Shown here piece after piece: positions 1-64,000 of a DNA stretch of 64,000 nt. The position numbers and the translations under genes were made by a program. This DNA is from Seohaeicola saemankumensis (GTDB lineage Bacteria > Pseudomonadota > Alphaproteobacteria > Rhodobacterales > Rhodobacteraceae), in assembly GCF_021021435.1 (NCBI RefSeq), contig NZ_JAINWI010000009.1, forward strand, positions 1 through 64,000. The letters are read 5' to 3'. The notes beneath the pieces are model-generated. The model saw only the letters and a list, made by a program, of their open reading frames with translations. It did no database searches and was not told the DNA's origin. Position 1 is the first letter of the stretch, and every line of letters begins with the position of its first letter.

Positions 1-624
1 ATTTTCAGGCGCAATGCCCCAGTCCATATAGCGCTGCCGCAAAAAATCGGACGGCGCCACAAAATGGTCGATCGCGCTGAAATAGCTTTGATACCGGTGC
101 TTTCGAAGCCAGAAATCCTGCGCCGGGATATCCGGAAAACAGCGATGGCAATCAGCAGGCGTTTCCCGAAAACACAGGCGGTTTGTGACAGGTTTGACCA
201 TCTGGCCGTTGTTGTAGCAAACCGCCAGAAATTCATGCAGCGTCAACACCAGTTTGATCTCTGGAAATTGGGTTCGAATAATCTGGAAATACTCCAGCCC
301 CATCGGCCAGTAGTGATGCGCGTGCACAACAGTGGGCTGCAAAGCCCGTAGAAGATTTGCAAAATCCTCAAGCGTTCCGTCCGGCTTTGCAGCCCGCCCC
401 ATGAAAATGTTGCTCAGGCTCTGGTCCCAGAGAAACTCGTTCTCGCGCCGGATCGAGATCCGGCCCGTCGGCGGTTCTGTCGTCCCGTGTCTTGCCAGAA
501 AAAAAGCCTGCGCCACAGCGGGATGTGCCTGATAGGCCTTATGCAGGTTGTAGGCCGCAATCTCGCCTCCGCCGAGGCTGAAATCCGGATGGGCATGGCT
601 GATCGTCAGAATGCGGTGGGTCAT
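1..624 (-). CDS. Glycosyltransferase family 4 (GT-B), N-terminal part, runs off the window
   Basis: An open minus-strand frame begins with ATG at 622-624 and continues without a stop past the left edge, giving 208 codons. The opening residues (HAHPDFSLGGGE near position 10) form the first beta strand and glycine-rich loop of GT-B family 4 glycosyltransferases. A central VVHAHHYWPMG stretch and a cysteine group C-x7-C-x2-C around residues 155-166 are also seen in polysaccharide glycosyltransferases of this family. These enzymes transfer a sugar from a nucleotide-sugar donor to a growing surface glycan at the inner membrane. The catalytic C-terminal half lies outside. The ATG overlaps the stop of the upstream glycosyltransferase (ATGA), so the two are probably translationally coupled. 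Family assignment is good; donor and acceptor are unknown. Confidence 0.8.
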   Translation of the reverse strand, partial: MTHRILTISHAHPDFSLGGGEIAAYNLHKAYQAHPAVAQAFFLARHGTTEPPTGRISIRRENEFLWDQSLSNIFMGRAAKPDGTLEDFANLLRALQPTVVHAHHYWPMGLEYFQIIRTQFPEIKLVLTLHEFLAVCYNNGQMVKPVTNRLCFRETPADCHRCFPDIPAQDFWLRKHRYQSYFSAIDHFVAPSDFLRQRYMDWGIAPEN

Positions 625-2492
625 AGTTGCTCACCCGCCAAGGCAGCTATGTCCGCCCCCCAGATCGCATTGAGCCGAGCGGCATTCAAAATCGCTATCT
701 TGTTGTGAAACGCCTTGCCCCGCATGCCCGTCTTAGATGATCTTGATATCTGGGTCAGCATCGCATGCGGCTGCAGAACAACCCTGTGCCCCAATTGCCG
801 AAGCCTCATCGAGAAGTCGAAATCAGCCCCAGTGCCGGGCAGATAGGACGTGTTCCACCCACCAACCTTGTCAAAAAGGTCTCGCGCCACCAACAAGCAG
901 CCAGCACTCAATGCCGCAACAGTCGCCGCTTCAGTTTTGTGACCAAAATCTGCGGGAAGTCCGGCATTTCGAACACGGGGATACCAAATGCTCTCATTGT
1001 AAGGGTCCCAAACCTCATACCCATCGTGGCATATACTGCTATCTGTAGACAAAAGCCTCGCACCTACTGCGCCCGCAGTGTCATCACCATCAAGTGTGGC
1101 GAACAATGCATCAAGCCAGCCAAATCCCAAAGGGATCACCGAGCTATCCAAAAAAAGAAGATAATCACCTCGTGAATACTCAGAACCAGCATTATTCGCA
1201 GCACTTGCCCCACGCCTGTGGGAGTAATAGACAACCTTAAAAGCCACGCCATGAAGCCTGTGGCACAGCTCGGCCTCTTCAAGAAATTCGCTCCGAAGCA
1301 TTGGATCGTCCAACACAAATATAATCTCTGTTTTTCTTAGAAAACTTTCATCTTTCGAAAACGCCATCAACTGACTTTCGAAGGCATCAAGGTTGCCACT
1401 CAGATAGATGACAATCGAGACCTTGGGGTCTTGAACACCTGACCCAAAAAAAATTGTTTTCGGTGATAGCGTTGCCCTACTTTGCTTTTTTTGTATCAGC
1501 GGCAAAAGAAGGGGCCAATCTATATCATTTGATCTTTGAGCAAGAAGCCTATCTTCCGTAAGCACATCAAACAATTTCTCAGCAGCCGCTAGTGGATCTT
1601 CAGACAACGTTTCCGCAGTATTTATCTCCCCCAGAGTAAAAAGTCCGCTGGCTGTAACTATCCGCAACTTTAACCGCAGCTTCGGGCCAGTATTTGGCAA
1701 AAACGCAATAAATCCTGCATCCATACCAGCTGAATGATGCTCCGAAAATGCCGCTATTATGTCACGTCTCTCTCGGCGGAAGGCTTTATCCAGCGGGTAA
1801 GTATTTTTTGCATCATCTTCAAACCAAAGGATTGAATCCACAAAATGCAGCGCCCATCCGAATACGACAACTCCCCCTTCGATACTAGCAAAAGCACCTT
1901 CTAGAAAACCGTAGCAGCCTATTGGCGGAGTATTACTTTCTGGGAGTTTATCGACAACATCCCACCAATCTTCTTCTCCAATCGATTTGCCGACTAAATC
2001 TTCGTACGTTTTAGTCAACAATTCTGGAAGAAGCCTGAATTCCCCATCGGTTAATTCTTCACTTTCAAGCAAAACACCAGTATTGATCTGCGCGCAGCGA
2101 GGAAGTGCGACACCGAGTTCAAACGGACTGCTATCAATTTGGGCGTCTGTTACTATAGTAAAGCCCAAGTTTTGATCCGAAGAGACCCCAAGGGCTGAGG
2201 CCACATCGTCCCGCCGGTAAAACTTTAATACGAGCGGCCAAACGTTACCATTTTGTCTTAATTCTAGTTTTAGAAGCGGTGACGTGCTCCATCCGAGCAA
2301 AACCAAGAGTTCACCTTGCCGCGACACTCTTTCTAGAAATACTTTCTGGATCTGTCCAAATCGATCGACTAACGACAAAATCTCGCTTTGAATTTTGGCT
2401 GGACCAAATGAGGTCTGCAGAGCCTCACCAGCAGGCAAAATAACGTCTTCATCTGCCGGCTTTACTTTTATCAGATTCGGGACACCAAACAT
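621..2492 (-). CDS. Large glycosyltransferase family 2 protein with duplicated N-terminal modules
   Basis: About 623 residues. The C-terminal half (from about residue 357, KVSIVIYLSG) is a GT-A family 2 domain: LLFLDSSVIP stands at the metal/nucleotide position (D-S-S rather than the common D-x-D), and GADFDFSMRLRQ gives the acidic catalytic region. The first 350 residues contain two similar stretches (about 61-125 and 204-285) sharing G-W-S/A, F/Y-R-R, a following Asp and a G-F-T/I motif, so probably tandem beta-sandwich modules. It likely adds sugars to a surface polysaccharide. I chose ATG at 2490-2492, preceded by GAGTGG; an in-frame GTG at 2510 has no visible ribosome site. The gene is distinctly AT-rich compared with the rest of the window, which suggests horizontal origin. 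It overlaps the next gene by ATGA. Confidence 0.8.
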   Translation of the reverse strand: MFGVPNLIKVKPADEDVILPAGEALQTSFGPAKIQSEILSLVDRFGQIQKVFLERVSRQGELLVLLGWSTSPLLKLELRQNGNVWPLVLKFYRRDDVASALGVSSDQNLGFTIVTDAQIDSSPFELGVALPRCAQINTGVLLESEELTDGEFRLLPELLTKTYEDLVGKSIGEEDWWDVVDKLPESNTPPIGCYGFLEGAFASIEGGVVVFGWALHFVDSILWFEDDAKNTYPLDKAFRRERRDIIAAFSEHHSAGMDAGFIAFLPNTGPKLRLKLRIVTASGLFTLGEINTAETLSEDPLAAAEKLFDVLTEDRLLAQRSNDIDWPLLLPLIQKKQSRATLSPKTIFFGSGVQDPKVSIVIYLSGNLDAFESQLMAFSKDESFLRKTEIIFVLDDPMLRSEFLEEAELCHRLHGVAFKVVYYSHRRGASAANNAGSEYSRGDYLLFLDSSVIPLGFGWLDALFATLDGDDTAGAVGARLLSTDSSICHDGYEVWDPYNESIWYPRVRNAGLPADFGHKTEAATVAALSAGCLLVARDLFDKVGGWNTSYLPGTGADFDFSMRLRQLGHRVVLQPHAMLTQISRSSKTGMRGKAFHNKIAILNAARLNAIWGADIAALAGEQL

Positions 2493-2665
2493 TTTTCCAC
2501 TCAACAACACACTTGCTACTATGAACTACGTCCAGATTATCCAGCAACCTGTCAAGGCGGGACAACCAGGGTTAAACCGAGTCGGTTAAAGCTTACGCGT
2601 AGGCGCACGACAAGTCACTTGCAAAGCAACCGGGGTCACCCCAAACTCTGGTTAAGAAATTGTGC

Positions 2666-2681
2666 TTAAGTTAAGATTAAC
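2666..2681 (+). promoter_or_regulatory. CtrA-type box (TTAA-N7-TTAAC)
   Basis: TTAA, seven bases, then TTAAC, an exact match to the full CtrA recognition consensus of alphaproteobacteria. It lies in the 246-bp region between the divergent glycosyltransferase and Nudix genes, 57 bp before the preferred TTG start of the latter. Two further GGTTAA repeats around a GAGTC sequence (a GANTC methylation site) lie at 2570-2590. Match is seen; binding is inferred. Confidence 0.55.
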
Positions 2682-2738
2682 TGCCGGGTAGTACTTGTGG
2701 GCCCGACGTCGTTGTTTCCGGCAAAAGGATCGTGGGCT

Positions 2739-3215
2739 TTGACCGTCCAGAGCATCAAGCAACTGCCGCTGAGGCTTCAGGTGTCGCATAAAAGCGATGT
2801 CCGGACCCAGTTTGCTGCTTTGTGCTACAGGATCGTCAAGAACAAGATCGAGATCCTGCTGGTGACAAGCCGCGGTTCGGGACGCTGGATCGTGCCGAAA
2901 GGCTGGCCGATGGACGGGATCACCCCTGCCCGCGCAGCCATGACTGAAGCCTGGGAAGAAGCCGGAGTCGAGGGGCGGGCCGATGATATCTGTCTTGGCA
3001 TGTTCTCCTATTCCAAGGTGCTTGGCCCCGAAACCATGCTGCCTTGCGTCGCGATGGTTTATCCTGTCCGCGTGAGCCAGCTGGCCACGGATTATCCCGA
3101 AGCGGGCGCGCGGCGGCGCAAATGGTTCAGCCCCAAGAAGGCTGCCAAGCGCCTGCAGGAACCGGAACTGGCTCAGATCGTCCGCAACTTCGATCCGCGC
3201 AAGCTGCGGCGCTGA
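2739..3215 (+). CDS. Nudix hydrolase (diphosphoinositol polyphosphate phosphohydrolase-like)
   Basis: About 158 residues with one Nudix domain. The Nudix box starts at GWPMDG and ends TEAWEEAGV; the usual Arg of the RE-U-x-EE-x-GU core is Thr here, while the metal-binding EExG part is intact. The WIVPKGWPMDG segment is typical of the alphaproteobacterial diphosphoinositol-phosphate/dinucleotide polyphosphate branch of Nudix enzymes, which hydrolyse pyrophosphate bonds in the cytoplasm. No ATG exists before the conserved core. I prefer TTG at 2739, with AAAGGA 9 bases upstream, over a GTG at 2697 that would place the CtrA-type box only 15 bases from the start. The substrate cannot be read from the sequence. 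Confidence 0.8.
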   Translation: MTVQSIKQLPLRLQVSHKSDVRTQFAALCYRIVKNKIEILLVTSRGSGRWIVPKGWPMDGITPARAAMTEAWEEAGVEGRADDICLGMFSYSKVLGPETMLPCVAMVYPVRVSQLATDYPEAGARRRKWFSPKKAAKRLQEPELAQIVRNFDPRKLRR

Positions 3216-3327
3216 CTTGATTTTGCCCCGCAAGCCGTTATCTGTTACGCACCCGACCCGCATACCATGATCCACAGGCTTCAAGCCGCCGGATTACAAT
3301 TGCAGACAAGAATGCAGATCAGGCAGC

Positions 3328-3783
3328 ATGATCCAGTTTACGCTCAAATGCAGTAACGACCATCGCTTCGACAGCTGGTTCCATTCGTCGGAAGCCTATG
3401 ACAAACTTGAGAAATCAGGCCTTGTCACCTGCACAGTCTGCGGTGGCACCTCGATCACCAAGGCGGTGATGGCACCACGTGTGCGCCCTGCGCGCGATGC
3501 AGTGCCAAGCACCGGCACCGCTGCGCAAACGGCGCAACAGGGCCAGTTGACAGCACCCGCCTCAACCACAGAACAGGCATTGGCCAAGCTCAAGGCCCAT
3601 ATCGAAGCCACTGCCGACTATGTCGGACGCGATTTTGTTCGTGAGGCGCGCGCCATGCATGACGGCAGCGCGCCGGACCGCGCGATCTATGGCGAGGCGG
3701 CCCCCGAAGACGCGCGCCGTCTGATCGAGGACGGCGTGCCCATCGCCCCGCTACCTTTCGTGCCACGGCGCAAATCCAACTGA
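3328..3783 (+). CDS. DUF1178 family protein
   Basis: 151 residues matching the DUF1178 family: it opens MIQFTLKCSNDHRFDSWF and has a second cysteine pair TCTVCG near residues 35-38, so Cys8 and the C-x2-C pair may form a small zinc ribbon. The middle is low-complexity and rich in Ala/Gln/Thr; the C-terminal half (AHIEATADYVGRDFVREAR, then a G-x-A-x-x-E segment) is the conserved family tail. The role is unknown; family members are widespread in alphaproteobacteria. It lies 112 bp after the Nudix gene and 26 bp before the short-chain dehydrogenase, all on the same strand, so it may be co-transcribed with them. Confidence 0.85.
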   Translation: MIQFTLKCSNDHRFDSWFHSSEAYDKLEKSGLVTCTVCGGTSITKAVMAPRVRPARDAVPSTGTAAQTAQQGQLTAPASTTEQALAKLKAHIEATADYVGRDFVREARAMHDGSAPDRAIYGEAAPEDARRLIEDGVPIAPLPFVPRRKSN

Positions 3784-3809
3784 CCCCACCCAAAAAGACA
3801 GGACATCGC

Positions 3810-4457
3810 ATGCGTATCGTGATCACCGGCGCAAGCCGCGGCATCGGTCAGGCTATGATGAAAGCCTACCAGCGCGCTGGCCACGAGGTGACAGGCACGG
3901 GCAGACAGGCAGGCACGGACCTTTTCCCCCTTGATGTGACCGATCCCGCCAGCCCCGCGGTGCTTGCGGCCCATCTGGGCGCGCGGCCCGTCGATCTGCT
4001 GGTCTGCAATGCCGGTATCTATAGCGACAAGGGTCAAAACCTCGAGACGGGGTTTGCCGCCCCGCTCTGGGCCGAGGGTTTTGCCACCAATGTTACCGGA
4101 GTGTTCCTGACGATACAGGCCTTGCTACCGCATCTGCTGCGGGCGCCCGCTGCAAAAATCGCCATCATCTCCTCGCAGATGGGCAGCGACACGCGGGCTC
4201 CGGGGGGCAGCTATATCTACCGCGCGTCCAAGGCGGCGGCGCTCAATCTGGGGCGGAACCTTGCGGTCGATCTGCGCCCGCGTGGTATCGCCGTAGGGAT
4301 CTACCATCCCGGCTGGGTGCAGACCGATATGGGCGGCTCTGCGGCTGATATCACGGTAGACGAATCCGCCAGCGGTCTTGTCGCGCGTTTTGCGGCCCTC
4401 GGTCTTGAGACAACAGGCTGTTTTGAAACATGGGACGGCCGCCCCCATCCCTTCTGA
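3810..4457 (+). CDS. Short-chain dehydrogenase/reductase (SDR) family oxidoreductase
   Basis: 215 residues, a short classical SDR. The dinucleotide-binding TGASRGIG motif is at residues 6-13, the CNAG structural motif near residue 67, an active-site Ser in IISSQM, and the catalytic Y-x3-K in YRASK, followed by HPGW-x-TDMGG. This is the C-factor/CsgA-like group of NAD(P)-dependent oxidoreductases. The substrate is unknown. ATG at 3810 follows the DUF1178 stop by 26 bp. A copy of the dispersed 23-bp element lies 21 bp past the stop. Confidence 0.85.
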   Translation: MRIVITGASRGIGQAMMKAYQRAGHEVTGTGRQAGTDLFPLDVTDPASPAVLAAHLGARPVDLLVCNAGIYSDKGQNLETGFAAPLWAEGFATNVTGVFLTIQALLPHLLRAPAAKIAIISSQMGSDTRAPGGSYIYRASKAAALNLGRNLAVDLRPRGIAVGIYHPGWVQTDMGGSAADITVDESASGLVARFAALGLETTGCFETWDGRPHPF

Positions 4458-4780
4458 GCGCAATGGCACGGGCGTGCTGTTTCTTCTTGCCTCAAATATC
4501 CTGACGGGCCGCCTGCGTCACCGGACGACCAGATCGGATTTGATCCCGTCCAGATCTGTCCACCAGATCACCAGCCGACTGGCCAAGACCCGCGGCAGGC
4601 AGTCTTGAGATCACGGCAAGGTCGCAAACCTGATGGAACCCAAGCGTCTGCTCGCGCAGGCTTGCAAGCGTGTTTGGCCGCGCCGCGCAAACCGCTCAGA
4701 TACCGGCGCTGATGCGATAGATATTGCGCGTGGCACAGCAAGGGATTACACGCGGGCGAGCTTGCGACCAAGGACAGACC
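4458..4780. other. 323-bp intergenic region between SDR gene and lysC
   Basis: Apart from the 23-bp dispersed element at 4479-4501, I find no supported gene here. Short frames in several phases lack ribosome sites and family resemblance. AAGGACAG just before 4781 is the lysC ribosome site. Confidence 0.5.
4479..4501 (+). repeat. Dispersed 23-bp element, copy 1
   Basis: GTTTCTTCTTGC, variable triplet CTC, AAATATCC. All 20 fixed positions match the copies at 14594-14616 (reverse orientation), 16971-16993 and 31748-31770. It lies in sense orientation just after the SDR gene. Confidence 0.8.
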
Positions 4781-6040
4781 ATGCCCGTTCTCGTGATGAA
4801 ATTCGGCGGCACTTCCGTCGCCAACCTCGACCGGATCAAGCGCGCCGCCAAACGGGTGGGCGTCGAGGTCGCCAAAGGCTATGACGTCATCGTTATTGTC
4901 TCGGCCATGTCCGGCAAAACCAATGAATTGGTGGGCTGGGTGCAGGAAATCTCGCCCTTCTATGACGCGCGGGAATATGATGCGGTGGTGTCCTCGGGCG
5001 AGAATGTGACAGCAGGCCTGATGGCACTGACGCTTCAGGAAATGGATGTCCCCGCGCGCAGTTGGCAGGGCTGGCAGGTGCCGCTGATCACCAATTCGGC
5101 GCATTCATCCGCACGGATCGAGGATATCCCGCCCGCGAATATCACCGCGAAATTTGCCGAAGGTATGAAGGTCGCCGTTGTCGCGGGCTTTCAGGGAATC
5201 TCGCCCGAAGGCCGGATCACCACGCTGGGACGTGGCGGATCAGATACAACGGCTGTGGCCTTTGCCGCAGCCTTCAACGCGGAACGGTGCGACATCTACA
5301 CAGATGTGGACGGGGTCTATACGACCGATCCCCGCGTCAGCCCCAAGGCGCGCAAGCTGGACAAGATCGCCTTTGAAGAGATGCTGGAACTCGCAAGCCT
5401 TGGCGCCAAAGTGCTGCAAACCCGCTCGGTCGAGCTGGCGATGCGCTACAACGTCAAGCTGCGCGTGCTCAGCTCGTTTGAAGAACCCACAGATACGGCA
5501 GGCACATTGGTCTGCGACGAGGAGCTAATCATGGAATCCAAAGCCGTTTCAGGTATCGCCTTCTCGCGTGACGAGGCCAAACTGACCCTTGTCACCATCG
5601 AAGACCGGCCCGGTATCGCCGCAGCGATCTTTGGCCCTTTGGCCGATGCGGGTGTCAACGTGGATATGATCGTGCAGAACGTGTCCGAGACAAACTATCA
5701 AGGCCATGCCGGTGGCGTGACCGACATGACCTTCTCTTGCCCCATCGACCAGATGAAACGCGCCGAGAAAGCGCTGAACGACGCCCGCGAAGCAGGCTTG
5801 ATCAAGTTCGACCGTCTTGAGGCCGATACCGAGGTTGCCAAGGTCTCTGTCGTGGGCATCGGGATGCGGAGCCATGCCGGTGTGGCGGCACGAATGTTCA
5901 AAACGCTCTCGGATGAAGGGATCAACATCAAGATCATTGCAACCTCCGAGATAAAAATTTCCGTCCTGATAGACAGGAAATACATGGAACTTGCGGTTCA
6001 GGCGCTGCATGATGCCTTCGAGTTGGAGAAATCGGCCTGA
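4781..6040 (+). CDS. lysC: Aspartate kinase
   Basis: 419 residues, normal for a monofunctional aspartokinase. It phosphorylates L-aspartate with ATP, the first step to lysine, threonine, methionine and diaminopimelate. The N-terminal amino-acid kinase domain (about 1-245) shows MKFGGTSVAN at the start, SSGEN, GRGGSDTTA and YTDVDGVYTTDPR. The C-terminal part holds two ACT domains (about 265-410), the usual site of feedback control by lysine/threonine. I chose ATG at 4781, preceded by AAGGACAG and giving the canonical MPVLVMKFGG start; an upstream in-frame ATG would add an unrelated leader. It is followed after 95 bp by ptsP in the same direction, an arrangement common in alphaproteobacteria. 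thrC, acting later in the same pathway, lies at 18.9-20.3 kb. Confidence 0.96.
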   Translation: MPVLVMKFGGTSVANLDRIKRAAKRVGVEVAKGYDVIVIVSAMSGKTNELVGWVQEISPFYDAREYDAVVSSGENVTAGLMALTLQEMDVPARSWQGWQVPLITNSAHSSARIEDIPPANITAKFAEGMKVAVVAGFQGISPEGRITTLGRGGSDTTAVAFAAAFNAERCDIYTDVDGVYTTDPRVSPKARKLDKIAFEEMLELASLGAKVLQTRSVELAMRYNVKLRVLSSFEEPTDTAGTLVCDEELIMESKAVSGIAFSRDEAKLTLVTIEDRPGIAAAIFGPLADAGVNVDMIVQNVSETNYQGHAGGVTDMTFSCPIDQMKRAEKALNDAREAGLIKFDRLEADTEVAKVSVVGIGMRSHAGVAARMFKTLSDEGINIKIIATSEIKISVLIDRKYMELAVQALHDAFELEKSA

Positions 6041-6135
6041 GATCAGGCGACCGGTAGCCTGCTTCGGCTGCCAGTCGGACCGGCAGATCGGGGCGCGGGC
6101 CAGCGCGTGACAAGGCGGGGGACAAGGCAGGCCAG

Positions 6136-8373
6136 ATGCCCGAACAAACCGAATCCGAAAGCCGCAAACTGCTGCGACGCTTGCGCGACGCCATGGCGGA
6201 AGACAGCGCCGGACAGGCGCGGCTGGACAAGATCACGCATCTGACCGCCGATTCGATGGGCACTGAAGTCTGCTCGATCTATCTGTTCCGCGACCCCGAA
6301 ACGCTCGAGCTTTGCGCCACTGAGGGTCTCAAGGCCGAAGCCGTCCACCAGACACGCATGAAAATGGGCGAGGGCCTTGTCGGGCGCGTTGCCAGATCCG
6401 GCAGCATTATCAACACCGCCAATGCACCGCAGGAAAAGGGCTTCCGCTTCATGCCCGAAACCGGTGAGGAGATATATTCCTCCTTCCTTGGTGTGCCGAT
6501 CCAGCGATTGGGTGAAAAATTGGGCGTTTTGGTCGTCCAGTCCAAAGAGGCCCGCGAATTTTCCGGCGACGAGGTTTATGCGCTGGAAGTGGTCGCCATG
6601 GTGCTGGCGGAAATGACAGAACTGGGCGCGTTTCTGGGGGAAGGCGCTGCACTGTCGGCCCGCCATCAACAGCCTGTCCTGATCCGCGGCACCACCGCGC
6701 AGGAAGGCGCAGCCGAGGGCCATGTCTGGCTGCACGAACCGCGCGTTGTCGTGACCAATCCGATCTCGGACGATCCGCATAAGGAACTGGAACGCCTGCA
6801 TGAAGCGGTTGAAACGTTGCGTGTCAGCGTCGACCAGATGCTGGCCGATACGGGCGACAAGGAACAGACGGAGGTGCTGGAAGCCTACCGGATGTTTGCC
6901 AATTCCAAAGGCTGGATGCGCCGCATGGAAGAGGATATCGCCCGCGGCCTGACAGCCGAGGCGGCGGTCGAGAAGGAACAATCCACCGCGCGCAACCGGA
7001 TGGAACAGGTCACCGACGCCTATCTGCGCGAAAGGCTGCATGATCTGGACGACCTGTCTAACCGTCTGCTGCGCATACTGACCGGACAGGGCCGCGAGAC
7101 AGGGGCGGAACTCCCCCCCGATCCGATCCTTGTTGCGCGCAATATCGGACCTGCGGAATTGCTGGATTACGGGCGCAGCCTGCGCGGCATAGTGCTGGAA
7201 GAAGGCTCGGTCGGCTCGCATGCCGCCATCGTGGCCCGCGCGCTGGCGATTCCGCTGGTGATCCGCGCAGGGCGTATCACGACCGAGGCGCTGAACGGCA
7301 ATCTGATCATGGTCGACGGCGATCAGGGCGTGGTGCATCTACGACCCGATGAAACCGTGGCCTCCGCTTTCCGCGACAAGATCGCGATGCAGGCGCAGGC
7401 ACAGGAACGCTATACCTCGATCCGCGACAAACAGGCGGAAACGCTATGCGGGCGCACGATAGGGTTGCATATGAACGCAGGTCTGATGGCCGATCTGCCC
7501 AGCCTTGCCGGATCAGGTGCCCAAGGCGTCGGCCTGTTCCGCACCGAATTGCAGTTTCTGGTTCGCAACCAGATGCCCAAACGCTCGGAACTTTCCGCGC
7601 TCTATTCCCGCGTGCTTGACGCTGCCCAAGGCAAGCGCGTGGTGTTCCGCACGCTGGATATCGGCTCGGACAAGGTGCTGCCCTACATGAAGCCCAATGA
7701 CGAGCCGAACCCCGCCCTTGGCTGGCGCGCAATCCGCGTGGGTCTCGACAAACCGGGCGTCATGCGGATGCAGTTGCAAGCTCTGATCCGCGCGGCGCAT
7801 GGCCGCCCGTTGACCGTGATGTTCCCCTTCGTCGCGCAATACGGTGAATACCTTGCCGCCAAGGCCGAGATGGACAAGGCGATGGAGCGCGAGCGGATTC
7901 TGGGCCACCCCTTGCCCGCCTCGCTGGAAGTAGGCGCGATGCTGGAAACCCCCAGCCTTGCCTTCGCGCCCGAGCGGTTTTTCGAGGAAGTGCAGTTCCT
8001 GTCCATCGGCGGCAACGACCTCAAACAGTTCTTTTTTGCTGCCGACCGCGAGAATGAACGCGTGCGCCGCCGCTATGACACACTGAATGTCAGCTTCCTG
8101 ACATTTCTGGAAAACATCGTGGACCGGTGCCGCGCCACTAATACCCCGCTCAGTTTCTGCGGCGAGGATGCGGGTCGTCCAGTCGAGGCAGTATGTCTGG
8201 CTGCAATCGGGCTGGAAACGCTGTCGATGCGCCCTGCCTCAATCGGTCCGGTCAAGTCGATCCTGCGCCGCACCCATCTGGGCGAGTTGCGCGACGTGAT
8301 TTACGCTGCCCGCGATCGCGGAGAAGAGACCGTGCGCCCCTCCGTGATGGACTACCTGCAACAGCAGTTATGA
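6136..8373 (+). CDS. ptsP: Nitrogen-PTS phosphoenolpyruvate-protein phosphotransferase (EI-Ntr)
   Basis: 745 residues. An N-terminal GAF domain (about 15-165, a possible small-molecule sensor) precedes an enzyme I module: HPr-binding/N-terminal domain, swivelling phosphohistidine domain with GSVGSHAAIVAR (phospho-acceptor His362), and the TIM-barrel phosphoenolpyruvate domain with GLFRTE, GGNDLKQF and SFCGEDAG (Cys as likely proton donor). Enzyme I-Ntr takes phosphate from phosphoenolpyruvate and passes it to NPr and EIIA-Ntr, a regulatory relay affecting potassium, nitrogen and carbon responses rather than sugar uptake. AAGGCAGG precedes the ATG. A strong hairpin follows the stop at 8399-8428, so lysC-ptsP probably ends there. 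Confidence 0.95.
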   Translation: MPEQTESESRKLLRRLRDAMAEDSAGQARLDKITHLTADSMGTEVCSIYLFRDPETLELCATEGLKAEAVHQTRMKMGEGLVGRVARSGSIINTANAPQEKGFRFMPETGEEIYSSFLGVPIQRLGEKLGVLVVQSKEAREFSGDEVYALEVVAMVLAEMTELGAFLGEGAALSARHQQPVLIRGTTAQEGAAEGHVWLHEPRVVVTNPISDDPHKELERLHEAVETLRVSVDQMLADTGDKEQTEVLEAYRMFANSKGWMRRMEEDIARGLTAEAAVEKEQSTARNRMEQVTDAYLRERLHDLDDLSNRLLRILTGQGRETGAELPPDPILVARNIGPAELLDYGRSLRGIVLEEGSVGSHAAIVARALAIPLVIRAGRITTEALNGNLIMVDGDQGVVHLRPDETVASAFRDKIAMQAQAQERYTSIRDKQAETLCGRTIGLHMNAGLMADLPSLAGSGAQGVGLFRTELQFLVRNQMPKRSELSALYSRVLDAAQGKRVVFRTLDIGSDKVLPYMKPNDEPNPALGWRAIRVGLDKPGVMRMQLQALIRAAHGRPLTVMFPFVAQYGEYLAAKAEMDKAMERERILGHPLPASLEVGAMLETPSLAFAPERFFEEVQFLSIGGNDLKQFFFAADRENERVRRRYDTLNVSFLTFLENIVDRCRATNTPLSFCGEDAGRPVEAVCLAAIGLETLSMRPASIGPVKSILRRTHLGELRDVIYAARDRGEETVRPSVMDYLQQQL

Positions 8374-8398
8374 TCTGCAGCAACAGACCCAAAAAACC

Positions 8399-8428
8399 GC
8401 GGGTGGCCACGCATTGGCAGCCACCCGC
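8399..8428. terminator. Hairpin between convergent ptsP and PRC-barrel genes
   Basis: Nine-base perfect stem GCGGGTGGC / GCCACCCGC with a 12-base loop, 25 bp past the ptsP stop and 30 bp before the stop of the convergent gene. An A-run precedes it, serving as a T-run on the minus strand, and TTTTG follows downstream. Probably bidirectional. Confidence 0.7.
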
Positions 8429-8457
8429 AGCAGTCAGGTTTTGCAAAGAGCGACGGA

Positions 8458-9150
8458 TCAGTCGTTGGCGGGTCGCTCTTCTTCGGTATCCGTATCGGAT
8501 TCCATCGTATCGGACCCGGAGGTGTCGGATGCAGGCGCGTCATCCGTCGTCGGGGCGTCCGTTTCCGGCTCCTCAGTCGCCGGTTCATCCGCCTCAGGAG
8601 CATCCGCCTCAGGTGCGTCCGCCTCAGGTGCTTCGGTTGCAGGAGCATCCGTGGCCGGTGCATCCGTAGCCGGTACTGCCACATCAGGTGTGTCGTCCAT
8701 CAGGGTCGACAACTGCGTGTCGGCCGGCAGGGGTTCGCGGTCAGTGCCATCATATTCCGGCATCGCCTCAAGCTCTTCCCGCGTCAGGCTCACCGAAATA
8801 ACCTGATCCGCCGCGTTATAGGACAGATCACTCAACGGCAGGGCCACATCATATTGCCCGATACCAAGGAAGCCGCCGATACCGACCACAGCTTCGCCGT
8901 CATTGGTTCCCTGAACCACATCCGTGATATTGCCAATCGAGTCGCCGTTGGCGTCCATCACATCCGTGCCGTTCAGATCACCGACCGTCATCTCGGAAAG
9001 GCTCTGCGGGGCCATCGTGTCTGTTGCACTGTCACCCGCCATAGGCGCGGTGTTGTCGGCAGGGGCCGTCGTGCTGTCGGTTTGTGCGATAGCCGAAGTT
9101 GCCAGCAGAAGGCTCAGGGCCGAAGTCGTCATCAGGGTCTTGATCGTCAT
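8458..9150 (-). CDS. Exported PRC-barrel domain protein with acidic pentapeptide-repeat tail
   Basis: 230 residues. A signal peptide ends near residue 22 (LLLATSAIAQ). After a Thr/Ala linker, residues 52-135 form a PRC-barrel-like domain (GTDVMDANGDSIGNITDVV, then GGFLGIGQYDVALPLSDL). The remaining 95 residues are a very acidic, low-complexity tail with eight in-phase pentapeptides of the A/E-T/A-D/E-A/E-P type at 161-200. PRC barrels bind partner proteins or small ligands; periplasmic versions are common in Rhodobacteraceae and are not functionally defined. I chose ATG at 9148-9150, with AGAGGTGA upstream; the open frame extends further but without signal sequence or ribosome site. The unit length suggests the tail can grow or shrink by slippage. 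Confidence 0.85.
   Translation of the reverse strand: MTIKTLMTTSALSLLLATSAIAQTDSTTAPADNTAPMAGDSATDTMAPQSLSEMTVGDLNGTDVMDANGDSIGNITDVVQGTNDGEAVVGIGGFLGIGQYDVALPLSDLSYNAADQVISVSLTREELEAMPEYDGTDREPLPADTQLSTLMDDTPDVAVPATDAPATDAPATEAPEADAPEADAPEADEPATEEPETDAPTTDDAPASDTSGSDTMESDTDTEEERPAND
8551..8670 (-). repeat. 15-bp coding tandem repeats (acidic pentapeptides)
   Basis: Eight consecutive 15-bp units inside the PRC-barrel gene encode ATDAP, ATDAP, ATEAP, EADAP, EADAP, EADEP, ATEEP, ETDAP. Several units are nearly identical in DNA, consistent with recent duplication. Confidence 0.85.
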
Positions 9151-9503
9151 GTCATCACCTCTTGGGTTGCGTCGTGTGACAGGACAACTGGGGCCGCGAG
9201 TTGCGGTTCCACGCTTTTGCATGGGATCGCGCCACAAACACCGCATGCGGCCTGAACTGGCAGAAATGCGCCTGACCAGAGGAGTGGTTTTCGGCAGTTT
9301 CACGCCCATCACCGCCGCAGAGCCTTTGTCAGTGCGACAGGCCAGCCGTGGCAATTCCTGAACACGCAAGACCAAGCCATTGAAATGCTTTGAGGTGCGA
9401 AATCTCCCGTCACGGGACATGACCTCGCCCCGCGCATCCATCTTGTGCAAACCATCGCCGTGGTGCATGAGCAGGCGAAACCCAGACAGCCAAGGGCAAT
9501 GAC
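9151..9503. other. 353-bp intergenic region
   Basis: Divergent spacer between the PRC-barrel gene (minus) and the small Lys-rich gene (plus). It must hold both promoters; I recognise no clear sites. The long frame extending the PRC-barrel reading phase through here has no matching features and is probably non-coding. Confidence 0.4.
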
Positions 9504-9668
9504 ATGGATTACGGAAAATCGGGCGCAGCCAAGTCGGCCAAGAACATGCCGCGCCACAAGGAACATAACGAAAAGGGGACAGACAAGAACCCCTATGGCA
9601 AATCCGCCCCCAAGGCGGAACTGCTGGCACGTATGAAAGCCGCGGCAGAGGCCAAGAAAAAAGGCTGA
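9504..9668 (+). CDS. Small basic hypothetical protein (54 aa)
   Basis: An ATG-to-TGA frame of 55 codons, MDYGKSGAAKSAKN at the start and a Lys/Ala-rich amphipathic end (ELLARMKAAAEAKKKG). AAGGG lies nine bases upstream of the ATG. It ends eight bases before the convergent aspartate dehydrogenase gene. The protein is strongly basic and probably disordered at its start with a short C-terminal helix; it could be a nucleic-acid or ribosome-associated small protein, but I do not recognise a named family. Small Lys-rich proteins of this look occur in Rhodobacteraceae. Confidence 0.65.
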   Translation: MDYGKSGAAKSAKNMPRHKEHNEKGTDKNPYGKSAPKAELLARMKAAAEAKKKG

Positions 9669-9676
9669 GCCCGATT

Positions 9677-10471
9677 TCAGAACGAGAGTGGGCTGCGGTA
9701 ATCCGCAAGCGCCGACAGAACGCTCATTGCGGCCAGCGCCGATGTGCGCGGATTGTCGGGCAGTGTCTGGCCCGTGATGGAAAACCGCATGGTGCCGAAA
9801 TCGCCAGCGGCCTCGATCTCGTGGATATTGCCCTGCGTCGCAGGGTCCGCGATCAGGCGCACGCGAGTCTGATCGAAACCCGCCCCTGCCAGTGCCACAG
9901 CCGCCGCAACATTGGCGTTCTTGGGATAACCTAGCGCCGCCTGCCGTGCCGATCCCTCGAAATGGGTGACAGGAGCAGAGAGCGGTGCCGAGAGGTCCAG
10001 CACCTCTTCTGCCCGCGACCCCACCCAACCGGCGGGCGGTTTGCGCCCCGTATAGGTCACGCTGTCCAGACGCCCCATCCGCGCTGCACGCAGAGCATCC
10101 AGCCCGCCCAGCGCACCGCTGCACAGGACCAGACGACTGCCACCGTCGCGGGCGGCCTGTGTCAACGCCGCCTCAAGCTGGCGGTCGGCCAAGGCACCCA
10201 GCGAGACCGTGACAAGCGGTATTCCGGCGCGCAGTATGTCCGTACCGTGCTGTGCCAACCCCTGATGACCCGCGCAATCCACCATGATATCGGGGCTATA
10301 GCCTTCTATCCCCTTGGACAACGCCACATCCGCGTCAGTGGCGATACGGGCCGCGTCACCACGCCCTTGACGGATCAGCACCAGTTCCAGCCGCCCCCCG
10401 ATGGCGGGCAACCCCTGCGCCACATAGTGCGCGATTGCGCCCTGCCCGATCAGACCGACCCGCAAAGTCAT
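9677..10471 (-). CDS. nadX: L-aspartate dehydrogenase
   Basis: 264 residues, the family's normal length. The N-terminal Rossmann domain begins RVGLIGQGAIAHYV (GxGxxA), and VDCAGH and VTVSLGALAD follow; the catalytic C-terminal domain contains YPKNANVAAAVALAGAGFDQTRV, the highly conserved KNANVAA segment of aspartate dehydrogenases. The enzyme oxidises L-aspartate with NAD(P)+ to iminoaspartate, which can enter NAD synthesis with quinolinate synthase, or releases ammonia and oxaloacetate. No nadA or nadC is beside it, so a catabolic role is also possible. It starts with ATG at 10471, 3 bp after the cupin gene stop, so the two are likely one operon. Confidence 0.88.
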   Translation of the reverse strand: MTLRVGLIGQGAIAHYVAQGLPAIGGRLELVLIRQGRGDAARIATDADVALSKGIEGYSPDIMVDCAGHQGLAQHGTDILRAGIPLVTVSLGALADRQLEAALTQAARDGGSRLVLCSGALGGLDALRAARMGRLDSVTYTGRKPPAGWVGSRAEEVLDLSAPLSAPVTHFEGSARQAALGYPKNANVAAAVALAGAGFDQTRVRLIADPATQGNIHEIEAAGDFGTMRFSITGQTLPDNPRTSALAAMSVLSALADYRSPLSF

Positions 10472-10474
10472 GGT

Positions 10475-10882
10475 TCAGCCTTCGACCGGTCGCGCATAAT
10501 CTTCATCGCTCACATGCTCCAGCCATGTCACAGCCGCGCCGTCCAGCGCCTCCTGCATGGCAAGATGCGTCATGGCCTTGGCGGGTGCCGCCCCGTGCCA
10601 GTGCTTTTCACCGGGCGCGAACCAGACGGTATCACCTGGACGGATCACCCGCACAGGTCCGCCCCAGCTTTGCGCAAGGCCTGTGCCGGACAGGACCAGC
10701 AGCGTTTGGCCCAACGGATGCGTATGCCACGCAGTGCGCGCCCCGGGTTCGAATGTCACGCGGACAGCGCGCAACCTTGCGGGGTCCGGCGCTGTGATGA
10801 CAGGCTCCATACGGACGCGACCCGTGAAATACGCCTCCTCGCCCGGCCCTGACGGGCGTGCTCCGTCCGCTGTGATCTCCAT
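10475..10882 (-). CDS. Single-domain cupin protein
   Basis: 135 residues. Both cupin motifs are visible: G-x5-H-x-H-x3-Q in ARTAWHTHPLGQTLL (residues about 49-63) and the second motif in PGDTVWFAPGEKHWHGA (about 83-99), giving a set of metal-binding histidines. This resembles the small manganese/zinc cupins often annotated as carboxymuconolactone decarboxylase-associated. The reaction is unknown. It sits 3 bp before nadX in the same direction, which suggests shared expression, though I see no direct biochemical link. Confidence 0.8.
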   Translation of the reverse strand: MEITADGARPSGPGEEAYFTGRVRMEPVITAPDPARLRAVRVTFEPGARTAWHTHPLGQTLLVLSGTGLAQSWGGPVRVIRPGDTVWFAPGEKHWHGAAPAKAMTHLAMQEALDGAAVTWLEHVSDEDYARPVEG

Positions 10883-10949
10883 GCAAGCGCCTCCCTCAAG
10901 CTGCCACCAGTGTTCTGCAGTGCTGCGCGCAAGGCAAGCGCGAATGACC

Positions 10950-11714
10950 TCAACGCCGGCGGAAGGGTGCGCGCGCCAGCCTGTCGCGCAACCGTTCCGT
11001 CAGTTCCGCCTGCGGAACGTCACCGTCAATGGCCAGTTTCCGCAGACCGAACTGAACATGCGCGATTTCCTGATAATAGCTGGTATAGGCGTAATTCGTC
11101 GCGGCCCCTGCGACAGCCCCCAGAACCGGCACGGTTTGCGCAGCGAGTTTCTGCCCCAGCACCGTGGCCAGTCGCGGGGCCACGCGGGCAATAATGCTTT
11201 GCACCGTCGGACCTGTGACTGCCAGACGTGTCGACACAAAGGCCAGATCGGCCCCGTCGTCGCGCGCCAGCGGACCTGCTGCGGAAAAGACCTGAACGCA
11301 ATCGAACTGCACATTCTGTGCGGCCGGATCAAAGCCGTTCTCGGCCGCCACGCCTTGAATCGCGCGCAGCAGTATCGTTGTCGTGATCGGCAATTCCGCC
11401 ATCGCTGAGGGCAGGCCGCCAAAGCCGCCCGCGGCACCCATTGCCGTTGTGACCGCCGTGTTCATCCAGCCCGGCTGATCGCCCACCAGCCCGCGCGAAC
11501 CCTGTGCCGCGCGCATCGCCCAATGCAGCGCCGCCTCGGTCCCCTCGCCCAGACGGTCGCGGACGGGGGCTGGCAGCCGGTCCAGCAGCGATTCCGCGCG
11601 TCCGCCGATCAGGTTCAGAACCTGAATCCCCATCCCGCCCGCGCGGGCATAGCGTTGCGCCAGCCTGTCCAGCTCGGCTTCGACATCGACGGTGATCAGG
11701 GGGTTGGCGGTCAT
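10950..11714 (-). CDS. EcsC family protein
   Basis: 254 residues of the EcsC family. Typical features are the helical ERYARAGG-like start, the glycine-rich GAAGGFGGLPSAMAELPITTTILLRAI segment near residues 95-120, and a second hydrophobic helix GAVAGAATNYAYTSYYQEIAHVQFGLR near the end. EcsC proteins are associated with membranes in other bacteria; the molecular function is not settled. I chose ATG at 11712-11714 because AAAGGA stands seven bases upstream; the frame can be extended to 11765 but without a ribosome site. It is transcribed toward the cupin gene across a 67-bp gap. Confidence 0.85.
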   Translation of the reverse strand: MTANPLITVDVEAELDRLAQRYARAGGMGIQVLNLIGGRAESLLDRLPAPVRDRLGEGTEAALHWAMRAAQGSRGLVGDQPGWMNTAVTTAMGAAGGFGGLPSAMAELPITTTILLRAIQGVAAENGFDPAAQNVQFDCVQVFSAAGPLARDDGADLAFVSTRLAVTGPTVQSIIARVAPRLATVLGQKLAAQTVPVLGAVAGAATNYAYTSYYQEIAHVQFGLRKLAIDGDVPQAELTERLRDRLARAPFRRR

Positions 11715-11798
11715 GGGCCTATCCTTTGTGCATCCCTGCATAGATTGGATGGCGCGCCGCCGCATTCAAGCGGTCAGGCTGCATTCGATCCTGCCAGT

Positions 11799-12341
11799 TC
11801 AATCCAGCCAGCGCGCCACGGTGCCTGAAACGCCATGCCATGCGCCTTCCGTCAATTCATGGCCCAACACGCGGTCAGGGTTGGTGGGGGGCGGCATCTC
11901 AACCCCCTCAAGCTTCCAGAAACCGAAGCGGTTGTAATAGGGCGCATCGCCCACCAGCATAACGCGGCTCCAGCCTGTGTCGCGCGCCCGTTCCAAACTG
12001 TCCTGTATCAGCAACGCGCCCAAACCTTCGCCCTGATGGGTGGGATGCACAGCGACCGGCCCCAGCAGCAGCGCGTCCTGCCCGCCCACATGCACCGGCC
12101 AGTAGCGGATGGCCCCTGCCAGAATACCCTCGCGGTCCCGCGCCACCAGCGACAAGCCCGGCACGGGCGGGATCTTGTCGCGCAACCGGTAGGATGACAG
12201 CGCCTCGCGCCCCGGTGCAAAGCACAGGTCGTAGAGCGCCTCGACCTCCCACCAATCGGCGGCGGACTCCTCGGTCAATTGAAACACCTGTGGCCGTCTC
12301 CGCGCGTCAATTCCAGTTTCCGGTGGAAACGCCCCTAGCAT
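11799..12341 (-). CDS. GNAT family N-acetyltransferase (YhbS-like)
   Basis: 180 residues with the GNAT fold: LLLGPVAVHPTHQGEGLGALLIQDSLERA contains the acetyl-CoA pyrophosphate loop (Q/R-x2-G-x-G/A as QGEGLG), followed by VMLVGDAPYYNRFGFW, the G-D-x-x-Y-Y-x-R-F-G-F motif typical of YhbS-type acetyltransferases. It transfers acetyl from acetyl-CoA to an unknown amine. ATG at 12339-12341 lacks a clear ribosome site; internal GTG/TTG codons about 18-20 residues later are possible alternative starts. It is divergent from the flavin reductase gene. Confidence 0.8.
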   Translation of the reverse strand: MLGAFPPETGIDARRRPQVFQLTEESAADWWEVEALYDLCFAPGREALSSYRLRDKIPPVPGLSLVARDREGILAGAIRYWPVHVGGQDALLLGPVAVHPTHQGEGLGALLIQDSLERARDTGWSRVMLVGDAPYYNRFGFWKLEGVEMPPPTNPDRVLGHELTEGAWHGVSGTVARWLD

Positions 12342-12419
12342 GGCGCTAGGTCAGGCACAAACCAAAGCGCGACCGATGACAGCATGGCGCGCAGATATCA
12401 GCCAGACACGAGGGTGCAG

Positions 12420-13025
12420 ATGTTCTATCAGCCAAAAGACGGCCACGGCCTGCCGCATAATCCGTTCAACGCTATCGTGACGCCCCGCCCTATCGGATGG
12501 ATTTCATCACGCGGGCTGGACGGTGTCGACAATCTGGCACCCTATTCCTTTTTCAATGCTGTAGCCTACACGCCGCCACAGGTCATGTTTGCCTCGACCG
12601 GCACCAAGGTCGATCGCAACGGCACCAAGGATTCCGTGGCCAATATCATCGAAACCGGTGTTTTCTGCGTAAATATCGTGGAATTCGCGATGCGCGACGC
12701 AATGAACGCCTCGTCCAAGACATTGCCCGCAAACCAGTCCGAGTTCGACCACGCAAAGCTGGAGCGCGCAGAATGTGACACCATCGCCTGCGCTCGCGTC
12801 GCCGCCGCTCCTGCCGCACTGGAATGCCGCCTGACCCAGATTGTGCCGTTGGAGGGTGAGGGCAACAGTCTGGTGCTGGGTGAGGTCACAGGCGTGCACA
12901 TGCGCGACGACTGTCTTGTGGACGGAGTGTTCGACGTGACCACCTTCCGCCCGCTATCGCGTCTGGGCTACCGCGACTACGCGGTTATTACCGAGCTTTT
13001 CGACCTCAAACGACCCGATGACTGA
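12420..13025 (+). CDS. Flavin reductase family protein (FMN-binding split barrel)
   Basis: 201 residues. The motifs NAIVTPRPIGWISSRG, DNLAPYSFFNAVAYTPPQVMFAS and the DT-x-N-I-x-ETGVFCVNIV region are typical of the FMN-binding split-barrel flavin reductase-like group that acts as NAD(P)H:flavin oxidoreductase or binds FMN for other oxidations. I chose ATG at 12420 with GAGGG eight bases upstream; an upstream in-frame ATG at 12384 would add 12 residues before the conserved start. The partner oxygenase, if any, is not in the window. Confidence 0.82.
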   Translation: MFYQPKDGHGLPHNPFNAIVTPRPIGWISSRGLDGVDNLAPYSFFNAVAYTPPQVMFASTGTKVDRNGTKDSVANIIETGVFCVNIVEFAMRDAMNASSKTLPANQSEFDHAKLERAECDTIACARVAAAPAALECRLTQIVPLEGEGNSLVLGEVTGVHMRDDCLVDGVFDVTTFRPLSRLGYRDYAVITELFDLKRPDD

Positions 13026-13109
13026 GGGATAGACCCACTCTGCGCTTGCAGCCCCGTGCTGCTTGGCTAACCTTGTTCAAGATGCGGGCAACACAGGGCA
13101 GGCAGAATA

Positions 13110-13979
13110 ATGCAGACGCGGATCGGGATCATCGGAGGTTCGGGCCTTTACCAGTTGGACAGCCTGCAAGAGCCCGAATGGGTCAGCGTGGCGACACCTT
13201 GGGGGGATCCCTCGGACCAGATCCTGACCGGCATGCTGTACGGTGTGCCGATGGCCTTTCTGCCGCGTCACGGGCGCGGCCATATCCATGCGCCATCCGA
13301 TGTGCCCTACCGCGCCAATATCGACGCCCTCAAACGGCTGGGCGTGACCGATGTGATTACCGTCAGCGCCTGCGGCTCGTTCCGCGAAGAGATGGCACCG
13401 GGTGATTTCGTTATCGTGGACCAGTTCATCGACCGCACGCGGGGCCGCGTTTCCAGCTTTTTCGGATCGGGCTGCGTGGCCCATGTCAGCCTTGCCCATC
13501 CCACCTGCCCGCACCTGTCGGCGGCCTGCGCCACAGCCGCCCGCGGTGCAGGTGTGACCGTGCACGAGGGCGGCACTTATCTGGCCATGGAAGGCCCGCA
13601 GTTTTCCACCCTTGCCGAAAGCCGGATGTATCGCGAGGTCTGGGGCTGTGATGTGATCGGCATGACCAATATGCCTGAGGCAAAGCTCGCGCGCGAGGCC
13701 GAGCTTTGCTATGCCAGTGTCGCGATGGTGACCGATTATGATTGCTGGCATCCCGACCATGACGAGGTGGATGTGGCCCAAGTGATCGCTACGCTGGGTG
13801 CAAATGCCGCCCATGCCCGCGCGCTGGTGGCGGGATTACCGGCGTTGTTGGGGGCAGATCGCGCACCCTGCCCGCATGGTTGCGACCGCGCGCTGGAGCA
13901 CGCGATCATGACCGCCCCTGACAAACGCGACCCTGCCCTTCTGGCGCGGCTTGATGCGGTGGCTGGCCGCGTTCTATAG
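13110..13979 (+). CDS. mtnP: S-methyl-5'-thioadenosine phosphorylase
   Basis: 289 residues of the purine nucleoside phosphorylase family 2. IGIIGGSGLYQ opens the protein; FLPRHGRGHIHAPSDVPYRANIDALK, SACGSFREE, and MEGPQFSTLAESRMYR with GMTNMPEAKLAREAELCYA are hallmark segments. It splits methylthioadenosine (a by-product of polyamine and homoserine-lactone synthesis) with phosphate into adenine and 5-methylthioribose-1-phosphate in the cytoplasm. The next gene, 31 bp downstream, is adenine phosphoribosyltransferase, which recovers the adenine produced, so the pair forms a short salvage pathway. Confidence 0.95.
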   Translation: MQTRIGIIGGSGLYQLDSLQEPEWVSVATPWGDPSDQILTGMLYGVPMAFLPRHGRGHIHAPSDVPYRANIDALKRLGVTDVITVSACGSFREEMAPGDFVIVDQFIDRTRGRVSSFFGSGCVAHVSLAHPTCPHLSAACATAARGAGVTVHEGGTYLAMEGPQFSTLAESRMYREVWGCDVIGMTNMPEAKLAREAELCYASVAMVTDYDCWHPDHDEVDVAQVIATLGANAAHARALVAGLPALLGADRAPCPHGCDRALEHAIMTAPDKRDPALLARLDAVAGRVL

Positions 13980-14010
13980 CTAGCCCAACCTTTCAACAGC
14001 CGGAGCCCCC

Positions 14011-14541
14011 ATGAAAACCGTCAAGGATTATATCCGCACGATCGTCGATTTCCCGCATGAGGGGATTCTCTTCCGCGATGTCACCACGCTTTTTGCCGAT
14101 CCACGCGGATTTCGCATGGCGGTAGACCAGATGCTGCACCCCTATGCTGGCATGCGGATCGACGCCGTTGTCGGACTTGAGGCGCGGGGTTTCATCCTTG
14201 GCGGGGCGATCGCGCATCAGCTTGGCACAGGTTTCGTGCCGATCCGGAAAAAGGGCAAGTTGCCCGGCACGACGATCAGCCAAGATTACAAGCTGGAATA
14301 TGGCGAGGCGATAGTCGAGATCCATGACGACGCGCTTGACGCCGGACAGCGCGTGCTGGTCGTGGATGACCTGCTGGCCACAGGCGGCACCGCCGAGGCG
14401 GGTATCAAGCTGGTTGAACGGCTGGGCGGCGTGATTGTCGGCTGCGCTTTTATTGTCGATCTGCCCGAATTGGGTGGCCGCAAACGGCTTGAGGCATTGG
14501 GCATGGATGTGCATGCACTTTGCGATTTCGAAGGTCTGTAA
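14011..14541 (+). CDS. apt: Adenine phosphoribosyltransferase
   Basis: 176 residues, the usual length. It condenses adenine with phosphoribosyl pyrophosphate to AMP. The N-terminal [18 protein letters not shown] segment, [31 protein letters not shown], and the phosphoribosyl-pyrophosphate loop [17 protein letters not shown] are all present. It follows mtnP by 31 bp in the same direction, consistent with an adenine-salvage operon. A GC-rich hairpin begins two bases after the stop, ending the operon. Confidence 0.96.
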
Positions 14542-14542
14542 A

Positions 14543-14561
14543 GGGGGGCTGTCCGCCCCCC
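14543..14561 (+). terminator. GC hairpin directly after apt
   Basis: Perfect seven-base stem GGGGGGC / GCCCCCC with a five-base loop, starting two bases after the apt stop. No T-run follows; instead a second inverted repeat and the dispersed 23-bp element come next, forming one composite block. Confidence 0.6.
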
Positions 14562-14565
14562 CCAA

Positions 14566-14584
14566 CGTCGAACCCCGTTCGACG
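14566..14584. repeat. Perfect inverted repeat with CCC loop
   Basis: CGTCGAAC, loop CCC, GTTCGACG: eight paired bases, nested between the apt hairpin and the 23-bp element in the space between two convergent genes. Possibly part of a bidirectional terminator or of a repeated composite element. Confidence 0.7.
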
Positions 14585-14593
14585 CCCCCCCGA

Positions 14594-14616
14594 GGATATT
14601 TGCGGCAAGAAGAAAC
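14594..14616 (-). repeat. Dispersed 23-bp element, copy 2 (reverse orientation)
   Basis: Read on the minus strand: GTTTCTTCTTGC, triplet CGC, AAATATCC. It begins on the base after the stop codon of the FAD-linked dehydrogenase gene, in sense orientation for that gene. Confidence 0.8.
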
Positions 14617-16035
14617 CTAGACTTGGCGCAGCACCGCACCGGGATTGAGGATGCCGTTAGGGTCGAACATATCCTTGATCTGGCGCATCAGCGCCAGTTT
14701 GACCGGATCGGCATAACGCTCCAGATCGTCGATCTTGAGGCGGCCTATCCCGTGTTCGGCACTGACCGAGCCGCCCATTTCGTGAACCAGATCATGCAGC
14801 GCGTGTTTGACATGGTCGCGCTGGTTCAGATGGTCCGCGACCGTGCGGCCCTTCTGCGGGAATACATTGTAATGCAGGTTGCCATCGCCCAAGTGACCGA
14901 AACAGTTGATCCGGAAATCCCCGATACCGGCGATCAGCGCATCCGCACGCGCGATATATTCTGGCACCAGTCCCGTCGGTAGCGAAATGTCATGGCTTGA
15001 GACCGATCCCACGCGGCGGTTCGCCTCGGGGATCTGTTCGCGCACTTCCCAAAGCTGGTGGCGCTGCGTCTCGTTCTGGGCGATGATGCCGTCGCTCAGC
15101 AATCCGGCCTCGAAACCCCGCTCGAACAGGGTTTCCAGAGTATGAGCCGGATTCAGACCATCTGCCAGACCCACATCAATCAGCACCATCCATTCGGGCG
15201 CGGTATCGAAGGGTTGACGGATATCAGGCAAAGTCTCGGTCAGGAAATGCAGGCCGTTGGCATGGATCAACTCGAAGGCGCTGACCCCCTCGCCCATCAT
15301 GTCGCGCGCCATCGCCAGCATGGTAATGGCAGCGGCGGGGCTGTCGACCACCAGCATCGCCGTGCCCTCGTCCGCGGGACGCGCCACCAGTTTGAGACTG
15401 GTCGCCGTGATAATGCCCAATGTCCCCTCGGACCCGATCATCAGGTTACGCAGGTCATAGCCCGTATTGTCCTTGCGCAACCGCGACAGCCCGTTCCAGA
15501 TGCGGCCATCGGCAAAAACCACTTCGAGCCCCAGACACAGATCGCGCGCATTGCCATAGCGCAGCACATTCACGCCGCCGGCATTGGTCGCAAGGTTGCC
15601 GCCGATCCGCGCCGATCCCTTGGCGGCAATGCTGAGAGGGAAAAGACGGTTCACCGCCAGTGCCGCATCATGGATATCCGACAGGATCGCACCAGCCTCG
15701 GCGATCAATACATTCTCTTCGGGATAGACCGCGCGGATCGCGGTCATCCGCTCCAGTGACAGCAGCAGCGGCGCAGGCCCGTCCGGCATGATCTGACCGC
15801 CCACCAGACCGGTGCCCCCGCCATAGGGCAGCACACCGATGCGCGCGTCATTCGCCGCGCGCATCACGGTTGCGACCTGATCCACCGTTTCGGGGGCAAT
15901 CACCAGTCCCGCATGGCCCGCCCAGCGGCCGCGCGGCTCTTCCAGATAGGCGGGTGTCACCTCGCGGAAGGCGCGTTCAGGCAGATGGTCGCGCAGCGCG
16001 CGGGCGAGGTCGGGTGTGGCGGGATTCAGCGTCAT
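14617..16035 (-). CDS. FAD-binding 2-hydroxyacid dehydrogenase (GlcD/D-lactate dehydrogenase type)
   Basis: 472 residues of the FAD-linked oxidase family (VAO fold). The N-terminal FAD domain shows GVLPYGGGTGLVGGQ and the pyrophosphate-contact region AGAILSDIHDAALAVNRLFPLSIAAKGSARIGGNLATNAGG; the C-terminal domain ends HLGDGNLHYNVFP and GSVSAEHGIGRLK, the substrate/metal-contact motifs shared by D-lactate, D-2-hydroxyglutarate and glycolate oxidase GlcD. It oxidises a D-2-hydroxyacid, passing electrons to quinone or an electron-transfer protein. No GlcE/GlcF partner is adjacent, which argues for a single-subunit D-lactate or D-2-hydroxyglutarate enzyme. The exact substrate is not decided. Confidence 0.88.
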   Translation of the reverse strand: MTLNPATPDLARALRDHLPERAFREVTPAYLEEPRGRWAGHAGLVIAPETVDQVATVMRAANDARIGVLPYGGGTGLVGGQIMPDGPAPLLLSLERMTAIRAVYPEENVLIAEAGAILSDIHDAALAVNRLFPLSIAAKGSARIGGNLATNAGGVNVLRYGNARDLCLGLEVVFADGRIWNGLSRLRKDNTGYDLRNLMIGSEGTLGIITATSLKLVARPADEGTAMLVVDSPAAAITMLAMARDMMGEGVSAFELIHANGLHFLTETLPDIRQPFDTAPEWMVLIDVGLADGLNPAHTLETLFERGFEAGLLSDGIIAQNETQRHQLWEVREQIPEANRRVGSVSSHDISLPTGLVPEYIARADALIAGIGDFRINCFGHLGDGNLHYNVFPQKGRTVADHLNQRDHVKHALHDLVHEMGGSVSAEHGIGRLKIDDLERYADPVKLALMRQIKDMFDPNGILNPGAVLRQV

Positions 16036-16080
16036 GCGATATGTCTATCACGCCGCTCCGCGCCGTCCAGTGATCACGCG

Positions 16081-16911
16081 TCAGTCAGCATCGCGCAGCA
16101 GTTCGGGACGCAGCACCACGATCGTCGGCTGGCGCGGCAAACTGCGAAGGGACAACTCGATGCTGCTCTCGCCCGCCTCAACGACAGCAAATTCTCCGCG
16201 CATCCCCTCGACAAAACGGCGCAGGGTGCTGTCTCCGAACCAGTGCATGGGGATCACCACGGACGACCGCAGCCGCCCGACCACCCGCATCATCGTGTCC
16301 AGATCCAGCGTCATACCGCCATCGACGGGCGCCATGACAACATCCAGCCGTCCGATGGCCGCATATTGCTCGGGGTCCGGTTCATGATGCAAATGCCCCA
16401 GATGGCCGATGCACAGACCTGCCACCTCGAAGATGAAAATGGAATTACCCCGCGGCTCGACCCCGCCGAAGGACCGGATATCGGTGGGCACATTGCGTAC
16501 CAGCATCTCGCCCAGATCAAGATGGTGCTCGACACCTGCCCCGAAACTTTCGCCCCAGCCGCGCAGGACATGGGGAATCGCAGGGTCCGGTGCCGAGGTC
16601 CAATGCGTGGAATGAGCGTGGTTCATCGTGACCACATCGGGGATCAGATCGACATTGCCGATAAAGCCTGTGAAATCTGTCACCACGTTCAACCCGCCGG
16701 TTGTCTGGATCAGGAAAGAGGCGTGATCGAGATAGTTGATCCGCACAGTATGATCCGGCAGCGGATCGCGGAAACTGGCCTTGTGCAGATATTCCAGCCC
16801 CGGTGCCGATTGCGCGACAGCGATACAGTGGCTTGGGGTGCGATCCTGTGCGGCAGCGCCCGTTGCCAGCATCGCGAATGACAGGGCAAGGGCAGGTATC
16901 ATCGGAACCAT
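16081..16911 (-). CDS. Exported metallo-beta-lactamase-fold protein with altered metal motif
   Basis: 276 residues with a signal peptide (ALALSFAMLATGAAAQ). The mature part resembles the MBL-fold metal-dependent hydrolase group with INYLDHASFLIQT at its start and VTMNHAHSTHW where H-x-H-x-D-H is expected: the Asp is Thr. Further on, IGHLGHLHHEPDPEQ, LDVVMAPVDGG and VVIPMHWFG complete the fold. The odd motif may bind one metal rather than two, or the protein may be a non-classical member; the substrate is unknown. GGAGGATAAGCC precedes the ATG, a strong ribosome site. It follows the FAD-dehydrogenase gene's promoter side with the same orientation. Confidence 0.8.
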   Translation of the reverse strand: MVPMIPALALSFAMLATGAAAQDRTPSHCIAVAQSAPGLEYLHKASFRDPLPDHTVRINYLDHASFLIQTTGGLNVVTDFTGFIGNVDLIPDVVTMNHAHSTHWTSAPDPAIPHVLRGWGESFGAGVEHHLDLGEMLVRNVPTDIRSFGGVEPRGNSIFIFEVAGLCIGHLGHLHHEPDPEQYAAIGRLDVVMAPVDGGMTLDLDTMMRVVGRLRSSVVIPMHWFGDSTLRRFVEGMRGEFAVVEAGESSIELSLRSLPRQPTIVVLRPELLRDAD

Positions 16912-16970
16912 GGCTTATCCTCCTGCGCACAAGGATAGCGCAAAGGCTTGGTCTGTCACTTCACAGGGCT

Positions 16971-16993
16971 GTTTCTTCTTGCCCGAAATATCC
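16971..16993 (+). repeat. Dispersed 23-bp element, copy 3
   Basis: GTTTCTTCTTGC, triplet CCG, AAATATCC. It lies between two minus-strand genes, 48 bp past the stop of the acetyltransferase gene but in the opposite orientation to it. Confidence 0.8.
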
Positions 16994-17040
16994 AAATCGC
17001 ATCGCTTGCCAGCAAAAACGCCTCTGCTTTGGGCATTCCG

Positions 17041-17625
17041 TCAGCCGGCATCCGTGCGCCCGCGCCGGTCAGCCCTGAGCGACGCATAGAGCACATGGGT
17101 GCGCCAGCGCCCCCCGATTTGCAGGTAGCTTTGCGCGACACCTTCATATTTGAAGCCGCAGCTTTCCAGCAATCCGCGCGAGGGCGTGTTTTCGGGCAGG
17201 CAAGCAGCCTCGATCCGGCTGAGGTCAAGCCGCTGGAAAGCGTGATGCACAACCGCCTCGATCGCCTCGCGCATGAAGCCCTGACGGGCGTGGCTGCGGC
17301 CCACCCAATAGCCAAGCGTGCCTGCCTGCGCGGGCCCGCGCCGGACATTATCCAGCGTGATCGCGCCCAGAAGCACGTTGTCGGCGCGCCGGATCAGGAA
17401 CAGCGGCAAGGCCGAGCCGTTGCCGATGGACCGCTGCGCCCAGTAGACGCGGTTGGTAAAGGCTTTGCGGGACAGATGGTCGGCAGCCCAAGTAGGCTCC
17501 CACCGTGTCAGGAAATCCTCACTGTCGCGGCGCAGGCTGACCCAGTCGCGAAAATCGGCATGCAAGGGCGGGCGCAGGGTCAGACGCTCGGTCTCGATCC
17601 TGATTTTCCGACGCCCCAACAGCAT
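17041..17625 (-). CDS. GNAT family N-acetyltransferase (RimJ/RimL-like)
   Basis: 194 residues. IETERLTLRPPLHADFRDWVSLR at the start and GTLGYWVGRSHARQGFMREAIEAVVHHAF with LDLSRIEAACLPENTPSRGLLESCGFKYEG are the recognised RimJ/RimL-type acetyltransferase segments, including the acetyl-CoA loop R-Q-G-F-M and the late N-x2-S-x3-L motif. Such enzymes acetylate N-termini of ribosomal proteins or antibiotics or small molecules; the target is unknown. The ATG shares its A with the TGA stop of the M16 peptidase gene (TGATG), so translation is probably coupled. Confidence 0.86.
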   Translation of the reverse strand: MLLGRRKIRIETERLTLRPPLHADFRDWVSLRRDSEDFLTRWEPTWAADHLSRKAFTNRVYWAQRSIGNGSALPLFLIRRADNVLLGAITLDNVRRGPAQAGTLGYWVGRSHARQGFMREAIEAVVHHAFQRLDLSRIEAACLPENTPSRGLLESCGFKYEGVAQSYLQIGGRWRTHVLYASLRADRRGRTDAG

Positions 17626-18887
17626 CAGGCGACGCGCCTGTCCTGAACGCTCTGCCAGTCCGGTGCCGTCGCGATCGGGCCATACAGCGCCAGCGCCGAG
17701 GGTGCGGTGCTGATCATATGCGCTGCCATCGCGCGCACATCCTGGACCGTGACCGCGTCGATATGGTCAACCACTTCGGACAGCGGCGGAATGCGGCCCC
17801 AGACCTGCATCTGCCGCGCCAGACGCTCGGCGCGGTTCGAGGGGCTTTCCAGCCCCATCAGCAGGCCCGCCTTCATCTGCGCCCGCGCGCGCGCCACTTC
17901 GGCCTCGGACATGTCGTCGGCGGCGCGTTTCATCTCGTCCAGCGTGATCGTGGTAAGATCACCCAGGTCTTCGGCAGACGTGCCTGCATAGATCGTCATC
18001 ATGCCGGTATCGGCATGGGCACCGGCCTGCGCGAAGATCGTGTAGCATAGGCCCCGTTTTTCGCGCACTTCCTGAAACAGACGGCTCGACATGCCACCAC
18101 CAAGAGCCGAGGAATAGATCTGCGCGGTATAGATCGCGGGGTCGGTATAATCCGGTCCCTCGAATGCCAGCGCGAAATGGGCCTGTTCAAGATCCTTCTC
18201 GACACGGTGTTCGCCGCCGATGAAATGGGCAGGTGTCGGATGATGCAGCCGTCCTTTGGGCAACGCGCCAAAGATAGTTTCTGCGGCTTTCACGATCGCA
18301 TCGTGATCCACAGCGCCTGCCGCCGACAGAACCATATTCGCGGGGCTGTAATGCTCGGCCACGAAGCCTTGCAAGTCTTGCCGGTCAAAGGCTTTGATCC
18401 GTTCGACTGGCCCCAGAATGGTGCGGCCAAGCGCCTGATCAGGATAGGCTTTTTCCTGCAACCAGTCAAAGATCACATCATCCGGTGTGTCCAGCGCCTG
18501 ACCGATTTCCTGCAGGATCACACCGCGCTCGACCTCGATTTCGGAGGGATCGAAAATCGGGTTCAGCACGATATCCGAGACAACATCCAACGCCAGCGGC
18601 ACATCCGCTTCAAGCACGCGGGCGTAATAGGCCGTGGCCTCGCGCGATGTATAGGCGTTGATATAGCCGCCCACATCCTCGATCACCTCGGCGATGTCCA
18701 GCGCGGTGCGGCGTTTGGTGCCTTTGAAAGCCATATGTTCCAGAAAATGCGCGATACCGTTCTGTTCGAGGCGCTCGTGGCGTCCGCCGGACAGGACCCA
18801 GATACCGATCGCGGCGGATTGCAGCCCGTCCATCCGTTCGGTCACGATACGCAGGCCGTTTTCAAGAGTGTGGGTGCGGACGGTCAA
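17625..18887 (-). CDS. M16 family zinc peptidase (processing-peptidase-like)
   Basis: 420 residues. The inverted zinc motif H-x2-E-H is at residues 47-51 (HFLEH), with the third ligand Glu expected in ERGVILQEIGQALD about 75 residues later. Family members are PqqL/mitochondrial-processing-peptidase-like; in alphaproteobacteria this gene next to thrC is a conserved arrangement. It probably degrades or trims peptides in the cytoplasm or periplasm. No signal peptide is seen. The start is TTG at 18885-18887, overlapping the thrC stop as TTGA; no ATG lies before the conserved TVRTHTLENGLRIV segment. Confidence 0.9.
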   Translation of the reverse strand: MTVRTHTLENGLRIVTERMDGLQSAAIGIWVLSGGRHERLEQNGIAHFLEHMAFKGTKRRTALDIAEVIEDVGGYINAYTSREATAYYARVLEADVPLALDVVSDIVLNPIFDPSEIEVERGVILQEIGQALDTPDDVIFDWLQEKAYPDQALGRTILGPVERIKAFDRQDLQGFVAEHYSPANMVLSAAGAVDHDAIVKAAETIFGALPKGRLHHPTPAHFIGGEHRVEKDLEQAHFALAFEGPDYTDPAIYTAQIYSSALGGGMSSRLFQEVREKRGLCYTIFAQAGAHADTGMMTIYAGTSAEDLGDLTTITLDEMKRAADDMSEAEVARARAQMKAGLLMGLESPSNRAERLARQMQVWGRIPPLSEVVDHIDAVTVQDVRAMAAHMISTAPSALALYGPIATAPDWQSVQDRRVA

Positions 18888-20272
18888 TTGGCAATACGCT
18901 CTCTGATCAGGGATTCGATGGCGGCAAGGTCGTTGCCGATCCGCGTAACGCGCTCGGGCCGGTCGTAAAGATCGGCCATGCGCGGCGGCAGGGGCGGACG
19001 GATGCCTGTGGCCGCCTCGACCGCGTCGGGGAATTTTGCGGGATGCGCGGTGGCCAGCGTGATCATCGGCACGGCAGGATCGCGTAATGCCTCGGCCACA
19101 TGGACACCCACGGCACTATGCGGGCAAAGCAGTTCACCAGTCGTTTTCAGCGTGCGCCCGATGGTGGCACTGGTCTCGTCCTCGCCGCAGCGGCCGGAAT
19201 CAAACACTTCGCGCAGCGCTTGCAGCGCGCCCTGGCTGACGCTGAAGCCACCGGCCTTCAACTCGTCCATCAGTTGCGCCACGGCGGCACCGTCCTGATG
19301 ATAGGCATAAAACAGCGCGCGTTCGAAATTCGAGCTGACCTGAATATCCATCGAGGGGCTGATCGAGGGAATCACCCCGTCAGGGTGGTAGTCTCCCGCC
19401 GACAGGCAGCGGTGCAGGATATCGTTATGGTTGGTGGCCACGACCAGACGCTCGATAGGCAGGCCCATGCGTTTCGCAATGTAGCCAGCGAAAATGTCAC
19501 CAAAATTGCCGGTTGGCACGGTAAAGCTGACCTTGCGGTCAGGTGCACCAAGGCTGACGGCAGACGAAAAGTAATAGACCACCTGCGCCAGCACCCGCGC
19601 CCAGTTGATCGAATTGACACCCGCCAGACGCACACCGTCGCGGAAGTCGAAATCGTTAAACATGTCTTTCACGCGGGCCTGCGCATCGTCAAAATGTCCG
19701 TCGATGGCCAGCGCGTGGACATTCGCCTCGGCGGGCGTGGTCATCTGGCGGCGCTGCACTTCGGAGACACGACCATGCGGGTAGAGGATGAAAACGTCCA
19801 CCGCATCCAGCCCTCTGAACGCCTCGATCGCCGCCGATCCGGTGTCGCCGCTGGTGGCCCCCACGATAGTGACCCGCTCACCGGAACGCGCCAGTGCTGT
19901 CTGGAACATCTGGCCGATCAATTGCATGGCGAAGTCCTTGAACGCCAGCGTCGGGCCATGGAACAGTTCCAGCAGGTGGTGGTTGCTATCCAGTTGCACC
20001 AAAGGCGCGCGGGCGGCATGGCCGAAACCGGCATAGGCGCGTGTGATGATGTCGCCGAATTCCGACTCCGTGAACGTGTCGCCGGTAAAGGGCCGCATGA
20101 TGCGGAAGGCGACCTCCTCATAGGGCAGGCCCGCCAGCGCGCGTATATCGGCAAGGGACAGGGTGGGGATGCTTTGCGGCAGATAAAGTCCGCCATCACG
20201 TGCCAGCCCTGTCAGCATCGCCTGCTCAAAGCTCAGCACGGGGGCCGCGCCACGGGTCGAGATATATTGCAC
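18884..20272 (-). CDS. thrC: Threonine synthase
   Basis: 462 residues, the long bacterial/fungal type. It converts O-phosphohomoserine to threonine using pyridoxal phosphate; the cofactor Lys is K112 in GPTLAFKDFAMQ. YISTRG at the start, VGATSGDTGSAAIEAF, and FTVPTGNFGDIFAGY are diagnostic. The start codon is GTG at 20270-20272 with GAAAGG about ten bases upstream. It lies five bases after SURF1 and overlaps the M16 peptidase gene, forming one tightly packed minus-strand operon. It acts later in the pathway begun by lysC. Confidence 0.95.
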   Translation of the reverse strand: MQYISTRGAAPVLSFEQAMLTGLARDGGLYLPQSIPTLSLADIRALAGLPYEEVAFRIMRPFTGDTFTESEFGDIITRAYAGFGHAARAPLVQLDSNHHLLELFHGPTLAFKDFAMQLIGQMFQTALARSGERVTIVGATSGDTGSAAIEAFRGLDAVDVFILYPHGRVSEVQRRQMTTPAEANVHALAIDGHFDDAQARVKDMFNDFDFRDGVRLAGVNSINWARVLAQVVYYFSSAVSLGAPDRKVSFTVPTGNFGDIFAGYIAKRMGLPIERLVVATNHNDILHRCLSAGDYHPDGVIPSISPSMDIQVSSNFERALFYAYHQDGAAVAQLMDELKAGGFSVSQGALQALREVFDSGRCGEDETSATIGRTLKTTGELLCPHSAVGVHVAEALRDPAVPMITLATAHPAKFPDAVEAATGIRPPLPPRMADLYDRPERVTRIGNDLAAIESLIRERIAN

Positions 20273-20277
20273 TGTCT

Positions 20278-20952
20278 TCAGCCTTTCACGGGTTTACGCA
20301 TGCGCCATAACAGGAATCCGGTCATCACGACCCAGACAATGGCCAGACCGAACCATGTCACGGCATAGCCCAGATGATCGTTCGGGATGCCCGATGTGTC
20401 GACAGGCAAAGGTCGCAGGGCAGTGTCGGGCAGATCGGTCTGACGTGCCACGACCAGAACCGGCTCGGTGTCCAGATAGGCCGCCATGCGCGGCAAATCG
20501 CGGGCAAACCAGATATCGGCGCCCAGATCGGGTTCGGGTGTATAGCTGTCCACTTCGTCCGGCCAATGCAGGTTGCCCAGAACAGTCACGGGCGCGGCTC
20601 CGGCCTCGGGCTGGGCGGCCTGCACCGGAAGAAAGCCCAGATCGACCATCACACGCCGGCCATCAACCTCAAGCGGGCGGATGATACGATAGCCTGCGCC
20701 GACCTGCTTCTGGCTGACCAGCACGCGGATCGCGGGTTCCAGCAAAACGCCCGTGACACTGACGGGCAGATACCGGTCCATCTGTGCGTCGGGGGCGGCA
20801 GGCAGGGCCACAGGCGCGGCCACGATGCGCGCCTCGATATCGGCAAGGATCGCTTCCTTCCAGTCCAGCCGCTGCACCTGCCAAAGGCCAAGACCGACCA
20901 GCACCGCCGTGCCGAGCAGTCCGAATATCAGGGGAAGGATAAGACGCGCCAA
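20278..20952 (-). CDS. SURF1 family cytochrome oxidase assembly protein
   Basis: 224 residues. Two terminal membrane helices (LILPLIFGLLGTAVLVGLGLWQVQRL at the start, LAIVWVVMTGFLLW at the end) flank a periplasmic domain with the SURF1 motifs G-x-W-Q-x-x-R-x-x-W-K near residues 22-32 and DLGFLP. SURF1 helps insert heme a into subunit I of aa3-type oxidase at the inner membrane. Its place next to the cta genes fits. The start codon appears to be TTG at 20950-20952, with AAGGGGCC nine bases upstream; there is no nearby ATG. It is separated from ctaE by a strong terminator, so it is transcribed with thrC rather than with the cta genes. Confidence 0.9.
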   Translation of the reverse strand: MARLILPLIFGLLGTAVLVGLGLWQVQRLDWKEAILADIEARIVAAPVALPAAPDAQMDRYLPVSVTGVLLEPAIRVLVSQKQVGAGYRIIRPLEVDGRRVMVDLGFLPVQAAQPEAGAAPVTVLGNLHWPDEVDSYTPEPDLGADIWFARDLPRMAAYLDTEPVLVVARQTDLPDTALRPLPVDTSGIPNDHLGYAVTWFGLAIVWVVMTGFLLWRMRKPVKG

Positions 20953-20976
20953 AACGGATAGGCCCCTTGAACGTGG

Positions 20977-21001
20977 AAAGCGCGCGGATGCCGCGCGCTT
21001 T
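20977..21001 (-). terminator. Terminator after ctaE
   Basis: Perfect 11-base stem AAAGCGCGCGG / CCGCGCGCTTT with a three-base loop between the ctaE stop and the SURF1 start. It separates the cta transcript from SURF1-thrC. Confidence 0.8.
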
Positions 21002-21066
21002 GCTTTCTTTCGCTTTGTCCGCCGGAATTCAACCGCTAATGCGCGATTGCGGCCGGACCTGCCGGA

Positions 21067-21867
21067 TCAGCCGCCCCAGACATAGACCGCGGCGAACAGG
21101 AACAGCCAGACCACATCGACGAAGTGCCAGTACCATGCAGCGGCCTCGAAACCGACATGCTTTTCCTGACTGAAATGGCCGCGCTGCAGGCGGATCAGAC
21201 AGACCAGCAGGAAGATCGTACCGATCACCACGTGAAAGCCATGGAACCCAGTCGCCATGAAGAAGTTGGCACCGTAGATGTTGCCTGCAAAGCCGAAGGC
21301 CGCGTGGCTGTATTCATAGGCCTGAAAGCCGGTAAAGATCACACCCAGAGCGACCGCAAGGATCAGGCCCCACTTCATGTCTTCACGGTTGTTCTCGTGC
21401 ACCAGCGCGTGGTGGGCCCACGTCGCCGCCGCGCCCGAGCACAGCAGGATCAGCGTGTTGATCAGCGGCAGGTGCCATGGATCGAATGTCTCGATCCCTG
21501 CGGGGGGCCAGATGCCGTCCACGGCAGGGCTAAGCGGGCCCATCGGATACATGGCATGCTTGAAGAAGCTCCAGAACCATGCAGCAAAGAACATCACTTC
21601 GGACATGATGAACAGGATGAAGCCATAGCGCAGACCGATCCGCACGACGGGTGTATGATCACCCACCTGGCTTTCGGCTACGACATCGGCCCACCAGCCG
21701 AACATGACGTAAAGCACGCCGACAAAGCCTGCGAGGAACATCCAGGGCATCCCCTGCGACATCCACATGACCGCGCCGTACAGCATGACAAAGCCCGCAA
21801 CGGCCCCAAGCAAAGGCCACAATGACGGGGCCAGGATGTGATAATCGTGATTTTTCTCGTGCGCCAT
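21067..21867 (-). CDS. ctaE: Cytochrome c oxidase subunit III
   Basis: 266 residues with seven predicted membrane helices. [18 protein letters not shown] opens the protein, typical of alphaproteobacterial subunit III, and [20 protein letters not shown] with the lipid-contact Glu, and the ending [19 protein letters not shown] are diagnostic. It is a core subunit of the aa3-type terminal oxidase in the inner membrane, stabilising subunit I. I chose ATG at 21865-21867 with GAGGGAAAC upstream; the frame could extend 22 residues further but these do not resemble the family. It is the last gene of the ctaC-B-(small)-G-E cluster. Confidence 0.95.
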
Positions 21868-21892
21868 CTCGTTTCCCTCGTTGGAAGGCTTC

Positions 21893-22477
21893 TTAGTTAA
21901 GTGTGGTATCGTTTCCGGCGGGGGCTGCGTCAAGGGCTGCCTGTTCCTCGGGAAGATCTGTTTCGTAGAAAGTGTAAGACAGCGTGATCTGTTTCACATA
22001 CTGCCCGTCGCGGTCGGTCGCAATCGCGGGATCGACGAAGAACGTTACTGGCATCATCACACGCTCTCCTGGCTGCAAAACCTGCTGCTCGAAGCAGAAA
22101 CACTGGATCTTGCTGAAGAAACCGCCTGCTTCATAGGGGGTGACGTTATAGCTGGCTGTGCCTGCAATGGCGCGGTCTGTCGGGTTATAGGCCTCATAGA
22201 AGGCAAGCCCTGTCTCGCCGATCTTGATCTCCATGCTGCGCTCGACGGGTTTGAACTCCCACGGCATGCCGCGTTCTTTGGAAGCGTCAAAGCGCACGAT
22301 GATCGTCTGGTCCAGCACCTGTTCTGGTCCGGCTTCCGCGATCATGGTTGTGCCGCCAAATCCTGTGACACGGCAAAACCAATCGTAAAAGGGCACCGAT
22401 GCCCAGGCCAGGCTGCCCATCACGACAACAAGACCCATGGTCTGGACGACGGTTTTCGATTTGGGGGACAAAGGCAT
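21893..22477 (-). CDS. ctaG: Cytochrome c oxidase copper chaperone CtaG/Cox11
   Basis: 194 residues. One N-terminal membrane helix ([30 protein letters not shown]) anchors a periplasmic domain with the copper-binding pair CFCFEQQ and the conserved MPVTFFVDP. CtaG delivers copper to the CuB site of subunit I. It lies between the small membrane-protein gene and ctaE, the standard position in Rhodobacteraceae. The small gene's stop is two bases before its ATG. Confidence 0.95.
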
Positions 22478-22479
22478 TC

Positions 22480-22680
22480 TCAGTCTCCTGTAGCCGGGGC
22501 TGCTTGGGGTAAAAGATCCGTCCGCGGCGCATGATCAAAAGCCTGCATCGGATCGCCGCTGGTCACCTTGGCGACGGTCAATCCGAAGACGATGGCGATA
22601 AAGGCCAGCAGAACCAGTGCAAGACCTATATTGCGACCCGACCGGCGGTGATGCAACTCATGTGTGGCGCGAAAGCTCAT
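22480..22680 (-). CDS. Small single-helix membrane protein in the cta operon
   Basis: 66 residues. A basic start ([17 protein letters not shown]) precedes one membrane helix ([19 protein letters not shown]), then a short periplasmic tail. Small proteins of this form between ctaB and ctaG are common in alphaproteobacteria and are usually described as cytochrome oxidase assembly-related or hypothetical. The ATG overlaps the ctaB stop (ATGA) and the stop is two bases before ctaG, so it is certainly part of the operon; the exact function is not known. Confidence 0.82.
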
Positions 22681-23618
22681 CCCCAGCCTCCAAGTCCATA
22701 GGGGCGCAACGCCGCTTCGGCCAGAAGCGCGCCGAAATGCAGGAACAGATAAAGCAGGGACAGGCCGAAAAACGACTTCTCGACCTTGTATTTGTCATTC
22801 TGCGCGATCTCTTCGTCGCGCCGCCAGATGCGGAACGCACCCAGCAGGAACAGCGCGTTCAACACAACCGCCACTGTCAGATACACCGGCCCACCGATCG
22901 AGGTGAAGGCCGTGCCCACGGCCAGCGGCGCCAGCAGCAGCGTGTAGGCCAGAATATGGTTGCGGGTGACGCGGCGGCCGTGCGTGACGGTCAGCATCGG
23001 CACCCCGGCTTTTTCGTAATCGGCGTTCATGAACAGCGCCAGCGCCCAGAAATGCGGGGGCGTCCACATGAAGATCAAACCGAACATCAGCACCGATTCC
23101 AGCCCGATGCCACCGGTTGCCACGGCCCAGCCGATCATCGGAGGGAAAGCACCTGCCGCCCCGCCGATCACGATGTTCTGCGGCGTCCAGCGCTTGAGCC
23201 ACATCGTGTACACGACCGCATAGAAAAAGATCGTGAAGGCCAGAAGCCCCGCCGCCACCATGTTGGAGGCCAGTGCCAACATGACAATCGCAAAGCCCGA
23301 CAGGGCAACGCCTACGGCCAGCGCCTCGCCCGGTTCGACCTTGCCCGCCGGCACAGGGCGCTTGGCTGTGCGCTTCATGACCGCGTCGATATCGGCGTCC
23401 CACCACATATTCAACGCGCCCGAGGCCCCTGCCCCCACCGCGATAAACAGGATCGAGGCAAAGCCGACCATCGGATGCACGCCCATCGGTGCGGCCAGAA
23501 GACCGACCAATGCCGTAAAGACGACAAGCGACATCACGCGCGGCTTCAGAAGGGCCACGTAATCGCCAAAGCCCGCTTCGGGCTGGACGGTCTGGGTGTT
23601 GATGCTTGCGTCTGTCAT
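22677..23618 (-). CDS. ctaB: Protoheme IX farnesyltransferase (heme O synthase)
   Basis: 313 residues, UbiA prenyltransferase superfamily with about nine membrane helices. The first Asp-rich motif is [23 protein letters not shown] (N-x3-D-x3-D), the second lies near [13 protein letters not shown]. It farnesylates heme b to heme o, the first step to heme a for the aa3 oxidase. The gene lies between ctaC and the small membrane protein, overlapping the latter by ATGA. ATG is at 23616-23618. Confidence 0.95.
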
Positions 23619-23710
23619 ATCAGGTCCCGTTCGGGGTCAGATCCGGCAGGGGGCACTGGTCGCGCCCCATGCGTGGCGGGGACAGGCTACGCGCCCGCCC
23701 CCTTGTGTCG

Positions 23711-24553
23711 TCAGTCGGCTGCGGCCAGCTTTACATCGCGCGGCGTGCCGGCATATTCCTCGATCGCGCCGTCCAACCATGCTTCATAGGCTTCCTCGCT
23801 CACCACTTTGACGGTGATCGGCATGTAGGCATGGTCCTTGCCGCAAAGTTCCGAGCACTGGCCGAAATAGATGCCTTCTTCCTCGGCCGAGAACCACAAC
23901 TGCGCCAGACGGCCGGGGATACCGTCCTGTTTCACGCCAAAGGCGGGAATGGTCCAGCTATGGATCACGTCGGCTGCGGTGACCTGCATCACGACTGTCT
24001 TGCCGACAGGAACGACAACGGCGGTATCGGTCGCCAGCAGGTATTCATCCTGGCTGTAGCCATATTCCTCAAGATCTTCGCGGCCCAGCATGAAGCTTTC
24101 AAAGCCGAAATCGTGATCGGTGTATTCATAGCCCCAGTACCACTGGTAGCCTGTCACCTTGATATTGATGTCACCGACAGGGATTTCCTGCTGCTTGAAC
24201 AGCACCGGCAGCGAGAAGGCACCGATAAAGAACAGGATCACGATGGGCACGATGGTCCATGCGATTTCGACCGGCGTATTATGGGTGAAGGAACCCGGCG
24301 TCGGGTTGGCGCGGCGATTGTAGCGCAGAATCACAATGGCCAGCAGGCCGCAGACGAAGATCGTAATGGCGGTGATGATCACCAGCACCATACCATCCAG
24401 CCACTGCAGGTCGCGGGCCAGTTCGGTTGCAGCCGGCTGAAAGCCGATGCCACCCGCTTTCGGCGCGCCGATGATTTGCAAAGCCTCCTGCGCCGAGGCA
24501 GGAACGGCAAGGAAGGCGGGAATTAGGGCCAGCAGGCTAGTCAGTCGTCGCAT
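23711..24553 (-). CDS. ctaC: Cytochrome c oxidase subunit II
   Basis: 280 residues. A signal peptide ([16 protein letters not shown]), two membrane helices (about 53-78 and 96-117) and a periplasmic cupredoxin domain. The complete CuA centre is visible: His198 (VIHSW), Cys233, Glu235, Cys237 (CSELC), His241 and Met244. It accepts electrons from cytochrome c and passes them to heme a in subunit I; subunit I (ctaD) is not in this window. AGGGTGAC precedes the ATG. First gene of the cta operon; its upstream region, shared with tldD, contains a perfect FNR-type box. Confidence 0.96.
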
Positions 24554-24699
24554 ATGTCACCCTGATCGGTTGAGGTGTTTCTGGGTCTTTTGTCGGTCGT
24601 CCAAGCGGTATGCCATAGAATCCCGTTGTTTTGTCGTCGCGAGAAACCATATTCTGACAGACAAAACAACAACGAGCCTTGCGGCAAACGGACGCGAAT

Positions 24700-24713
24700 T
24701 TGATTTAGATCAA
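24700..24713. promoter_or_regulatory. Perfect FNR/FnrL-type box between ctaC and tldD
   Basis: TTGAT, TTAG, ATCAA: both half-sites match the FNR consensus exactly. It lies in the 194-bp divergent region, centred about 41 bp before the tldD ATG and about 153 bp before the ctaC ATG. Sequence match is seen; regulation by oxygen is inferred. Confidence 0.7.
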
Positions 24714-24747
24714 TTGCACGTGCTGCGAAAGATACAGAAAGCCCCTC

Positions 24748-26169
24748 ATGTCCGATACTCCATTCCGCCCCCTCGAAGACAAGATGGCCCCTGATGCCGC
24801 CCTTGCCCTGCTGCGCGAGGCGACCGCAGGTGCCGATGACGGAGAGCTGTTTTTCGAACGTCGCCGCTCGGAAGCACTGGTATTCGACGATGGCCGCGTG
24901 AAAACCGCCAGCTATGACGCCTCGGAGGGATTCGGTCTGCGGGCCGTACGCGGCGAGGTGACGGGCTATGCGCATTCCACGGAAATTTCGGAAGCCGCCC
25001 TGCGCCGCGCGACGGGCACCGCGCGTCTGGCCGTCGGTCAGGGGGGCGGCACATGGGCCGAGCCCCCCCGCGCCACTAACCGCCACCTGTATACAGAGGA
25101 CGATCCGATTGCGGGCGTCAGCTTTCCCGTCAAGCTGGACACCCTGCGCGAGATCGACGCTTTCGCCCGCGGTCTTGATCCGCGGGTCGTACAGGTCAGC
25201 GCGACTATCGCCGCCTCGATACAGGAGATCGAGATCCTGCGCCCCGACGGTGTCTCGTTCCGGGATGTGCGCCCGATGACCCGCGTCAATGTCAGCGTCA
25301 TCGTCGATCAGGACGGAAGGCGCGAAAGCGGCACTGCTGGCGGCGGCGGGCGCGTGGGCCTTGACGGTCTGCTGGACCCTGCCGACTGGCAGGCCAAAAC
25401 TCGCGAGGCGCTCAGGATCGCCACCGTTAATCTGGACGCCGTGCCTGCCCCTGCGGGTGTCATGGATGTCGTGCTTGGCCCGGGCTGGCCCGGCATCCTG
25501 CTGCACGAGGCGATAGGCCACGGGCTTGAGGGCGATTTCAACCGCAAGGGTACATCCGCCTTTGCCGGTCTGATGGGGCAACAGATCGCGGCGCGCGGAG
25601 TCACCGTGCTGGATGATGGCACGATCCCCGACCGGCGCGGCTCGATCACAATCGACGACGAGGGCACGCCCTCGGCCCGAAATGTGTTGATCCAGGATGG
25701 TGTGCTGGTGGGCTATATGCAGGACCGCCAGAATGCGCGCCTGATGGGTGTCGCCCCCACCGGCAACGGACGGCGCGAAAGCTATGCCCATGCGCCGATG
25801 CCGCGCATGACTAACACCTATATGCTGGGCGGCGAGACAGATCCCGCCGATATCGTGGCCGATTTGAAAGATGGCATCTATGCCGTGGGCTTTGGCGGCG
25901 GTCAGGTGGACATTACCAACGGCAAGTTCGTCTTCTCCTGCACCGAGGCGTACCGCGTCAAGGACGGCAAAATCGGCGCGCCGGTCAAAGGGGCCACGTT
26001 AATCGGAGACGGGGCAACCGCGCTGCAAAAGATTCGCGCCATCGGCAATGACATGGCGCTTGATCCCGGCATGGGCAATTGCGGCAAGGCGGGCCAGTGG
26101 GTGCCTGTGGGCGTTGGCCAGCCGACCCTGATGATCGGCGGCCTGACCGTGGGCGGCTCGGCAGCCTGA
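24748..26169 (+). CDS. tldD: TldD metallopeptidase
   Basis: 473 residues. The zinc motif HEAIGH (H-E-x3-H, residues 253-258) is in GILLHEAIGHGLEGDFNRKG, and GFGGGQVDITNGKFVFSCTEAYRV and GNDMALDPGMGNCGKAGQWVPVGVGQP are typical TldD segments. With its partner PmbA (TldE, not in this window) it forms a cytoplasmic protease that trims modified peptides such as microcins and degrades unfolded peptides. It is divergent from ctaC and followed by a UUCG-looped terminator, so it is probably monocistronic. Confidence 0.95.
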   Translation: MSDTPFRPLEDKMAPDAALALLREATAGADDGELFFERRRSEALVFDDGRVKTASYDASEGFGLRAVRGEVTGYAHSTEISEAALRRATGTARLAVGQGGGTWAEPPRATNRHLYTEDDPIAGVSFPVKLDTLREIDAFARGLDPRVVQVSATIAASIQEIEILRPDGVSFRDVRPMTRVNVSVIVDQDGRRESGTAGGGGRVGLDGLLDPADWQAKTREALRIATVNLDAVPAPAGVMDVVLGPGWPGILLHEAIGHGLEGDFNRKGTSAFAGLMGQQIAARGVTVLDDGTIPDRRGSITIDDEGTPSARNVLIQDGVLVGYMQDRQNARLMGVAPTGNGRRESYAHAPMPRMTNTYMLGGETDPADIVADLKDGIYAVGFGGGQVDITNGKFVFSCTEAYRVKDGKIGAPVKGATLIGDGATALQKIRAIGNDMALDPGMGNCGKAGQWVPVGVGQPTLMIGGLTVGGSAA

Positions 26170-26200
26170 CAGAACGGGCGCCGCCACTGCTGCAATACGG

Positions 26201-26228
26201 AAACGGCGTGCCTTCGGGTGCGCCGTTT
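26201..26228 (+). terminator. UUCG-loop terminator after tldD
   Basis: Twelve-base stem beginning AAACGGCG and ending CGCCGTTT, with two G-T pairs near the top and a TTCG tetraloop, 31 bp past the tldD stop, followed by a T-rich stretch. Confidence 0.75.
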
Positions 26229-26238
26229 GTCTTTGTGG

Positions 26239-26254
26239 TTTACCCCGAATTAAC
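26239..26254 (+). promoter_or_regulatory. Near-consensus CtrA-type box ahead of dprA
   Basis: TTTA, seven bases, TTAAC: one mismatch in the first half-site. It lies 43 bp before the dprA ATG. In Rhodobacter capsulatus, dprA and other DNA-uptake genes are under CtrA control, which makes this match more credible; binding is inferred. Confidence 0.4.
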
Positions 26255-26297
26255 CAGCGCCGGTCTACACCTGATTCTGCAAGCAGACGGAGTTGTG

Positions 26298-27452
26298 ATG
26301 ACCTGGGAACCCACTTCTTCCACTCACCCCCCACTCCCACCCACCACGGAAGATGACCGGGTGTCATGGCTTCGTCTCTTGCGCTCGCCCCGTGTGGGGC
26401 CTGCGACTTTCTTCAGGCTGATGGCGGAACATGGCAGCGCCCATGCCGCGCTGGATGCCCTGCCCGAAGTCGCCCGCCGCGCTGGTGTGGACGGATATGC
26501 GCCCTGCCCGCATGGCGTGGCCTTGGCCGAACTCAGGGCTGCGGCAGGCGCAGGTGCGACTATGCTCTGCGCGGGCGATCCGGCCTATCCGCTGCCGCTG
26601 GGTGATCTGTCCGATGCCCCACCCTTTCTGTGGACCATCGGCGATTCCGCCATCCTGTCTCGCCCGATGATTGCGCTGGTCGGCGCGCGCAACGCCTCGT
26701 CCCTTGGCACCCGCATGGCAAGGGCCTTGGCCCGCGACCTTGGCGCGGCGGGGTATGTCGTAGTGTCAGGCCTTGCGCGCGGCATTGATACGGCTGCCCA
26801 CAACGCCACGCTGGATACCGGCACCGTCGCGGTTCTGGCCGGCGGTGTGGACGTGCTGTATCCTGCCGAGAATACAGGCCTGGCCCATGCGATCGCGGCG
26901 CGCGGACTGCGCCTGTCGGAACAACCCGTGGGCCTTGTGCCGCAAGCACGGCATTTTCCACGACGCAATCGGATTATTTCCGGCCTGTCCCGCGCTGTTG
27001 TGGTGATCGAGGCGGCGGCGAAATCCGGCAGCCTGATCACCGCCCGCTGCGGTCTGGACCAGGGGCGCGAGGTCATGGCCGTTCCGGGCCATCCCTTCGA
27101 CGCGCGCTCGTCGGGCTGCAACATGCTGATCCGTGATGGCGCGCGGCTGGTCCGCAATGCTGCCGATGTCATCGACGCCTTGCCACCCGTATCGGCCCCG
27201 CGACAGCCCTGCCTGCTTGAGGGCGCGATTCCGCCGCGGCCATCGCCCCCGCCCGATCGCCGGTCTCTGCGCGAAACGGCAGCCTTGCACAGCCAGATTC
27301 TGCAACGGCTTGGCGCCTCGCCGCTGGCCGAGGACCAGTTGATCCGCGATTTGGACACGCCCGCCCATCACATCACCCCTGCCCTTGTCGACCTGGAACT
27401 CGACGGTCAGATCCTGCGCCAGCCGGGCGGACTGTTGTCCCGCGTGACCTAG
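26298..27452 (+). CDS. dprA: DNA-processing protein DprA
   Basis: 384 residues. The central Rossmann-like DprA domain contains GARNASSLGTRMARALARDL, VSGLARGIDTAAH, AVLAGGVDVLYPAEN, HFPRRNRIISGLS and SGSLITAR, and a C-terminal winged-helix domain follows (QILQRLGASPLAEDQLIRDL). An N-terminal helix-hairpin-helix-like stretch (LLRSPRVGPATFFRLM) precedes it. DprA binds incoming single-stranded DNA and loads RecA during transformation; in Rhodobacteraceae it is also needed to receive gene-transfer-agent DNA. I chose ATG at 26298; the frame extends upstream without family resemblance. Confidence 0.93.
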   Translation: MTWEPTSSTHPPLPPTTEDDRVSWLRLLRSPRVGPATFFRLMAEHGSAHAALDALPEVARRAGVDGYAPCPHGVALAELRAAAGAGATMLCAGDPAYPLPLGDLSDAPPFLWTIGDSAILSRPMIALVGARNASSLGTRMARALARDLGAAGYVVVSGLARGIDTAAHNATLDTGTVAVLAGGVDVLYPAENTGLAHAIAARGLRLSEQPVGLVPQARHFPRRNRIISGLSRAVVVIEAAAKSGSLITARCGLDQGREVMAVPGHPFDARSSGCNMLIRDGARLVRNAADVIDALPPVSAPRQPCLLEGAIPPRPSPPPDRRSLRETAALHSQILQRLGASPLAEDQLIRDLDTPAHHITPALVDLELDGQILRQPGGLLSRVT

Positions 27453-27634
27453 CCCCGCGCAACATCAAGGCGTATTGTTCAGGTCGCCTCGCCCCCTGCC
27501 GTTGACGGCAAGTCAGCCGGATGCTGCGAATTTGCCCGCATTGACAAAGCCCCCTTTCACCCCACATGGTCCGCCGCCATGATGCCGCGGCATGTTTCCG
27601 TGCCAAAGCCGTGTCCGAGTCGAAAGGAAGTCCG

Positions 27635-30265
27635 ATGCCCGTCGTCGTTGTGGAATCTCCGGCTAAAGCCAAGACAATCAACAAATATCTGGGCTCTGAC
27701 TATGTCGTGCTAGCCTCTTATGGTCATGTCCGCGACCTGCCTGCCAAGGATGGATCGGTCGATACCGACAACGGCTTTGATATGACATGGGAAGTCGGCG
27801 TCGACAGCCGCAAACATGTAAAAGCCATCGCCGACGCGCTGGCCAAGGACAATTCCCTGATCCTCGCCACCGACCCCGACCGCGAGGGCGAGGCGATCAG
27901 CTGGCACCTTGAGGAAACGCTGCGCAAGCGCAAGGCGATCAAGAAAGACACCCCCGTCAGCCGCGTGGTCTTCAACGCGATCACCAAATCAGCCGTGACC
28001 GAGGCGATGCAGCACCCCCGTCAGGTCGATGCGCCGCTGGTCGAGGCTTATCTGGCGCGCCGCGCGCTGGACTATCTGGTGGGTTTCAACCTCTCGCCGG
28101 TTCTGTGGCGCAAACTGCCCGGATCGCGCAGCGCGGGGCGGGTGCAATCCGTTTGCCTGCGACTGATCGTCGAACGCGAGATGGAGATCGAGGCGTTTCG
28201 AGCCCGCGAATACTGGTCGGTTACCGCTCGTCTGGTCACCCCGCGCGGTCAGGAATTCGAGGCGCGCCTGACCCAACTGGCCGGCAAGAAGCTGGATCGT
28301 TACGATCTGGAAAACAGCACGCAGGCCGAAATGGCCGTGCAGGCAATCAACTCACGCGAACTGACAGTCACCTCGGTCGAAGCGAAACCGGCCAGCCGCA
28401 ACCCCTCGGCCCCGTTCATGACCTCGACCCTGCAACAGGAAGCCAGCCGCAAATTCGGCATGGGCGCGCGGCAATGTATGAACGCGGCGCAGCGGCTTTA
28501 TGAGGCCGGATACATCACCTATATGCGGACCGATGGCATCGACATGGCCGCCGAGGCCGTCACCGCCGCCCGCGACGCGATCAAGGCGCGCTACGGTGCC
28601 GAATATGTGCCAGCCAGTCCGCGCATCTACAAAAACAAGGCCAAAAACGCGCAGGAAGCGCATGAATGTATCCGCCCCACCGAACTGGACCGCGATGCCG
28701 AAAGCCTGAAAATCAGCGATGCGGACCAGCGCAAGCTTTATGATCTGATCTGGAAACGCACCATCGCCTGCCAGATGGAGGCCGCAAGGTTCGAGCGCAC
28801 GACCGTCGATATCGGCAGCCGCGACGCGCAAGTGGAACTGCGCGCGACCGGTCAGGTCGTGTTGTTCGACGGTTTCCTCAAGGTCTACGAGGAAGGCCGC
28901 GACGATGTGACCGACGAGGACGAGCGCCGCCTGCCCCAGATCATGAAGGGTGAACCCACAGAAAAGCGTGCGGTCACACCCGAGCAGCATTTCACCCAAC
29001 CGCCCCCCCGCTATACCGAGGCAACTTTGGTCAAGCGGATGGAGGAATTGGGGATCGGTCGCCCCTCGACCTATGCCAGCGTGATCACCACGATTCAGGA
29101 CCGTGACTATGTCCGCAAGGACAAGAACCGCCTTTTCCCAGAGGATAAGGGCCGGATGGTCACTGTCTTTTTGATGAATTTCTTCCGTAAATACGTGGAA
29201 TACGACTTTACCGCCGATCTGGAAAACCAGCTCGACGAGGTCAGCGCGGGCGAGATGGATTACAAGGATGTGCTGTCGCGCTTCTGGCGGGATTTCTCGG
29301 CGGCCATCGCGGAGACCTCGGAACTCCGGATCACCGAAGTGCTGGACGTGCTGGACGAGGCCCTTGCCCCGCAGCTTTACCCGCCGCGCGCGGATGGCTC
29401 CGACCCGCGTGTCTGTCCGCTTTGCGGCACTGGCCAGTTGCATCTGAAAAGCTCCAAAACCGGCGGCTTTGTCGGTTGCGGCAACTATCCCGAATGCCGC
29501 TATACCCGCCCGCTGAACGGCGACGCCGACGCGCAGGGCGACCGTGTGCTGGGCACTGATCAGGGCGACGAAATCAGTCTGCGCTCGGGTCGTTTCGGCC
29601 CCTATGTGCAGCGTGGCGAGGCTTCGGAGGAGGTCAAGAAACCACCACGGGCCAGCCTGCCCAAGGGCTGGTCGCCAGATGACATGGATCTGGACAAGGC
29701 GCTGATGCTGCTGAACCTGCCGCGCGAGATCGGTCCGCATCCCGAGGACGGTGTCATGGTCGAGGCCGGGATCGGGCGGTATGGCCCCTATATCAAGCAC
29801 GGCTCGGTCTATGCCAACATCAAAGAGGTCGACGAGGTCTTCATCATCGGCATGAACCGCGCGGTCGAGGAACTGGCGGCCAAGGCCGCCCGTGGTCCCG
29901 GTGCGGTACGCGCAGCCGCCAAACCGCTGGCCGAACTGGGCGAGCATCCGACTGAAGGCGGTCCTGTTCAGGTCATGGATGGCCGCTATGGACCTTATGT
30001 CAAGTGGGGCAAGATCAACGCGACCCTGCCCAAAGGTGTCGAGGCTGCGGCGCTCACGATGGATGAGGCTGTCGTGTTGATCGCCGAGAAAGCCGCCAAA
30101 TCCGGCGGCAAGAAGGCGGGCGCGAGAAAGGCGGCTGCCAAACCCAAAGCGGCAGCCGCCAAAAAGCCTGCCGCGAAAAAGGCGACAGCGGCAAAAGCCG
30201 GCGCGACAAAGGCAAGCACCAAGGCCACTGCGAAAAAAGCTCCCTCCAAGAAGACGGGAAGCTGA
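27635..30265 (+). CDS. topA: DNA topoisomerase I
   Basis: 876 residues, type IA. TOPRIM domain at the start (PVVVVESPAKAKTINKYLG, with DPDREGEAISWH), catalytic Tyr296 in YITYMRTDG, one clear zinc ribbon CPLCG...CGNYPEC near residues 590-620, then several G-x-Y-G-P-Y-(I/V)-K repeats, and a Lys/Ala-rich tail of about 60 residues that probably binds DNA. It relaxes negative supercoils. I chose ATG at 27635 with GAAAGGAAG upstream; the frame extends to 27566 without conserved residues. It lies 182 bp after dprA, the common dprA-topA order. Confidence 0.96.
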   Translation: MPVVVVESPAKAKTINKYLGSDYVVLASYGHVRDLPAKDGSVDTDNGFDMTWEVGVDSRKHVKAIADALAKDNSLILATDPDREGEAISWHLEETLRKRKAIKKDTPVSRVVFNAITKSAVTEAMQHPRQVDAPLVEAYLARRALDYLVGFNLSPVLWRKLPGSRSAGRVQSVCLRLIVEREMEIEAFRAREYWSVTARLVTPRGQEFEARLTQLAGKKLDRYDLENSTQAEMAVQAINSRELTVTSVEAKPASRNPSAPFMTSTLQQEASRKFGMGARQCMNAAQRLYEAGYITYMRTDGIDMAAEAVTAARDAIKARYGAEYVPASPRIYKNKAKNAQEAHECIRPTELDRDAESLKISDADQRKLYDLIWKRTIACQMEAARFERTTVDIGSRDAQVELRATGQVVLFDGFLKVYEEGRDDVTDEDERRLPQIMKGEPTEKRAVTPEQHFTQPPPRYTEATLVKRMEELGIGRPSTYASVITTIQDRDYVRKDKNRLFPEDKGRMVTVFLMNFFRKYVEYDFTADLENQLDEVSAGEMDYKDVLSRFWRDFSAAIAETSELRITEVLDVLDEALAPQLYPPRADGSDPRVCPLCGTGQLHLKSSKTGGFVGCGNYPECRYTRPLNGDADAQGDRVLGTDQGDEISLRSGRFGPYVQRGEASEEVKKPPRASLPKGWSPDDMDLDKALMLLNLPREIGPHPEDGVMVEAGIGRYGPYIKHGSVYANIKEVDEVFIIGMNRAVEELAAKAARGPGAVRAAAKPLAELGEHPTEGGPVQVMDGRYGPYVKWGKINATLPKGVEAAALTMDEAVVLIAEKAAKSGGKKAGARKAAAKPKAAAAKKPAAKKATAAKAGATKASTKATAKKAPSKKTGS

Positions 30266-30361
30266 ACAGGGGTCGCTTGGCCTCTGCACTGCGGCATATG
30301 ATTGACTCTTGCCATTACCGGCGGCAAACAAGGCCGCAACGGTGAAGCGAGGGAGAGATCA

Positions 30362-31065
30362 ATGAAGAAAGTCTATGCAAACGCGACCGAGGCGTTGGAC
30401 GGCCTGCTGTTCGACGGCATGTTCATCGCGGCGGGCGGTTTCGGCCTCTGCGGTATCCCCGAATTGTTGCTGCAGGCCATTAAAGAGGCCGGCACCAAGG
30501 ATCTGACTTTCGCGTCGAACAACGCGGGCGTGGATGATTTCGGAATCGGCATCTTGTTGCAGACCCGTCAGGTGAAAAAGATGATCTCTTCCTATGTGGG
30601 CGAGAATGCCGAATTCATGCGCCAGTATCTGAGCGGAGAGCTGGAGCTGGAGTTCAACCCGCAGGGCACTCTGGCGGAACGCATGCGCGCTGGTGGCGCA
30701 GGTATTCCCGGCTTCTACACCAAGACCGGCGTCGGCACCGTGATTGCCGAGGGCAAGGAGCTCAAAGAGTTCAACGGCGAGACCTATGTGCTGGAACGCG
30801 GCATCTTCGCCGATCTTGCCATCGTCAAGGCGTGGAAAGCGGATGCCACCGGCAACCTCGTGTTCCGCAAAACCGCGCGCAACTTCAACCCGCCCGCAGC
30901 CATGTGCGGCAAGGTCTGTGTCGTTGAGGTCGAAGAGATCGTGCCGACCGGCAGCCTTGACCCCGATCACATCCACCTGCCCGGTATCTATGTGCACCGC
31001 ATCATTCAAGGGCAGCACGAGAAACGCATCGAACAACGCACGGTTCGTCAAAGGGAGACCGCATA

Positions 31066-31066
<1 letters not shown>
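30362..31066 (+). CDS. scoA: 3-oxoacid CoA-transferase subunit A
   Basis: 234 residues. [24 protein letters not shown] is the CoA-transferase family I alpha motif (G-G-F-G-L-C-G-I-P), and FYTKTGVGT and [20 protein letters not shown] are further hallmarks. With subunit B it moves CoA from succinyl-CoA to acetoacetate, allowing use of ketone bodies or polyhydroxybutyrate-derived acetoacetate. GAGGGAGAG precedes the ATG at 30362. The stop overlaps the ATG of scoB (TAATG). Confidence 0.93.
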
Positions 31067-31695
<629 letters not shown>

Positions 31696-31714
31696 ACCCT
31701 CCGATCTGACAGAT

Positions 31715-31745
31715 AAAAGGCCCGCGTGTCATCCGCGGGCCTTTT
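31715..31745 (+). terminator. Rho-independent terminator after scoB
   Basis: Perfect 12-base stem AAAAGGCCCGCG / CGCGGGCCTTTT with a seven-base loop, 19 bp after the scoB stop, with the T-run inside the stem end. Confidence 0.9.
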
Positions 31746-31747
31746 GC

Positions 31748-31770
31748 GTTTCTTCTTGCTGGAAATATCC
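31748..31770 (+). repeat. Dispersed 23-bp element, copy 4
   Basis: GTTTCTTCTTGC, triplet TGG, AAATATCC, two bases after the scoB terminator and in sense orientation with scoB. Confidence 0.8.
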
Positions 31771-31809
31771 ATGCACCCGCACCCGCCTTGGATGTGGCGG
31801 AAAGATGGC

Positions 31810-32685
31810 TCACCCCTCGCCGAGGTTGAAAACGCATCCATCCGAGATCAGCATTGGCGGCGTCTTGCACAGATTGCGCGCCACGGCAAAAGCGGCCAAA
31901 ACTTTTGGAACATAATCGCGGGTTTCGGCATAGGGTGGCACACCGCCATGCCGTTTCACCGCATTCTCGCCCGCGTTGTAGCCCGCCAACGCCAAAATCG
32001 GATCGCCGCCGAATTCCGCCAGCAACCAATCCAGATAGGCGACACCACCCTTGATATTCTGTCCCGCATTCAGGCTGTCCACGACGCCAAAGCGCGATGC
32101 TGTAGCAGGGATCAACTGCATCAACCCGACTGCCCCAGCCGAACTGACCGCATCGGCACGCCCGCTGGATTCCACAGCGATCACCGCCAGCACCAGTGCA
32201 GGCGACACGCCTGTCCCAACCGTATTGAGCAACAGATCCGCGCGATGAGCGCGGGCAATCCCCAGCAAGTCGGTCAGGCGCGGGGCCGCGATCTGCTGGC
32301 CCGCCGCAGCATTGGCAATCTGGATCAAGGCCGGTTCCAACCGGCCGGGTCCACTTTCGTCCAGCGCGGGCGACACGCCTTGCCAGAACCAGTCATACCG
32401 CCCGATCGCTTCCGCAACCCCTTCCGACGGCAATTGTGGCACGGAAGGGCGCGCCACTGCGACGGGTTGCGGTTCGATCTGCACGGTAATCCTGCGCCCC
32501 GTGCTGCCAGCCGCGGGCGGCTTGACCCGTTTGAATGTGAAATCGGGATAGGCTGGCGGCTCTTGCGCGGCCAGAGCACAGGGTAAGGCGAGAGCCACGC
32601 ACAGGATCGCAGCGCCGGAAAACCGTCGCGCATACGCCGCAAGGCGCGGACTCGCCTGTCGATCCAAACGGTGGGATCGTATCAT
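31810..32685 (-). CDS. Exported lytic transglycosylase (SLT family)
   Basis: 291 residues from ATG at 32683-32685. A signal sequence with a basic start (LAAYARRFSGAAILCVALALPCALAAQ) leads into a linker, then the SLT domain: catalytic Glu in LAVIAVESSGRADAVSSAGAVGLMQL, followed by the N-I-x-x-G-V-A-Y-L-D-W-L-L and LAGYNAGENAV motifs. It cleaves peptidoglycan glycan strands, making 1,6-anhydromuramyl ends. An upstream in-frame GTG at 32718 could add 11 residues, with no better ribosome site. It is divergent from the Flp-like pilin genes, so it may serve wall passage of the pilus, but that is only suggested by position. Confidence 0.88.
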   Translation of the reverse strand: MIRSHRLDRQASPRLAAYARRFSGAAILCVALALPCALAAQEPPAYPDFTFKRVKPPAAGSTGRRITVQIEPQPVAVARPSVPQLPSEGVAEAIGRYDWFWQGVSPALDESGPGRLEPALIQIANAAAGQQIAAPRLTDLLGIARAHRADLLLNTVGTGVSPALVLAVIAVESSGRADAVSSAGAVGLMQLIPATASRFGVVDSLNAGQNIKGGVAYLDWLLAEFGGDPILALAGYNAGENAVKRHGGVPPYAETRDYVPKVLAAFAVARNLCKTPPMLISDGCVFNLGEG

Positions 32686-33061
32686 CGCGGATTTGCCTGC
32701 CTGTGATTTGTGTATCACGCTCGATTATCTTTGCCCATTTATCCCAGAAATTCGCCCAGATAGCCAGAACTTCATGAAATACGCTGCCTTGAGTTCGCCC
32801 CGTCTGCCTCAATCCCCAAGGGTAAAATCACGTATTTTGTATCAAAAGATAAATTTCTTTTGTTTAATTTCATATACTTGATACGCCTTGATGCAGAAAA
32901 AGTGGAAAAAGATAAAACGCACGATTTCGGCCAAACTGTTGCCCCAATCCGCTGGCTATATCTGCTCATACCGAAACGGAGACGGGCCAAGAGAGAGACA
33001 GCCCAGACAGTCACCGGCGCGGTTGTGCAACAGAGCAACTGATCCTTTGGAGGGATACAAA
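32686..33061. other. 376-bp AT-rich divergent control region ahead of the pilin genes
   Basis: Between the lytic transglycosylase and the first pilin. Positions 32820-32900 are very AT-rich for this genome. GTATCAA at 32839-32845 and TTGATAC at 32878-32884 form an inverted pair 32 bp apart, a candidate operator. A frame of 60 codons at 32860-33042 is highly basic and lacks a ribosome site; I do not call it a gene. Confidence 0.5.
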
Positions 33062-33277
33062 ATGATTAACTTCTTCAAGAACTTCAGCAAAGACGAATCC
33101 GGCGCCGTGACTGTTGACTGGGTCGTTCTGACCGCAGCCGTTGTCGGTCTGGCCGTGGCCGCCTATTCCTCGATCGAAACCGGTGCAACCGGCCTGACAG
33201 CTTCGACCAACACCTTCATGGGCGAGCAGGCACCCGGCGCAGTTGGCGGCGGCGAAGGCGGCGGCGAAGAAGGCTGA
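33062..33277 (+). CDS. Flp-like type IVb pilin 1 (Asp-Trp variant)
   Basis: 71 residues. A short charged leader ends at Gly14, followed by a hydrophobic helix AVTVDWVVLTAAVVGLAVAAY, the layout of Flp pilins cleaved by a CpaA/TadV-type prepilin peptidase. The usual Glu-Tyr at positions 5-6 after the cleavage Gly is Asp-Trp here (residues 19-20). The C-terminus is Gly/Glu-rich. GGAGG is seven bases before the ATG. The prepilin peptidase and export machinery lie at 36.9-47.2 kb, so this is likely the major pilin or a minor one. A terminator follows at 33304-33331. Confidence 0.8.
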   Translation: MINFFKNFSKDESGAVTVDWVVLTAAVVGLAVAAYSSIETGATGLTASTNTFMGEQAPGAVGGGEGGGEEG

Positions 33278-33303
33278 TCTCTTTCTGAGACAAGCATGAT
33301 TTT

Positions 33304-33331
33304 GGCCGCACCCGCCCGGTCGGGTGCGGCC
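33304..33331 (+). terminator. Terminator between the two pilin genes
   Basis: Perfect 11-base stem GGCCGCACCCG / CGGGTGCGGCC, six-base loop, then TTTTC, 26 bp after the stop of pilin 1. It separates, or attenuates transcription into, pilin 2. Confidence 0.9.
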
Positions 33332-33401
33332 TTTTCAGTGTAAGAACCGTGCCGGCGCGTTTCTGTATTTTTGATGCGTAATGCCGGCTGGAGATACTGC
33401 C

Positions 33402-33593
33402 ATGACATTCTTCAAGCTCCGTAACCCGATCAAACATTTCGCCCGCGACACCAATGGCGCGATCACGGCGGACTGGGTTGTGCTGACCGCTCTTGCAGTC
33501 ACCCTACTGGCGGCTGGCTGGGGATCTCTGCGCGATGGCACCACGACTCTGGCCTCGGATACAAGTGATTATATGACCACCTATCGGGACTGA
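33402..33593 (+). CDS. Flp-like type IVb pilin 2 (Asp-Trp variant)
   Basis: 63 residues. Leader ending at Gly19 and hydrophobic segment AITADWVVLTALAVTLLAAGW parallel pilin 1; Asp24-Trp25 again replace Glu-Tyr. The shared core is G-A-(V/I)-T-(V/A)-D-W-V-V-L-T-A, so the genes are paralogous. I chose ATG at 33402 with GGAG nine bases upstream; an ATG at 33381 is in frame but would add a non-pilin start. Its soluble tail is much shorter on Gly than pilin 1 and ends with Tyr/Asp-rich residues. Confidence 0.76.
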   Translation: MTFFKLRNPIKHFARDTNGAITADWVVLTALAVTLLAAGWGSLRDGTTTLASDTSDYMTTYRD

Positions 33594-33759
33594 TCCCGAA
33601 CCCAGCCTGTGATTGATATCCGGGTACCACGTTAGACTGCTAGCAAGCCTGACATGACGGGTCACCACCCCACCAAATCGCCGCTCTCCCCATGCAGATT
33701 TCAGCCGATGTGCTGCTTGTGGCGTTGCGGGCCGGCCCGCGCTGCCCTAAAACTCTGGC

Positions 33760-34392
33760 ATGATCCACAAACGTCTGACCCCTAGCGTTCTTGCCTTTTT
33801 GCTGGCTGCACCCGCAGCGCAGGCCCATCCGCATGTGTTCGTGCAAACCGGATTGCAACTTGTCGCCGATGACAGCGGCAAGCTTGTCGGGGTCGAGGTC
33901 AGTTGGACCTATGACGATTTCTATTCCCTGCTACTGCTAGAAGACATGGGGCTGGACAATGATGCCGACGGCGTTTTGACGCCCTCCGAACTGGCGCGTC
34001 TGGACGGCTTCGATCTGAACTGGATCGAGGGATTTCAGGGCGACCTGTACATCACAGCCGATGACGCCCCCGTCGTATTAGGCCCACCGGAGGGGCGCGG
34101 CACGGATGTCGTCCAAGGCCAGATCGTGACGCGCCATTTCCGTGCCTTTGCGCCGCAATCAGGGCCTGTGATCCTGCGCGCCTATGATCCCAGCTTTTAC
34201 ACCGCCTATGATCTGGATGGCGGCGTCAAGGTGCCCGACGGGTGCAAGCTGACGATCCAACCCGCCGATCTGGACCGCGCCTATACGCTGGTGGAAGAGG
34301 CACTCTATGCCAACCCCGCGATGCCGGACGATGAATACCCCGAAGTCGGCGATGCCTTTGCCGATATCGTCGAGGTGACATGCAACGCGTGA
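33760..34392 (+). CDS. DUF1007 family periplasmic protein
   Basis: 210 residues. A signal peptide ends at AQA, directly followed by HPHVFVQTGLQLV, the conserved family start where the exposed His-x-His may bind metal. WTYDDFYSLLLLEDMGLDNDADG holds a calcium/EF-hand-like acidic stretch. DUF1007 proteins are regularly encoded next to NicO-type nickel/cobalt (or zinc) exporters, as here: the next gene overlaps by 13 bp. It is probably a periplasmic metal-binding partner of that transporter; this role is inferred from context. Confidence 0.86.
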   Translation: MIHKRLTPSVLAFLLAAPAAQAHPHVFVQTGLQLVADDSGKLVGVEVSWTYDDFYSLLLLEDMGLDNDADGVLTPSELARLDGFDLNWIEGFQGDLYITADDAPVVLGPPEGRGTDVVQGQIVTRHFRAFAPQSGPVILRAYDPSFYTAYDLDGGVKVPDGCKLTIQPADLDRAYTLVEEALYANPAMPDDEYPEVGDAFADIVEVTCNA

Positions 34393-35357
34393 TCCGCTCC
34401 CCGCTGGCCTTGTTGACCCTTGGGCTGATCACGACCCTTGCCGTCTGGCTGTGGGGCATGAACGGCATGGCAATTCTCGAGCGTTGGGCCGCCGATGGAC
34501 AGCGCGACACACAAAACGCGATGGCAGGATTGTTGCGGCGATTGAAGTCGGGGGATGGTGCAGCGCTCTTTGCCTTGTTGGGGTTCTGCTTTGCCTACGG
34601 ATTTTTCCACGCCGCAGGCCCCGGTCACGGCAAGGTGCTGATCGGTGGCTACGGGTTGGGACGCAGGGTGCCCTTGGGCCGGCTTGCGGGTCTTGCCCTT
34701 GCGTCCAGCCTTGCACAGGCGGCGACGGCCGTGGCGCTGGTCTATGGCGGCGTGTTCGTGCTGGACTGGTCGCGCGAGCGACTGGTCGCCACGGCCGAGG
34801 CATGGCTTGCCCCGCTCAGCTATGTCCTGATCGGGATGGTGGGGCTATGGCTATTGCTGCGCGGCCTACGCAAGTTGTGGACACAGCGCGCCAGTCCCGC
34901 AGGACAAGAGAGCGGCGAGCACGCACCCAGCCATGCCGCGCACAACCATGACCATGACAACAGCCACGCACACCACCATGCAGACGCGGCCTGCGCCTCT
35001 TGCGGGCATAAACACGGCCCCACGTTTGAGGAAGCCGCCGAGGTGCGGTCACTGCGCGATGCCCTGGTGTTGATCGGTGCTGTTGCGGTGCGGCCCTGCA
35101 CGGGGGCGCTGTTTTTGCTGATCCTGACATGGCGCATGGGTATTGATGCGATTGGCATCGCAGGAGCTTTTGTCATGGGGCTTGGCACCGCCAGCATCAC
35201 CGTTCTGGTGGCTGTTCTGTCGGTAACCGCCCGCGAAAGCACGCTGGCCCAGATCGCCAGCGGCCCGGCGACCTTGCGGGCGATGTCATTGATCGAGATT
35301 GCAGCGGGCTTGCTGGTGGTGCTGGTCGCCGCGCAATTGGTCTCTAGCGCGATATGA
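34380..35357 (+). CDS. NicO/RcnA-type nickel/cobalt exporter
   Basis: 325 residues, about six membrane helices. HAAGPGHGK (residues 77-85) and RPCTGALFLL are the family signature motifs, and a cytoplasmic loop at 181-212 is rich in His (eleven His in 32 residues) with a C-x2-C pair, a likely metal sensor or sink. It exports Ni2+/Co2+ or a related ion across the inner membrane. It starts inside the DUF1007 gene (13-bp overlap), so the two are translationally coupled. Confidence 0.88.
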   Translation: MQRVIRSPLALLTLGLITTLAVWLWGMNGMAILERWAADGQRDTQNAMAGLLRRLKSGDGAALFALLGFCFAYGFFHAAGPGHGKVLIGGYGLGRRVPLGRLAGLALASSLAQAATAVALVYGGVFVLDWSRERLVATAEAWLAPLSYVLIGMVGLWLLLRGLRKLWTQRASPAGQESGEHAPSHAAHNHDHDNSHAHHHADAACASCGHKHGPTFEEAAEVRSLRDALVLIGAVAVRPCTGALFLLILTWRMGIDAIGIAGAFVMGLGTASITVLVAVLSVTARESTLAQIASGPATLRAMSLIEIAAGLLVVLVAAQLVSSAI

Positions 35358-35382
35358 GCTGCAAAGCGGGGTAACACTCCGC

Positions 35383-35396
35383 AGCCCTCGCGGGCT
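35383..35396. terminator. Short hairpin between convergent NicO and ATPase genes
   Basis: AGCCC, loop TCGC, GGGCT then TTTG. Weak but sits between the two convergent stops; may serve both. Confidence 0.4.
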
Positions 35397-35408
35397 TTGT
35401 CGCCTGCG

Positions 35409-36728
35409 CTACTTCACGATCACCTCGTCGCGCACGAACATGTTGGACCAGGCGCGATCGACCAGAGCAGGGCTCATCTGGTTGGGAATGCCCTCGAACT
35501 GACAGATCGAGATCATCTGGTCGATCAGAAAGACCGGTTGGTAATTCGCATAGACATTGTTGATCGTCGGGTATTTCACCTTCAAGAGATGCACCAATGT
35601 CGCCTCGTCCAGCGGCATGCCCTTCTTGCGCGCGACAAGCGCGAAAATCTTGAGGAAGTTTTCCTGATTGGGTCCGTCAATCTTGATCTTGTAGAAAATC
35701 CGGCGCAACGCCGCCTGATCGAAAATCTCGTTCGGATGGAAGTTGGTCGAGAACACCACCAGCGTATCGAAAGGCACCTCGAACTTCTCGCCCGATTGCA
35801 GCGCCAGAATATCCTTGCTTTCCTCCAGCGGCACGATCCAGCGGTTGACCAGAGATTGCGGCGGTTCAGCCTGACGGCCAAGGTCGTCAACGATGAAGAT
35901 GCCGCCGGTGGCTTTCAGTTGCAAAGGTGCCTGATAGGTGCGCGCGGTCGGGTTATAGACCAGATCCAGCATCGACAGGCTCAACTCACCCCCCGTGATC
36001 ACCGTGGGCCGCTCGCAACGGACATAGCGCGTGTCGAAACTGCGCCTGCGCCGCAGTGATCCCGGCTCGTCGGTTTCGACCTCGGCCGAGGAATGCACGA
36101 TCGGATCATAAACGGTAATCACCTGCCCCGCATATTCGATGGCGCGCGGCACATAGACTTTGTCGCCCATCGCATCGCGGATTCCGTTCGAGATCGAGGA
36201 TTTGCCGTTGCCCGGCGGTCCGTACATCAGGATCGAGCGCCCCGAACTGACCGCAGGACCAAGATTGGACAGCAGATCATCCGGTAGGATCAGATGGCCC
36301 ATCGCATTGGTCAATTGGGCGCGGGTGATCTGCACATCGCGGATCGACTGGCGCTTGACCTGTTCGGCATAAACCGACAGAGGCACCGGCATCGCACCGA
36401 AATATTCCGATTGCGACAGGGCATCCAGCGCGCGCGCCTTGCCTCCGTCTGTCAGCTGATAGGCCATCTCGCTGCCCGAATTGGCATTCAGCGTGCCCGT
36501 CGCCTCAAGCAGGCGCTGCTCACGCGCCATGTCGATCAGTTCCTGCGTGACCCTGAGCGGCAGGCAAATCGCCTCGGCTACATCAGTGACAGTGTTCACG
36601 TTCTTGCGGAAAATCGTCTTGAGCAGGATATCCCGCATCATCACCACCGGCAGGCGCATCTCTTCGATACTTGAGGGCGGCGGGGGGGCTGTCACGCGGG
36701 TCTGTGTCGGGGTGATCTGCATATTCAT
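35409..36728 (-). CDS. AAA-type ATPase at the end of the Tad locus
   Basis: 439 residues. An N-terminal helical/winged-helix-like region (TVTDVAEAICLPLRVTQELIDMARE) precedes an ATPase domain with Walker A YGPPGNGKSS (near residue 170) and Walker B GGIFIVDDLG; VVFSTNFHP follows as sensor 1. This is not a secretion ATPase of the CpaF kind but a distinct AAA protein often encoded with Flp pilus genes or elsewhere in Rhodobacteraceae. Its function is not defined; a role in pilus control is only suggested by position. GGACAGG precedes the ATG. 143 bp separate it from cpaA. Confidence 0.75.
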   Translation of the reverse strand: MNMQITPTQTRVTAPPPPSSIEEMRLPVVMMRDILLKTIFRKNVNTVTDVAEAICLPLRVTQELIDMAREQRLLEATGTLNANSGSEMAYQLTDGGKARALDALSQSEYFGAMPVPLSVYAEQVKRQSIRDVQITRAQLTNAMGHLILPDDLLSNLGPAVSSGRSILMYGPPGNGKSSISNGIRDAMGDKVYVPRAIEYAGQVITVYDPIVHSSAEVETDEPGSLRRRRSFDTRYVRCERPTVITGGELSLSMLDLVYNPTARTYQAPLQLKATGGIFIVDDLGRQAEPPQSLVNRWIVPLEESKDILALQSGEKFEVPFDTLVVFSTNFHPNEIFDQAALRRIFYKIKIDGPNQENFLKIFALVARKKGMPLDEATLVHLLKVKYPTINNVYANYQPVFLIDQMISICQFEGIPNQMSPALVDRAWSNMFVRDEVIVK

Positions 36729-36871
36729 GGGCTGGCCTGTCCGTTATGCGGGTCGGGTGCCGAATGGCTGGGCCAAGATGTGCCGCGTCAAAGTGGCAAA
36801 ATAATGGAAAGGCAAAGAAATTGCTGCAAAGGCAGGAAGAGACCCCCGCATATTGGCCCGCAAGGTGTGTC

Positions 36872-37411
36872 TCAGCTCCCGTAAAGGGCGGCCAAACCGA
36901 GATAGATCGACAGCGTGCTGCCAAGCGACAGGCCCATCGGAAAATCCTTCTTGCGTTCCCAGCTTTCCCAGCCGGGTGCCAGTTTCCGCAGCGGGGTGCG
37001 GCCTGCCACGCGGTGCGTGATCATGGATGCCAGCAGGTTCAGGGCCAGCAGCATCAGCACGAATGTAACATCCCCCAGCATCACGAAAGGGGCCGCAGCG
37101 GCGGCAAATTTCGCATCGCCCGCACCGAACACAGACGCGGCATTCAGCACGATCCCCACAAGCAGCATCACCACCATCTGCACAAGCTGCGTGGCGATCA
37201 CCGGCAAGGGCAAAACCCAGACCCCGACCAGCAGGAAAACGGCGACAAGGGCGATGACCGCCTTGTTGGGAATACGCATCGCCCGCAGATCGCTGAGCAT
37301 CACCCAGAAACAGATGGGCAGGCTTGCGATAAAAAACCACAGACCAGCCCGCGCGGGAAGCGCGATGCCTGCGCCCGTGATCGAAAAACCGGTGGCAAAG
37401 TCTTGCAACAT
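36872..37411 (-). CDS. cpaA: Prepilin peptidase CpaA/TadV
   Basis: 179 residues with about five membrane helices. Both catalytic aspartates of the type IV prepilin peptidase family are visible: SDLRAMRIPN (first Asp) and GAGDAKF (G-x-G-D, second Asp). It removes the leader after the conserved Gly of Flp pilins at the inner membrane; the two pilins at 33.1-33.6 kb are likely substrates. It lies 14 bp after the TadD-like gene. Confidence 0.92.
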   Translation of the reverse strand: MLQDFATGFSITGAGIALPARAGLWFFIASLPICFWVMLSDLRAMRIPNKAVIALVAVFLLVGVWVLPLPVIATQLVQMVVMLLVGIVLNAASVFGAGDAKFAAAAAPFVMLGDVTFVLMLLALNLLASMITHRVAGRTPLRKLAPGWESWERKKDFPMGLSLGSTLSIYLGLAALYGS

Positions 37412-37425
37412 CGGGCGCGACCGGA

Positions 37426-38283
37426 TCAGCCGCGCACGTTGTTTTCAAGGGCCGCAAGACTGCGAACCGCTTCGTCGAAATGTTGTGGATGGGTCTGGAC
37501 CGCGTCACGCAACAGGCCTTTGGCGGTTTCGACATCGCCCTGCTTGACCGCGCTAAGCCCCAGCGTGTGCAGCAGTTGCGCTCTTTCAAGCTGGGTCATC
37601 GGCATCACCGGCAAGGTGTAGTTGCGTTGCGCGGCGCGCGCCAGAACAAGGTTGTTCTTGGCCGTGAACATCGCGTTATCCTGCCGGATGGCATCTGTGA
37701 ACAGACGTTCGGCCTCGGGATAGGCGCCGCGTGTCAGCTTGGAAAAGCCCCAGTTGTTCATCACACCGGCGGGGCGCGTGGTCAGCCCCATTGCGATTTC
37801 ATAAAAACTGTCGGCGCGTTTCCAGTCCTTGTTGGCATCGGCCACCATCGCTTCCAGGCGGTAACGCTTGAAGGTTTCATAGGTTGGCGGAACCGAATTG
37901 AGCGCGGTCTTGGCCCCTTCCCAATCACTGGCACGGATCAAGGCATCGGCCAGTTCGACCTTGTCCTCATGCGTGGATTCGGGATGTTTGGTGACGGTGC
38001 GCCATGCGGCGGCTGCCTCGACAGGGCGCTGAGCACGCACCAGCGATTGCGCGAGGCCCCGTTGCAGATCGACCCTGTCGGGCTGTTCTGCTGATGTACG
38101 TGTGAAATAGACGACCGCCTCGTTGGGGTCGGCCACGGTCAACATGATGTCGCCAAGATTGCTTTCGTCAACGACGTTCACGGCCTGCATGGCCCGGTCT
38201 ACACTGTCATTGCCTGCGTCCTGGCAAGCCGCCAGACCAAAAGCCCCTGTCAGACACAGGGTCAGGAAAATGGGGTGGCGCAT
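37426..38283 (-). CDS. TadD-like tetratricopeptide lipoprotein 1
   Basis: 285 residues. A lipoprotein signal with lipobox LAAC (Cys20) anchors it. Several tetratricopeptide repeats follow (for example in DRVDLQRGLAQSLVRAQRPVEAAAAWRTV and NWGFSKLTRGAYPEAERLFTDAIRQ). TadD proteins of Tad loci are TPR lipoproteins needed for secretin assembly or stability in the outer membrane. It lies 30 bp after a second, shorter TPR lipoprotein gene, so the locus has two TadD-type proteins. Confidence 0.86.
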   Translation of the reverse strand: MRHPIFLTLCLTGAFGLAACQDAGNDSVDRAMQAVNVVDESNLGDIMLTVADPNEAVVYFTRTSAEQPDRVDLQRGLAQSLVRAQRPVEAAAAWRTVTKHPESTHEDKVELADALIRASDWEGAKTALNSVPPTYETFKRYRLEAMVADANKDWKRADSFYEIAMGLTTRPAGVMNNWGFSKLTRGAYPEAERLFTDAIRQDNAMFTAKNNLVLARAAQRNYTLPVMPMTQLERAQLLHTLGLSAVKQGDVETAKGLLRDAVQTHPQHFDEAVRSLAALENNVRG

Positions 38284-38312
38284 TTTTGCGTCCTTTATTG
38301 CTGCTCTGCCGT

Positions 38313-38885
38313 CTAGTTTATCCGCCGCAGCAGGAAGTCGCTCGTGCCGCGCCGGACCATTTTGTAGTCTTGTTCCACCACATCATAGTCCGGATTTTCA
38401 TTTTTTGCGAGTGCCAAGCGAAGATTGTCACGAATTGAGTCACTTTCGCCATTGTCCAGCGCATAGGCCCTGCGGAAAATTTGCTCGGCCTCGGCGGTCT
38501 CGCCTTTCTCCATCAGCACGACACCAAGGTTGTTCCATGTCTGGGGGATCGCCTCATCGGTGGCGATGGCGCGGCGCAACAGCGTTTCGGCCTGCCCCAA
38601 CCGGCCAAGGCCCAGATTGGCGCTGCCAAGGGCGGATAACACATCGACGGTCAACCCGTCCTGCGCCGCCGCACGTGTAAACGCCTTAAGCGCCAGTTCG
38701 AATTCGCCTGCATCCATCAAGCGGTGACCGACGATCAACCCATCCTCGGCCTCGGCGCCCGGACGGATACCGGGCGCATAGGGGCTGTCACGCGACGCAC
38801 CAAGGCCGCCTGACGAGCAGGCGGCCAGGGTCAGGATGATCCCCAATGTGAATGCGGAGCGAATTCCGCGCGGGCGTGATGCCAT
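38313..38885 (-). CDS. TadD-like tetratricopeptide lipoprotein 2
   Basis: 190 residues. Lipobox LAAC (LTLAACSSGG) and two to three tetratricopeptide repeats (SALGSANLGLGRLGQAETLLRRAI, WNNLGVVLMEKGETAEAEQIFRRAY). It resembles classic TadD more closely in length than the following gene does. It starts eight bases after tadC, continuing the operon. Confidence 0.86.
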   Translation of the reverse strand: MASRPRGIRSAFTLGIILTLAACSSGGLGASRDSPYAPGIRPGAEAEDGLIVGHRLMDAGEFELALKAFTRAAAQDGLTVDVLSALGSANLGLGRLGQAETLLRRAIATDEAIPQTWNNLGVVLMEKGETAEAEQIFRRAYALDNGESDSIRDNLRLALAKNENPDYDVVEQDYKMVRRGTSDFLLRRIN

Positions 38886-38892
38886 GATAGAC

Positions 38893-39861
38893 TTACATAT
38901 TCCCCAGATTCTGGATCCCCACCACCGAAGGTCCGACCAGAATGATCAGCAGCGGCGGCACGGTCAGCATCATAGTGACAAGTGTCATCTTGGTAGGCAA
39001 CTTGTTTGCCTTTTCTTCGGCACGCATCACGCGTTTGTCACGCATTTCCTCGGCATAGACCCGCAGCGCGTCGGCAATCGAGGTACCGAAAGTGGCCGAT
39101 TGCACCAGCACGGTCACGAAACTGGAAATATCGCTGACGCCACACCGTTCGCCCATATCGGCCAGAACGGAGGGTTTATCCTTGCCGGCCTTGATCTCGT
39201 AGCTGACGATCTCGAACTCGTCCGAAAGCGAGGGATAGGAAGCGCGCAATTCCCGCGAGACACGGATGATCGATTGGTCAAGCGATTGGCCCGCCTCGAC
39301 GCAGACCAGCATCATGTCAAGCGCATCGGGAAAGCCCGATGTGATCTCTTCCTGACGCGTTTGCTGCCGCTTGGTGACCCAGTATTTCGGGATCATATAG
39401 CCCACGACACCCGGCCCCAGAATATACATCATGGCGTCCTGTGTGGTCGTGTCGGGCTTTCCGGCAAGGTTCAGCAGGTAGTAGATCACGCCACCGATCA
39501 GGAACAGGACTCCAAGAGCAAATTGCGCGAAATGGAAAGCTCGCACAGCTTCCTTGCTTCGATAGCCAGCCTGCATCAACTTCATGCGAATTGCAGAATA
39601 TTCGGTCTCGTCCTGCGGCTCCAGAAATGTCGAGTATTTCTGCAGCTTGTCATTGCCCTTGGAAGTCCGCAACGCCTTGCCGGTTGCCGCCGTGTTCCGG
39701 GCCGCATTGGCACTTTCGCGCAACTTGTCCAACGGGTCCTTGCGCGGGGACAGCATCATCGGAATGGTGGCAAGGATCAGCACAAGACCCAAGCCTCCGA
39801 CCAGGATCATCGGCCCCATTTCGCCGAACTGCGCGGTCATGAGGTTCATGATTGCATCCAT
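38893..39861 (-). CDS. tadC: Tad pilus inner-membrane protein TadC
   Basis: 322 residues of the type II secretion F family. Hydrophobic segments near the start ([22 protein letters not shown]), in the middle and at the C-terminus ([19 protein letters not shown]) flank a cytoplasmic four-helix region ([21 protein letters not shown] and the conserved [15 protein letters not shown]). With TadB it forms the inner-membrane platform on which CpaF works. It is 10 bp downstream of tadB. Confidence 0.92.
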
Positions 39862-39871
39862 GGTGTTCTCC

Positions 39872-40840
39872 TCAAACCTTGATGTCGGTCAGCATACGCA
39901 TGACGATCAGGTTGGCGGCAAGAAACAACCCGACAGCAATACAGGCGGGAATGAACCACGGGTGGTCCAGTACGGCGTCATAATAGTTGGGGTCCATCAC
40001 ATTGATCGCGATGAGTGCGAAAATCGGAAAGCCGGACAGGAACTTGCCCGACCATTGCGCCTCGGCGGTGATGGCTTTGACGCGCCGGAACAGACGGAAC
40101 CGCGCGCGGATCACGCGGCTCAGGCCAGCCAGAATCTCTGCAAGGTTACCGCCCGACTGTTGCTGGATCGTCACCGCGACCGCCAGAAAGCGCAGATCCT
40201 GCATATCCAGACGCTCTGCCATGTCCTTGAGCGCCTCGCCGATATCGCGCCCATAAGCGGATTCGTCGGCGATAATCCCGAATTCGGTCGCCAGCGGGTC
40301 GGCTACTTCCTTGGCGACGATCTGGATCGCGGACGAGAACGGATGCCCGACGCGCAACGAGCGCACCATCAGTTCGACCGCATCCGGCAATTGCTCCTCG
40401 ATCATCGAGATACGTTTCTTGGCTTTGGAGTTGACCCAGAAATAGACGCCCCCTACTCCCATTCCGACCGACAGAAGCGCACGCACCGGCGCTTCGGAGG
40501 CGGTGCCGATTGTCAGCCCCAAAAACGATACGACGCTGACAGCAACCATGATCATGATCAACTGGATCGGCGTGAAGGCAATGGCCGCTTTCTGGGCCCG
40601 ATCCGCCAGCATGGAATAGAGCGGGATAGAGCGCGAATTCATATGCTGGCGCATTTCCTTGCGCAGCGTTTCCATCACCTCTTCGCGGCGCGTGCCCTTC
40701 TCAAGCATTTCCAGACGCCGGTTCACACGGCTGTTCAGGCTAATCGACTTGCCAAAAACGACAAGATACAGACCCTCGACAAGCACCAGAACGCCAAAGA
40801 AAATCAGACCGTAGATAAGCGGTTCGATACTGATGGTCAT
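39872..40840 (-). CDS. tadB: Tad pilus inner-membrane protein TadB
   Basis: 322 residues, also of the type II secretion F family. Helices at the start ([20 protein letters not shown]), middle ([19 protein letters not shown]) and end ([17 protein letters not shown]); the conserved [22 protein letters not shown] and [12 protein letters not shown] motifs are present. It pairs with TadC as the platform. Five bases separate it from cpaF. Confidence 0.93.
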
Positions 40841-40845
40841 TGGGT

Positions 40846-42309
40846 CTACTCCGCTGCGATAGGTTCAAAGATGGATGCGGGCAGATCGTATCCCCACAGG
40901 CGGAAGCGTTCCGAGAAGTGGCTGCGCACACCTGTGGCCGTGAAATGGCCGATGATCTTGTTTTCGGGCGTAAGGCCCACGCGCTGGAACTTGAACACTT
41001 CCTGCATCGAGATCACCTCGCCCTCCATCCCCGTAATCTCGGTGATCGAGGTCATGCGGCGACTACCGTCCTGCAGGCGGTTGACCTGCACGATCAGGTT
41101 AACAGCGCTGGCGATCTGGCTGCGGACCGCCTTGATGGGCATTTCGATCCCCGCCATTGCAATCATGTTTTCCAGACGGCTGACACCGTCGCGGGCCGAG
41201 TTGGCGTGGATCGTCGTCATTGACCCGTCATGGCCGGTGTTCATGGCCTGCAACATGTCGATCACTTCCTCGCCGCGGGTTTCGCCGACGATAATCCGGT
41301 CAGGACGCATCCGCAGGGCGTTGCGCAAGCAATCGCGCTGCGTGACTGCGCCTTTGCCCTCGACGTTGGGCGGGCGGCTTTCCATCCGGCCCACATGGAC
41401 CTGCTGCAACTGGAGTTCGGCCGTATCCTCAATCGTCAGGATGCGTTCGGCATTGTCGATGAAGGATGACAGGGCGTTCAGGGTTGTCGTCTTACCCGAA
41501 CCCGTACCACCCGACACGATGATATTCAGGCGCGTCGCAACAGCCGCTTGCAAGTAGGCGGCCATTTCTTCGGAAAAGGCCCCGAAACGGACCAGATCGT
41601 CAATTGCCAGCTTTTCCTTTTTGAATTTACGGATAGAGACCAGCGATCCGTCCACCGCCACAGGCGGCACCATCGCGTTGAAACGCGAACCATCGGCCAG
41701 ACGGGCGTCAACATAGGGGTTGGATTCGTCCACGCGGCGGCCCACGGCAGACACGATCTTGTCGATGATCCGCAAAAGGTGCTTTTCATCCTTGAAGGTA
41801 ATGTCCGTCAATTCCAGCTTGCCCGCGCGTTCTACAAAAATACGGCGCGGGCCGTTGACCAGAATATCGTTGACGCTGTCATCCTTGAGCAGCGTTTCCA
41901 GCGGGCCCAGCCCTTTGACCTCGTCATAAAGCTCCTGCGTGAGCTGCGTGCGATCCTCGCGGTTCAGCACGATGCCCTTTTCCTCAAGTACTTCCGAGGC
42001 AATCGAGGTGATTTCTGCCCGCAGATCGGATTCGCTGGCCGTATCCAGCGCGCTGAGGTTCAGGTTGTCCAGCAACGAACGGTGCAGTTCCAGCTTGATC
42101 TCGCCAAGCCGTTCACGCCGCTTGCGGTCGCGGTCCATCGCCTGGGTCTGTTCCGGCGCAACGGCCAAAGCCCGCCGGATCGAGGCAGGCTGGCTGGCAA
42201 GAGCGGCATCGGCGGGACGTGTGACAGGCTTTGCAACCGAGTTGCCAATCTGTGTCGGACTTTTCGCTGCGCCATCAGCCGCACCGGTCTTTTTGTAGCG
42301 TGAAAACAT
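40846..42309 (-). CDS. cpaF: Tad secretion ATPase CpaF/TadA
   Basis: 487 residues, GspE/VirB11-type hexameric ATPase. Walker A is [12 protein letters not shown] (near residue 265), with the Asp box [12 protein letters not shown] and the Walker B/His box [37 protein letters not shown]. It powers pilin addition at the inner membrane. The N-terminal 100 residues are low-complexity and basic. It lies between cpaE and tadB. Confidence 0.95.
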
Positions 42310-42332
42310 CTATGTCTCCCCCATGTTCCGGT

Positions 42333-43592
42333 TCAGGCCGCGTCTGCTTCGCTTTGGCCAAGCTCGTGCAAGGACAACGCAAGTTTGGCGATCTCTTTGC
42401 GGAGCGGGTTTTTGGCAGCACTCAGTGCCAGCGGCATCCCGTGATCTGCCCCTTGTGTGACCTGCTTGCCGCCATCGGGCAGCATCAGATCAATCGAGAT
42501 ACCAAGACTCTCGGCCATCCGCTTGACGCGGCTTTTGCCGCTCAGGTCGGTAAAGCCGGGGGCGCGGTTCAGCGCGAAACGCAGCTTCTGGAACGGCAGG
42601 TCTTCGGCTTGCAACGCGCGTTTGAGGCGCAGCGCGTTCTGGGCCGAGCGCATATCGAGTTCCAACAATGCAAAATAGATATGGGCGCTGTTCAACACGG
42701 CCTCGGTCCACTGGACCAGCGTGCGTGGCATGTCGATCACGACATAGTCGAAATGCTGGCGGGCCATCGCAATAAGCCGGTTGATATCGTCCGACCCGAT
42801 CAGATCAAGCGGCAACATATCGGTGGGCGAGGTCAGAACCTGCAGCTTTTCCTCAAAGCCGATCATGGCCGCAGTAAAGCTGTCGCCATCCATTGATTCG
42901 GTGTCCGACAGCAGTTCGAACACAGACTCGCGGCGTGGCAGATCAAGGAAGGTCGAGACAGACCCGTATTGCAGGTCCAGATCAAGCAGACAGACGCGCG
43001 GGTTTGCCTTGCCCTTCTTGGCGACATTGCACAACTCCCACGCCAGATTGACGGCGAATGTAGTGGCACCGGTGCCGCCGGCAATGCCTTGCACCGCCAT
43101 CACAACGCCTTCACGGTCATGGGTGGATTTACGAGCCGTTGCCGTCGAACGTTCGTCAACTTCCGGCAGGATAGGTGCGGGTTCAGGCGCACGGATACGC
43201 TGGATCGCGGCCTCAAGCTCGTTCTCGGGCAAGGGATAGGGCACAAATTCGTCCGCGCCCTGACGCAAAAGCTGGTGTAGGGCTGCGGGGCTTACATCCT
43301 CGGCAATCAGGATCACACGGATATTGCGGCTGCGCGCCTGATGGATGATCTCGCCCAACAGCACAAGATCGTCCTCGTCTTCCTGATCCATCGCGATGGC
43401 CACGAACTCCAAAGCCTCGGCATCGGGTTGCGTGAAAAAGGCCAGCGCTTCGCCAAAACCGAGATCGCCCCAGCTCTCACCAAGTGCGGCTTCCATGTCC
43501 TCGATCAGAAGGTCGAAGTTCTGCACATCCCGACTGATCGTGCAGGCCACAATCGGCGCAGGTTCCTGAGAATGGTGCACATTGCTACTCAT
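42333..43592 (-). CDS. cpaE: CpaE/TadZ pilus localisation protein
   Basis: 419 residues. An N-terminal receiver-like domain (about 1-130; VILIAEDVSPAALHQLL) without a clear phosphorylatable Asp arrangement, followed by a MinD/ParA-type ATPase domain with the deviant Walker A GGTGATTFAVNLAWEL and DLDLQYGSVSTFLDLP. CpaE/TadZ places the pilus machine, often at a cell pole. It is first in a run of closely packed genes, preceded by a 381-bp gap containing a hairpin, so it may have its own promoter. Confidence 0.92.
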   Translation of the reverse strand: MSSNVHHSQEPAPIVACTISRDVQNFDLLIEDMEAALGESWGDLGFGEALAFFTQPDAEALEFVAIAMDQEDEDDLVLLGEIIHQARSRNIRVILIAEDVSPAALHQLLRQGADEFVPYPLPENELEAAIQRIRAPEPAPILPEVDERSTATARKSTHDREGVVMAVQGIAGGTGATTFAVNLAWELCNVAKKGKANPRVCLLDLDLQYGSVSTFLDLPRRESVFELLSDTESMDGDSFTAAMIGFEEKLQVLTSPTDMLPLDLIGSDDINRLIAMARQHFDYVVIDMPRTLVQWTEAVLNSAHIYFALLELDMRSAQNALRLKRALQAEDLPFQKLRFALNRAPGFTDLSGKSRVKRMAESLGISIDLMLPDGGKQVTQGADHGMPLALSAAKNPLRKEIAKLALSLHELGQSEADAA

Positions 43593-43973
43593 CTTGCCTC
43601 AATCCTTTGACTTCGGGGGCCGTCGTCTGGCAAGGCAGGCACATATAGAACCTCTGGCGGGTTCATTCCTGTTCCGGCATCCGACCACCCGTGCCCGGCA
43701 CCTGCCGGACAAAGCTATCCCATTGCAGGCAAGGTCGCGGAAAATCTAGGCAACATTAGGGCCAAAACATCGTAATTGTACGGTATCATTGGACGATCAA
43801 ATCCGCGTGACAGCCATTGCCGGACCATTGCACAGCAATGAAACCCAATCGTGGCAATCAAGGGGCGGGCAAGCGCGTGTGGATCTAGGGAGCGGATCTC
43901 TGCACCGCGCCAGCGCAAAAGCGGCAGGGCCTGTCGGCCCTGCCAGGTCGTGCAAATTCTGCACTAGAGCCGG
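43593..43973. other. 381-bp gap between ompA-like gene and cpaE
   Basis: Contains a GC hairpin (43923-43944) just past the ompA-like stop and an AT-rich stretch (43740-43800), where a cpaE promoter could lie. Frames here lack ribosome sites and conserved features. Confidence 0.5.
43923..43944 (-). terminator. Hairpin after the OmpA-family gene
   Basis: Perfect nine-base stem GGCAGGGCC / GGCCCTGCC with a four-base TGTC loop, 29 bp past the stop. No T-run, so it may act as a processing or stability element instead. Confidence 0.55.
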
Positions 43974-44639
43974 TTATTCCTGTGCATCACTCCGGATCGA
44001 AACACCGGTCAGACCGCTTACAGGTGTCGCGCTGTTGATATACTCGCGGTAGACGACGCGGGCGTATTTGCCGTCCAACTCGCTGGCGCGTTTCTCGAAG
44101 ACGCCCGAAACCTCGGTCACTGTGCGCCGGTTGCGGACCTCGCGGCCTTCCGTCACAATCAGCGGTTGGGTCTTGCCGAAGGATACCACGGCTTCAAGCC
44201 GTGCGCGGCTGATCCCCTGACTTGTCAGATAGGCCACAACCGCATGCGCGCGGCGCAAGCCCAGCGCCTTGTTATAGGCATCAGAGCCGACCAGATCGGT
44301 GTGACCATAGACGCGGAAGCGCACTTCGGGGAATTGCCTGATCCAGTTGGCCTGCTCGCGCAGCGTGTCGCGTGCAGCCGCATCCAGCTCGGCCGAGTTG
44401 AAGGCGAAATTCACCATCGGTGACACTTCCTGCGAAAAGCGGCGCGACATGTCGATGATGAAACCCTGCCGGTCTGTCATCGCCATGCTGTTGTTCATCG
44501 TTGCATTGCCGAATGAACCGCTGTCGATCGTCGATCCAGCCTCGTTGTTGAAGTTGCGGTAGATCGGATCATCGCTGGAACAGGCACTGGTTGCCAACAG
44601 GCCGATCACTGCAAGTGTCTTGTACATGTTCCCAGTCAT
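43974..44639 (-). CDS. OmpA-family lipoprotein of the Tad locus
   Basis: 221 residues. Lipobox near residue 20 (LLATSACSS), then a linker, and an OmpA-like peptidoglycan-binding domain (about 75-180): VNFAFNSAELDAAARDTLREQ, FRVYGHTDLVGSDAYNKALGLRRAHAV. It probably fixes the pilus secretin to the wall. It starts four bases after cpaC. A second ATG at 44627 is also possible, giving a more typical signal start (MYKTLAVIGLL). Confidence 0.87.
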   Translation of the reverse strand: MTGNMYKTLAVIGLLATSACSSDDPIYRNFNNEAGSTIDSGSFGNATMNNSMAMTDRQGFIIDMSRRFSQEVSPMVNFAFNSAELDAAARDTLREQANWIRQFPEVRFRVYGHTDLVGSDAYNKALGLRRAHAVVAYLTSQGISRARLEAVVSFGKTQPLIVTEGREVRNRRTVTEVSGVFEKRASELDGKYARVVYREYINSATPVSGLTGVSIRSDAQE

Positions 44640-44643
44640 CCGA

Positions 44644-46077
44644 TCAGTCCATCACATAGCCATAGGAGCCGTTGAAATCCTGTTTGGCAACCTCGCCGGC
44701 AGCACCGCGCAGGGCAGGCTGACCTTCGCGTGCAACGCGGCCGAACAGGAACAGGTCACGCTCGCTTGGCGGGCGGATCCGGTCGGTGGGCAGGGCCAGA
44801 GCCTCGCCACGGGTCGGGGTTACCAGATGCGCGGTCACGATAATGACGAGTTCCGATTGGGCACGGCGATAGTCCGAACTGCGAAACAGCGCCCCCAGAA
44901 CCGGAATGTCACCAAGCCAGGGCACCTGACTGGCCGTATCGCGGAAGTCGTCCTGCAACAGACCGGCCACGGCAAAACTTTCGCCATCGCGCAATTCAAC
45001 CGTCGTCGATGTCTCGCGACGCTGGAACGCGTCGATGCGGAAAGCGTTCAACTGGATACCGTTGGAAGGGTCCAAGGACGACACAGCGGCCATCATTTCA
45101 AGGTTGATCAGATCGCCATCGACAACACGTGGCACGAAATTCAACTCGATCCCGAAGGGTTTGAACTCGATCGTGATTGTGCCGCCATCCTGTGCGATCG
45201 GCACAGGATATTCACCACCCGCAAGAAACTTGGCTTCCTGTCCGGACAGGGCCACAAGGTTAGGTTCGGCCAAAGTGCGCACAGCACCTTTGTTTTCAAG
45301 GGCTTCCAGAAGAATGCCGACCTCGACAGCCCCTGCACCGAAGCCAAGAAGCATCGCACCGTTATTCGTATTCGCAGGCGGAATACTCCCGGCAAGACCC
45401 GAAGACTGCGCTGCGAGGTTGTTCAAAGAGTTGCTGCCCCCGGACAGGCCCAGATCGTTACTGAAAGCACTGCCGTTCAGCGCCAGCGAGGCGCTGAGGG
45501 ATTTGGATACGCTGCGCTGCATCTCGGCAAAGCGCACCTTTAGCATCACCTGCTGTACGCCGCCCACAGACATCAGGTTTGAAACGCGTTCGGGCGCGTA
45601 GCGCTCCGCCAGATCAATGGCGCGCTGCAGTCGGGCCGCGCTTGAGACTGTCCCCGACAGCACGATACCGTCATTGGCGGTGCGGACTTCGATCTTCTCA
45701 CCGGGCAGGATCTGCCCCAATCTTTCCTTGAACTCGCTGATATCAGCGGCCACACGCACGTCGACGTTTGTGATCAACTGCCCGCTCGCATCCAGCAGCG
45801 TCAGGGTCGTCGTGCCGGGGGCCTTGCCAAGTACATAGATCGTGCGCTCGGACAAAGACGAGATATCCGCAATGGCAGGGTTGGCAATCGACAACTCTGC
45901 AAACGGCGTCTCGCTTTCAACCACAACCGCGCGGTTCATCGGCACTTCAAGACTGGCAGAACGATTGTCCTGCAAAACACGCACGGTCTGCGCCATAGCG
46001 CTAGGGGCGACCAAAATCTGGCCAACCGCAAGGGCCAACCCGAACAGGGTGCCCTTCAAAATTCTATCCGTTTTCAT
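44644..46077 (-). CDS. cpaC: Tad secretin CpaC/RcpA
   Basis: 477 residues. A signal peptide (LFGLALAVGQILVAPSAMAQ) precedes the N-terminal pilus-secretin domain (RVLQDNRSASLEVPMNRAVVVES), a BON domain (IEVRTANDGIVLSGTVSSAARLQRAI) and the secretin domain (LVALSGQEAKFLAGGEYPVPI, IELNFVPRV, and FAVAGLLQDDFR). It forms the outer-membrane channel for the pilus. I chose ATG at 46075-46077, with GGAAAGGCAGG upstream; the frame extends 44 residues further without a signal sequence. A strong terminator separates it from cpaB. Confidence 0.94.
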   Translation of the reverse strand: MKTDRILKGTLFGLALAVGQILVAPSAMAQTVRVLQDNRSASLEVPMNRAVVVESETPFAELSIANPAIADISSLSERTIYVLGKAPGTTTLTLLDASGQLITNVDVRVAADISEFKERLGQILPGEKIEVRTANDGIVLSGTVSSAARLQRAIDLAERYAPERVSNLMSVGGVQQVMLKVRFAEMQRSVSKSLSASLALNGSAFSNDLGLSGGSNSLNNLAAQSSGLAGSIPPANTNNGAMLLGFGAGAVEVGILLEALENKGAVRTLAEPNLVALSGQEAKFLAGGEYPVPIAQDGGTITIEFKPFGIELNFVPRVVDGDLINLEMMAAVSSLDPSNGIQLNAFRIDAFQRRETSTTVELRDGESFAVAGLLQDDFRDTASQVPWLGDIPVLGALFRSSDYRRAQSELVIIVTAHLVTPTRGEALALPTDRIRPPSERDLFLFGRVAREGQPALRGAAGEVAKQDFNGSYGYVMD

Positions 46078-46262
46078 GTGACCTGCCTTTCCGATCACGC
46101 CTCTGTTGCGGGTCTTTGGCGCCCGCCTTTGCCGCAACCATGTGCGATTTCCGTATTTATTGCAAGAATCAATAGCTTCAGGCGCGTTGGTTATGTGGAT
46201 AAACAGCAACAGAGCCTAAAACACGTCTGCAGACTGCCAAACCTGATCGCCGATCTGAATCA

Positions 46263-46294
46263 AAAAGGCAGGCTCTGTAACAAGCCTGCCTTTT
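46263..46294 (-). terminator. Rho-independent terminator between cpaB and cpaC
   Basis: Perfect 12-base stem AAAAGGCAGGCT / AGCCTGCCTTTT with an eight-base loop. Read on the minus strand it ends in a run of five T, 66 bp after the cpaB stop. It should limit read-through from cpaB into cpaC. Confidence 0.85.
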
Positions 46295-46360
46295 GCATTT
46301 CTTTCCCCGATGGCTGTCAAACCGGGTGGGTCGATCACGACAACGGTAATCCGTCGGCGA

Positions 46361-47227
46361 TCAGTTGGTGCAGGGGATACGCAACACCACAACCTCGGCC
46401 CCGCGGCGCACGCGTGTCGAGCAAACGACTTCCTCCTCGACCTGGACAGGCTCCGGGGCTTCGGCACGGACCAGCCCCAGAAGCGCGCGCTGGTCGATTT
46501 CGATCGCTTCTGCCACGGTATCGTCCTTGACGCCGACCAGAGCCAGTGAAAGCCGTCCGGTGGATTGCGCCTGCGCCAACGCCGCCACCTGATCGGGGCG
46601 CACGGATACTGTTACCGTGCGGGCAATCGACGCCTCAGAATTGTCATCATTGGCGCTTTGGTCCACAGCGATCAGGCGCACATTGGCCTCGATCAGCTTG
46701 GTGATATCGCCGCGCAACTCGGCGCCCAGATCACCCGAGACCATACCAGTCCAGTAGACATCCACGCGGTCACCAGGACGCAGGAAACCCGACACACCCG
46801 ATGCCACATCGACCTTGATCGCAAAAGCACGCATCCCGCGCTCAATCCGCGCATTCAGACCAGCATCCTCGCCGGGCAAGCTGACCTTGGTGGCCAGGAG
46901 CGCCTCGTCCTTCTCGATAACGCGCAGCACGAAACGGGGTGCTCTTTCGTTGTCGGGGAAGATATCTTTCAACGTAGCAAAGCTGCCTTCGGGTATTGCA
47001 TTGGCAGGCCACTTCACCGCGCGCACATCCGCTTCTTTCAGGACATCGCCGTAATTCAGAAGTTTCTTTGCAACAAATACCTCCACCGTCGGGATAACTT
47101 CACCCTGCTGGCTTTGCGCTTGGGCAAGCTGCTGTTGATAGGCATCAAACTGCTTTTTCGCCATCATGACGGCAAAACCGGCCAAACCCAGACCGGCGAT
47201 CAGCACGAGGCCAAAAACTGCGCGCAT
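46361..47227 (-). CDS. cpaB: Tad pilus assembly protein CpaB/RcpC
   Basis: 288 residues. A single N-terminal membrane helix (MRAVFGLVLIAGLGLAGFAVMMA) is followed by a periplasmic SAF/beta-clip domain (TVEVFVAKKLLNYGDVLKEADVRAV, then MRAFAIKVDVASGVSGFLRPGDRVDVYWTG), the classical CpaB layout. It interacts with the secretin and the wall. AGGAAAGGAAG precedes the ATG. It begins the minus-strand Tad gene run and is separated from cpaC by 283 bp and a terminator. Confidence 0.92.
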   Translation of the reverse strand: MRAVFGLVLIAGLGLAGFAVMMAKKQFDAYQQQLAQAQSQQGEVIPTVEVFVAKKLLNYGDVLKEADVRAVKWPANAIPEGSFATLKDIFPDNERAPRFVLRVIEKDEALLATKVSLPGEDAGLNARIERGMRAFAIKVDVASGVSGFLRPGDRVDVYWTGMVSGDLGAELRGDITKLIEANVRLIAVDQSANDDNSEASIARTVTVSVRPDQVAALAQAQSTGRLSLALVGVKDDTVAEAIEIDQRALLGLVRAEAPEPVQVEEEVVCSTRVRRGAEVVVLRIPCTN

Positions 47228-47483
47228 TGTGCTTCCTTTCCTGTTTCATGTCCCGCTGCCCCATCAGGGCAAGGAACGTTTTTCCCGCTGTTGAACAGGC
47301 AGATATCGAAAGATTATGGCCAAATCTGGGAGGTCCTGCGATTTTGCCGTGTCGCATGAACTGCAGCGTGTCCTGCAAGACACAGCCCCGCACACGCTGG
47401 ACTGACGCAACGACAGTTACCGCAACCGTTGCGCCAAAGGCTTGCGCGGGGTCCAATACACTCACCCAGAGGAGGAGAGACCC

Positions 47484-48800
47484 ATGACCCCGCTCAAAAC
47501 CACGGCGCTGGCATTGGCGCTGCTTGCCAGCCCCATTGTTTCAGGTCCAGTATCCGCGCAAATGACAGCCCATAACCCGATTGACCAGACCCGCCCCGAC
47601 GCCCCTGCACTGGCCGCTTTCGGCGACCAGGTGATCGGGGTACGGACATTGACCTTCACCCATGCCGACCAGATCGACATTCTGAACGTGACCGATGCGG
47701 ATACACCGACCTATGACCGCCCCCTGACGGTCGAGGTCTGGTATCCCGCCGCCGACGGGACCGAGGCAGGCACGACCTACGAGACCGTCATCCGCGACGG
47801 GCGCACCCCAACGACCCTGTCAGGCCGCGCCGCCCGCGATGCAGCCGCCGCAGAAGGGACATTCCCGCTGGTCATCATCAGCCACGGCTATCCCGGCAAC
47901 CGCTTTTTGTTGTCGCATATGGCCGAAAACCTTGCCTCCAAAGGCTATGTCGTGGCCTCGATCGACCATACCGACAGCACCTATTCGGATCAGGCGGCAT
48001 TTGGATCGACCTTGCTGAACCGACCCCGCGACCAGCAATTCGTACTGGACCGGATGGCAGGGCTTGGCGACATAGCCCCCGATCTGGCCGCGATCATCGA
48101 CGCGGACAACACGGGCGTGATCGGCTATTCGATGGGCGGCTATGGCGCATTGATCTTCGGCGGCGCGGGCGTCACGCAGGCGGCGGTCGACCTGTCTTGG
48201 GGCACACCCAAAGGATTGCTGGCCGCGAACCTTGCCGGATCGGACAGCCATGAGGCTCTCCTGGACGACCGCGTCAAAGCGATCATCGCGATTGGCCCGT
48301 GGGGCCGACAGCACGGCTTCTGGGACGAGTCTGGACTGGCCGGATTACGCGCGCCGACGATGATCATGGCCGGCTCGGTCGATGATGTGTCGATCTATCC
48401 AGCGATGCGCCAGATATTCGAGCAGGCCAGTGGCATCACGCGCCACCTGCTGACATTCGAGAACGCCAACCATAACGCGGCAGCCCCGATGCCCGCGCCT
48501 GTGGAAAGCTGGCAAGCGGTTGAGGGACTGGATTTCATCCCCTTCGACCATTACGCCGATCCTGTCTGGGACACGCTGCGGATGAACAACATCGCACAGC
48601 ATTTCGCGACAGGTTTCATGGACCTGCACCTGAAAGGCGATACCGACAAGGCCGCCTTTTTTGATCTGGTCCCAAATGCCGCTGACGGAGTCGTGGCGCT
48701 GAACGAGGATGGCACTGAAAAGCCCGAGCATAGCTACTGGCGCGGCTTTGCCCCCCGCACAGCCATGGGCCTGCGATTCGAGACCCTGCAGCCCGAATAA
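47484..48800 (+). CDS. Exported alpha/beta hydrolase (dienelactone hydrolase/acetylhydrolase-like)
   Basis: 438 residues with a signal peptide (ALALALLASPIVSGPVSAQ). The esterase fold shows FPLVIISHGYPGNR (oxyanion region), the nucleophile GYSMGGYGAL, and a late His in ENANHNAAAP. It resembles the platelet-activating-factor acetylhydrolase/dienelactone hydrolase group; the substrate is unknown. GGAGGAGAG precedes the ATG, a near-ideal ribosome site. The next gene, 48 bp downstream, encodes another alpha/beta hydrolase. Confidence 0.82.
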   Translation: MTPLKTTALALALLASPIVSGPVSAQMTAHNPIDQTRPDAPALAAFGDQVIGVRTLTFTHADQIDILNVTDADTPTYDRPLTVEVWYPAADGTEAGTTYETVIRDGRTPTTLSGRAARDAAAAEGTFPLVIISHGYPGNRFLLSHMAENLASKGYVVASIDHTDSTYSDQAAFGSTLLNRPRDQQFVLDRMAGLGDIAPDLAAIIDADNTGVIGYSMGGYGALIFGGAGVTQAAVDLSWGTPKGLLAANLAGSDSHEALLDDRVKAIIAIGPWGRQHGFWDESGLAGLRAPTMIMAGSVDDVSIYPAMRQIFEQASGITRHLLTFENANHNAAAPMPAPVESWQAVEGLDFIPFDHYADPVWDTLRMNNIAQHFATGFMDLHLKGDTDKAAFFDLVPNAADGVVALNEDGTEKPEHSYWRGFAPRTAMGLRFETLQPE

Positions 48801-48848
48801 GAACGACATGGCCGTCCTGCAAAGGGCGGTCTTCAAAGGGAAACAGCC

Positions 48849-49724
48849 ATGCAAAGCCATCACATCACCCTGAACGACCAGCCTTTCCACTATCTGGAAT
48901 GGGGCGCCAAGGATGCCCCGATCATGCTGATGCTGCACGGCTTTCCCGAATATTCCGGCGCTTGGGTGGAACTGGCTGAACGCCTGTCCGACAGGTTCCG
49001 CTGCATCGCGCCCGATCAGCGCGGCTATGGTCAAAGCTGGGCACCGTCCCATGTGGCGGATTATGCGACCGGCAAACTGGTCGGCGATATGGTGGCCTTG
49101 ATCGACCATCTGGGTGGTGGGTCTGTTACGGTAGTCGGCCATGATTGGGGCGCATCTGTCGCCTATGTGCTGGCCGCACGCCAGCCCGAACAGGTCAGCC
49201 GCCTGATCATCCTGAACGGCGTGCATCCGGTGCCGTTCCAGCGCGAGATGGCGGCGGGCGGCGCGCAGTCGGATGCATCGCAATATATCCTTTGGCTCAG
49301 GCGGGAAGGGTCCGAGGGTTTGCTGGCCAAGGACGATTTCGCCAAACTGATGGATCTGTTTTCCGCCAAAATGGATCTGTCTTGGATGACGCCCGCCAAA
49401 CTGACCGCTTACAAGACCGAATGGGCGCGCCCCGGTCGGATGCGCGGGATGGTCAACTGGTATCGCGCCTCGCCCCTGCAAGTGGCACCACCGGGGCAGC
49501 CGCTGACCGATCTGCCCGCCCTGCCCCGCGACGCCCTGCATGTGCCGCAACCGCATCTGCTGGTCTGGGGCACCGGCGACACGGCGCTGCTGACGCAGTG
49601 TCTGGACGGGCTTGAGGACCATGCCAGCGACCTGACCATACACCGCATAAACGGGGCAGATCACTGGATCTGTCACCAGAAACCGGACGAGGTCGCCGCG
49701 ATCATCCGCGATTGGATCGGCTAA
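48849..49724 (+). CDS. Alpha/beta hydrolase with Asp nucleophile (epoxide hydrolase/dehalogenase-like)
   Basis: 291 residues. LMLHGFPEYSGAW gives the H-G-x-P oxyanion motif, and VVGHDWGASVAY puts Asp, not Ser, at the nucleophile elbow, the hallmark of epoxide hydrolases and haloacid/haloalkane dehalogenases. The late GADHWICHQKPDEV contains the catalytic His. PDQRGYGQSW is also typical of epoxide hydrolases. It has no signal peptide. It follows an exported hydrolase gene and is followed by a diverged inverted pair of the 23-bp element that forms a hairpin. Confidence 0.85.
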   Translation: MQSHHITLNDQPFHYLEWGAKDAPIMLMLHGFPEYSGAWVELAERLSDRFRCIAPDQRGYGQSWAPSHVADYATGKLVGDMVALIDHLGGGSVTVVGHDWGASVAYVLAARQPEQVSRLIILNGVHPVPFQREMAAGGAQSDASQYILWLRREGSEGLLAKDDFAKLMDLFSAKMDLSWMTPAKLTAYKTEWARPGRMRGMVNWYRASPLQVAPPGQPLTDLPALPRDALHVPQPHLLVWGTGDTALLTQCLDGLEDHASDLTIHRINGADHWICHQKPDEVAAIIRDWIG

Positions 49725-49740
49725 TATCTCTGCTGCATTC

Positions 49741-49797
49741 GATTATTTGCGGCAGGATGAAGGTAACGCCTGTCTGTTCATCTTACCGGAAATACCC
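49741..49797. repeat. Diverged inverted pair of the 23-bp element (hairpin)
   Basis: 49741-49763 resembles the element in reverse orientation and 49775-49797 resembles it forward, each with several mismatches. Facing each other, they can pair (GATGAA with TTCATC; ATTT with AAAT; CGG with CCG). It lies 16 bp past the hydrolase stop, so could act as a terminator. Confidence 0.55.
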
Positions 49798-49914
49798 ATC
49801 TGCTCCGGAAAAAGCGATCACCACCATTCGGGTGCAGCAAACCGTCAAGACCGCTTTCCCCTGACGCTTCCGTCTGACATACTGCGGTCCAACCCATAAA
49901 AAGAAGCAGTATGC

Positions 49915-51873
49915 ATGGCCAACGATCTTTTGACCGGAACCGCCCCCGACGACTACAACGCCTCCTCCATCGAAGTCCTTGAAGGGCTGGAGCCCGTCCG
50001 CAAACGCCCCGGCATGTATATCGGCGGCACGGACGAGCGTGCGCTGCATCATCTGGTGGCCGAGGTGCTGGACAACTCGATGGACGAGGCGGTGGCAGGC
50101 CATGCCAACCGTATCGAGGTGGAGTTGCTTGAGGATTACAGCGTCACCATCCGCGACAACGGGCGCGGGATTCCCATCGACCCGCATCCCAAGTTTCCCG
50201 ACAAAAGCGCGCTTGAGGTGATCCTGTGCACGTTGCACGCAGGCGGCAAGTTTTCCGGCAAGGCCTACCAGACCTCGGGTGGTCTGCACGGGGTGGGCGC
50301 GTCGGTCGTGAACGCACTATCGGATTCCATGGTGGTGCAGGTCGCGCGCAACAAGGAATTGTACGAGCAGCGTTTCTCGCGCGGCATCCCGCAAGGTCCG
50401 ATCCGGAAGATCGGTGCCGCCCCCAACCGGCGTGGCACGACAGTCACCTTTCACGCGGATGAGCAGATTTTCGGTTCGCATCGTTTCAAGCCGGCGCGGC
50501 TGTTCAAGTCCATCCGCTCCAAGGCCTATCTGTTTTCTGGCGTGGAAATCCGCTGGAAATCCGCGATCAATGATGGCGAGACCCCGCAAGAGGCCGTGTT
50601 CCACTTTCCGGGCGGACTGTCCGATTACCTGAACGAAACACTTGGCAAAGCCTCGACCTATGCGGATCGGCCCTTTGCGGGCACGGTCGAATTTTCCGAG
50701 AAATTCAATGTGCCGGGCAAGGTGGAATGGGCGATCAACTGGACCCCGTCCCGCGACGGCTTCATCCAGTCTTATTGCAACACCGTGCCTACGCCCGAGG
50801 GCGGCACGCATGAGGCAGGGTTCTGGGCAGCGATCCTCAAGGGCATCCGCGCCTATGGCGAGTTGGTGAACAACCGAAAGGCCAAGGAAATCACCCGCGA
50901 GGATCTTGTGACAGGCGGCTGCGCGCTGGTCAGTTGTTTTATCCGCGAGCCGGAATTCGTAGGCCAGACCAAGGATCGTCTGGCCACGATGGAGGCCGCG
51001 CGTCTTGTCGAGAACTCGGTGCGCGACCATTTCGACAACTGGCTGGCCGCCGATACGAAATCCGCAGGCGCGATCCTTGATTTCATGGTGCTGCGCGCCG
51101 AGGAACGCCTGCGCCGCCGTCAGGAGAAAGAGACCCAGCGCAAGACCGCCACCAAAAAGTTGCGCCTGCCCGGCAAGTTGGTCGATTGCACATCCTCGAC
51201 CCGCGAGGGGACGGAACTGTTCATCGTCGAGGGCGACTCGGCCGGTGGGTCGGCCAAGATGGCGCGCGACCGCAAGACCCAAGCCCTGCTGCCCTTGCGC
51301 GGCAAGATCCTGAACGTGCTGGGTGCTGCCTCGGGCAAGTTGGGGTCCAATCAGGAGATCAGCGATCTGACACAGGCGCTTGGCGTCAGTCTGGGGTCGA
51401 AATTCAACATCGACGATCTGCGCTATGACCGCATCATCATTATGACGGATGCCGATGTGGACGGCGCGCATATCGCGGCGCTCTTGATGACCTTCTTCTT
51501 CACCCAGATGCGGCCAATGATCGACACGGGCCATCTGTATCTGGCCTGCCCGCCCCTGTTTCGCCTGACCCAAGGCGCCAAGCGCGTCTATTGTCTGGAC
51601 GAGGCAGAAAAAGCGCTCTGGCTGGAAAAGGGGCTGGGCGGCAAGGGCAAGATCGACGTCAGCCGCTTCAAGGGTCTAGGCGAGATGGACGCAAAAGACC
51701 TCAAAGAAACCACGATGGACCCTGCCAGCCGCAAGCTGATCCGCGTCACGATTGACGAGGATGAACCTGGCGAGACCGGCGATCTGGTCGAGCGTCTGAT
51801 GGGCAAGAAACCGGAATTGCGGTTCCAGTATATCTCGGAGAATGCGCGGTTCGTCGAAGAACTGGACGTCTGA
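49915..51873 (+). CDS. parE: DNA topoisomerase IV subunit B
   Basis: 652 residues. GHKL ATPase region (VRKRPGMYIGG, EVLDNSMDEAVAG, IRDNGRGIPID, TSGGLHGVGASVVNALS), transducer domain with LVSCFIREPEFVGQTKDRL, and TOPRIM with FIVEGDSAGGSAKMARD and MTDADVDGAHIAALL. It is shorter than GyrB and lacks a large insertion, and the KFSGKAYQTSGGLHGVG form fits ParE of alphaproteobacteria. With ParC it unlinks daughter chromosomes. parC is not in the window. Confidence 0.94.
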   Translation: MANDLLTGTAPDDYNASSIEVLEGLEPVRKRPGMYIGGTDERALHHLVAEVLDNSMDEAVAGHANRIEVELLEDYSVTIRDNGRGIPIDPHPKFPDKSALEVILCTLHAGGKFSGKAYQTSGGLHGVGASVVNALSDSMVVQVARNKELYEQRFSRGIPQGPIRKIGAAPNRRGTTVTFHADEQIFGSHRFKPARLFKSIRSKAYLFSGVEIRWKSAINDGETPQEAVFHFPGGLSDYLNETLGKASTYADRPFAGTVEFSEKFNVPGKVEWAINWTPSRDGFIQSYCNTVPTPEGGTHEAGFWAAILKGIRAYGELVNNRKAKEITREDLVTGGCALVSCFIREPEFVGQTKDRLATMEAARLVENSVRDHFDNWLAADTKSAGAILDFMVLRAEERLRRRQEKETQRKTATKKLRLPGKLVDCTSSTREGTELFIVEGDSAGGSAKMARDRKTQALLPLRGKILNVLGAASGKLGSNQEISDLTQALGVSLGSKFNIDDLRYDRIIIMTDADVDGAHIAALLMTFFFTQMRPMIDTGHLYLACPPLFRLTQGAKRVYCLDEAEKALWLEKGLGGKGKIDVSRFKGLGEMDAKDLKETTMDPASRKLIRVTIDEDEPGETGDLVERLMGKKPELRFQYISENARFVEELDV

Positions 51874-51922
51874 AAGGACGCGCGCCCTACCCAAGCGGTG
51901 CTGATGCCCTATTGTTTCGAGT

Positions 51923-52627
51923 ATGCGCTGTTTGATCCTTGCCCTGACCCTGTCCATCGCCGCCCTGCCCGCCATGGCGCAGGACACCGATCTGGAACTG
52001 GTCCTGATGGCCGATGCCTCGGGGTCGATTGATCCGGAAGAATTGCGCCTGCAACGACAGGGCTATGCCGTGGCGATGACCGATCCCGATGTAATCGCAG
52101 CGATCCGCAACACCGCCTATGGCAGTATCGCCGTCACCTATGTGGAATGGGCGGCTAATCAGGCTGTTGTCGTGGACTGGATGCGGATCGACGGCCCCGC
52201 AGCAGCAGCGGCTTTTGCGGGGCAACTGGACAGTCCCGTGCGCCGCGCAATGGGGCGCAATGCAATCGGCTCGGCACTGCTGCGCGGAATGCAACTGATC
52301 GAGGAAAACGACATCAACGGCTGGCGTCGCGTGATCGACTTTTCGGGCGACAGCATCAACAACTGGTCCGGGCCCTCGATCAGCGAGGCACGTGACACGG
52401 TGCTGGCGGCAGGGATCACCGTCAATGGCTTACCTCTGATGCTGAATGACGACATGGGCCGCGCCGCCACGCTGGAAGATGCCTATCGCAACCAGATTAT
52501 CGGTGGTCCCAACGCCTTTACCCTGCCCACCACCAGCCGCGATGATTTCGCGGCGGCCGTCAAGCGCAAGCTGATCCTCGAAATATCCGGTCTGACGCCG
52601 GAAACGGTGCTGGCCGCCACAGAGTAG
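51923..52627 (+). CDS. Exported DUF1194 (von Willebrand A-like) protein
   Basis: 234 residues with a signal peptide (LILALTLSIAALPAMAQ). The mature part begins LELVLMADASGSIDPEE, a metal-ion-dependent adhesion motif D-x-S-x-S, as in von Willebrand A domains; RRVIDFSGDSINNW and NGLPLMLND are typical of the DUF1194 family. It probably binds a divalent cation and a partner protein in the periplasm. Function unknown. It starts 49 bp after parE and converges on the cytochrome c genes, with the two stops one base apart. Confidence 0.86.
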   Translation: MRCLILALTLSIAALPAMAQDTDLELVLMADASGSIDPEELRLQRQGYAVAMTDPDVIAAIRNTAYGSIAVTYVEWAANQAVVVDWMRIDGPAAAAAFAGQLDSPVRRAMGRNAIGSALLRGMQLIEENDINGWRRVIDFSGDSINNWSGPSISEARDTVLAAGITVNGLPLMLNDDMGRAATLEDAYRNQIIGGPNAFTLPTTSRDDFAAAVKRKLILEISGLTPETVLAATE

Positions 52628-53035
52628 TCAGCGCTGGATGCTTTCCAGATAGACCAGCAGCGCCGCCAAGGGGCGCGGGACGGGTGACAGGGTTCCGTCT
52701 TCCAGCACAACCGGCACAGTCTCGCCCTGCAACAGAAGTCCGAATTCGGGCATGTTCTCTTCGGGGCTTTTGCGGGTATAACCGTCGATCACCGACAAGA
52801 CGCGTGTGCGCGGGAACACGTCGCGCGCGCGGAAGGTGATCCGCGTCAGATCGGGCGGCGCGGGATCAAGATTTTCCGCGATCAGCCCGTCACCTTGCCC
52901 CGAGGGACCATGACAGATCGCACAGTTCTGATCGAAAACGATCTGCCCCTCGGCCGGTTCCGGCATGTCGACGGTGGCGCAGGCCCCGACGATGGCCAAG
53001 CCTGCAAGGGCTGAGGCGATCAATACCTGTCTCAT
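52628..53035 (-). CDS. Small c-type cytochrome 1 (probable lipoprotein)
   Basis: 135 residues. A possible lipobox ends at Cys19 (IVGAC). Heme is attached at CAICH (38-42) and the axial Met is likely in ENMPEFG. The sequence between (GDGLIAENLDPAPPDLT, DVFPRTRVLSVIDGY) and the end (PVPRPLAALLVYLESIQ) closely parallel the two upstream cytochromes. A monoheme class I cytochrome c of the periplasm or membrane surface; its redox partner is unknown. Its ATG overlaps the stop of the preceding cytochrome gene (ATGA). Confidence 0.87.
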   Translation of the reverse strand: MRQVLIASALAGLAIVGACATVDMPEPAEGQIVFDQNCAICHGPSGQGDGLIAENLDPAPPDLTRITFRARDVFPRTRVLSVIDGYTRKSPEENMPEFGLLLQGETVPVVLEDGTLSPVPRPLAALLVYLESIQR

Positions 53036-53442
53036 TTCTGGATCTCCTGTAAGTAAAGCACCAGATCGGCCACAGAGCGGCCCATCAGCACCGGTTGTCC
53101 GGATGGCGTCTTGAGCGCGACATCATCACCCTGAAAGATCGCGCCGTAAACCGGCATCTCGCTTCCGTGACTGACAAGGGGATCGCGCCCATCAATCCGT
53201 TGCATCACGCGCACAATCGGAAAGACCCCGCCCGATGCGGCGCTCAACCCTGTCAGATCGGTTGGTTGCACCAGAAGAACGGGGGCCATCGGACCTGCGC
53301 CATTCGCGCCGATCCCGTGGCAACTGGCACAATACCACTGATAAAGCGCGGCACCTTCCTCTGCATTCTGGGCACTGGCCTGCGCGGTTGGCAATGCAAG
53401 ACCCAGCATCAGGCCAAGGGTAGCGAGAGGGGCAGTTTTCAT
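53032..53442 (-). CDS. Small c-type cytochrome 2 (periplasmic)
   Basis: 136 residues from ATG at 53440-53442, with AAGGAGCCC upstream (the codon before is TTG, not needed). A signal peptide (LATLGLMLGLALPTAQASAQ) gives a soluble product. Heme motif CASCH (38-42), then GVFPIVRVMQRIDG, axial Met in SEMPVYG, and an ending SVADLVLYLQEIQ shared with its neighbours. Paralogue of the flanking cytochromes; unlike them it lacks a lipobox. Confidence 0.88.
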   Translation of the reverse strand: MKTAPLATLGLMLGLALPTAQASAQNAEEGAALYQWYCASCHGIGANGAGPMAPVLLVQPTDLTGLSAASGGVFPIVRVMQRIDGRDPLVSHGSEMPVYGAIFQGDDVALKTPSGQPVLMGRSVADLVLYLQEIQK

Positions 53443-53470
53443 CAACGGGCTCCTTGCGAAATGCGACAGG

Positions 53471-53902
53471 TTATGGACGTTGCAGACTTTGTAGATAGAC
53501 CAGCATTTCAGCCAACCGCTGCGGGACGGGTTGCGCGCGCCCTTCGGCGTCGTTCAGAACGGTTTCGGGTCCGTCCAGTAGCGCCGTAAATTCGGGCATC
53601 AGATCAAGATCATGTTTGCCCGCATAGCCATAGACACTGTCGGCCACCTCACGCAGCGGAAACACACCGCCATTGCGGGCACTGATCTGCGTCAGATCGG
53701 GCGGCGGCACCGCAAGTCTATCGGCCAGTTCTCCATCCCCTTTGGCGCGGGGGCCGTGGCAGATGGCGCAATAATCCTGATAGGCCTGCGCCCCCGGTTC
53801 GGGTGGAGGTGCAGGCATGCAGCCGGACAGCACCAGACCGCCCGATATTAACATAGCACCTGCTTTCAAGCGCCGCAGGGATCGCGTTTCGGGTTTTTGC
53901 AT
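53471..53902 (-). CDS. Small c-type cytochrome 3 (probable lipoprotein)
   Basis: 143 residues from ATG at 53900-53902; AGAGGAGG is a strong ribosome site eight bases upstream. A lipobox LSGC is at Cys28. Heme motif CAICH (45-49), GDGELADRL, PPDLTQI, GVFPLREVADSVYGY, axial Met in LMPEF, and PVPQRLAEMLVYLQSLQ. First of three tandem paralogous cytochrome genes; an FNR-type box (9/10) lies about 60 bp upstream, suggesting induction at low oxygen. It could donate electrons to, or act with, a terminal oxidase or reductase encoded elsewhere. Confidence 0.88.
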   Translation of the reverse strand: MQKPETRSLRRLKAGAMLISGGLVLSGCMPAPPPEPGAQAYQDYCAICHGPRAKGDGELADRLAVPPPDLTQISARNGGVFPLREVADSVYGYAGKHDLDLMPEFTALLDGPETVLNDAEGRAQPVPQRLAEMLVYLQSLQRP

Positions 53903-53955
53903 CAAGGGCCTCCTCTGCCGTGGGTTGAGTTTGCCAGCAACGCATGAAGCGCGCC

Positions 53956-53969
53956 TTGATCTGGATCAG
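53956..53969. promoter_or_regulatory. FNR/FnrL-type box (9 of 10) ahead of the cytochrome c trio
   Basis: TTGAT, CTGG, ATCAG; only the last base differs from the consensus. It lies between the divergent cytochrome 3 and thioesterase genes, centred about 60 bp before the cytochrome ATG. A start of transcription 41.5 bp downstream would fall about 19 bases before the ATG, leaving the ribosome site in a short leader. Confidence 0.6.
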
Positions 53970-54029
53970 AGGTTGCAAATCCCGTAGGGCGCTGCAATCT
54001 GCATGGGCACACGAAAAAGGGATCAGTAG

Positions 54030-54455
54030 ATGTTCAAACCGGTTGATGCGCAGAATTTTCTGGCAGATGCCTTTGCGCCATGGGTTCAGGCGCTGGATCT
54101 GACCGTGGATGAAGTCGACCCCGCAGGGCATGTGGTTCTGTCCATGCCGGTCACGGATGCCGTGGCCCGCATGGGCGGCATCGTGTGCGGACAAGCCCTT
54201 GCGACGCTGGCCGATACAACGATGGTTCTGTGCACAGCCGCGCATTTCGGCAAACCGCGCGACGTGGCCACGACCAATCTGGACACCCAGTTCCTGAACG
54301 CGGGACGCGGCAGCCATATCCGCTGCAGCGGGCGCATCACCCGTGCCGGTCGCGCGTTGATCTTCGCGCAGGCCGAGTTGGTCGCGCTGCCCGATATGCG
54401 CCCTGTGGCCAGCGCATCCGCCACGTTTTTTGTCCCCGAGGAGAAGGCCAGATGA
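54030..54455 (+). CDS. PaaI-type hotdog-fold thioesterase
   Basis: 141 residues. MGGIVCGQALATLADTTMVL matches the hotdog thioesterase core helix (G-G-x3-G-x3-L-A-D), followed by ATTNLDTQFLNAGRG and the conserved antiparallel strands. Enzymes of this type hydrolyse acyl-CoA thioesters, sometimes from aromatic degradation. The substrate is unknown. Its stop overlaps the start of the next gene (ATGATG), so the two are coupled. Confidence 0.85.
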   Translation: MFKPVDAQNFLADAFAPWVQALDLTVDEVDPAGHVVLSMPVTDAVARMGGIVCGQALATLADTTMVLCTAAHFGKPRDVATTNLDTQFLNAGRGSHIRCSGRITRAGRALIFAQAELVALPDMRPVASASATFFVPEEKAR

Positions 54456-54898
54456 TGCCGCCCACAACCGCCTATGCATTGACCATGCTGGCCGCAGGGA
54501 TCGGAATTCCGATTCTGGCCGCTTTGAACGCAGGCCTGGGCACAAGGCTCGGCTCGCCAGTCGCGGCCGCAGCAATCCTGTTTGTCGTGGCGCTTGGCAC
54601 GACGCTGCTGATTCTGGCGCTGAAAGGGGTCCCCTCCCTTGCCGTTGTGATCACCGCGCCGAAACACCTGTTTCTGGCGGGGCTTCTGGTGGCATTCTAC
54701 ATCCTGTCGATCACCTTCATCGCGCCCAAGTTCGGTGTCGGAAATGCTGTGTTCTTCGTGCTGCTGGGCCAATTGGTCAGCGCCGCCCTGATCGACCATT
54801 TCGGCCTGTTCGGGGCGCGCATCAGCCCACTCTCTCTGACACGCAGCGCTGGGATCGCATTGATGGCGGCGGGCGTTTTCCTGACCCAGCAGGCCTAG
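54452..54898 (+). CDS. DUF606/DMT-family small membrane protein
   Basis: 148 residues with five hydrophobic helices (for example LTMLAAGIGIPILAALNAGLG, AAAILFVVALGTTLLILAL, HLFLAGLLVAFYILSITFIAPKFG). It matches the DUF606 half-size drug/metabolite transporter group, which usually works as a dimer. GAGGAGAAGG precedes the ATG, which is inside the thioesterase stop. Its stop overlaps that of the convergent DUF3047 gene in a shared CTAG. Confidence 0.83.
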   Translation: MMPPTTAYALTMLAAGIGIPILAALNAGLGTRLGSPVAAAAILFVVALGTTLLILALKGVPSLAVVITAPKHLFLAGLLVAFYILSITFIAPKFGVGNAVFFVLLGQLVSAALIDHFGLFGARISPLSLTRSAGIALMAAGVFLTQQA

Positions 54899-55566
54899 CG
54901 CAGCACCATGTCGCTGACCCGCGCGCGGATGGCGCTTTGCGTGTCGTCACTATCGGCCGAGACAGCGACCCCCACAAGCGCCGCGGGGGCGCTGCCGAAA
55001 ATGCGGGCATAGTCTGCCGCCAGATCGACCGTTTCCGCATGCGCGCCTGTGCCTGCACCGCGCAGGATCAGCGTCTTTCCGCGCGCTTCAAGATAGGGGC
55101 TGTCCAGCACCTCGCCGCGACTGTGATCCCCGCCCCAGACATAGACCAGCATCCGCGCATTGCGATTGCCCAAGAGACTTCGCAAACGTGGATTGGGACC
55201 GGCGCGGCGGGCCGATTCTGTATCCATGAAGACAAAATACAATGAGATATTGCGATCATCTCCACCCTTGCGCCGCAGGTCGGTGGGCGGCACGGATTGC
55301 TCTACCCGCCATGTCCAGTTGGCATCCCGCGCGGACCAGCGGCTTTCGGGCAGGGCTGTAAAGATCACCGACACCGCCTGATCCGAGACAATATCCAGCC
55401 GTGTTCCCTGCGCAGCATAGCGGTTCGGTGTCAGACGCGGAAAATTCTGCTCGCGCCAGTCGGGAGTAAAGTTCAGGGGTTCGGCCTGTGAGGGTGCAGG
55501 CGCATACAGGGCAAGCGCGCCTGCAAGGGCGAAGCATGATAGAAAGGACGGGCGTGGTCGCAACAT
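54895..55566 (-). CDS. Exported DUF3047 family protein
   Basis: 223 residues from ATG at 55564-55566 with GAGGTG upstream. A signal peptide (LSCFALAGALALYAPAPSQA) precedes a domain with FTPDWREQNFPRLTPNRY, SVIFTALPESRWSARDANWTWRVE and LYFVFMDTE; ARMLVYVWGGDHSRGE and the final GAPALVGVAVSADSDDT-like strand are typical of DUF3047. Function unknown. Its stop overlaps the stop of the convergent membrane-protein gene. Confidence 0.8.
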   Translation of the reverse strand: MLRPRPSFLSCFALAGALALYAPAPSQAEPLNFTPDWREQNFPRLTPNRYAAQGTRLDIVSDQAVSVIFTALPESRWSARDANWTWRVEQSVPPTDLRRKGGDDRNISLYFVFMDTESARRAGPNPRLRSLLGNRNARMLVYVWGGDHSRGEVLDSPYLEARGKTLILRGAGTGAHAETVDLAADYARIFGSAPAALVGVAVSADSDDTQSAIRARVSDMVLR

Positions 55567-55648
55567 CGGGGCACCTCGGCAGGAAAGTCCTTGCCTTGGT
55601 AGCGCAGTTGCCAATCACCTGCGCGACACGTCTGCGTGAGACAGGGCC

Positions 55649-56335
55649 TTACAGCCCCTCGGTCAGCCGTCCAGTATCAAGCCGCAGCACCCTGTCCATC
55701 CGTGCGGCCAAATCAAGGTTATGGGTCGCGATCAACGCCGAAAGACCTGTGCTGCGCACCAGTTCCATCAAGGTGCCGAACACCTGATCCGAGGTCGCCG
55801 GATCAAGGTTTCCGGTCGGCTCGTCCGCCAGCAACAGGCGCGGCGCATTGGCCAATGCACGACAAAAGGCAACGCGCTGTTGTTCCCCACCAGACAGGGC
55901 GGCAGGGCGATGATCGGCGCGCGGCGCAATCCCGACGCGGTTCAGCAGATCATAAGCACAACTGCGCGCCTCGTCCTTGGACACACCGTTTGCAAGTTGC
56001 GGCAGAACGATATTCTCCAGTGCCGAAAATTCGGGCAGCAGATGGTGGAGCTGGTAGATAAAGCCCACATCCGTCCGCCGCACCGCAGTGCGCCGCCTGT
56101 CGGACAGACCCACCATATCCGCGCCACCGATCCGCACCGATCCCGCATCCGGCGTATCCAGCAGACCTGCAATATGCAGCAACGTGGATTTGCCCGCACC
56201 TGACGGGGCCACCAGCGCCACGACCTCGCCGCGCCGGACGGTCAGATCGACTCCTTGTAGCACCTGCACCGCGTTGGGCTTACCTTGATTATAGGTCTTG
56301 TCGACCCCTGCCAGTTCCAGCACCACCTCACTCAT
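55649..56335 (-). CDS. lolD: Lipoprotein-releasing ABC transporter ATP-binding protein
   Basis: 228 residues. Walker A APSGAGKST (about 44-52), Q-loop IYQLHHLLPEF, ABC signature LSGGEQQRVAFCRAL, Walker B LLLADEPTGNLD and switch His in ALIATHNLDLAA are all visible. LolD drives extraction of outer-membrane lipoproteins from the inner membrane to LolA, with LolC/LolE. It overlaps the permease gene by eight bases. Many lipoproteins in this window (TadD, OmpA-like, cytochromes) would depend on this system. Confidence 0.93.
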   Translation of the reverse strand: MSEVVLELAGVDKTYNQGKPNAVQVLQGVDLTVRRGEVVALVAPSGAGKSTLLHIAGLLDTPDAGSVRIGGADMVGLSDRRRTAVRRTDVGFIYQLHHLLPEFSALENIVLPQLANGVSKDEARSCAYDLLNRVGIAPRADHRPAALSGGEQQRVAFCRALANAPRLLLADEPTGNLDPATSDQVFGTLMELVRSTGLSALIATHNLDLAARMDRVLRLDTGRLTEGL

Positions 56336-57620
56336 AGCGCAGCGCCTCGACGGGGTTCATCCGCGCGGCGCGCCGTGCCGGAAAGATCGTGACGATGAAC
56401 GACAGCCCCAGCGAAAGCGCCACAGCCGAGATCACATCACCCAGTTGCAGCTTGGCGGGCAGCGCATAGATGCCGCGCACCGCAGGGTCCCAGACCCCGC
56501 CACCCGCGACGTAATTCACGAAAGAGAAAATCGGGTCGATATAGATCGCAAACAGACAGCCCAGAATAACCCCTGCTACAGTCCCGATGATCCCCGTGAA
56601 CGCCCCGCAAATAAAGAAAACCCGCAACACCGACCCTTCCGACAGGCCCATCGTCCGCAAGATGCCGATATCGCGGCCCTTGTTCTTGACCAGCATGATC
56701 AACCCCGAGACGATGTTCATCGCCGCGATCAGCACTAGGATCGACAGGATCACGAACATCACATTATCCTCGATCTCAAGCGCGCGCAGAAACCCGCCGC
56801 TGGTATCGCGCCAAGTCCAAAGCTGTGTGCGCGGCCCTGCGGCCTCGAGCAGGGCGTTTTCCATATTCTCGATCCGCTCGGGTGCTGCGACCATAACCTC
56901 GATCTCGTCGGCGGTCCCTTCGCGGTTGAAATAGACCTGCGCTTCCGCGAATGGCAGATAGACACGGGTGCGGTCGATATCCCAGCGCCCTGCGGTGAAG
57001 ATATAGACCACCTCATAGGCTTTGACGCGTGGACTGGTGCCAAAGGCCGTCTTGGCCCCATCGGGCGAGATGACCCGGATGCGGTCGCCCAGACCCAGCC
57101 CCAACTCGCGCGCTACGCCCGAGCCGATGGCAATGCCCTCGTCGAACCGCGCCAGATCGCCCTGGGCCTGCGCCGCGTCCCCGCCCACGCGCGGAATTTC
57201 CCGCAGGTCCTCGGCACTGATCCCGAAAACCTCGATCCCCGCATTGCGCCCCGATGCGTTGGCCATCACCTGCCCCTTGATCAGGGGGGCAGCACTGGTC
57301 ACGCCGGGCACGGCGGCCAACGCTTCGGCCAGCGCCGCATAATCCGGCAGGCTGCGGTCAATCACACCGCTGACCGGATCAACCTGTCCAAGGCTATAGA
57401 CCGTCACATGGGCATTAGCCCCAAGGATGGTATCCACGAATTCCGCACGGAAACCGGACCTAACTGCCAGCGTCGCAATCAAGGCAAAGACCGCCAACGT
57501 GATCCCGATCAGGCTGATCCATGTCATCACCGACACGCCGCCCTCGGCGCGGCGCGCCCGCAGGTAGCGCCAGGCAATCATCCATTCGAATCCTGCAAAA
57601 GGGGGCGTGGTCCCTGCCAT
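56328..57620 (-). CDS. Lipoprotein-releasing ABC transporter permease (LolC/LolE)
   Basis: 430 residues with four membrane helices: one near the start (FEWMIAWRYLRARRAEGGVSVMTWISLIGITLAVFALIATLAV) and three at the end (NVMFVILSILVLIAAMNIVSGLIMLVKNKG, GAFTGIIGTVAGVILGCLFAIY, VISAVALSLGLSFIVTIFPARRAARMNPVEALRYE), flanking a large periplasmic domain. The final PARRAARMNPVEALRYE motif is typical of LolC/E. A single permease gene next to lolD is common in alphaproteobacteria, where it may form a homodimer. AAGGAAAAG precedes the ATG. Confidence 0.92.
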   Translation of the reverse strand: MAGTTPPFAGFEWMIAWRYLRARRAEGGVSVMTWISLIGITLAVFALIATLAVRSGFRAEFVDTILGANAHVTVYSLGQVDPVSGVIDRSLPDYAALAEALAAVPGVTSAAPLIKGQVMANASGRNAGIEVFGISAEDLREIPRVGGDAAQAQGDLARFDEGIAIGSGVARELGLGLGDRIRVISPDGAKTAFGTSPRVKAYEVVYIFTAGRWDIDRTRVYLPFAEAQVYFNREGTADEIEVMVAAPERIENMENALLEAAGPRTQLWTWRDTSGGFLRALEIEDNVMFVILSILVLIAAMNIVSGLIMLVKNKGRDIGILRTMGLSEGSVLRVFFICGAFTGIIGTVAGVILGCLFAIYIDPIFSFVNYVAGGGVWDPAVRGIYALPAKLQLGDVISAVALSLGLSFIVTIFPARRAARMNPVEALRYE

Positions 57621-57723
57621 CTGCTTTTCCTTACATGCCTCGGGTCAGCGGGGCGTGGACGTTTCGGCGCCCTGCTTCGTTTTGCAACAAATAACCGTAG
57701 CAGCGCCGCATCCGTGACGCTGC

Positions 57724-59055
57724 TCAGGCATAGATTTCCTGCACCCGCGCAACAGCCGCTTCGGGCGTCATCTCGACGCTTTCGCCCGTACGGCGCGAAG
57801 TCAGTTCGACCACACCTGCCGCCAGCCCCCGCGGACCGACGGTTATACGCCACGGCAGACCGATCAGGTCCATGGTAGCGAATTTCGCGCCCGCGCGCTC
57901 GTCACGGTCGTCGTAGAGCGGATCAAGCCCTGCCGCGACCAAAGCCATGTAAAGCCCCTCGCAAGCCGCGTCCGCTGCTGCATCGCCTTGCTTGAGGTTC
58001 ACAATGCCGCAATGGAAAGGCGTGACACCTTCGGGCCAGATGATGCCCTTATCGTCATGGCTGGCCTCGATGATCGCGCCCACCAGACGGCTGACGCCGA
58101 TGCCGTGGCTGCCCATATGCACCGGGACTTTGGCACCGTCCGGCCCTTGGACAGTGGCGCCCATGGCTTCGGAGTATTTGGTGCCGAAATAGAAAATCTG
58201 TCCCACCTCGATACCGCGTGCGGTGCGGCGGCGTTCCTCGGGGATCTGGTTGAAGATCGCCGCGTCATGGGTCTCGTCCGTGCGGGCATAACGGCTGGTA
58301 AATTCCTCCAGCACTGCCTTGCACTGATCCACACTGTCATAGTCGATCTCGCGTTCGCCGAATGTCAAATCGGTGATCTGGCTGTCATAGAACACTTCCG
58401 ACTCGCCCGTCTCGGCCAGAACGAGGAATTCATGCGTATCATCGCCACCTATGGGGCCAGAGTCGGCGCGCATCGGAATGGCTTGCAGGCCCATCCGCTC
58501 ATAGGTCCGCAGATAGCTGACCAGATGGCGGTTATAGGCATGCAGCGCCGCCTCTTTATCCAGATCGAAGTTATAGCCGTCCTTCATCAGGAATTCGCGG
58601 CCCCGCATGACGCCGAAACGCGGGCGCATCTCGTCGCGGAATTTCCACTGGATATGATAAAGGGTCAGCGGCAGATCCTTGTAGCTGCCGACATGGGCGC
58701 GGAAAATGTCGGTAATCATTTCCTCGTTGGTGGGACCATATAGCATATCGCGGTCCTGCCGGTCGGTAATGCGCAGCATCTCTTGCCCATAATCGTCGTA
58801 GCGCCCGCTTTCACGCCACAGATCGGCAGGTTGCAGTGTCGGCATCAGCATGGGGATATGGCCAGCGCGCACCTGTTCCTCATGCACGATCTGCTCGATC
58901 CGGCGCAACACCTTGAAACCCAGCGGCAACCACGAATAGATCCCGGCGGAGGATTGCTTGATCATCCCCGCCCGCAGCATCAACCGGTGGCTGACGATCT
59001 GCGCCTCGGCGGGATTTTCTTTCAGAACGGGCAGGAAATAGCGCGACAGACGCAT
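57724..59055 (-). CDS. proS: Prolyl-tRNA synthetase (compact type)
   Basis: 443 residues. Class II synthetase with motif 1 [20 protein letters not shown], motif 2 [28 protein letters not shown]-like segment near 130-160 ([14 protein letters not shown]), and motif 3 [18 protein letters not shown]-terminal anticodon-binding domain ([38 protein letters not shown]) ends the protein. It lacks the roughly 180-residue editing insertion found in E. coli ProS, the compact form usual in alphaproteobacteria. It attaches proline to tRNA-Pro. Confidence 0.95.
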
Positions 59056-59272
59056 GTGAGACCCCTTGGGAATGGCATTTGCGCACGTTTAGGGCACGGG
59101 GCAGACACAGGCAAGCACGATAGGCTTTACCAACTTCACCAGATCTGTCGGCACGTGCGATTCTTCACCGTCACAGGCTGATTACTCTTCATTGCAGAAG
59201 TTGTTGACCACTGGGTGATATCAACCCACGCCCTTCTGATTTTCAGCAATAGTTTTTTGGGGAGTAAGCTCG

Positions 59273-59665
59273 ATGACCGGATAGAATCGCATTATCTGCC
59301 ATGTCGTTGCCGCTCTCTTTTGTTTTCCCAGTGTTGTGGCAGCGCAGGGCGTGAAAACAGGCACCTACAAAGCCAAGGGTGCGGAAGGCTGCGCAACATT
59401 GCTCTTGATAGGCGCAGGACCTGGTGGAAACGAATATTCTTTTGATGACGGCTGCGATGGCAATGGCGTGTTTGTCGCAAAATCTGTCAAAGTAACGTCG
59501 CGGGGTCTCCAAATTGACCAAGGCTGCTATTTGAACCGAGAAACACATGCAGACGGATTTACCGGCGATTGGTCGTTGGGCGGCACAAGAATTCCCGATG
59601 TGAGATTTGTGCGGCAGCAATCAGATACCCGAGCAGACTGTCGGTTCCGAGATGAATGGAATTGA
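59273..59665 (+). pseudogene. Small secreted protein gene interrupted by an in-frame amber codon
   Basis: ATG at 59273-59275 has GGGGAG eight bases upstream, a good ribosome site, but the fourth codon is TAG (59282-59284). After it the same frame runs open for 126 codons and first encodes a convincing signal peptide (HVVAALFCFPSVVAAQ), then a small domain with five Cys (GCATLLLIG, DGCDGNG, QGCYLNRE, ADCRF). Either a single base change has broken the gene, or translation begins downstream at an unusual codon (ATT at 59291) or at GTG 59336, which would omit the signal peptide. I do not recognise the family. The surrounding DNA is more AT-rich than the flanks, and it is followed by two strong hairpins. 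Confidence 0.5.
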
Positions 59666-59669
59666 GTAA

Positions 59670-59694
59670 TGCCATGACGCTGCGCGTCATGGCA
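59670..59694 (+). terminator. Hairpin 1 after the interrupted secreted-protein gene
   Basis: Perfect 11-base stem TGCCATGACGC / GCGTCATGGCA with a TGC loop, four bases after the stop. Confidence 0.75.
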
Positions 59695-59697
59695 CAC

Positions 59698-59722
59698 TTT
59701 GGCTGGATGAAAACCAGCCAAA
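59698..59722 (+). terminator. Hairpin 2 after the interrupted secreted-protein gene
   Basis: Nine-base perfect stem TTTGGCTGG / CCAGCCAAA, seven-base A-rich loop, three bases past hairpin 1. Together they look like tandem terminators. Confidence 0.7.
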
Positions 59723-59799
59723 CGTCAAACAATGGGCACTGCAACCCGAACCAAGTACCATACAGAGCGTCACGTGCGCTTTTTCGCATCTGTTTGTAA

Positions 59800-59815
59800 G
59801 TATGGAATTCCATAC
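59800..59815. promoter_or_regulatory. Perfect 16-bp palindrome, candidate operator
   Basis: GTATGGAATTCCATAC reads the same on both strands. It lies 107 bp before the AI-2E permease ATG in an otherwise gene-free 199-bp stretch. Nature of the binding protein unknown. Confidence 0.5.
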
Positions 59816-59921
59816 CTTTTCATACTTCCTGGCCCCCCTTGGCAACACCGCCCGCAACGACAGGCCTTGAATTGCCAAACCCGAAGCGCGACATAGGAAA
59901 AAGCCCGAAAAAGGAGCGCGC

Positions 59922-60989
59922 ATGGCCCTGCCTGTCAAAGATCAATTCCGGTATTGGGGCATCGCCACAGCCGCGTTTCTTGTCATCCTGTGGTTTCTGG
60001 GGGATGTGATCCTCCCTTTCGTGCTAGGCGGTGCCATCGCCTATTTCCTGGACCCTGTGGCCGACCGGATTCAGCGCCTTGGCGCATCGCGGACCGTGGC
60101 GACCACGATCATCACCCTGTCCGCCTTGCTGATCTTTATTCTGATGGCCCTACTGGTCATTCCGGCACTGGTCCAGCAGGCCGTATCCCTGTTCGACACA
60201 GCACCCCGGCTATTCCAGGATTTACAGGCCTTCCTGACCGCGCAGTTTCCATCGCTGGTGGACGAGGATTCGGCCCTGCGGCAATCGCTCATCTCGATCG
60301 GCGAGACAATCCGCGAGCGAGGGGGCGAGTTGTTGAACACCTTGCTCACCTCGGTGAACTCGCTGGTCAGTATCGTCTTGCTTTTCGTGATCGTGCCGGT
60401 TGTGGCCTTCTATCTGCTTTATGACTGGGACAACATGATCGCGCGCATCGACGACTTGCTGCCGCGTGACCATGCGCCGATGATCCGGCATCTGGCGGCC
60501 GAGATTGACCGCACACTAGCCAGTTTCATCCGCGGCATGGGCACGGTCAGCCTGATCCTGGGCACCTACTATGCCGTGGCGCTGATGCTGCTCGGTCTGC
60601 AATTCGGTCTGGTCGTCGGGGCCATTGCGGGGCTGGTCACCTTCATTCCCTATGTCGGCGCGCTGGTCGGTGGCGCGCTGGCAATCGGGCTTGCCCTGTT
60701 CCAGTTCTGGGGCGACTGGGTGTCGATCGGCCTTGTTGGAGGGGTCTTCGTGCTGGGACAGGTCGTCGAGGGCAATATCCTGACGCCCAAACTGGTGGGC
60801 AGTTCTGTCGGCCTGCACCCTGTCTGGCTGATTTTCGCGCTCTCGGTTTTCGGGACATTGTTCGGTTTCGTCGGCATGCTGGTGGCTGTGCCGGTCGCTG
60901 CGGCTCTCGGGGTTGTGGCCCGCTTCGGGATCAGCGGCTACAAGAAAAGCCAGCTCTATCGCGGCGTTGATTCCGACACAGGTGTCTGA
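59922..60989 (+). CDS. AI-2E family transporter (PerM/TqsA-like)
   Basis: 355 residues with about eight membrane helices: VILWFLGDVILPFVLGGAIAYFLDPVADRIQ near the start, LVSIVLLFVIVPVVAFYLLYDWD in the middle, and FVGMLVAVPVAAALGVVARFG near the end. A-Y-F-L-D-P-x-x-D and GLITFIPYVG-like (VTFIPYVGALVGG) segments mark the family. These proteins move small molecules or ions (autoinducer 2 in one case, Na+/H+ in others); the substrate here is unknown. AAGGAGCGC precedes the ATG. Its stop shares an A with the hda start (TGATG). Confidence 0.88.
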   Translation: MALPVKDQFRYWGIATAAFLVILWFLGDVILPFVLGGAIAYFLDPVADRIQRLGASRTVATTIITLSALLIFILMALLVIPALVQQAVSLFDTAPRLFQDLQAFLTAQFPSLVDEDSALRQSLISIGETIRERGGELLNTLLTSVNSLVSIVLLFVIVPVVAFYLLYDWDNMIARIDDLLPRDHAPMIRHLAAEIDRTLASFIRGMGTVSLILGTYYAVALMLLGLQFGLVVGAIAGLVTFIPYVGALVGGALAIGLALFQFWGDWVSIGLVGGVFVLGQVVEGNILTPKLVGSSVGLHPVWLIFALSVFGTLFGFVGMLVAVPVAAALGVVARFGISGYKKSQLYRGVDSDTGV

Positions 60990-61690
60990 TGCACAGGCAA
61001 CTCAGCTTTGACCTGCCCGTGCGCGCCGCATTGGGGCGCGGGGATTTCTTTGTTGCGCCCGCCAATGCGATGGCCGTGGCGTTGATCGAGGGCTGGCAGA
61101 ACTGGGTGGGGTGCAAGCTGGTGCTGGAAGGGCCGACAGGATCGGGCAAAACCCATCTTTCCCATGTCTGGGCGCAAGCCTCGGGTGCCCTGATTATCGA
61201 GGCCAAGCAGTTAGTTGCAGCCGATATTCCCGCCCTTGCCTCAAGTCATATCGCGGTCGAGGATGTGCCCCTGATCGCAGGCGACACTGCAGCCGAAAAC
61301 GCCCTGTTCCACCTGCACAATCTGGCACTGGCCGAGGGCAATTCCCTGTTGCTGACCGCAGACCGGCCCGCTGCGCGCTGGGGTCTGGCCCTGCCGGATC
61401 TTGCCAGCCGCATGCAGGGCACGCAAGCTACGCGGCTGGAGGCCCCTGATGACAGGCTGCTATCGGCGGTGCTGGCAAAACTCTTCGCGGACCGCCAGTT
61501 GATCCCCACGCCGGACACGATCCCCTATCTGGTCGCACGGATGGATCGCGCCTTTGATACAGCGCGCCTGCTGGTGGCTGATCTGGATGCGGCGGCCCTG
61601 TCTGAAGGCCGCGCCGTTAACCGCAAGCTTGCCGCTGAGGTGCTGGAGCGGTTCAGCCAGCCGGGCCTGCTGGACAATCCGCCCGACTAA
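60989..61690 (+). CDS. hda: Hda-type regulatory inactivator of DnaA (HdaA)
   Basis: 233 residues related to the DnaA ATPase domain. A beta-clamp-binding motif QLSFDLP is at residues 4-10, and Walker [10 protein letters not shown] at 48-56; [12 protein letters not shown] and LASRMQGTQ correspond to sensor and box VII regions. It binds the sliding clamp and stimulates ATP hydrolysis by DnaA, limiting re-initiation of replication. It overlaps the upstream permease stop by one base (TGATG), a conserved alphaproteobacterial arrangement. It lacks the DNA-binding domain IV of DnaA. Confidence 0.9.
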
Positions 61691-61748
61691 GCGCAGCATC
61701 CGGCAAAACCTTTACCAAACCGTCACATTCAGGCAGCATAAGCCGCTC

Positions 61749-63923
61749 ATGACTCACGCAGATTTCCTCAAGGTGCCGTTCGATGCGCCGCTTGACATGC
61801 CGGATCTGGACCTGACGGGTCCGGGCCGCTTTTACAATCGTGAACTCAGTTGGCTGGGCTTCAACTGGCGCGTGCTGGAAGAGGCGGAAAATCCTCGTGT
61901 CCCCCTGCTGGAGCGGGTGCGGTTCCTGTCGATTTCGGCCAATAACCTTGATGAATTCTATACCGTGCGGGTCGCGGGCCTGCGCGAGCTTGCCCATGCC
62001 GGTAACATCACCCCCGCCGCCGACGGGCTGACACCTGCCGAACAGCTTGTGCTGATTAACGATGATGCCCGCCAGTTGATGCAGCGCCAGCAATCCGTAT
62101 TCGACGCATTGCGCCGCGAGATGGAGGCCGAGCAGATCAGCCTGCTGGACCGGAGTAACCTGTCCGACAGCGACAAGGCCGAGTTGGAGGGGATATTCCT
62201 CAACAAGGTCTTTCCGGTTCTGTCGCCGCTGGCTATTGATCCGGCACATCCGTTTCCCTTCATCCCCAACACCGGTTTCAGTCTGGCGCTGCAACTGGAA
62301 CGTCGCCGCGACAAGCGGGCCTTACGCGCTTTGCTACCAATCCCCGCGCAGATCGCGCGCTTCGTGCCGCTGCCCTCATCCGATGCGGGCCACCGCTTTC
62401 TGCCGCTGGAAGAATTGCTGTTGCTGCATGTCGACAGCCTGTTTCCGGGCTATGCGGTCAAGGGACATTGCGCGTTCCGTGTGTTGCGCGACAGCGATCT
62501 TGAGGTCGAGGAAGAGGCCGAGGATCTTGTGCGCGAGTTCGAAACCGCCCTGAAACGCCGTCGCCGTGGCGAGGTGGTCCGCATGAAGATTACCGCAGGT
62601 GCCCCCGAGGCATTGCGCGATATCATCATGGAAGAACTGCATGTCGATACCGACGAAGTAGTCGAGGTGGACGGCATGATTGGCATTGCCGATGTCAAGG
62701 AACTGGTGCTGGACGCGCGGCCTGATCTGCTTTGGCCTGCCTTTACCCCGCGCATTCCGGAACGGGTGCAGGACCATGACGGCGACATGTTTGCCGCCAT
62801 GCGGCAAAAGGACATGCTGCTGCATCATCCCTACGAGACCTTCGACATGGTGGTGCGCTTCCTTCAGCAAGCCGCGCGCGATCCCGATGTGGTGGCGATC
62901 AAGCAAACGCTTTACCGCACATCGCGCAACTCGCCCATTGTCGAGGCGCTGTGCGAGGCCGCCGAGGACGGCAAATCCGTCACCGCACTGGTCGAGTTGA
63001 AAGCACGCTTTGACGAGGCCGCGAATATCCGCCAGTCTCGGAGATTGGAACGCGCGGGCGCGCATGTTGTTTATGGCTTCATGGATCTGAAAACGCATGC
63101 AAAAATCAGCACTGTTGTGCGCCGCGAAGGTGATACGCTGGTCACCTATACCCATTACGGCACGGGCAATTACCACCCGATCACGGCGCGGATCTATACC
63201 GATCTGTCACTCTTTACCTGTGATGCGAAACTGGGACGCGACGCGACCAAGGTGTTCAACTACCTGTCGGGCTATGCGCAGCCCGAACATCTGGACAATC
63301 TGGCCATCTCGCCCATCAGCCTCAAGCCGCGCCTGCTTGAAATGATCGCGGCCGAGATCGCGCATGCAAGCCAGGGGCGCCCCGCCGAGATCTGGGCCAA
63401 GATGAACGCCCTGATCGACCCCGAGGTGATCGACGCGCTTTATGCGGCCTCAAAAGGCGGGGTGAAGATCAGCCTTGTGATCCGTGGCATTTGCGGCCTG
63501 CGTCCGGGCATCAAGGGCCTGTCCGAAAATATCCGCGTCAAATCCATCATCGGCCGATTCCTTGAACATTCCCGCATCGTCTGTTTCGGCAACGGGCACG
63601 GTCTGCCCTCGAAAAAGGCGCGCGTCTACATGAGTTCCGCCGACTGGATGGGCCGCAACCTGAACCGTCGCGTGGAAACGCTGGTCGAGATCGAGAACCC
63701 CACCGTCAAGGCGCAGATCGTCAGCCAGATCATGGCTGCCAACATGGCCGATGTCGCTCAAAGCTGGGTCATGCTGCCGGATGGACATTTCCAGCGCGCG
63801 CCCGTGCCCGAGGGCGAATTTGCGTTCAACTGCCATCGTTTCTTCATGGAAAACCCGTCTTTGTCGGGGCGTGGTTCTGCTGGCGCAAGTGACGTTCCGA
63901 AATTGACCCACACGGATGATTGA
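61749..63923 (+). CDS. ppk1: Polyphosphate kinase 1
   Basis: 724 residues. [20 protein letters not shown] (N-terminal domain), the head domain, and the two PLD-like C-terminal domains are present. The autophosphorylated His is His450 in DLKTHAKIS, and [17 protein letters not shown] and [16 protein letters not shown] are conserved active-site segments. It reversibly makes polyphosphate from ATP at the membrane or in the cytoplasm. I chose ATG at 61749 giving [11 protein letters not shown]; the frame extends back into the hda gene. The next gene, starting 50 bp downstream, is probably the degrading enzyme Ppx. Confidence 0.95.
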
Positions 63924-63973
63924 CCTTGCCGCCCGTTCCGGCGCATTTAGGGGGCGGACCAAGGAAAGACGGC

Positions 63974-64000
63974 ATGGACGGCACGACAGAACCCGCCCCG
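63974..64000 (+). CDS. Start of a gene, probably exopolyphosphatase (ppx), cut by the window end
   Basis: ATG at 63974 preceded by AAGGAAAG and followed by nine open codons (MDGTTEPAP). The Ppx/GppA gene follows ppk1 in this order in many alphaproteobacteria. Too little sequence is present for a family call; the assignment rests on position only. Confidence 0.5.

Follow-up and report, generated by a model that had tools for sequence, protein, structure and literature searches.

Three tandem small cytochromes c in Seohaeicola saemankumensis, probably under FnrL control, as possible low-oxygen electron carriers

The window is a stretch of 64,000 nucleotides from Seohaeicola saemankumensis (contig NZ_JAINWI010000009.1), and between 53902 and 52628 it carries three co-directional minus-strand ORFs that encode small cytochromes c. 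The first, P0003 (53471..53902, in an ORF of 53471-53905 with the ATG at 53902), is a predicted lipoprotein of 143 aa with the lipobox LSGC, a CxxCH and a Met-Pro ligand motif. The second, P0002 (53032..53442, ORF 53032-53445, ATG at 53442), has 136 aa and, judged from its sequence by regular expression, a plain signal peptide without a lipobox, so it is predicted to be soluble in the periplasm. The third, P0001 (52628..53035), has 135 aa and is again a predicted lipoprotein, with the lipobox VGAC; P0002 and P0001 are of the paralogue types B and C described below. The start of P0001 overlaps the stop of P0002 by 4 bases and 28 bases separate P0003 from P0002, and with spacing this tight we think it likely that the trio forms a single transcript.

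Each protein has one CxxCH and a distal Met-Pro, and the alignment of the three has 31 invariant columns, which confirms the three tandem monoheme cytochromes of 135-143 residues described in the first-pass annotation. Its reading of the outer two as lipoproteins and the middle one as soluble also held up as a prediction. The motif pattern it had given for all three stood for CxxCH and Met-Pro, but P0002 reads QPTDL and MPVY in place of PPDL and MPEF. All three match Cytochrom_C and Cytochrome_CBB3 of Pfam with E-values of 2e-6 to 5e-5, the Cytochrome_CBB3 match of P0003 falling under the model cut-off. A single CxxCH with a distal Met is the arrangement of class I cytochromes c. We describe the trio as monoheme, Met-ligated class I cytochromes c in which the fold, the Met ligation and the lipid anchors are predicted, and we have little doubt that these are electron-transfer proteins.

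An AlphaFold2 model of P0001, built from a 37-row alignment, is confident (pLDDT 88.7) and class I-like, with a predicted two-strand hairpin (residues 106-120) that precedes the last helix. The model has the helical cytochrome c fold and its Foldseek matches are cytochromes c, none of them in the PDB at an E-value below 0.001; the best was ActE of alternative complex III (6lod_E, E 1.6e-3, TMq 0.54). When the family profile was run against PDB sequences, the top match was 6h5l_B (1e-16), followed by CcoP chains. No NCBIfam model passes its cut-off for P0001, P0002 or P0003, and searches of Pfam, NCBIfam and PDB sequences did not place the trio in a named complex.

The nearest known systems differ in ways that can be named. 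CcoP shares a CBB3-type heme domain with the trio, but the window proteins are separate monoheme cytochromes and score 12.1 to 23 bits against the cbb3 subunit III model TIGR00782, for which the cut-off is 179.95. ActE likewise has a monoheme class I domain, but no other complex III genes adjoin the window genes, and the hairpin predicted ahead of the last helix of P0001 may be a further difference. Cytochromes c2 and cy resemble the trio as small periplasmic c-type carriers between bc1 and the cytochrome c oxidases, and a soluble c2 coexists with a membrane-anchored cy (available text of PMC8361435), as both forms do here. The N-terminal transmembrane anchor of cy is absent from the trio, in which the two anchored members have a lipobox and thus a predicted lipid anchor; FnrL-type control, predicted for the trio, is another difference, and the cy domain of 6xkx_p matches the family profile weakly (11.8 bits).

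Upstream of P0003, on the minus strand, lies an FNR-type box at 53956-53969 with one mismatch (TTGATctggATCAG, or CTGATccagATCAA on the coding strand). Class II FNR promoters have their box centred at -41.5 together with A-11 and T-7. The window has this arrangement: a TTGAT-N4-ATCAA-like box is centred at -41.5 from a predicted transcription start at 53921 (minus strand), which is placed by the conserved geometry, and a predicted -10 element, CAAACT at 53928..53933 (minus strand), has A-11 and T-7, spaced as in the conserved class II arrangement. From the predicted start there would be a 19-base leader with AGGAGG ahead of the P0003 ATG. The window holds 29 box matches at up to two mismatches where 18.9 are expected, so taken singly the trio box proves little and it is conservation that carries weight.

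For conservation, we sampled the upstream sequences of 107 transcription units from 100 loci in three sets (46, 41 and 20); several genomes are counted more than once, one set is mixed with distant subfamilies, and no unit was lost to short upstream sequence. Within 250 bases, a box with up to one mismatch was found in 39 of the 107 units and one with up to two mismatches in 62, against 1.3-1.7% and 8.5-9.7% of control stretches, which were random stretches of the same loci, mostly coding DNA and hence imperfect as controls. A second comparison is independent of these random stretches. At the offsets expected of A-11 and T-7 for a box at -41.5, both bases are present for 30 of the 39 boxes with up to one mismatch, compared with 31 of 225 other boxes of the same loci (p 4.6e-15), and the runner-up offset for the A/T pair reaches 7 of 39. 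A G at -33 is found in 36 of the 39.

Among 80 named loci, 14 have a box with up to one mismatch and 22 with up to two (controls 1.0% and 8.3%). By our own reading of the table, these concentrate in loci with two or three cytochromes (11/29 and 15/29, respectively), while single-cytochrome loci have only 3/51 and 7/51, so lone C genes of the Salipiger and Marivita kind mostly go without a box. The box claimed in the first-pass annotation is present, and it is conserved in relatives.

Published regulons contain members of this family. RSP0775 of Rhodobacter sphaeroides is FnrL-bound and FnrL-activated according to the available text of PMC2908626. In our genome set, of 12 FnrL sites published for R. 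sphaeroides, G051 has 11 at the published positions, with offsets of 5 to 117 bases that mostly rise along the chromosome, and we therefore took its contig C4 as R. sphaeroides chromosome 1; the published ccoN FnrL site is absent from the G051 stretch that was fetched. The site of RSP0775, at 2518608, directly precedes the only family gene in G051 (2518170-2518589), which adjoins a LolD gene. Its position and FnrL site make RSP0775 a member of the family, a single gene by lolD where the window has three. Its R. capsulatus counterpart, as paired in the available text of PMC4634722, is RCC02479, a "lipoprotein" that is FnrL-bound and activated there (13-fold enrichment, 1.42-fold activation); rcc_02479 is named "cytochrome c" near a RegA site in the part of PMC5359404 at hand. 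Its link to the trio is the published pairing with RSP0775. RSP0775 is not named in the available portion of PMC4263372.

Single family members are thus already listed, with no function assigned, among the FnrL targets of R. sphaeroides and R. capsulatus, and the earlier statement that the trio could not be matched to a described system is not fully supported. A literature search, mainly of open-licence papers, found no functional study of the trio. The suggestion of an electron-carrier set induced at low oxygen gains support from the conserved class II box and the published activation of RSP0775. We are highly confident that FnrL regulates these cytochromes. The regulation is well supported, and the biochemical role set out below is a proposal.

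Two further FNR-type matches in the window are perfect. One, at 24700-24713, precedes a TldD/PmbA-type peptidase gene (24748-26169) by 35 bases; the core FNR regulon predicted for alphaproteobacteria includes a peptidase U62 gene, RSP1825. The second, at 47135-47148, is probably a chance match because it falls within coding sequence (ORF 46361-47227, which a secretin gene at 44644-46209 adjoins).

The family is widespread. With a 37-member profile at E 1e-15, it is found in 130 of 198 genera, sampled as one genome per genus, all from the taxonomic family of the window, and a single-protein search at E 1e-3 likewise gives 130 genomes. In the class, 12 of 289 genomes match at E 1e-8, three of those belonging to the window's taxonomic family. 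The contig scan for relatives used the best 80 of 311 relatives.

A tree of 88 members, drawn from 41 arrays, separates a mostly soluble type B clade (support 99/97; 33 rows, among them a small side branch of lipoproteins) and a type A clade of lipoproteins (14 rows, support 97/92). The other 41 rows are called type C, which is no firm clade (84/63). By regular expression, a lipobox is present in 14/14 of A, 39/41 of C, 4/4 of the side branch and 3/29 of B. P0002 is placed in B and P0001 in C, and P0003 sits on a long branch with no supported position, so labelling it as A would go too far. The arrays comprise B+C (13), C alone (10), A+B+C (8), A+C (6), B+side branch+C (3) and B+side branch (1), and on these counts three types together are not the rule. 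Family members are acidic, with a mean net charge of about -5 to -6, and in this they do not look obviously c2-like.

On its upstream side in the window the trio has genes for a thioesterase, a YdcZ-type exporter, a DUF3047 protein and a LolD-like ABC ATPase, and on its downstream side genes for a DUF1194 protein and a ParE-like subunit. The names LolC, LolD, ProS and ParE are ones we take from sequence recognition, with ABC_tran the only named-model match. As had been stated, no oxidase or reductase gene adjoins the trio within the window. In relatives, for which the gene maps come from our own ORF picker and are approximate, a LolC/LolD homologue lies within 3 kb of 31 of 40 fetched arrays, a ParE homologue within 6 kb of 17, both at 14 and neither at 6. 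A search of relatives had been proposed, and it places the cytochromes often beside lolCD. The lolCD pair has a housekeeping function, and its position by the arrays may be fortuitous. We set aside a mobile-element origin because so many arrays share the lolCD neighbourhood.

Five genomes (G025, G086, G173, G082 and G098) have a lolD-side array, which was fetched, plus a separate B gene elsewhere. In four of them the B gene is within 2.3 kb of ParE, and A and/or C are within 3 kb of LolD; in G086, the stretch fetched around the separate B gene (L225) shows no ParE. Each of the five separated B genes has a box of its own with one mismatch, and the boxes of the lolD-side partners have one mismatch (L046), two (L047, L052) or three (L064, L220). 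This looks like an old array broken by rearrangement while the regulation persisted.

Next to the cytochromes or ParE we also noticed a conserved protein, roughly 227 aa long, whose start is a lipobox-like CGRPLT and which has an HExxH motif (HEMTHVWQ); it recurs there in 12 members of one cluster (for example L074 and L224-L227).

If the trio is one FnrL-activated operon, we would expect falling oxygen to let an FNR-type regulator bind the box centred at -41.5 and switch the genes on. The product would be two lipid-tethered membrane cytochromes c and one free in the periplasm, so that one-electron carriers would be locally denser between the bc1 complex and the acceptors used at low oxygen, the cbb3 oxidase above all and cytochrome c peroxidase secondarily. 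We give this reading about an even chance. The evidence that points toward cbb3 is co-occurrence, two linked loci and a published scheme. At E 1e-60, 128 of the 130 genomes that have the family carry ccoN, as do 50 of the 68 that lack it (p 8.5e-8), and in genomes of at least 3.0 Mb the counts are 116/116 and 37/48 (p 5.5e-7); at the curated cut-off the contrast is weaker, 122/130 against 47/68 (p 8e-6), and all of these p values ignore kinship among genomes that are not phylogenetically independent. In Primorskyibacter aestuariivivens (L061/L147) and the MAG M0601 (L142), an A and a C gene lie across uspA from a divergent ccoNOQP; the order of the genes differs between the two, and in P. aestuariivivens the pair lacks a box. 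The earlier proposal that the trio is "self-contained" is thus not fully supported. In D. shibae, the available text of PMC5398030 draws one cytochrome c pool serving two oxidases, with cbb3 induced and aa3 repressed.

From this evidence, low-oxygen carriers with cbb3 as the likeliest acceptor would be the natural reading, with bc1 as the presumed donor; that co-regulation and co-occurrence reflect electron transfer is our inference. That cbb3 is the main acceptor we put slightly short of even. The 50 genomes that have ccoN but lack the cytochromes indicate that cbb3 does not need them, and c2 and cy of R. sphaeroides are reported as efficient donors to both oxidases, which counts against this reading; that paper, Daldal 2001, reportedly found no dedicated carrier. 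We are more tentative still about a wider proposal: that soluble and lipid-anchored paralogues, under FnrL control even when their genes are split between chromosomal sites, form a dedicated low-oxygen pool, a modular layer that would connect bc1 with cbb3 independently of c2/cy and be specific to Rhodobacterales and their kin.

Instead of an oxidase, the main partners of the cytochromes might be the periplasmic cytochrome c peroxidase or other enzymes of low-oxygen stress. CCP_MauG (E 1e-40) is commoner with the family (38/130 against 7/68, p 0.002, kinship again ignored), ccpA genes are FnrL targets in R. sphaeroides in the available text of PMC2908626, and genes for universal stress proteins or Hsp20 are close to some outlying relatives. 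But 92 of the 130 family genomes have no CCP_MauG match at that threshold, and we consider this reading unlikely.

A role dedicated to supplying electrons to denitrification enzymes is less likely again. Denitrification genes are commonly under FNR-type control, and the contig that carries the window also has a NirK gene (G000:C75:274061-275035), but NirK, the one such enzyme compared, shows no association with the family (17/130 against 8/68, p 1.0). We give a similarly low probability to a periplasm-spanning relay, in which outer-membrane lipoprotein members and the soluble one would pass electrons to acceptors beyond the inner membrane. Two lipidated members and one soluble member would suit it, as would lolCD beside so many arrays if that pair is more than a housekeeping neighbour, but no porin or multiheme protein was seen adjoining the window genes. 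That the cytochromes are assembly or copper-handling factors for cbb3, which would also fit the ccoN co-occurrence and the common FnrL control, is very improbable given their simple class I anatomy, the axial Met-Pro motif in 87 of 88 set-1 members and an alignment in which no additional pair of Cys or His residues is conserved.

Schemes of respiration in Rhodobacteraceae usually show a single pool of cytochrome c, as for D. shibae. If there is an extra, oxygen-controlled pool, its presence in roughly two thirds of the genera sampled would alter the scheme of electron flow at low oxygen for a group of abundant bacteria, and R. sphaeroides, where the regulated gene is known, allows a direct test.

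The neighbours of outlying relatives, surveyed in the search for a partner enzyme, are mixed housekeeping and stress genes. Three plasmid-borne relatives in Ruegeria and Leisingera (L254, L255 and L256) are annotated merely as c-type cytochrome; universal stress protein genes lie within a few kb of them, and two adjoin a Na/Pi symporter.
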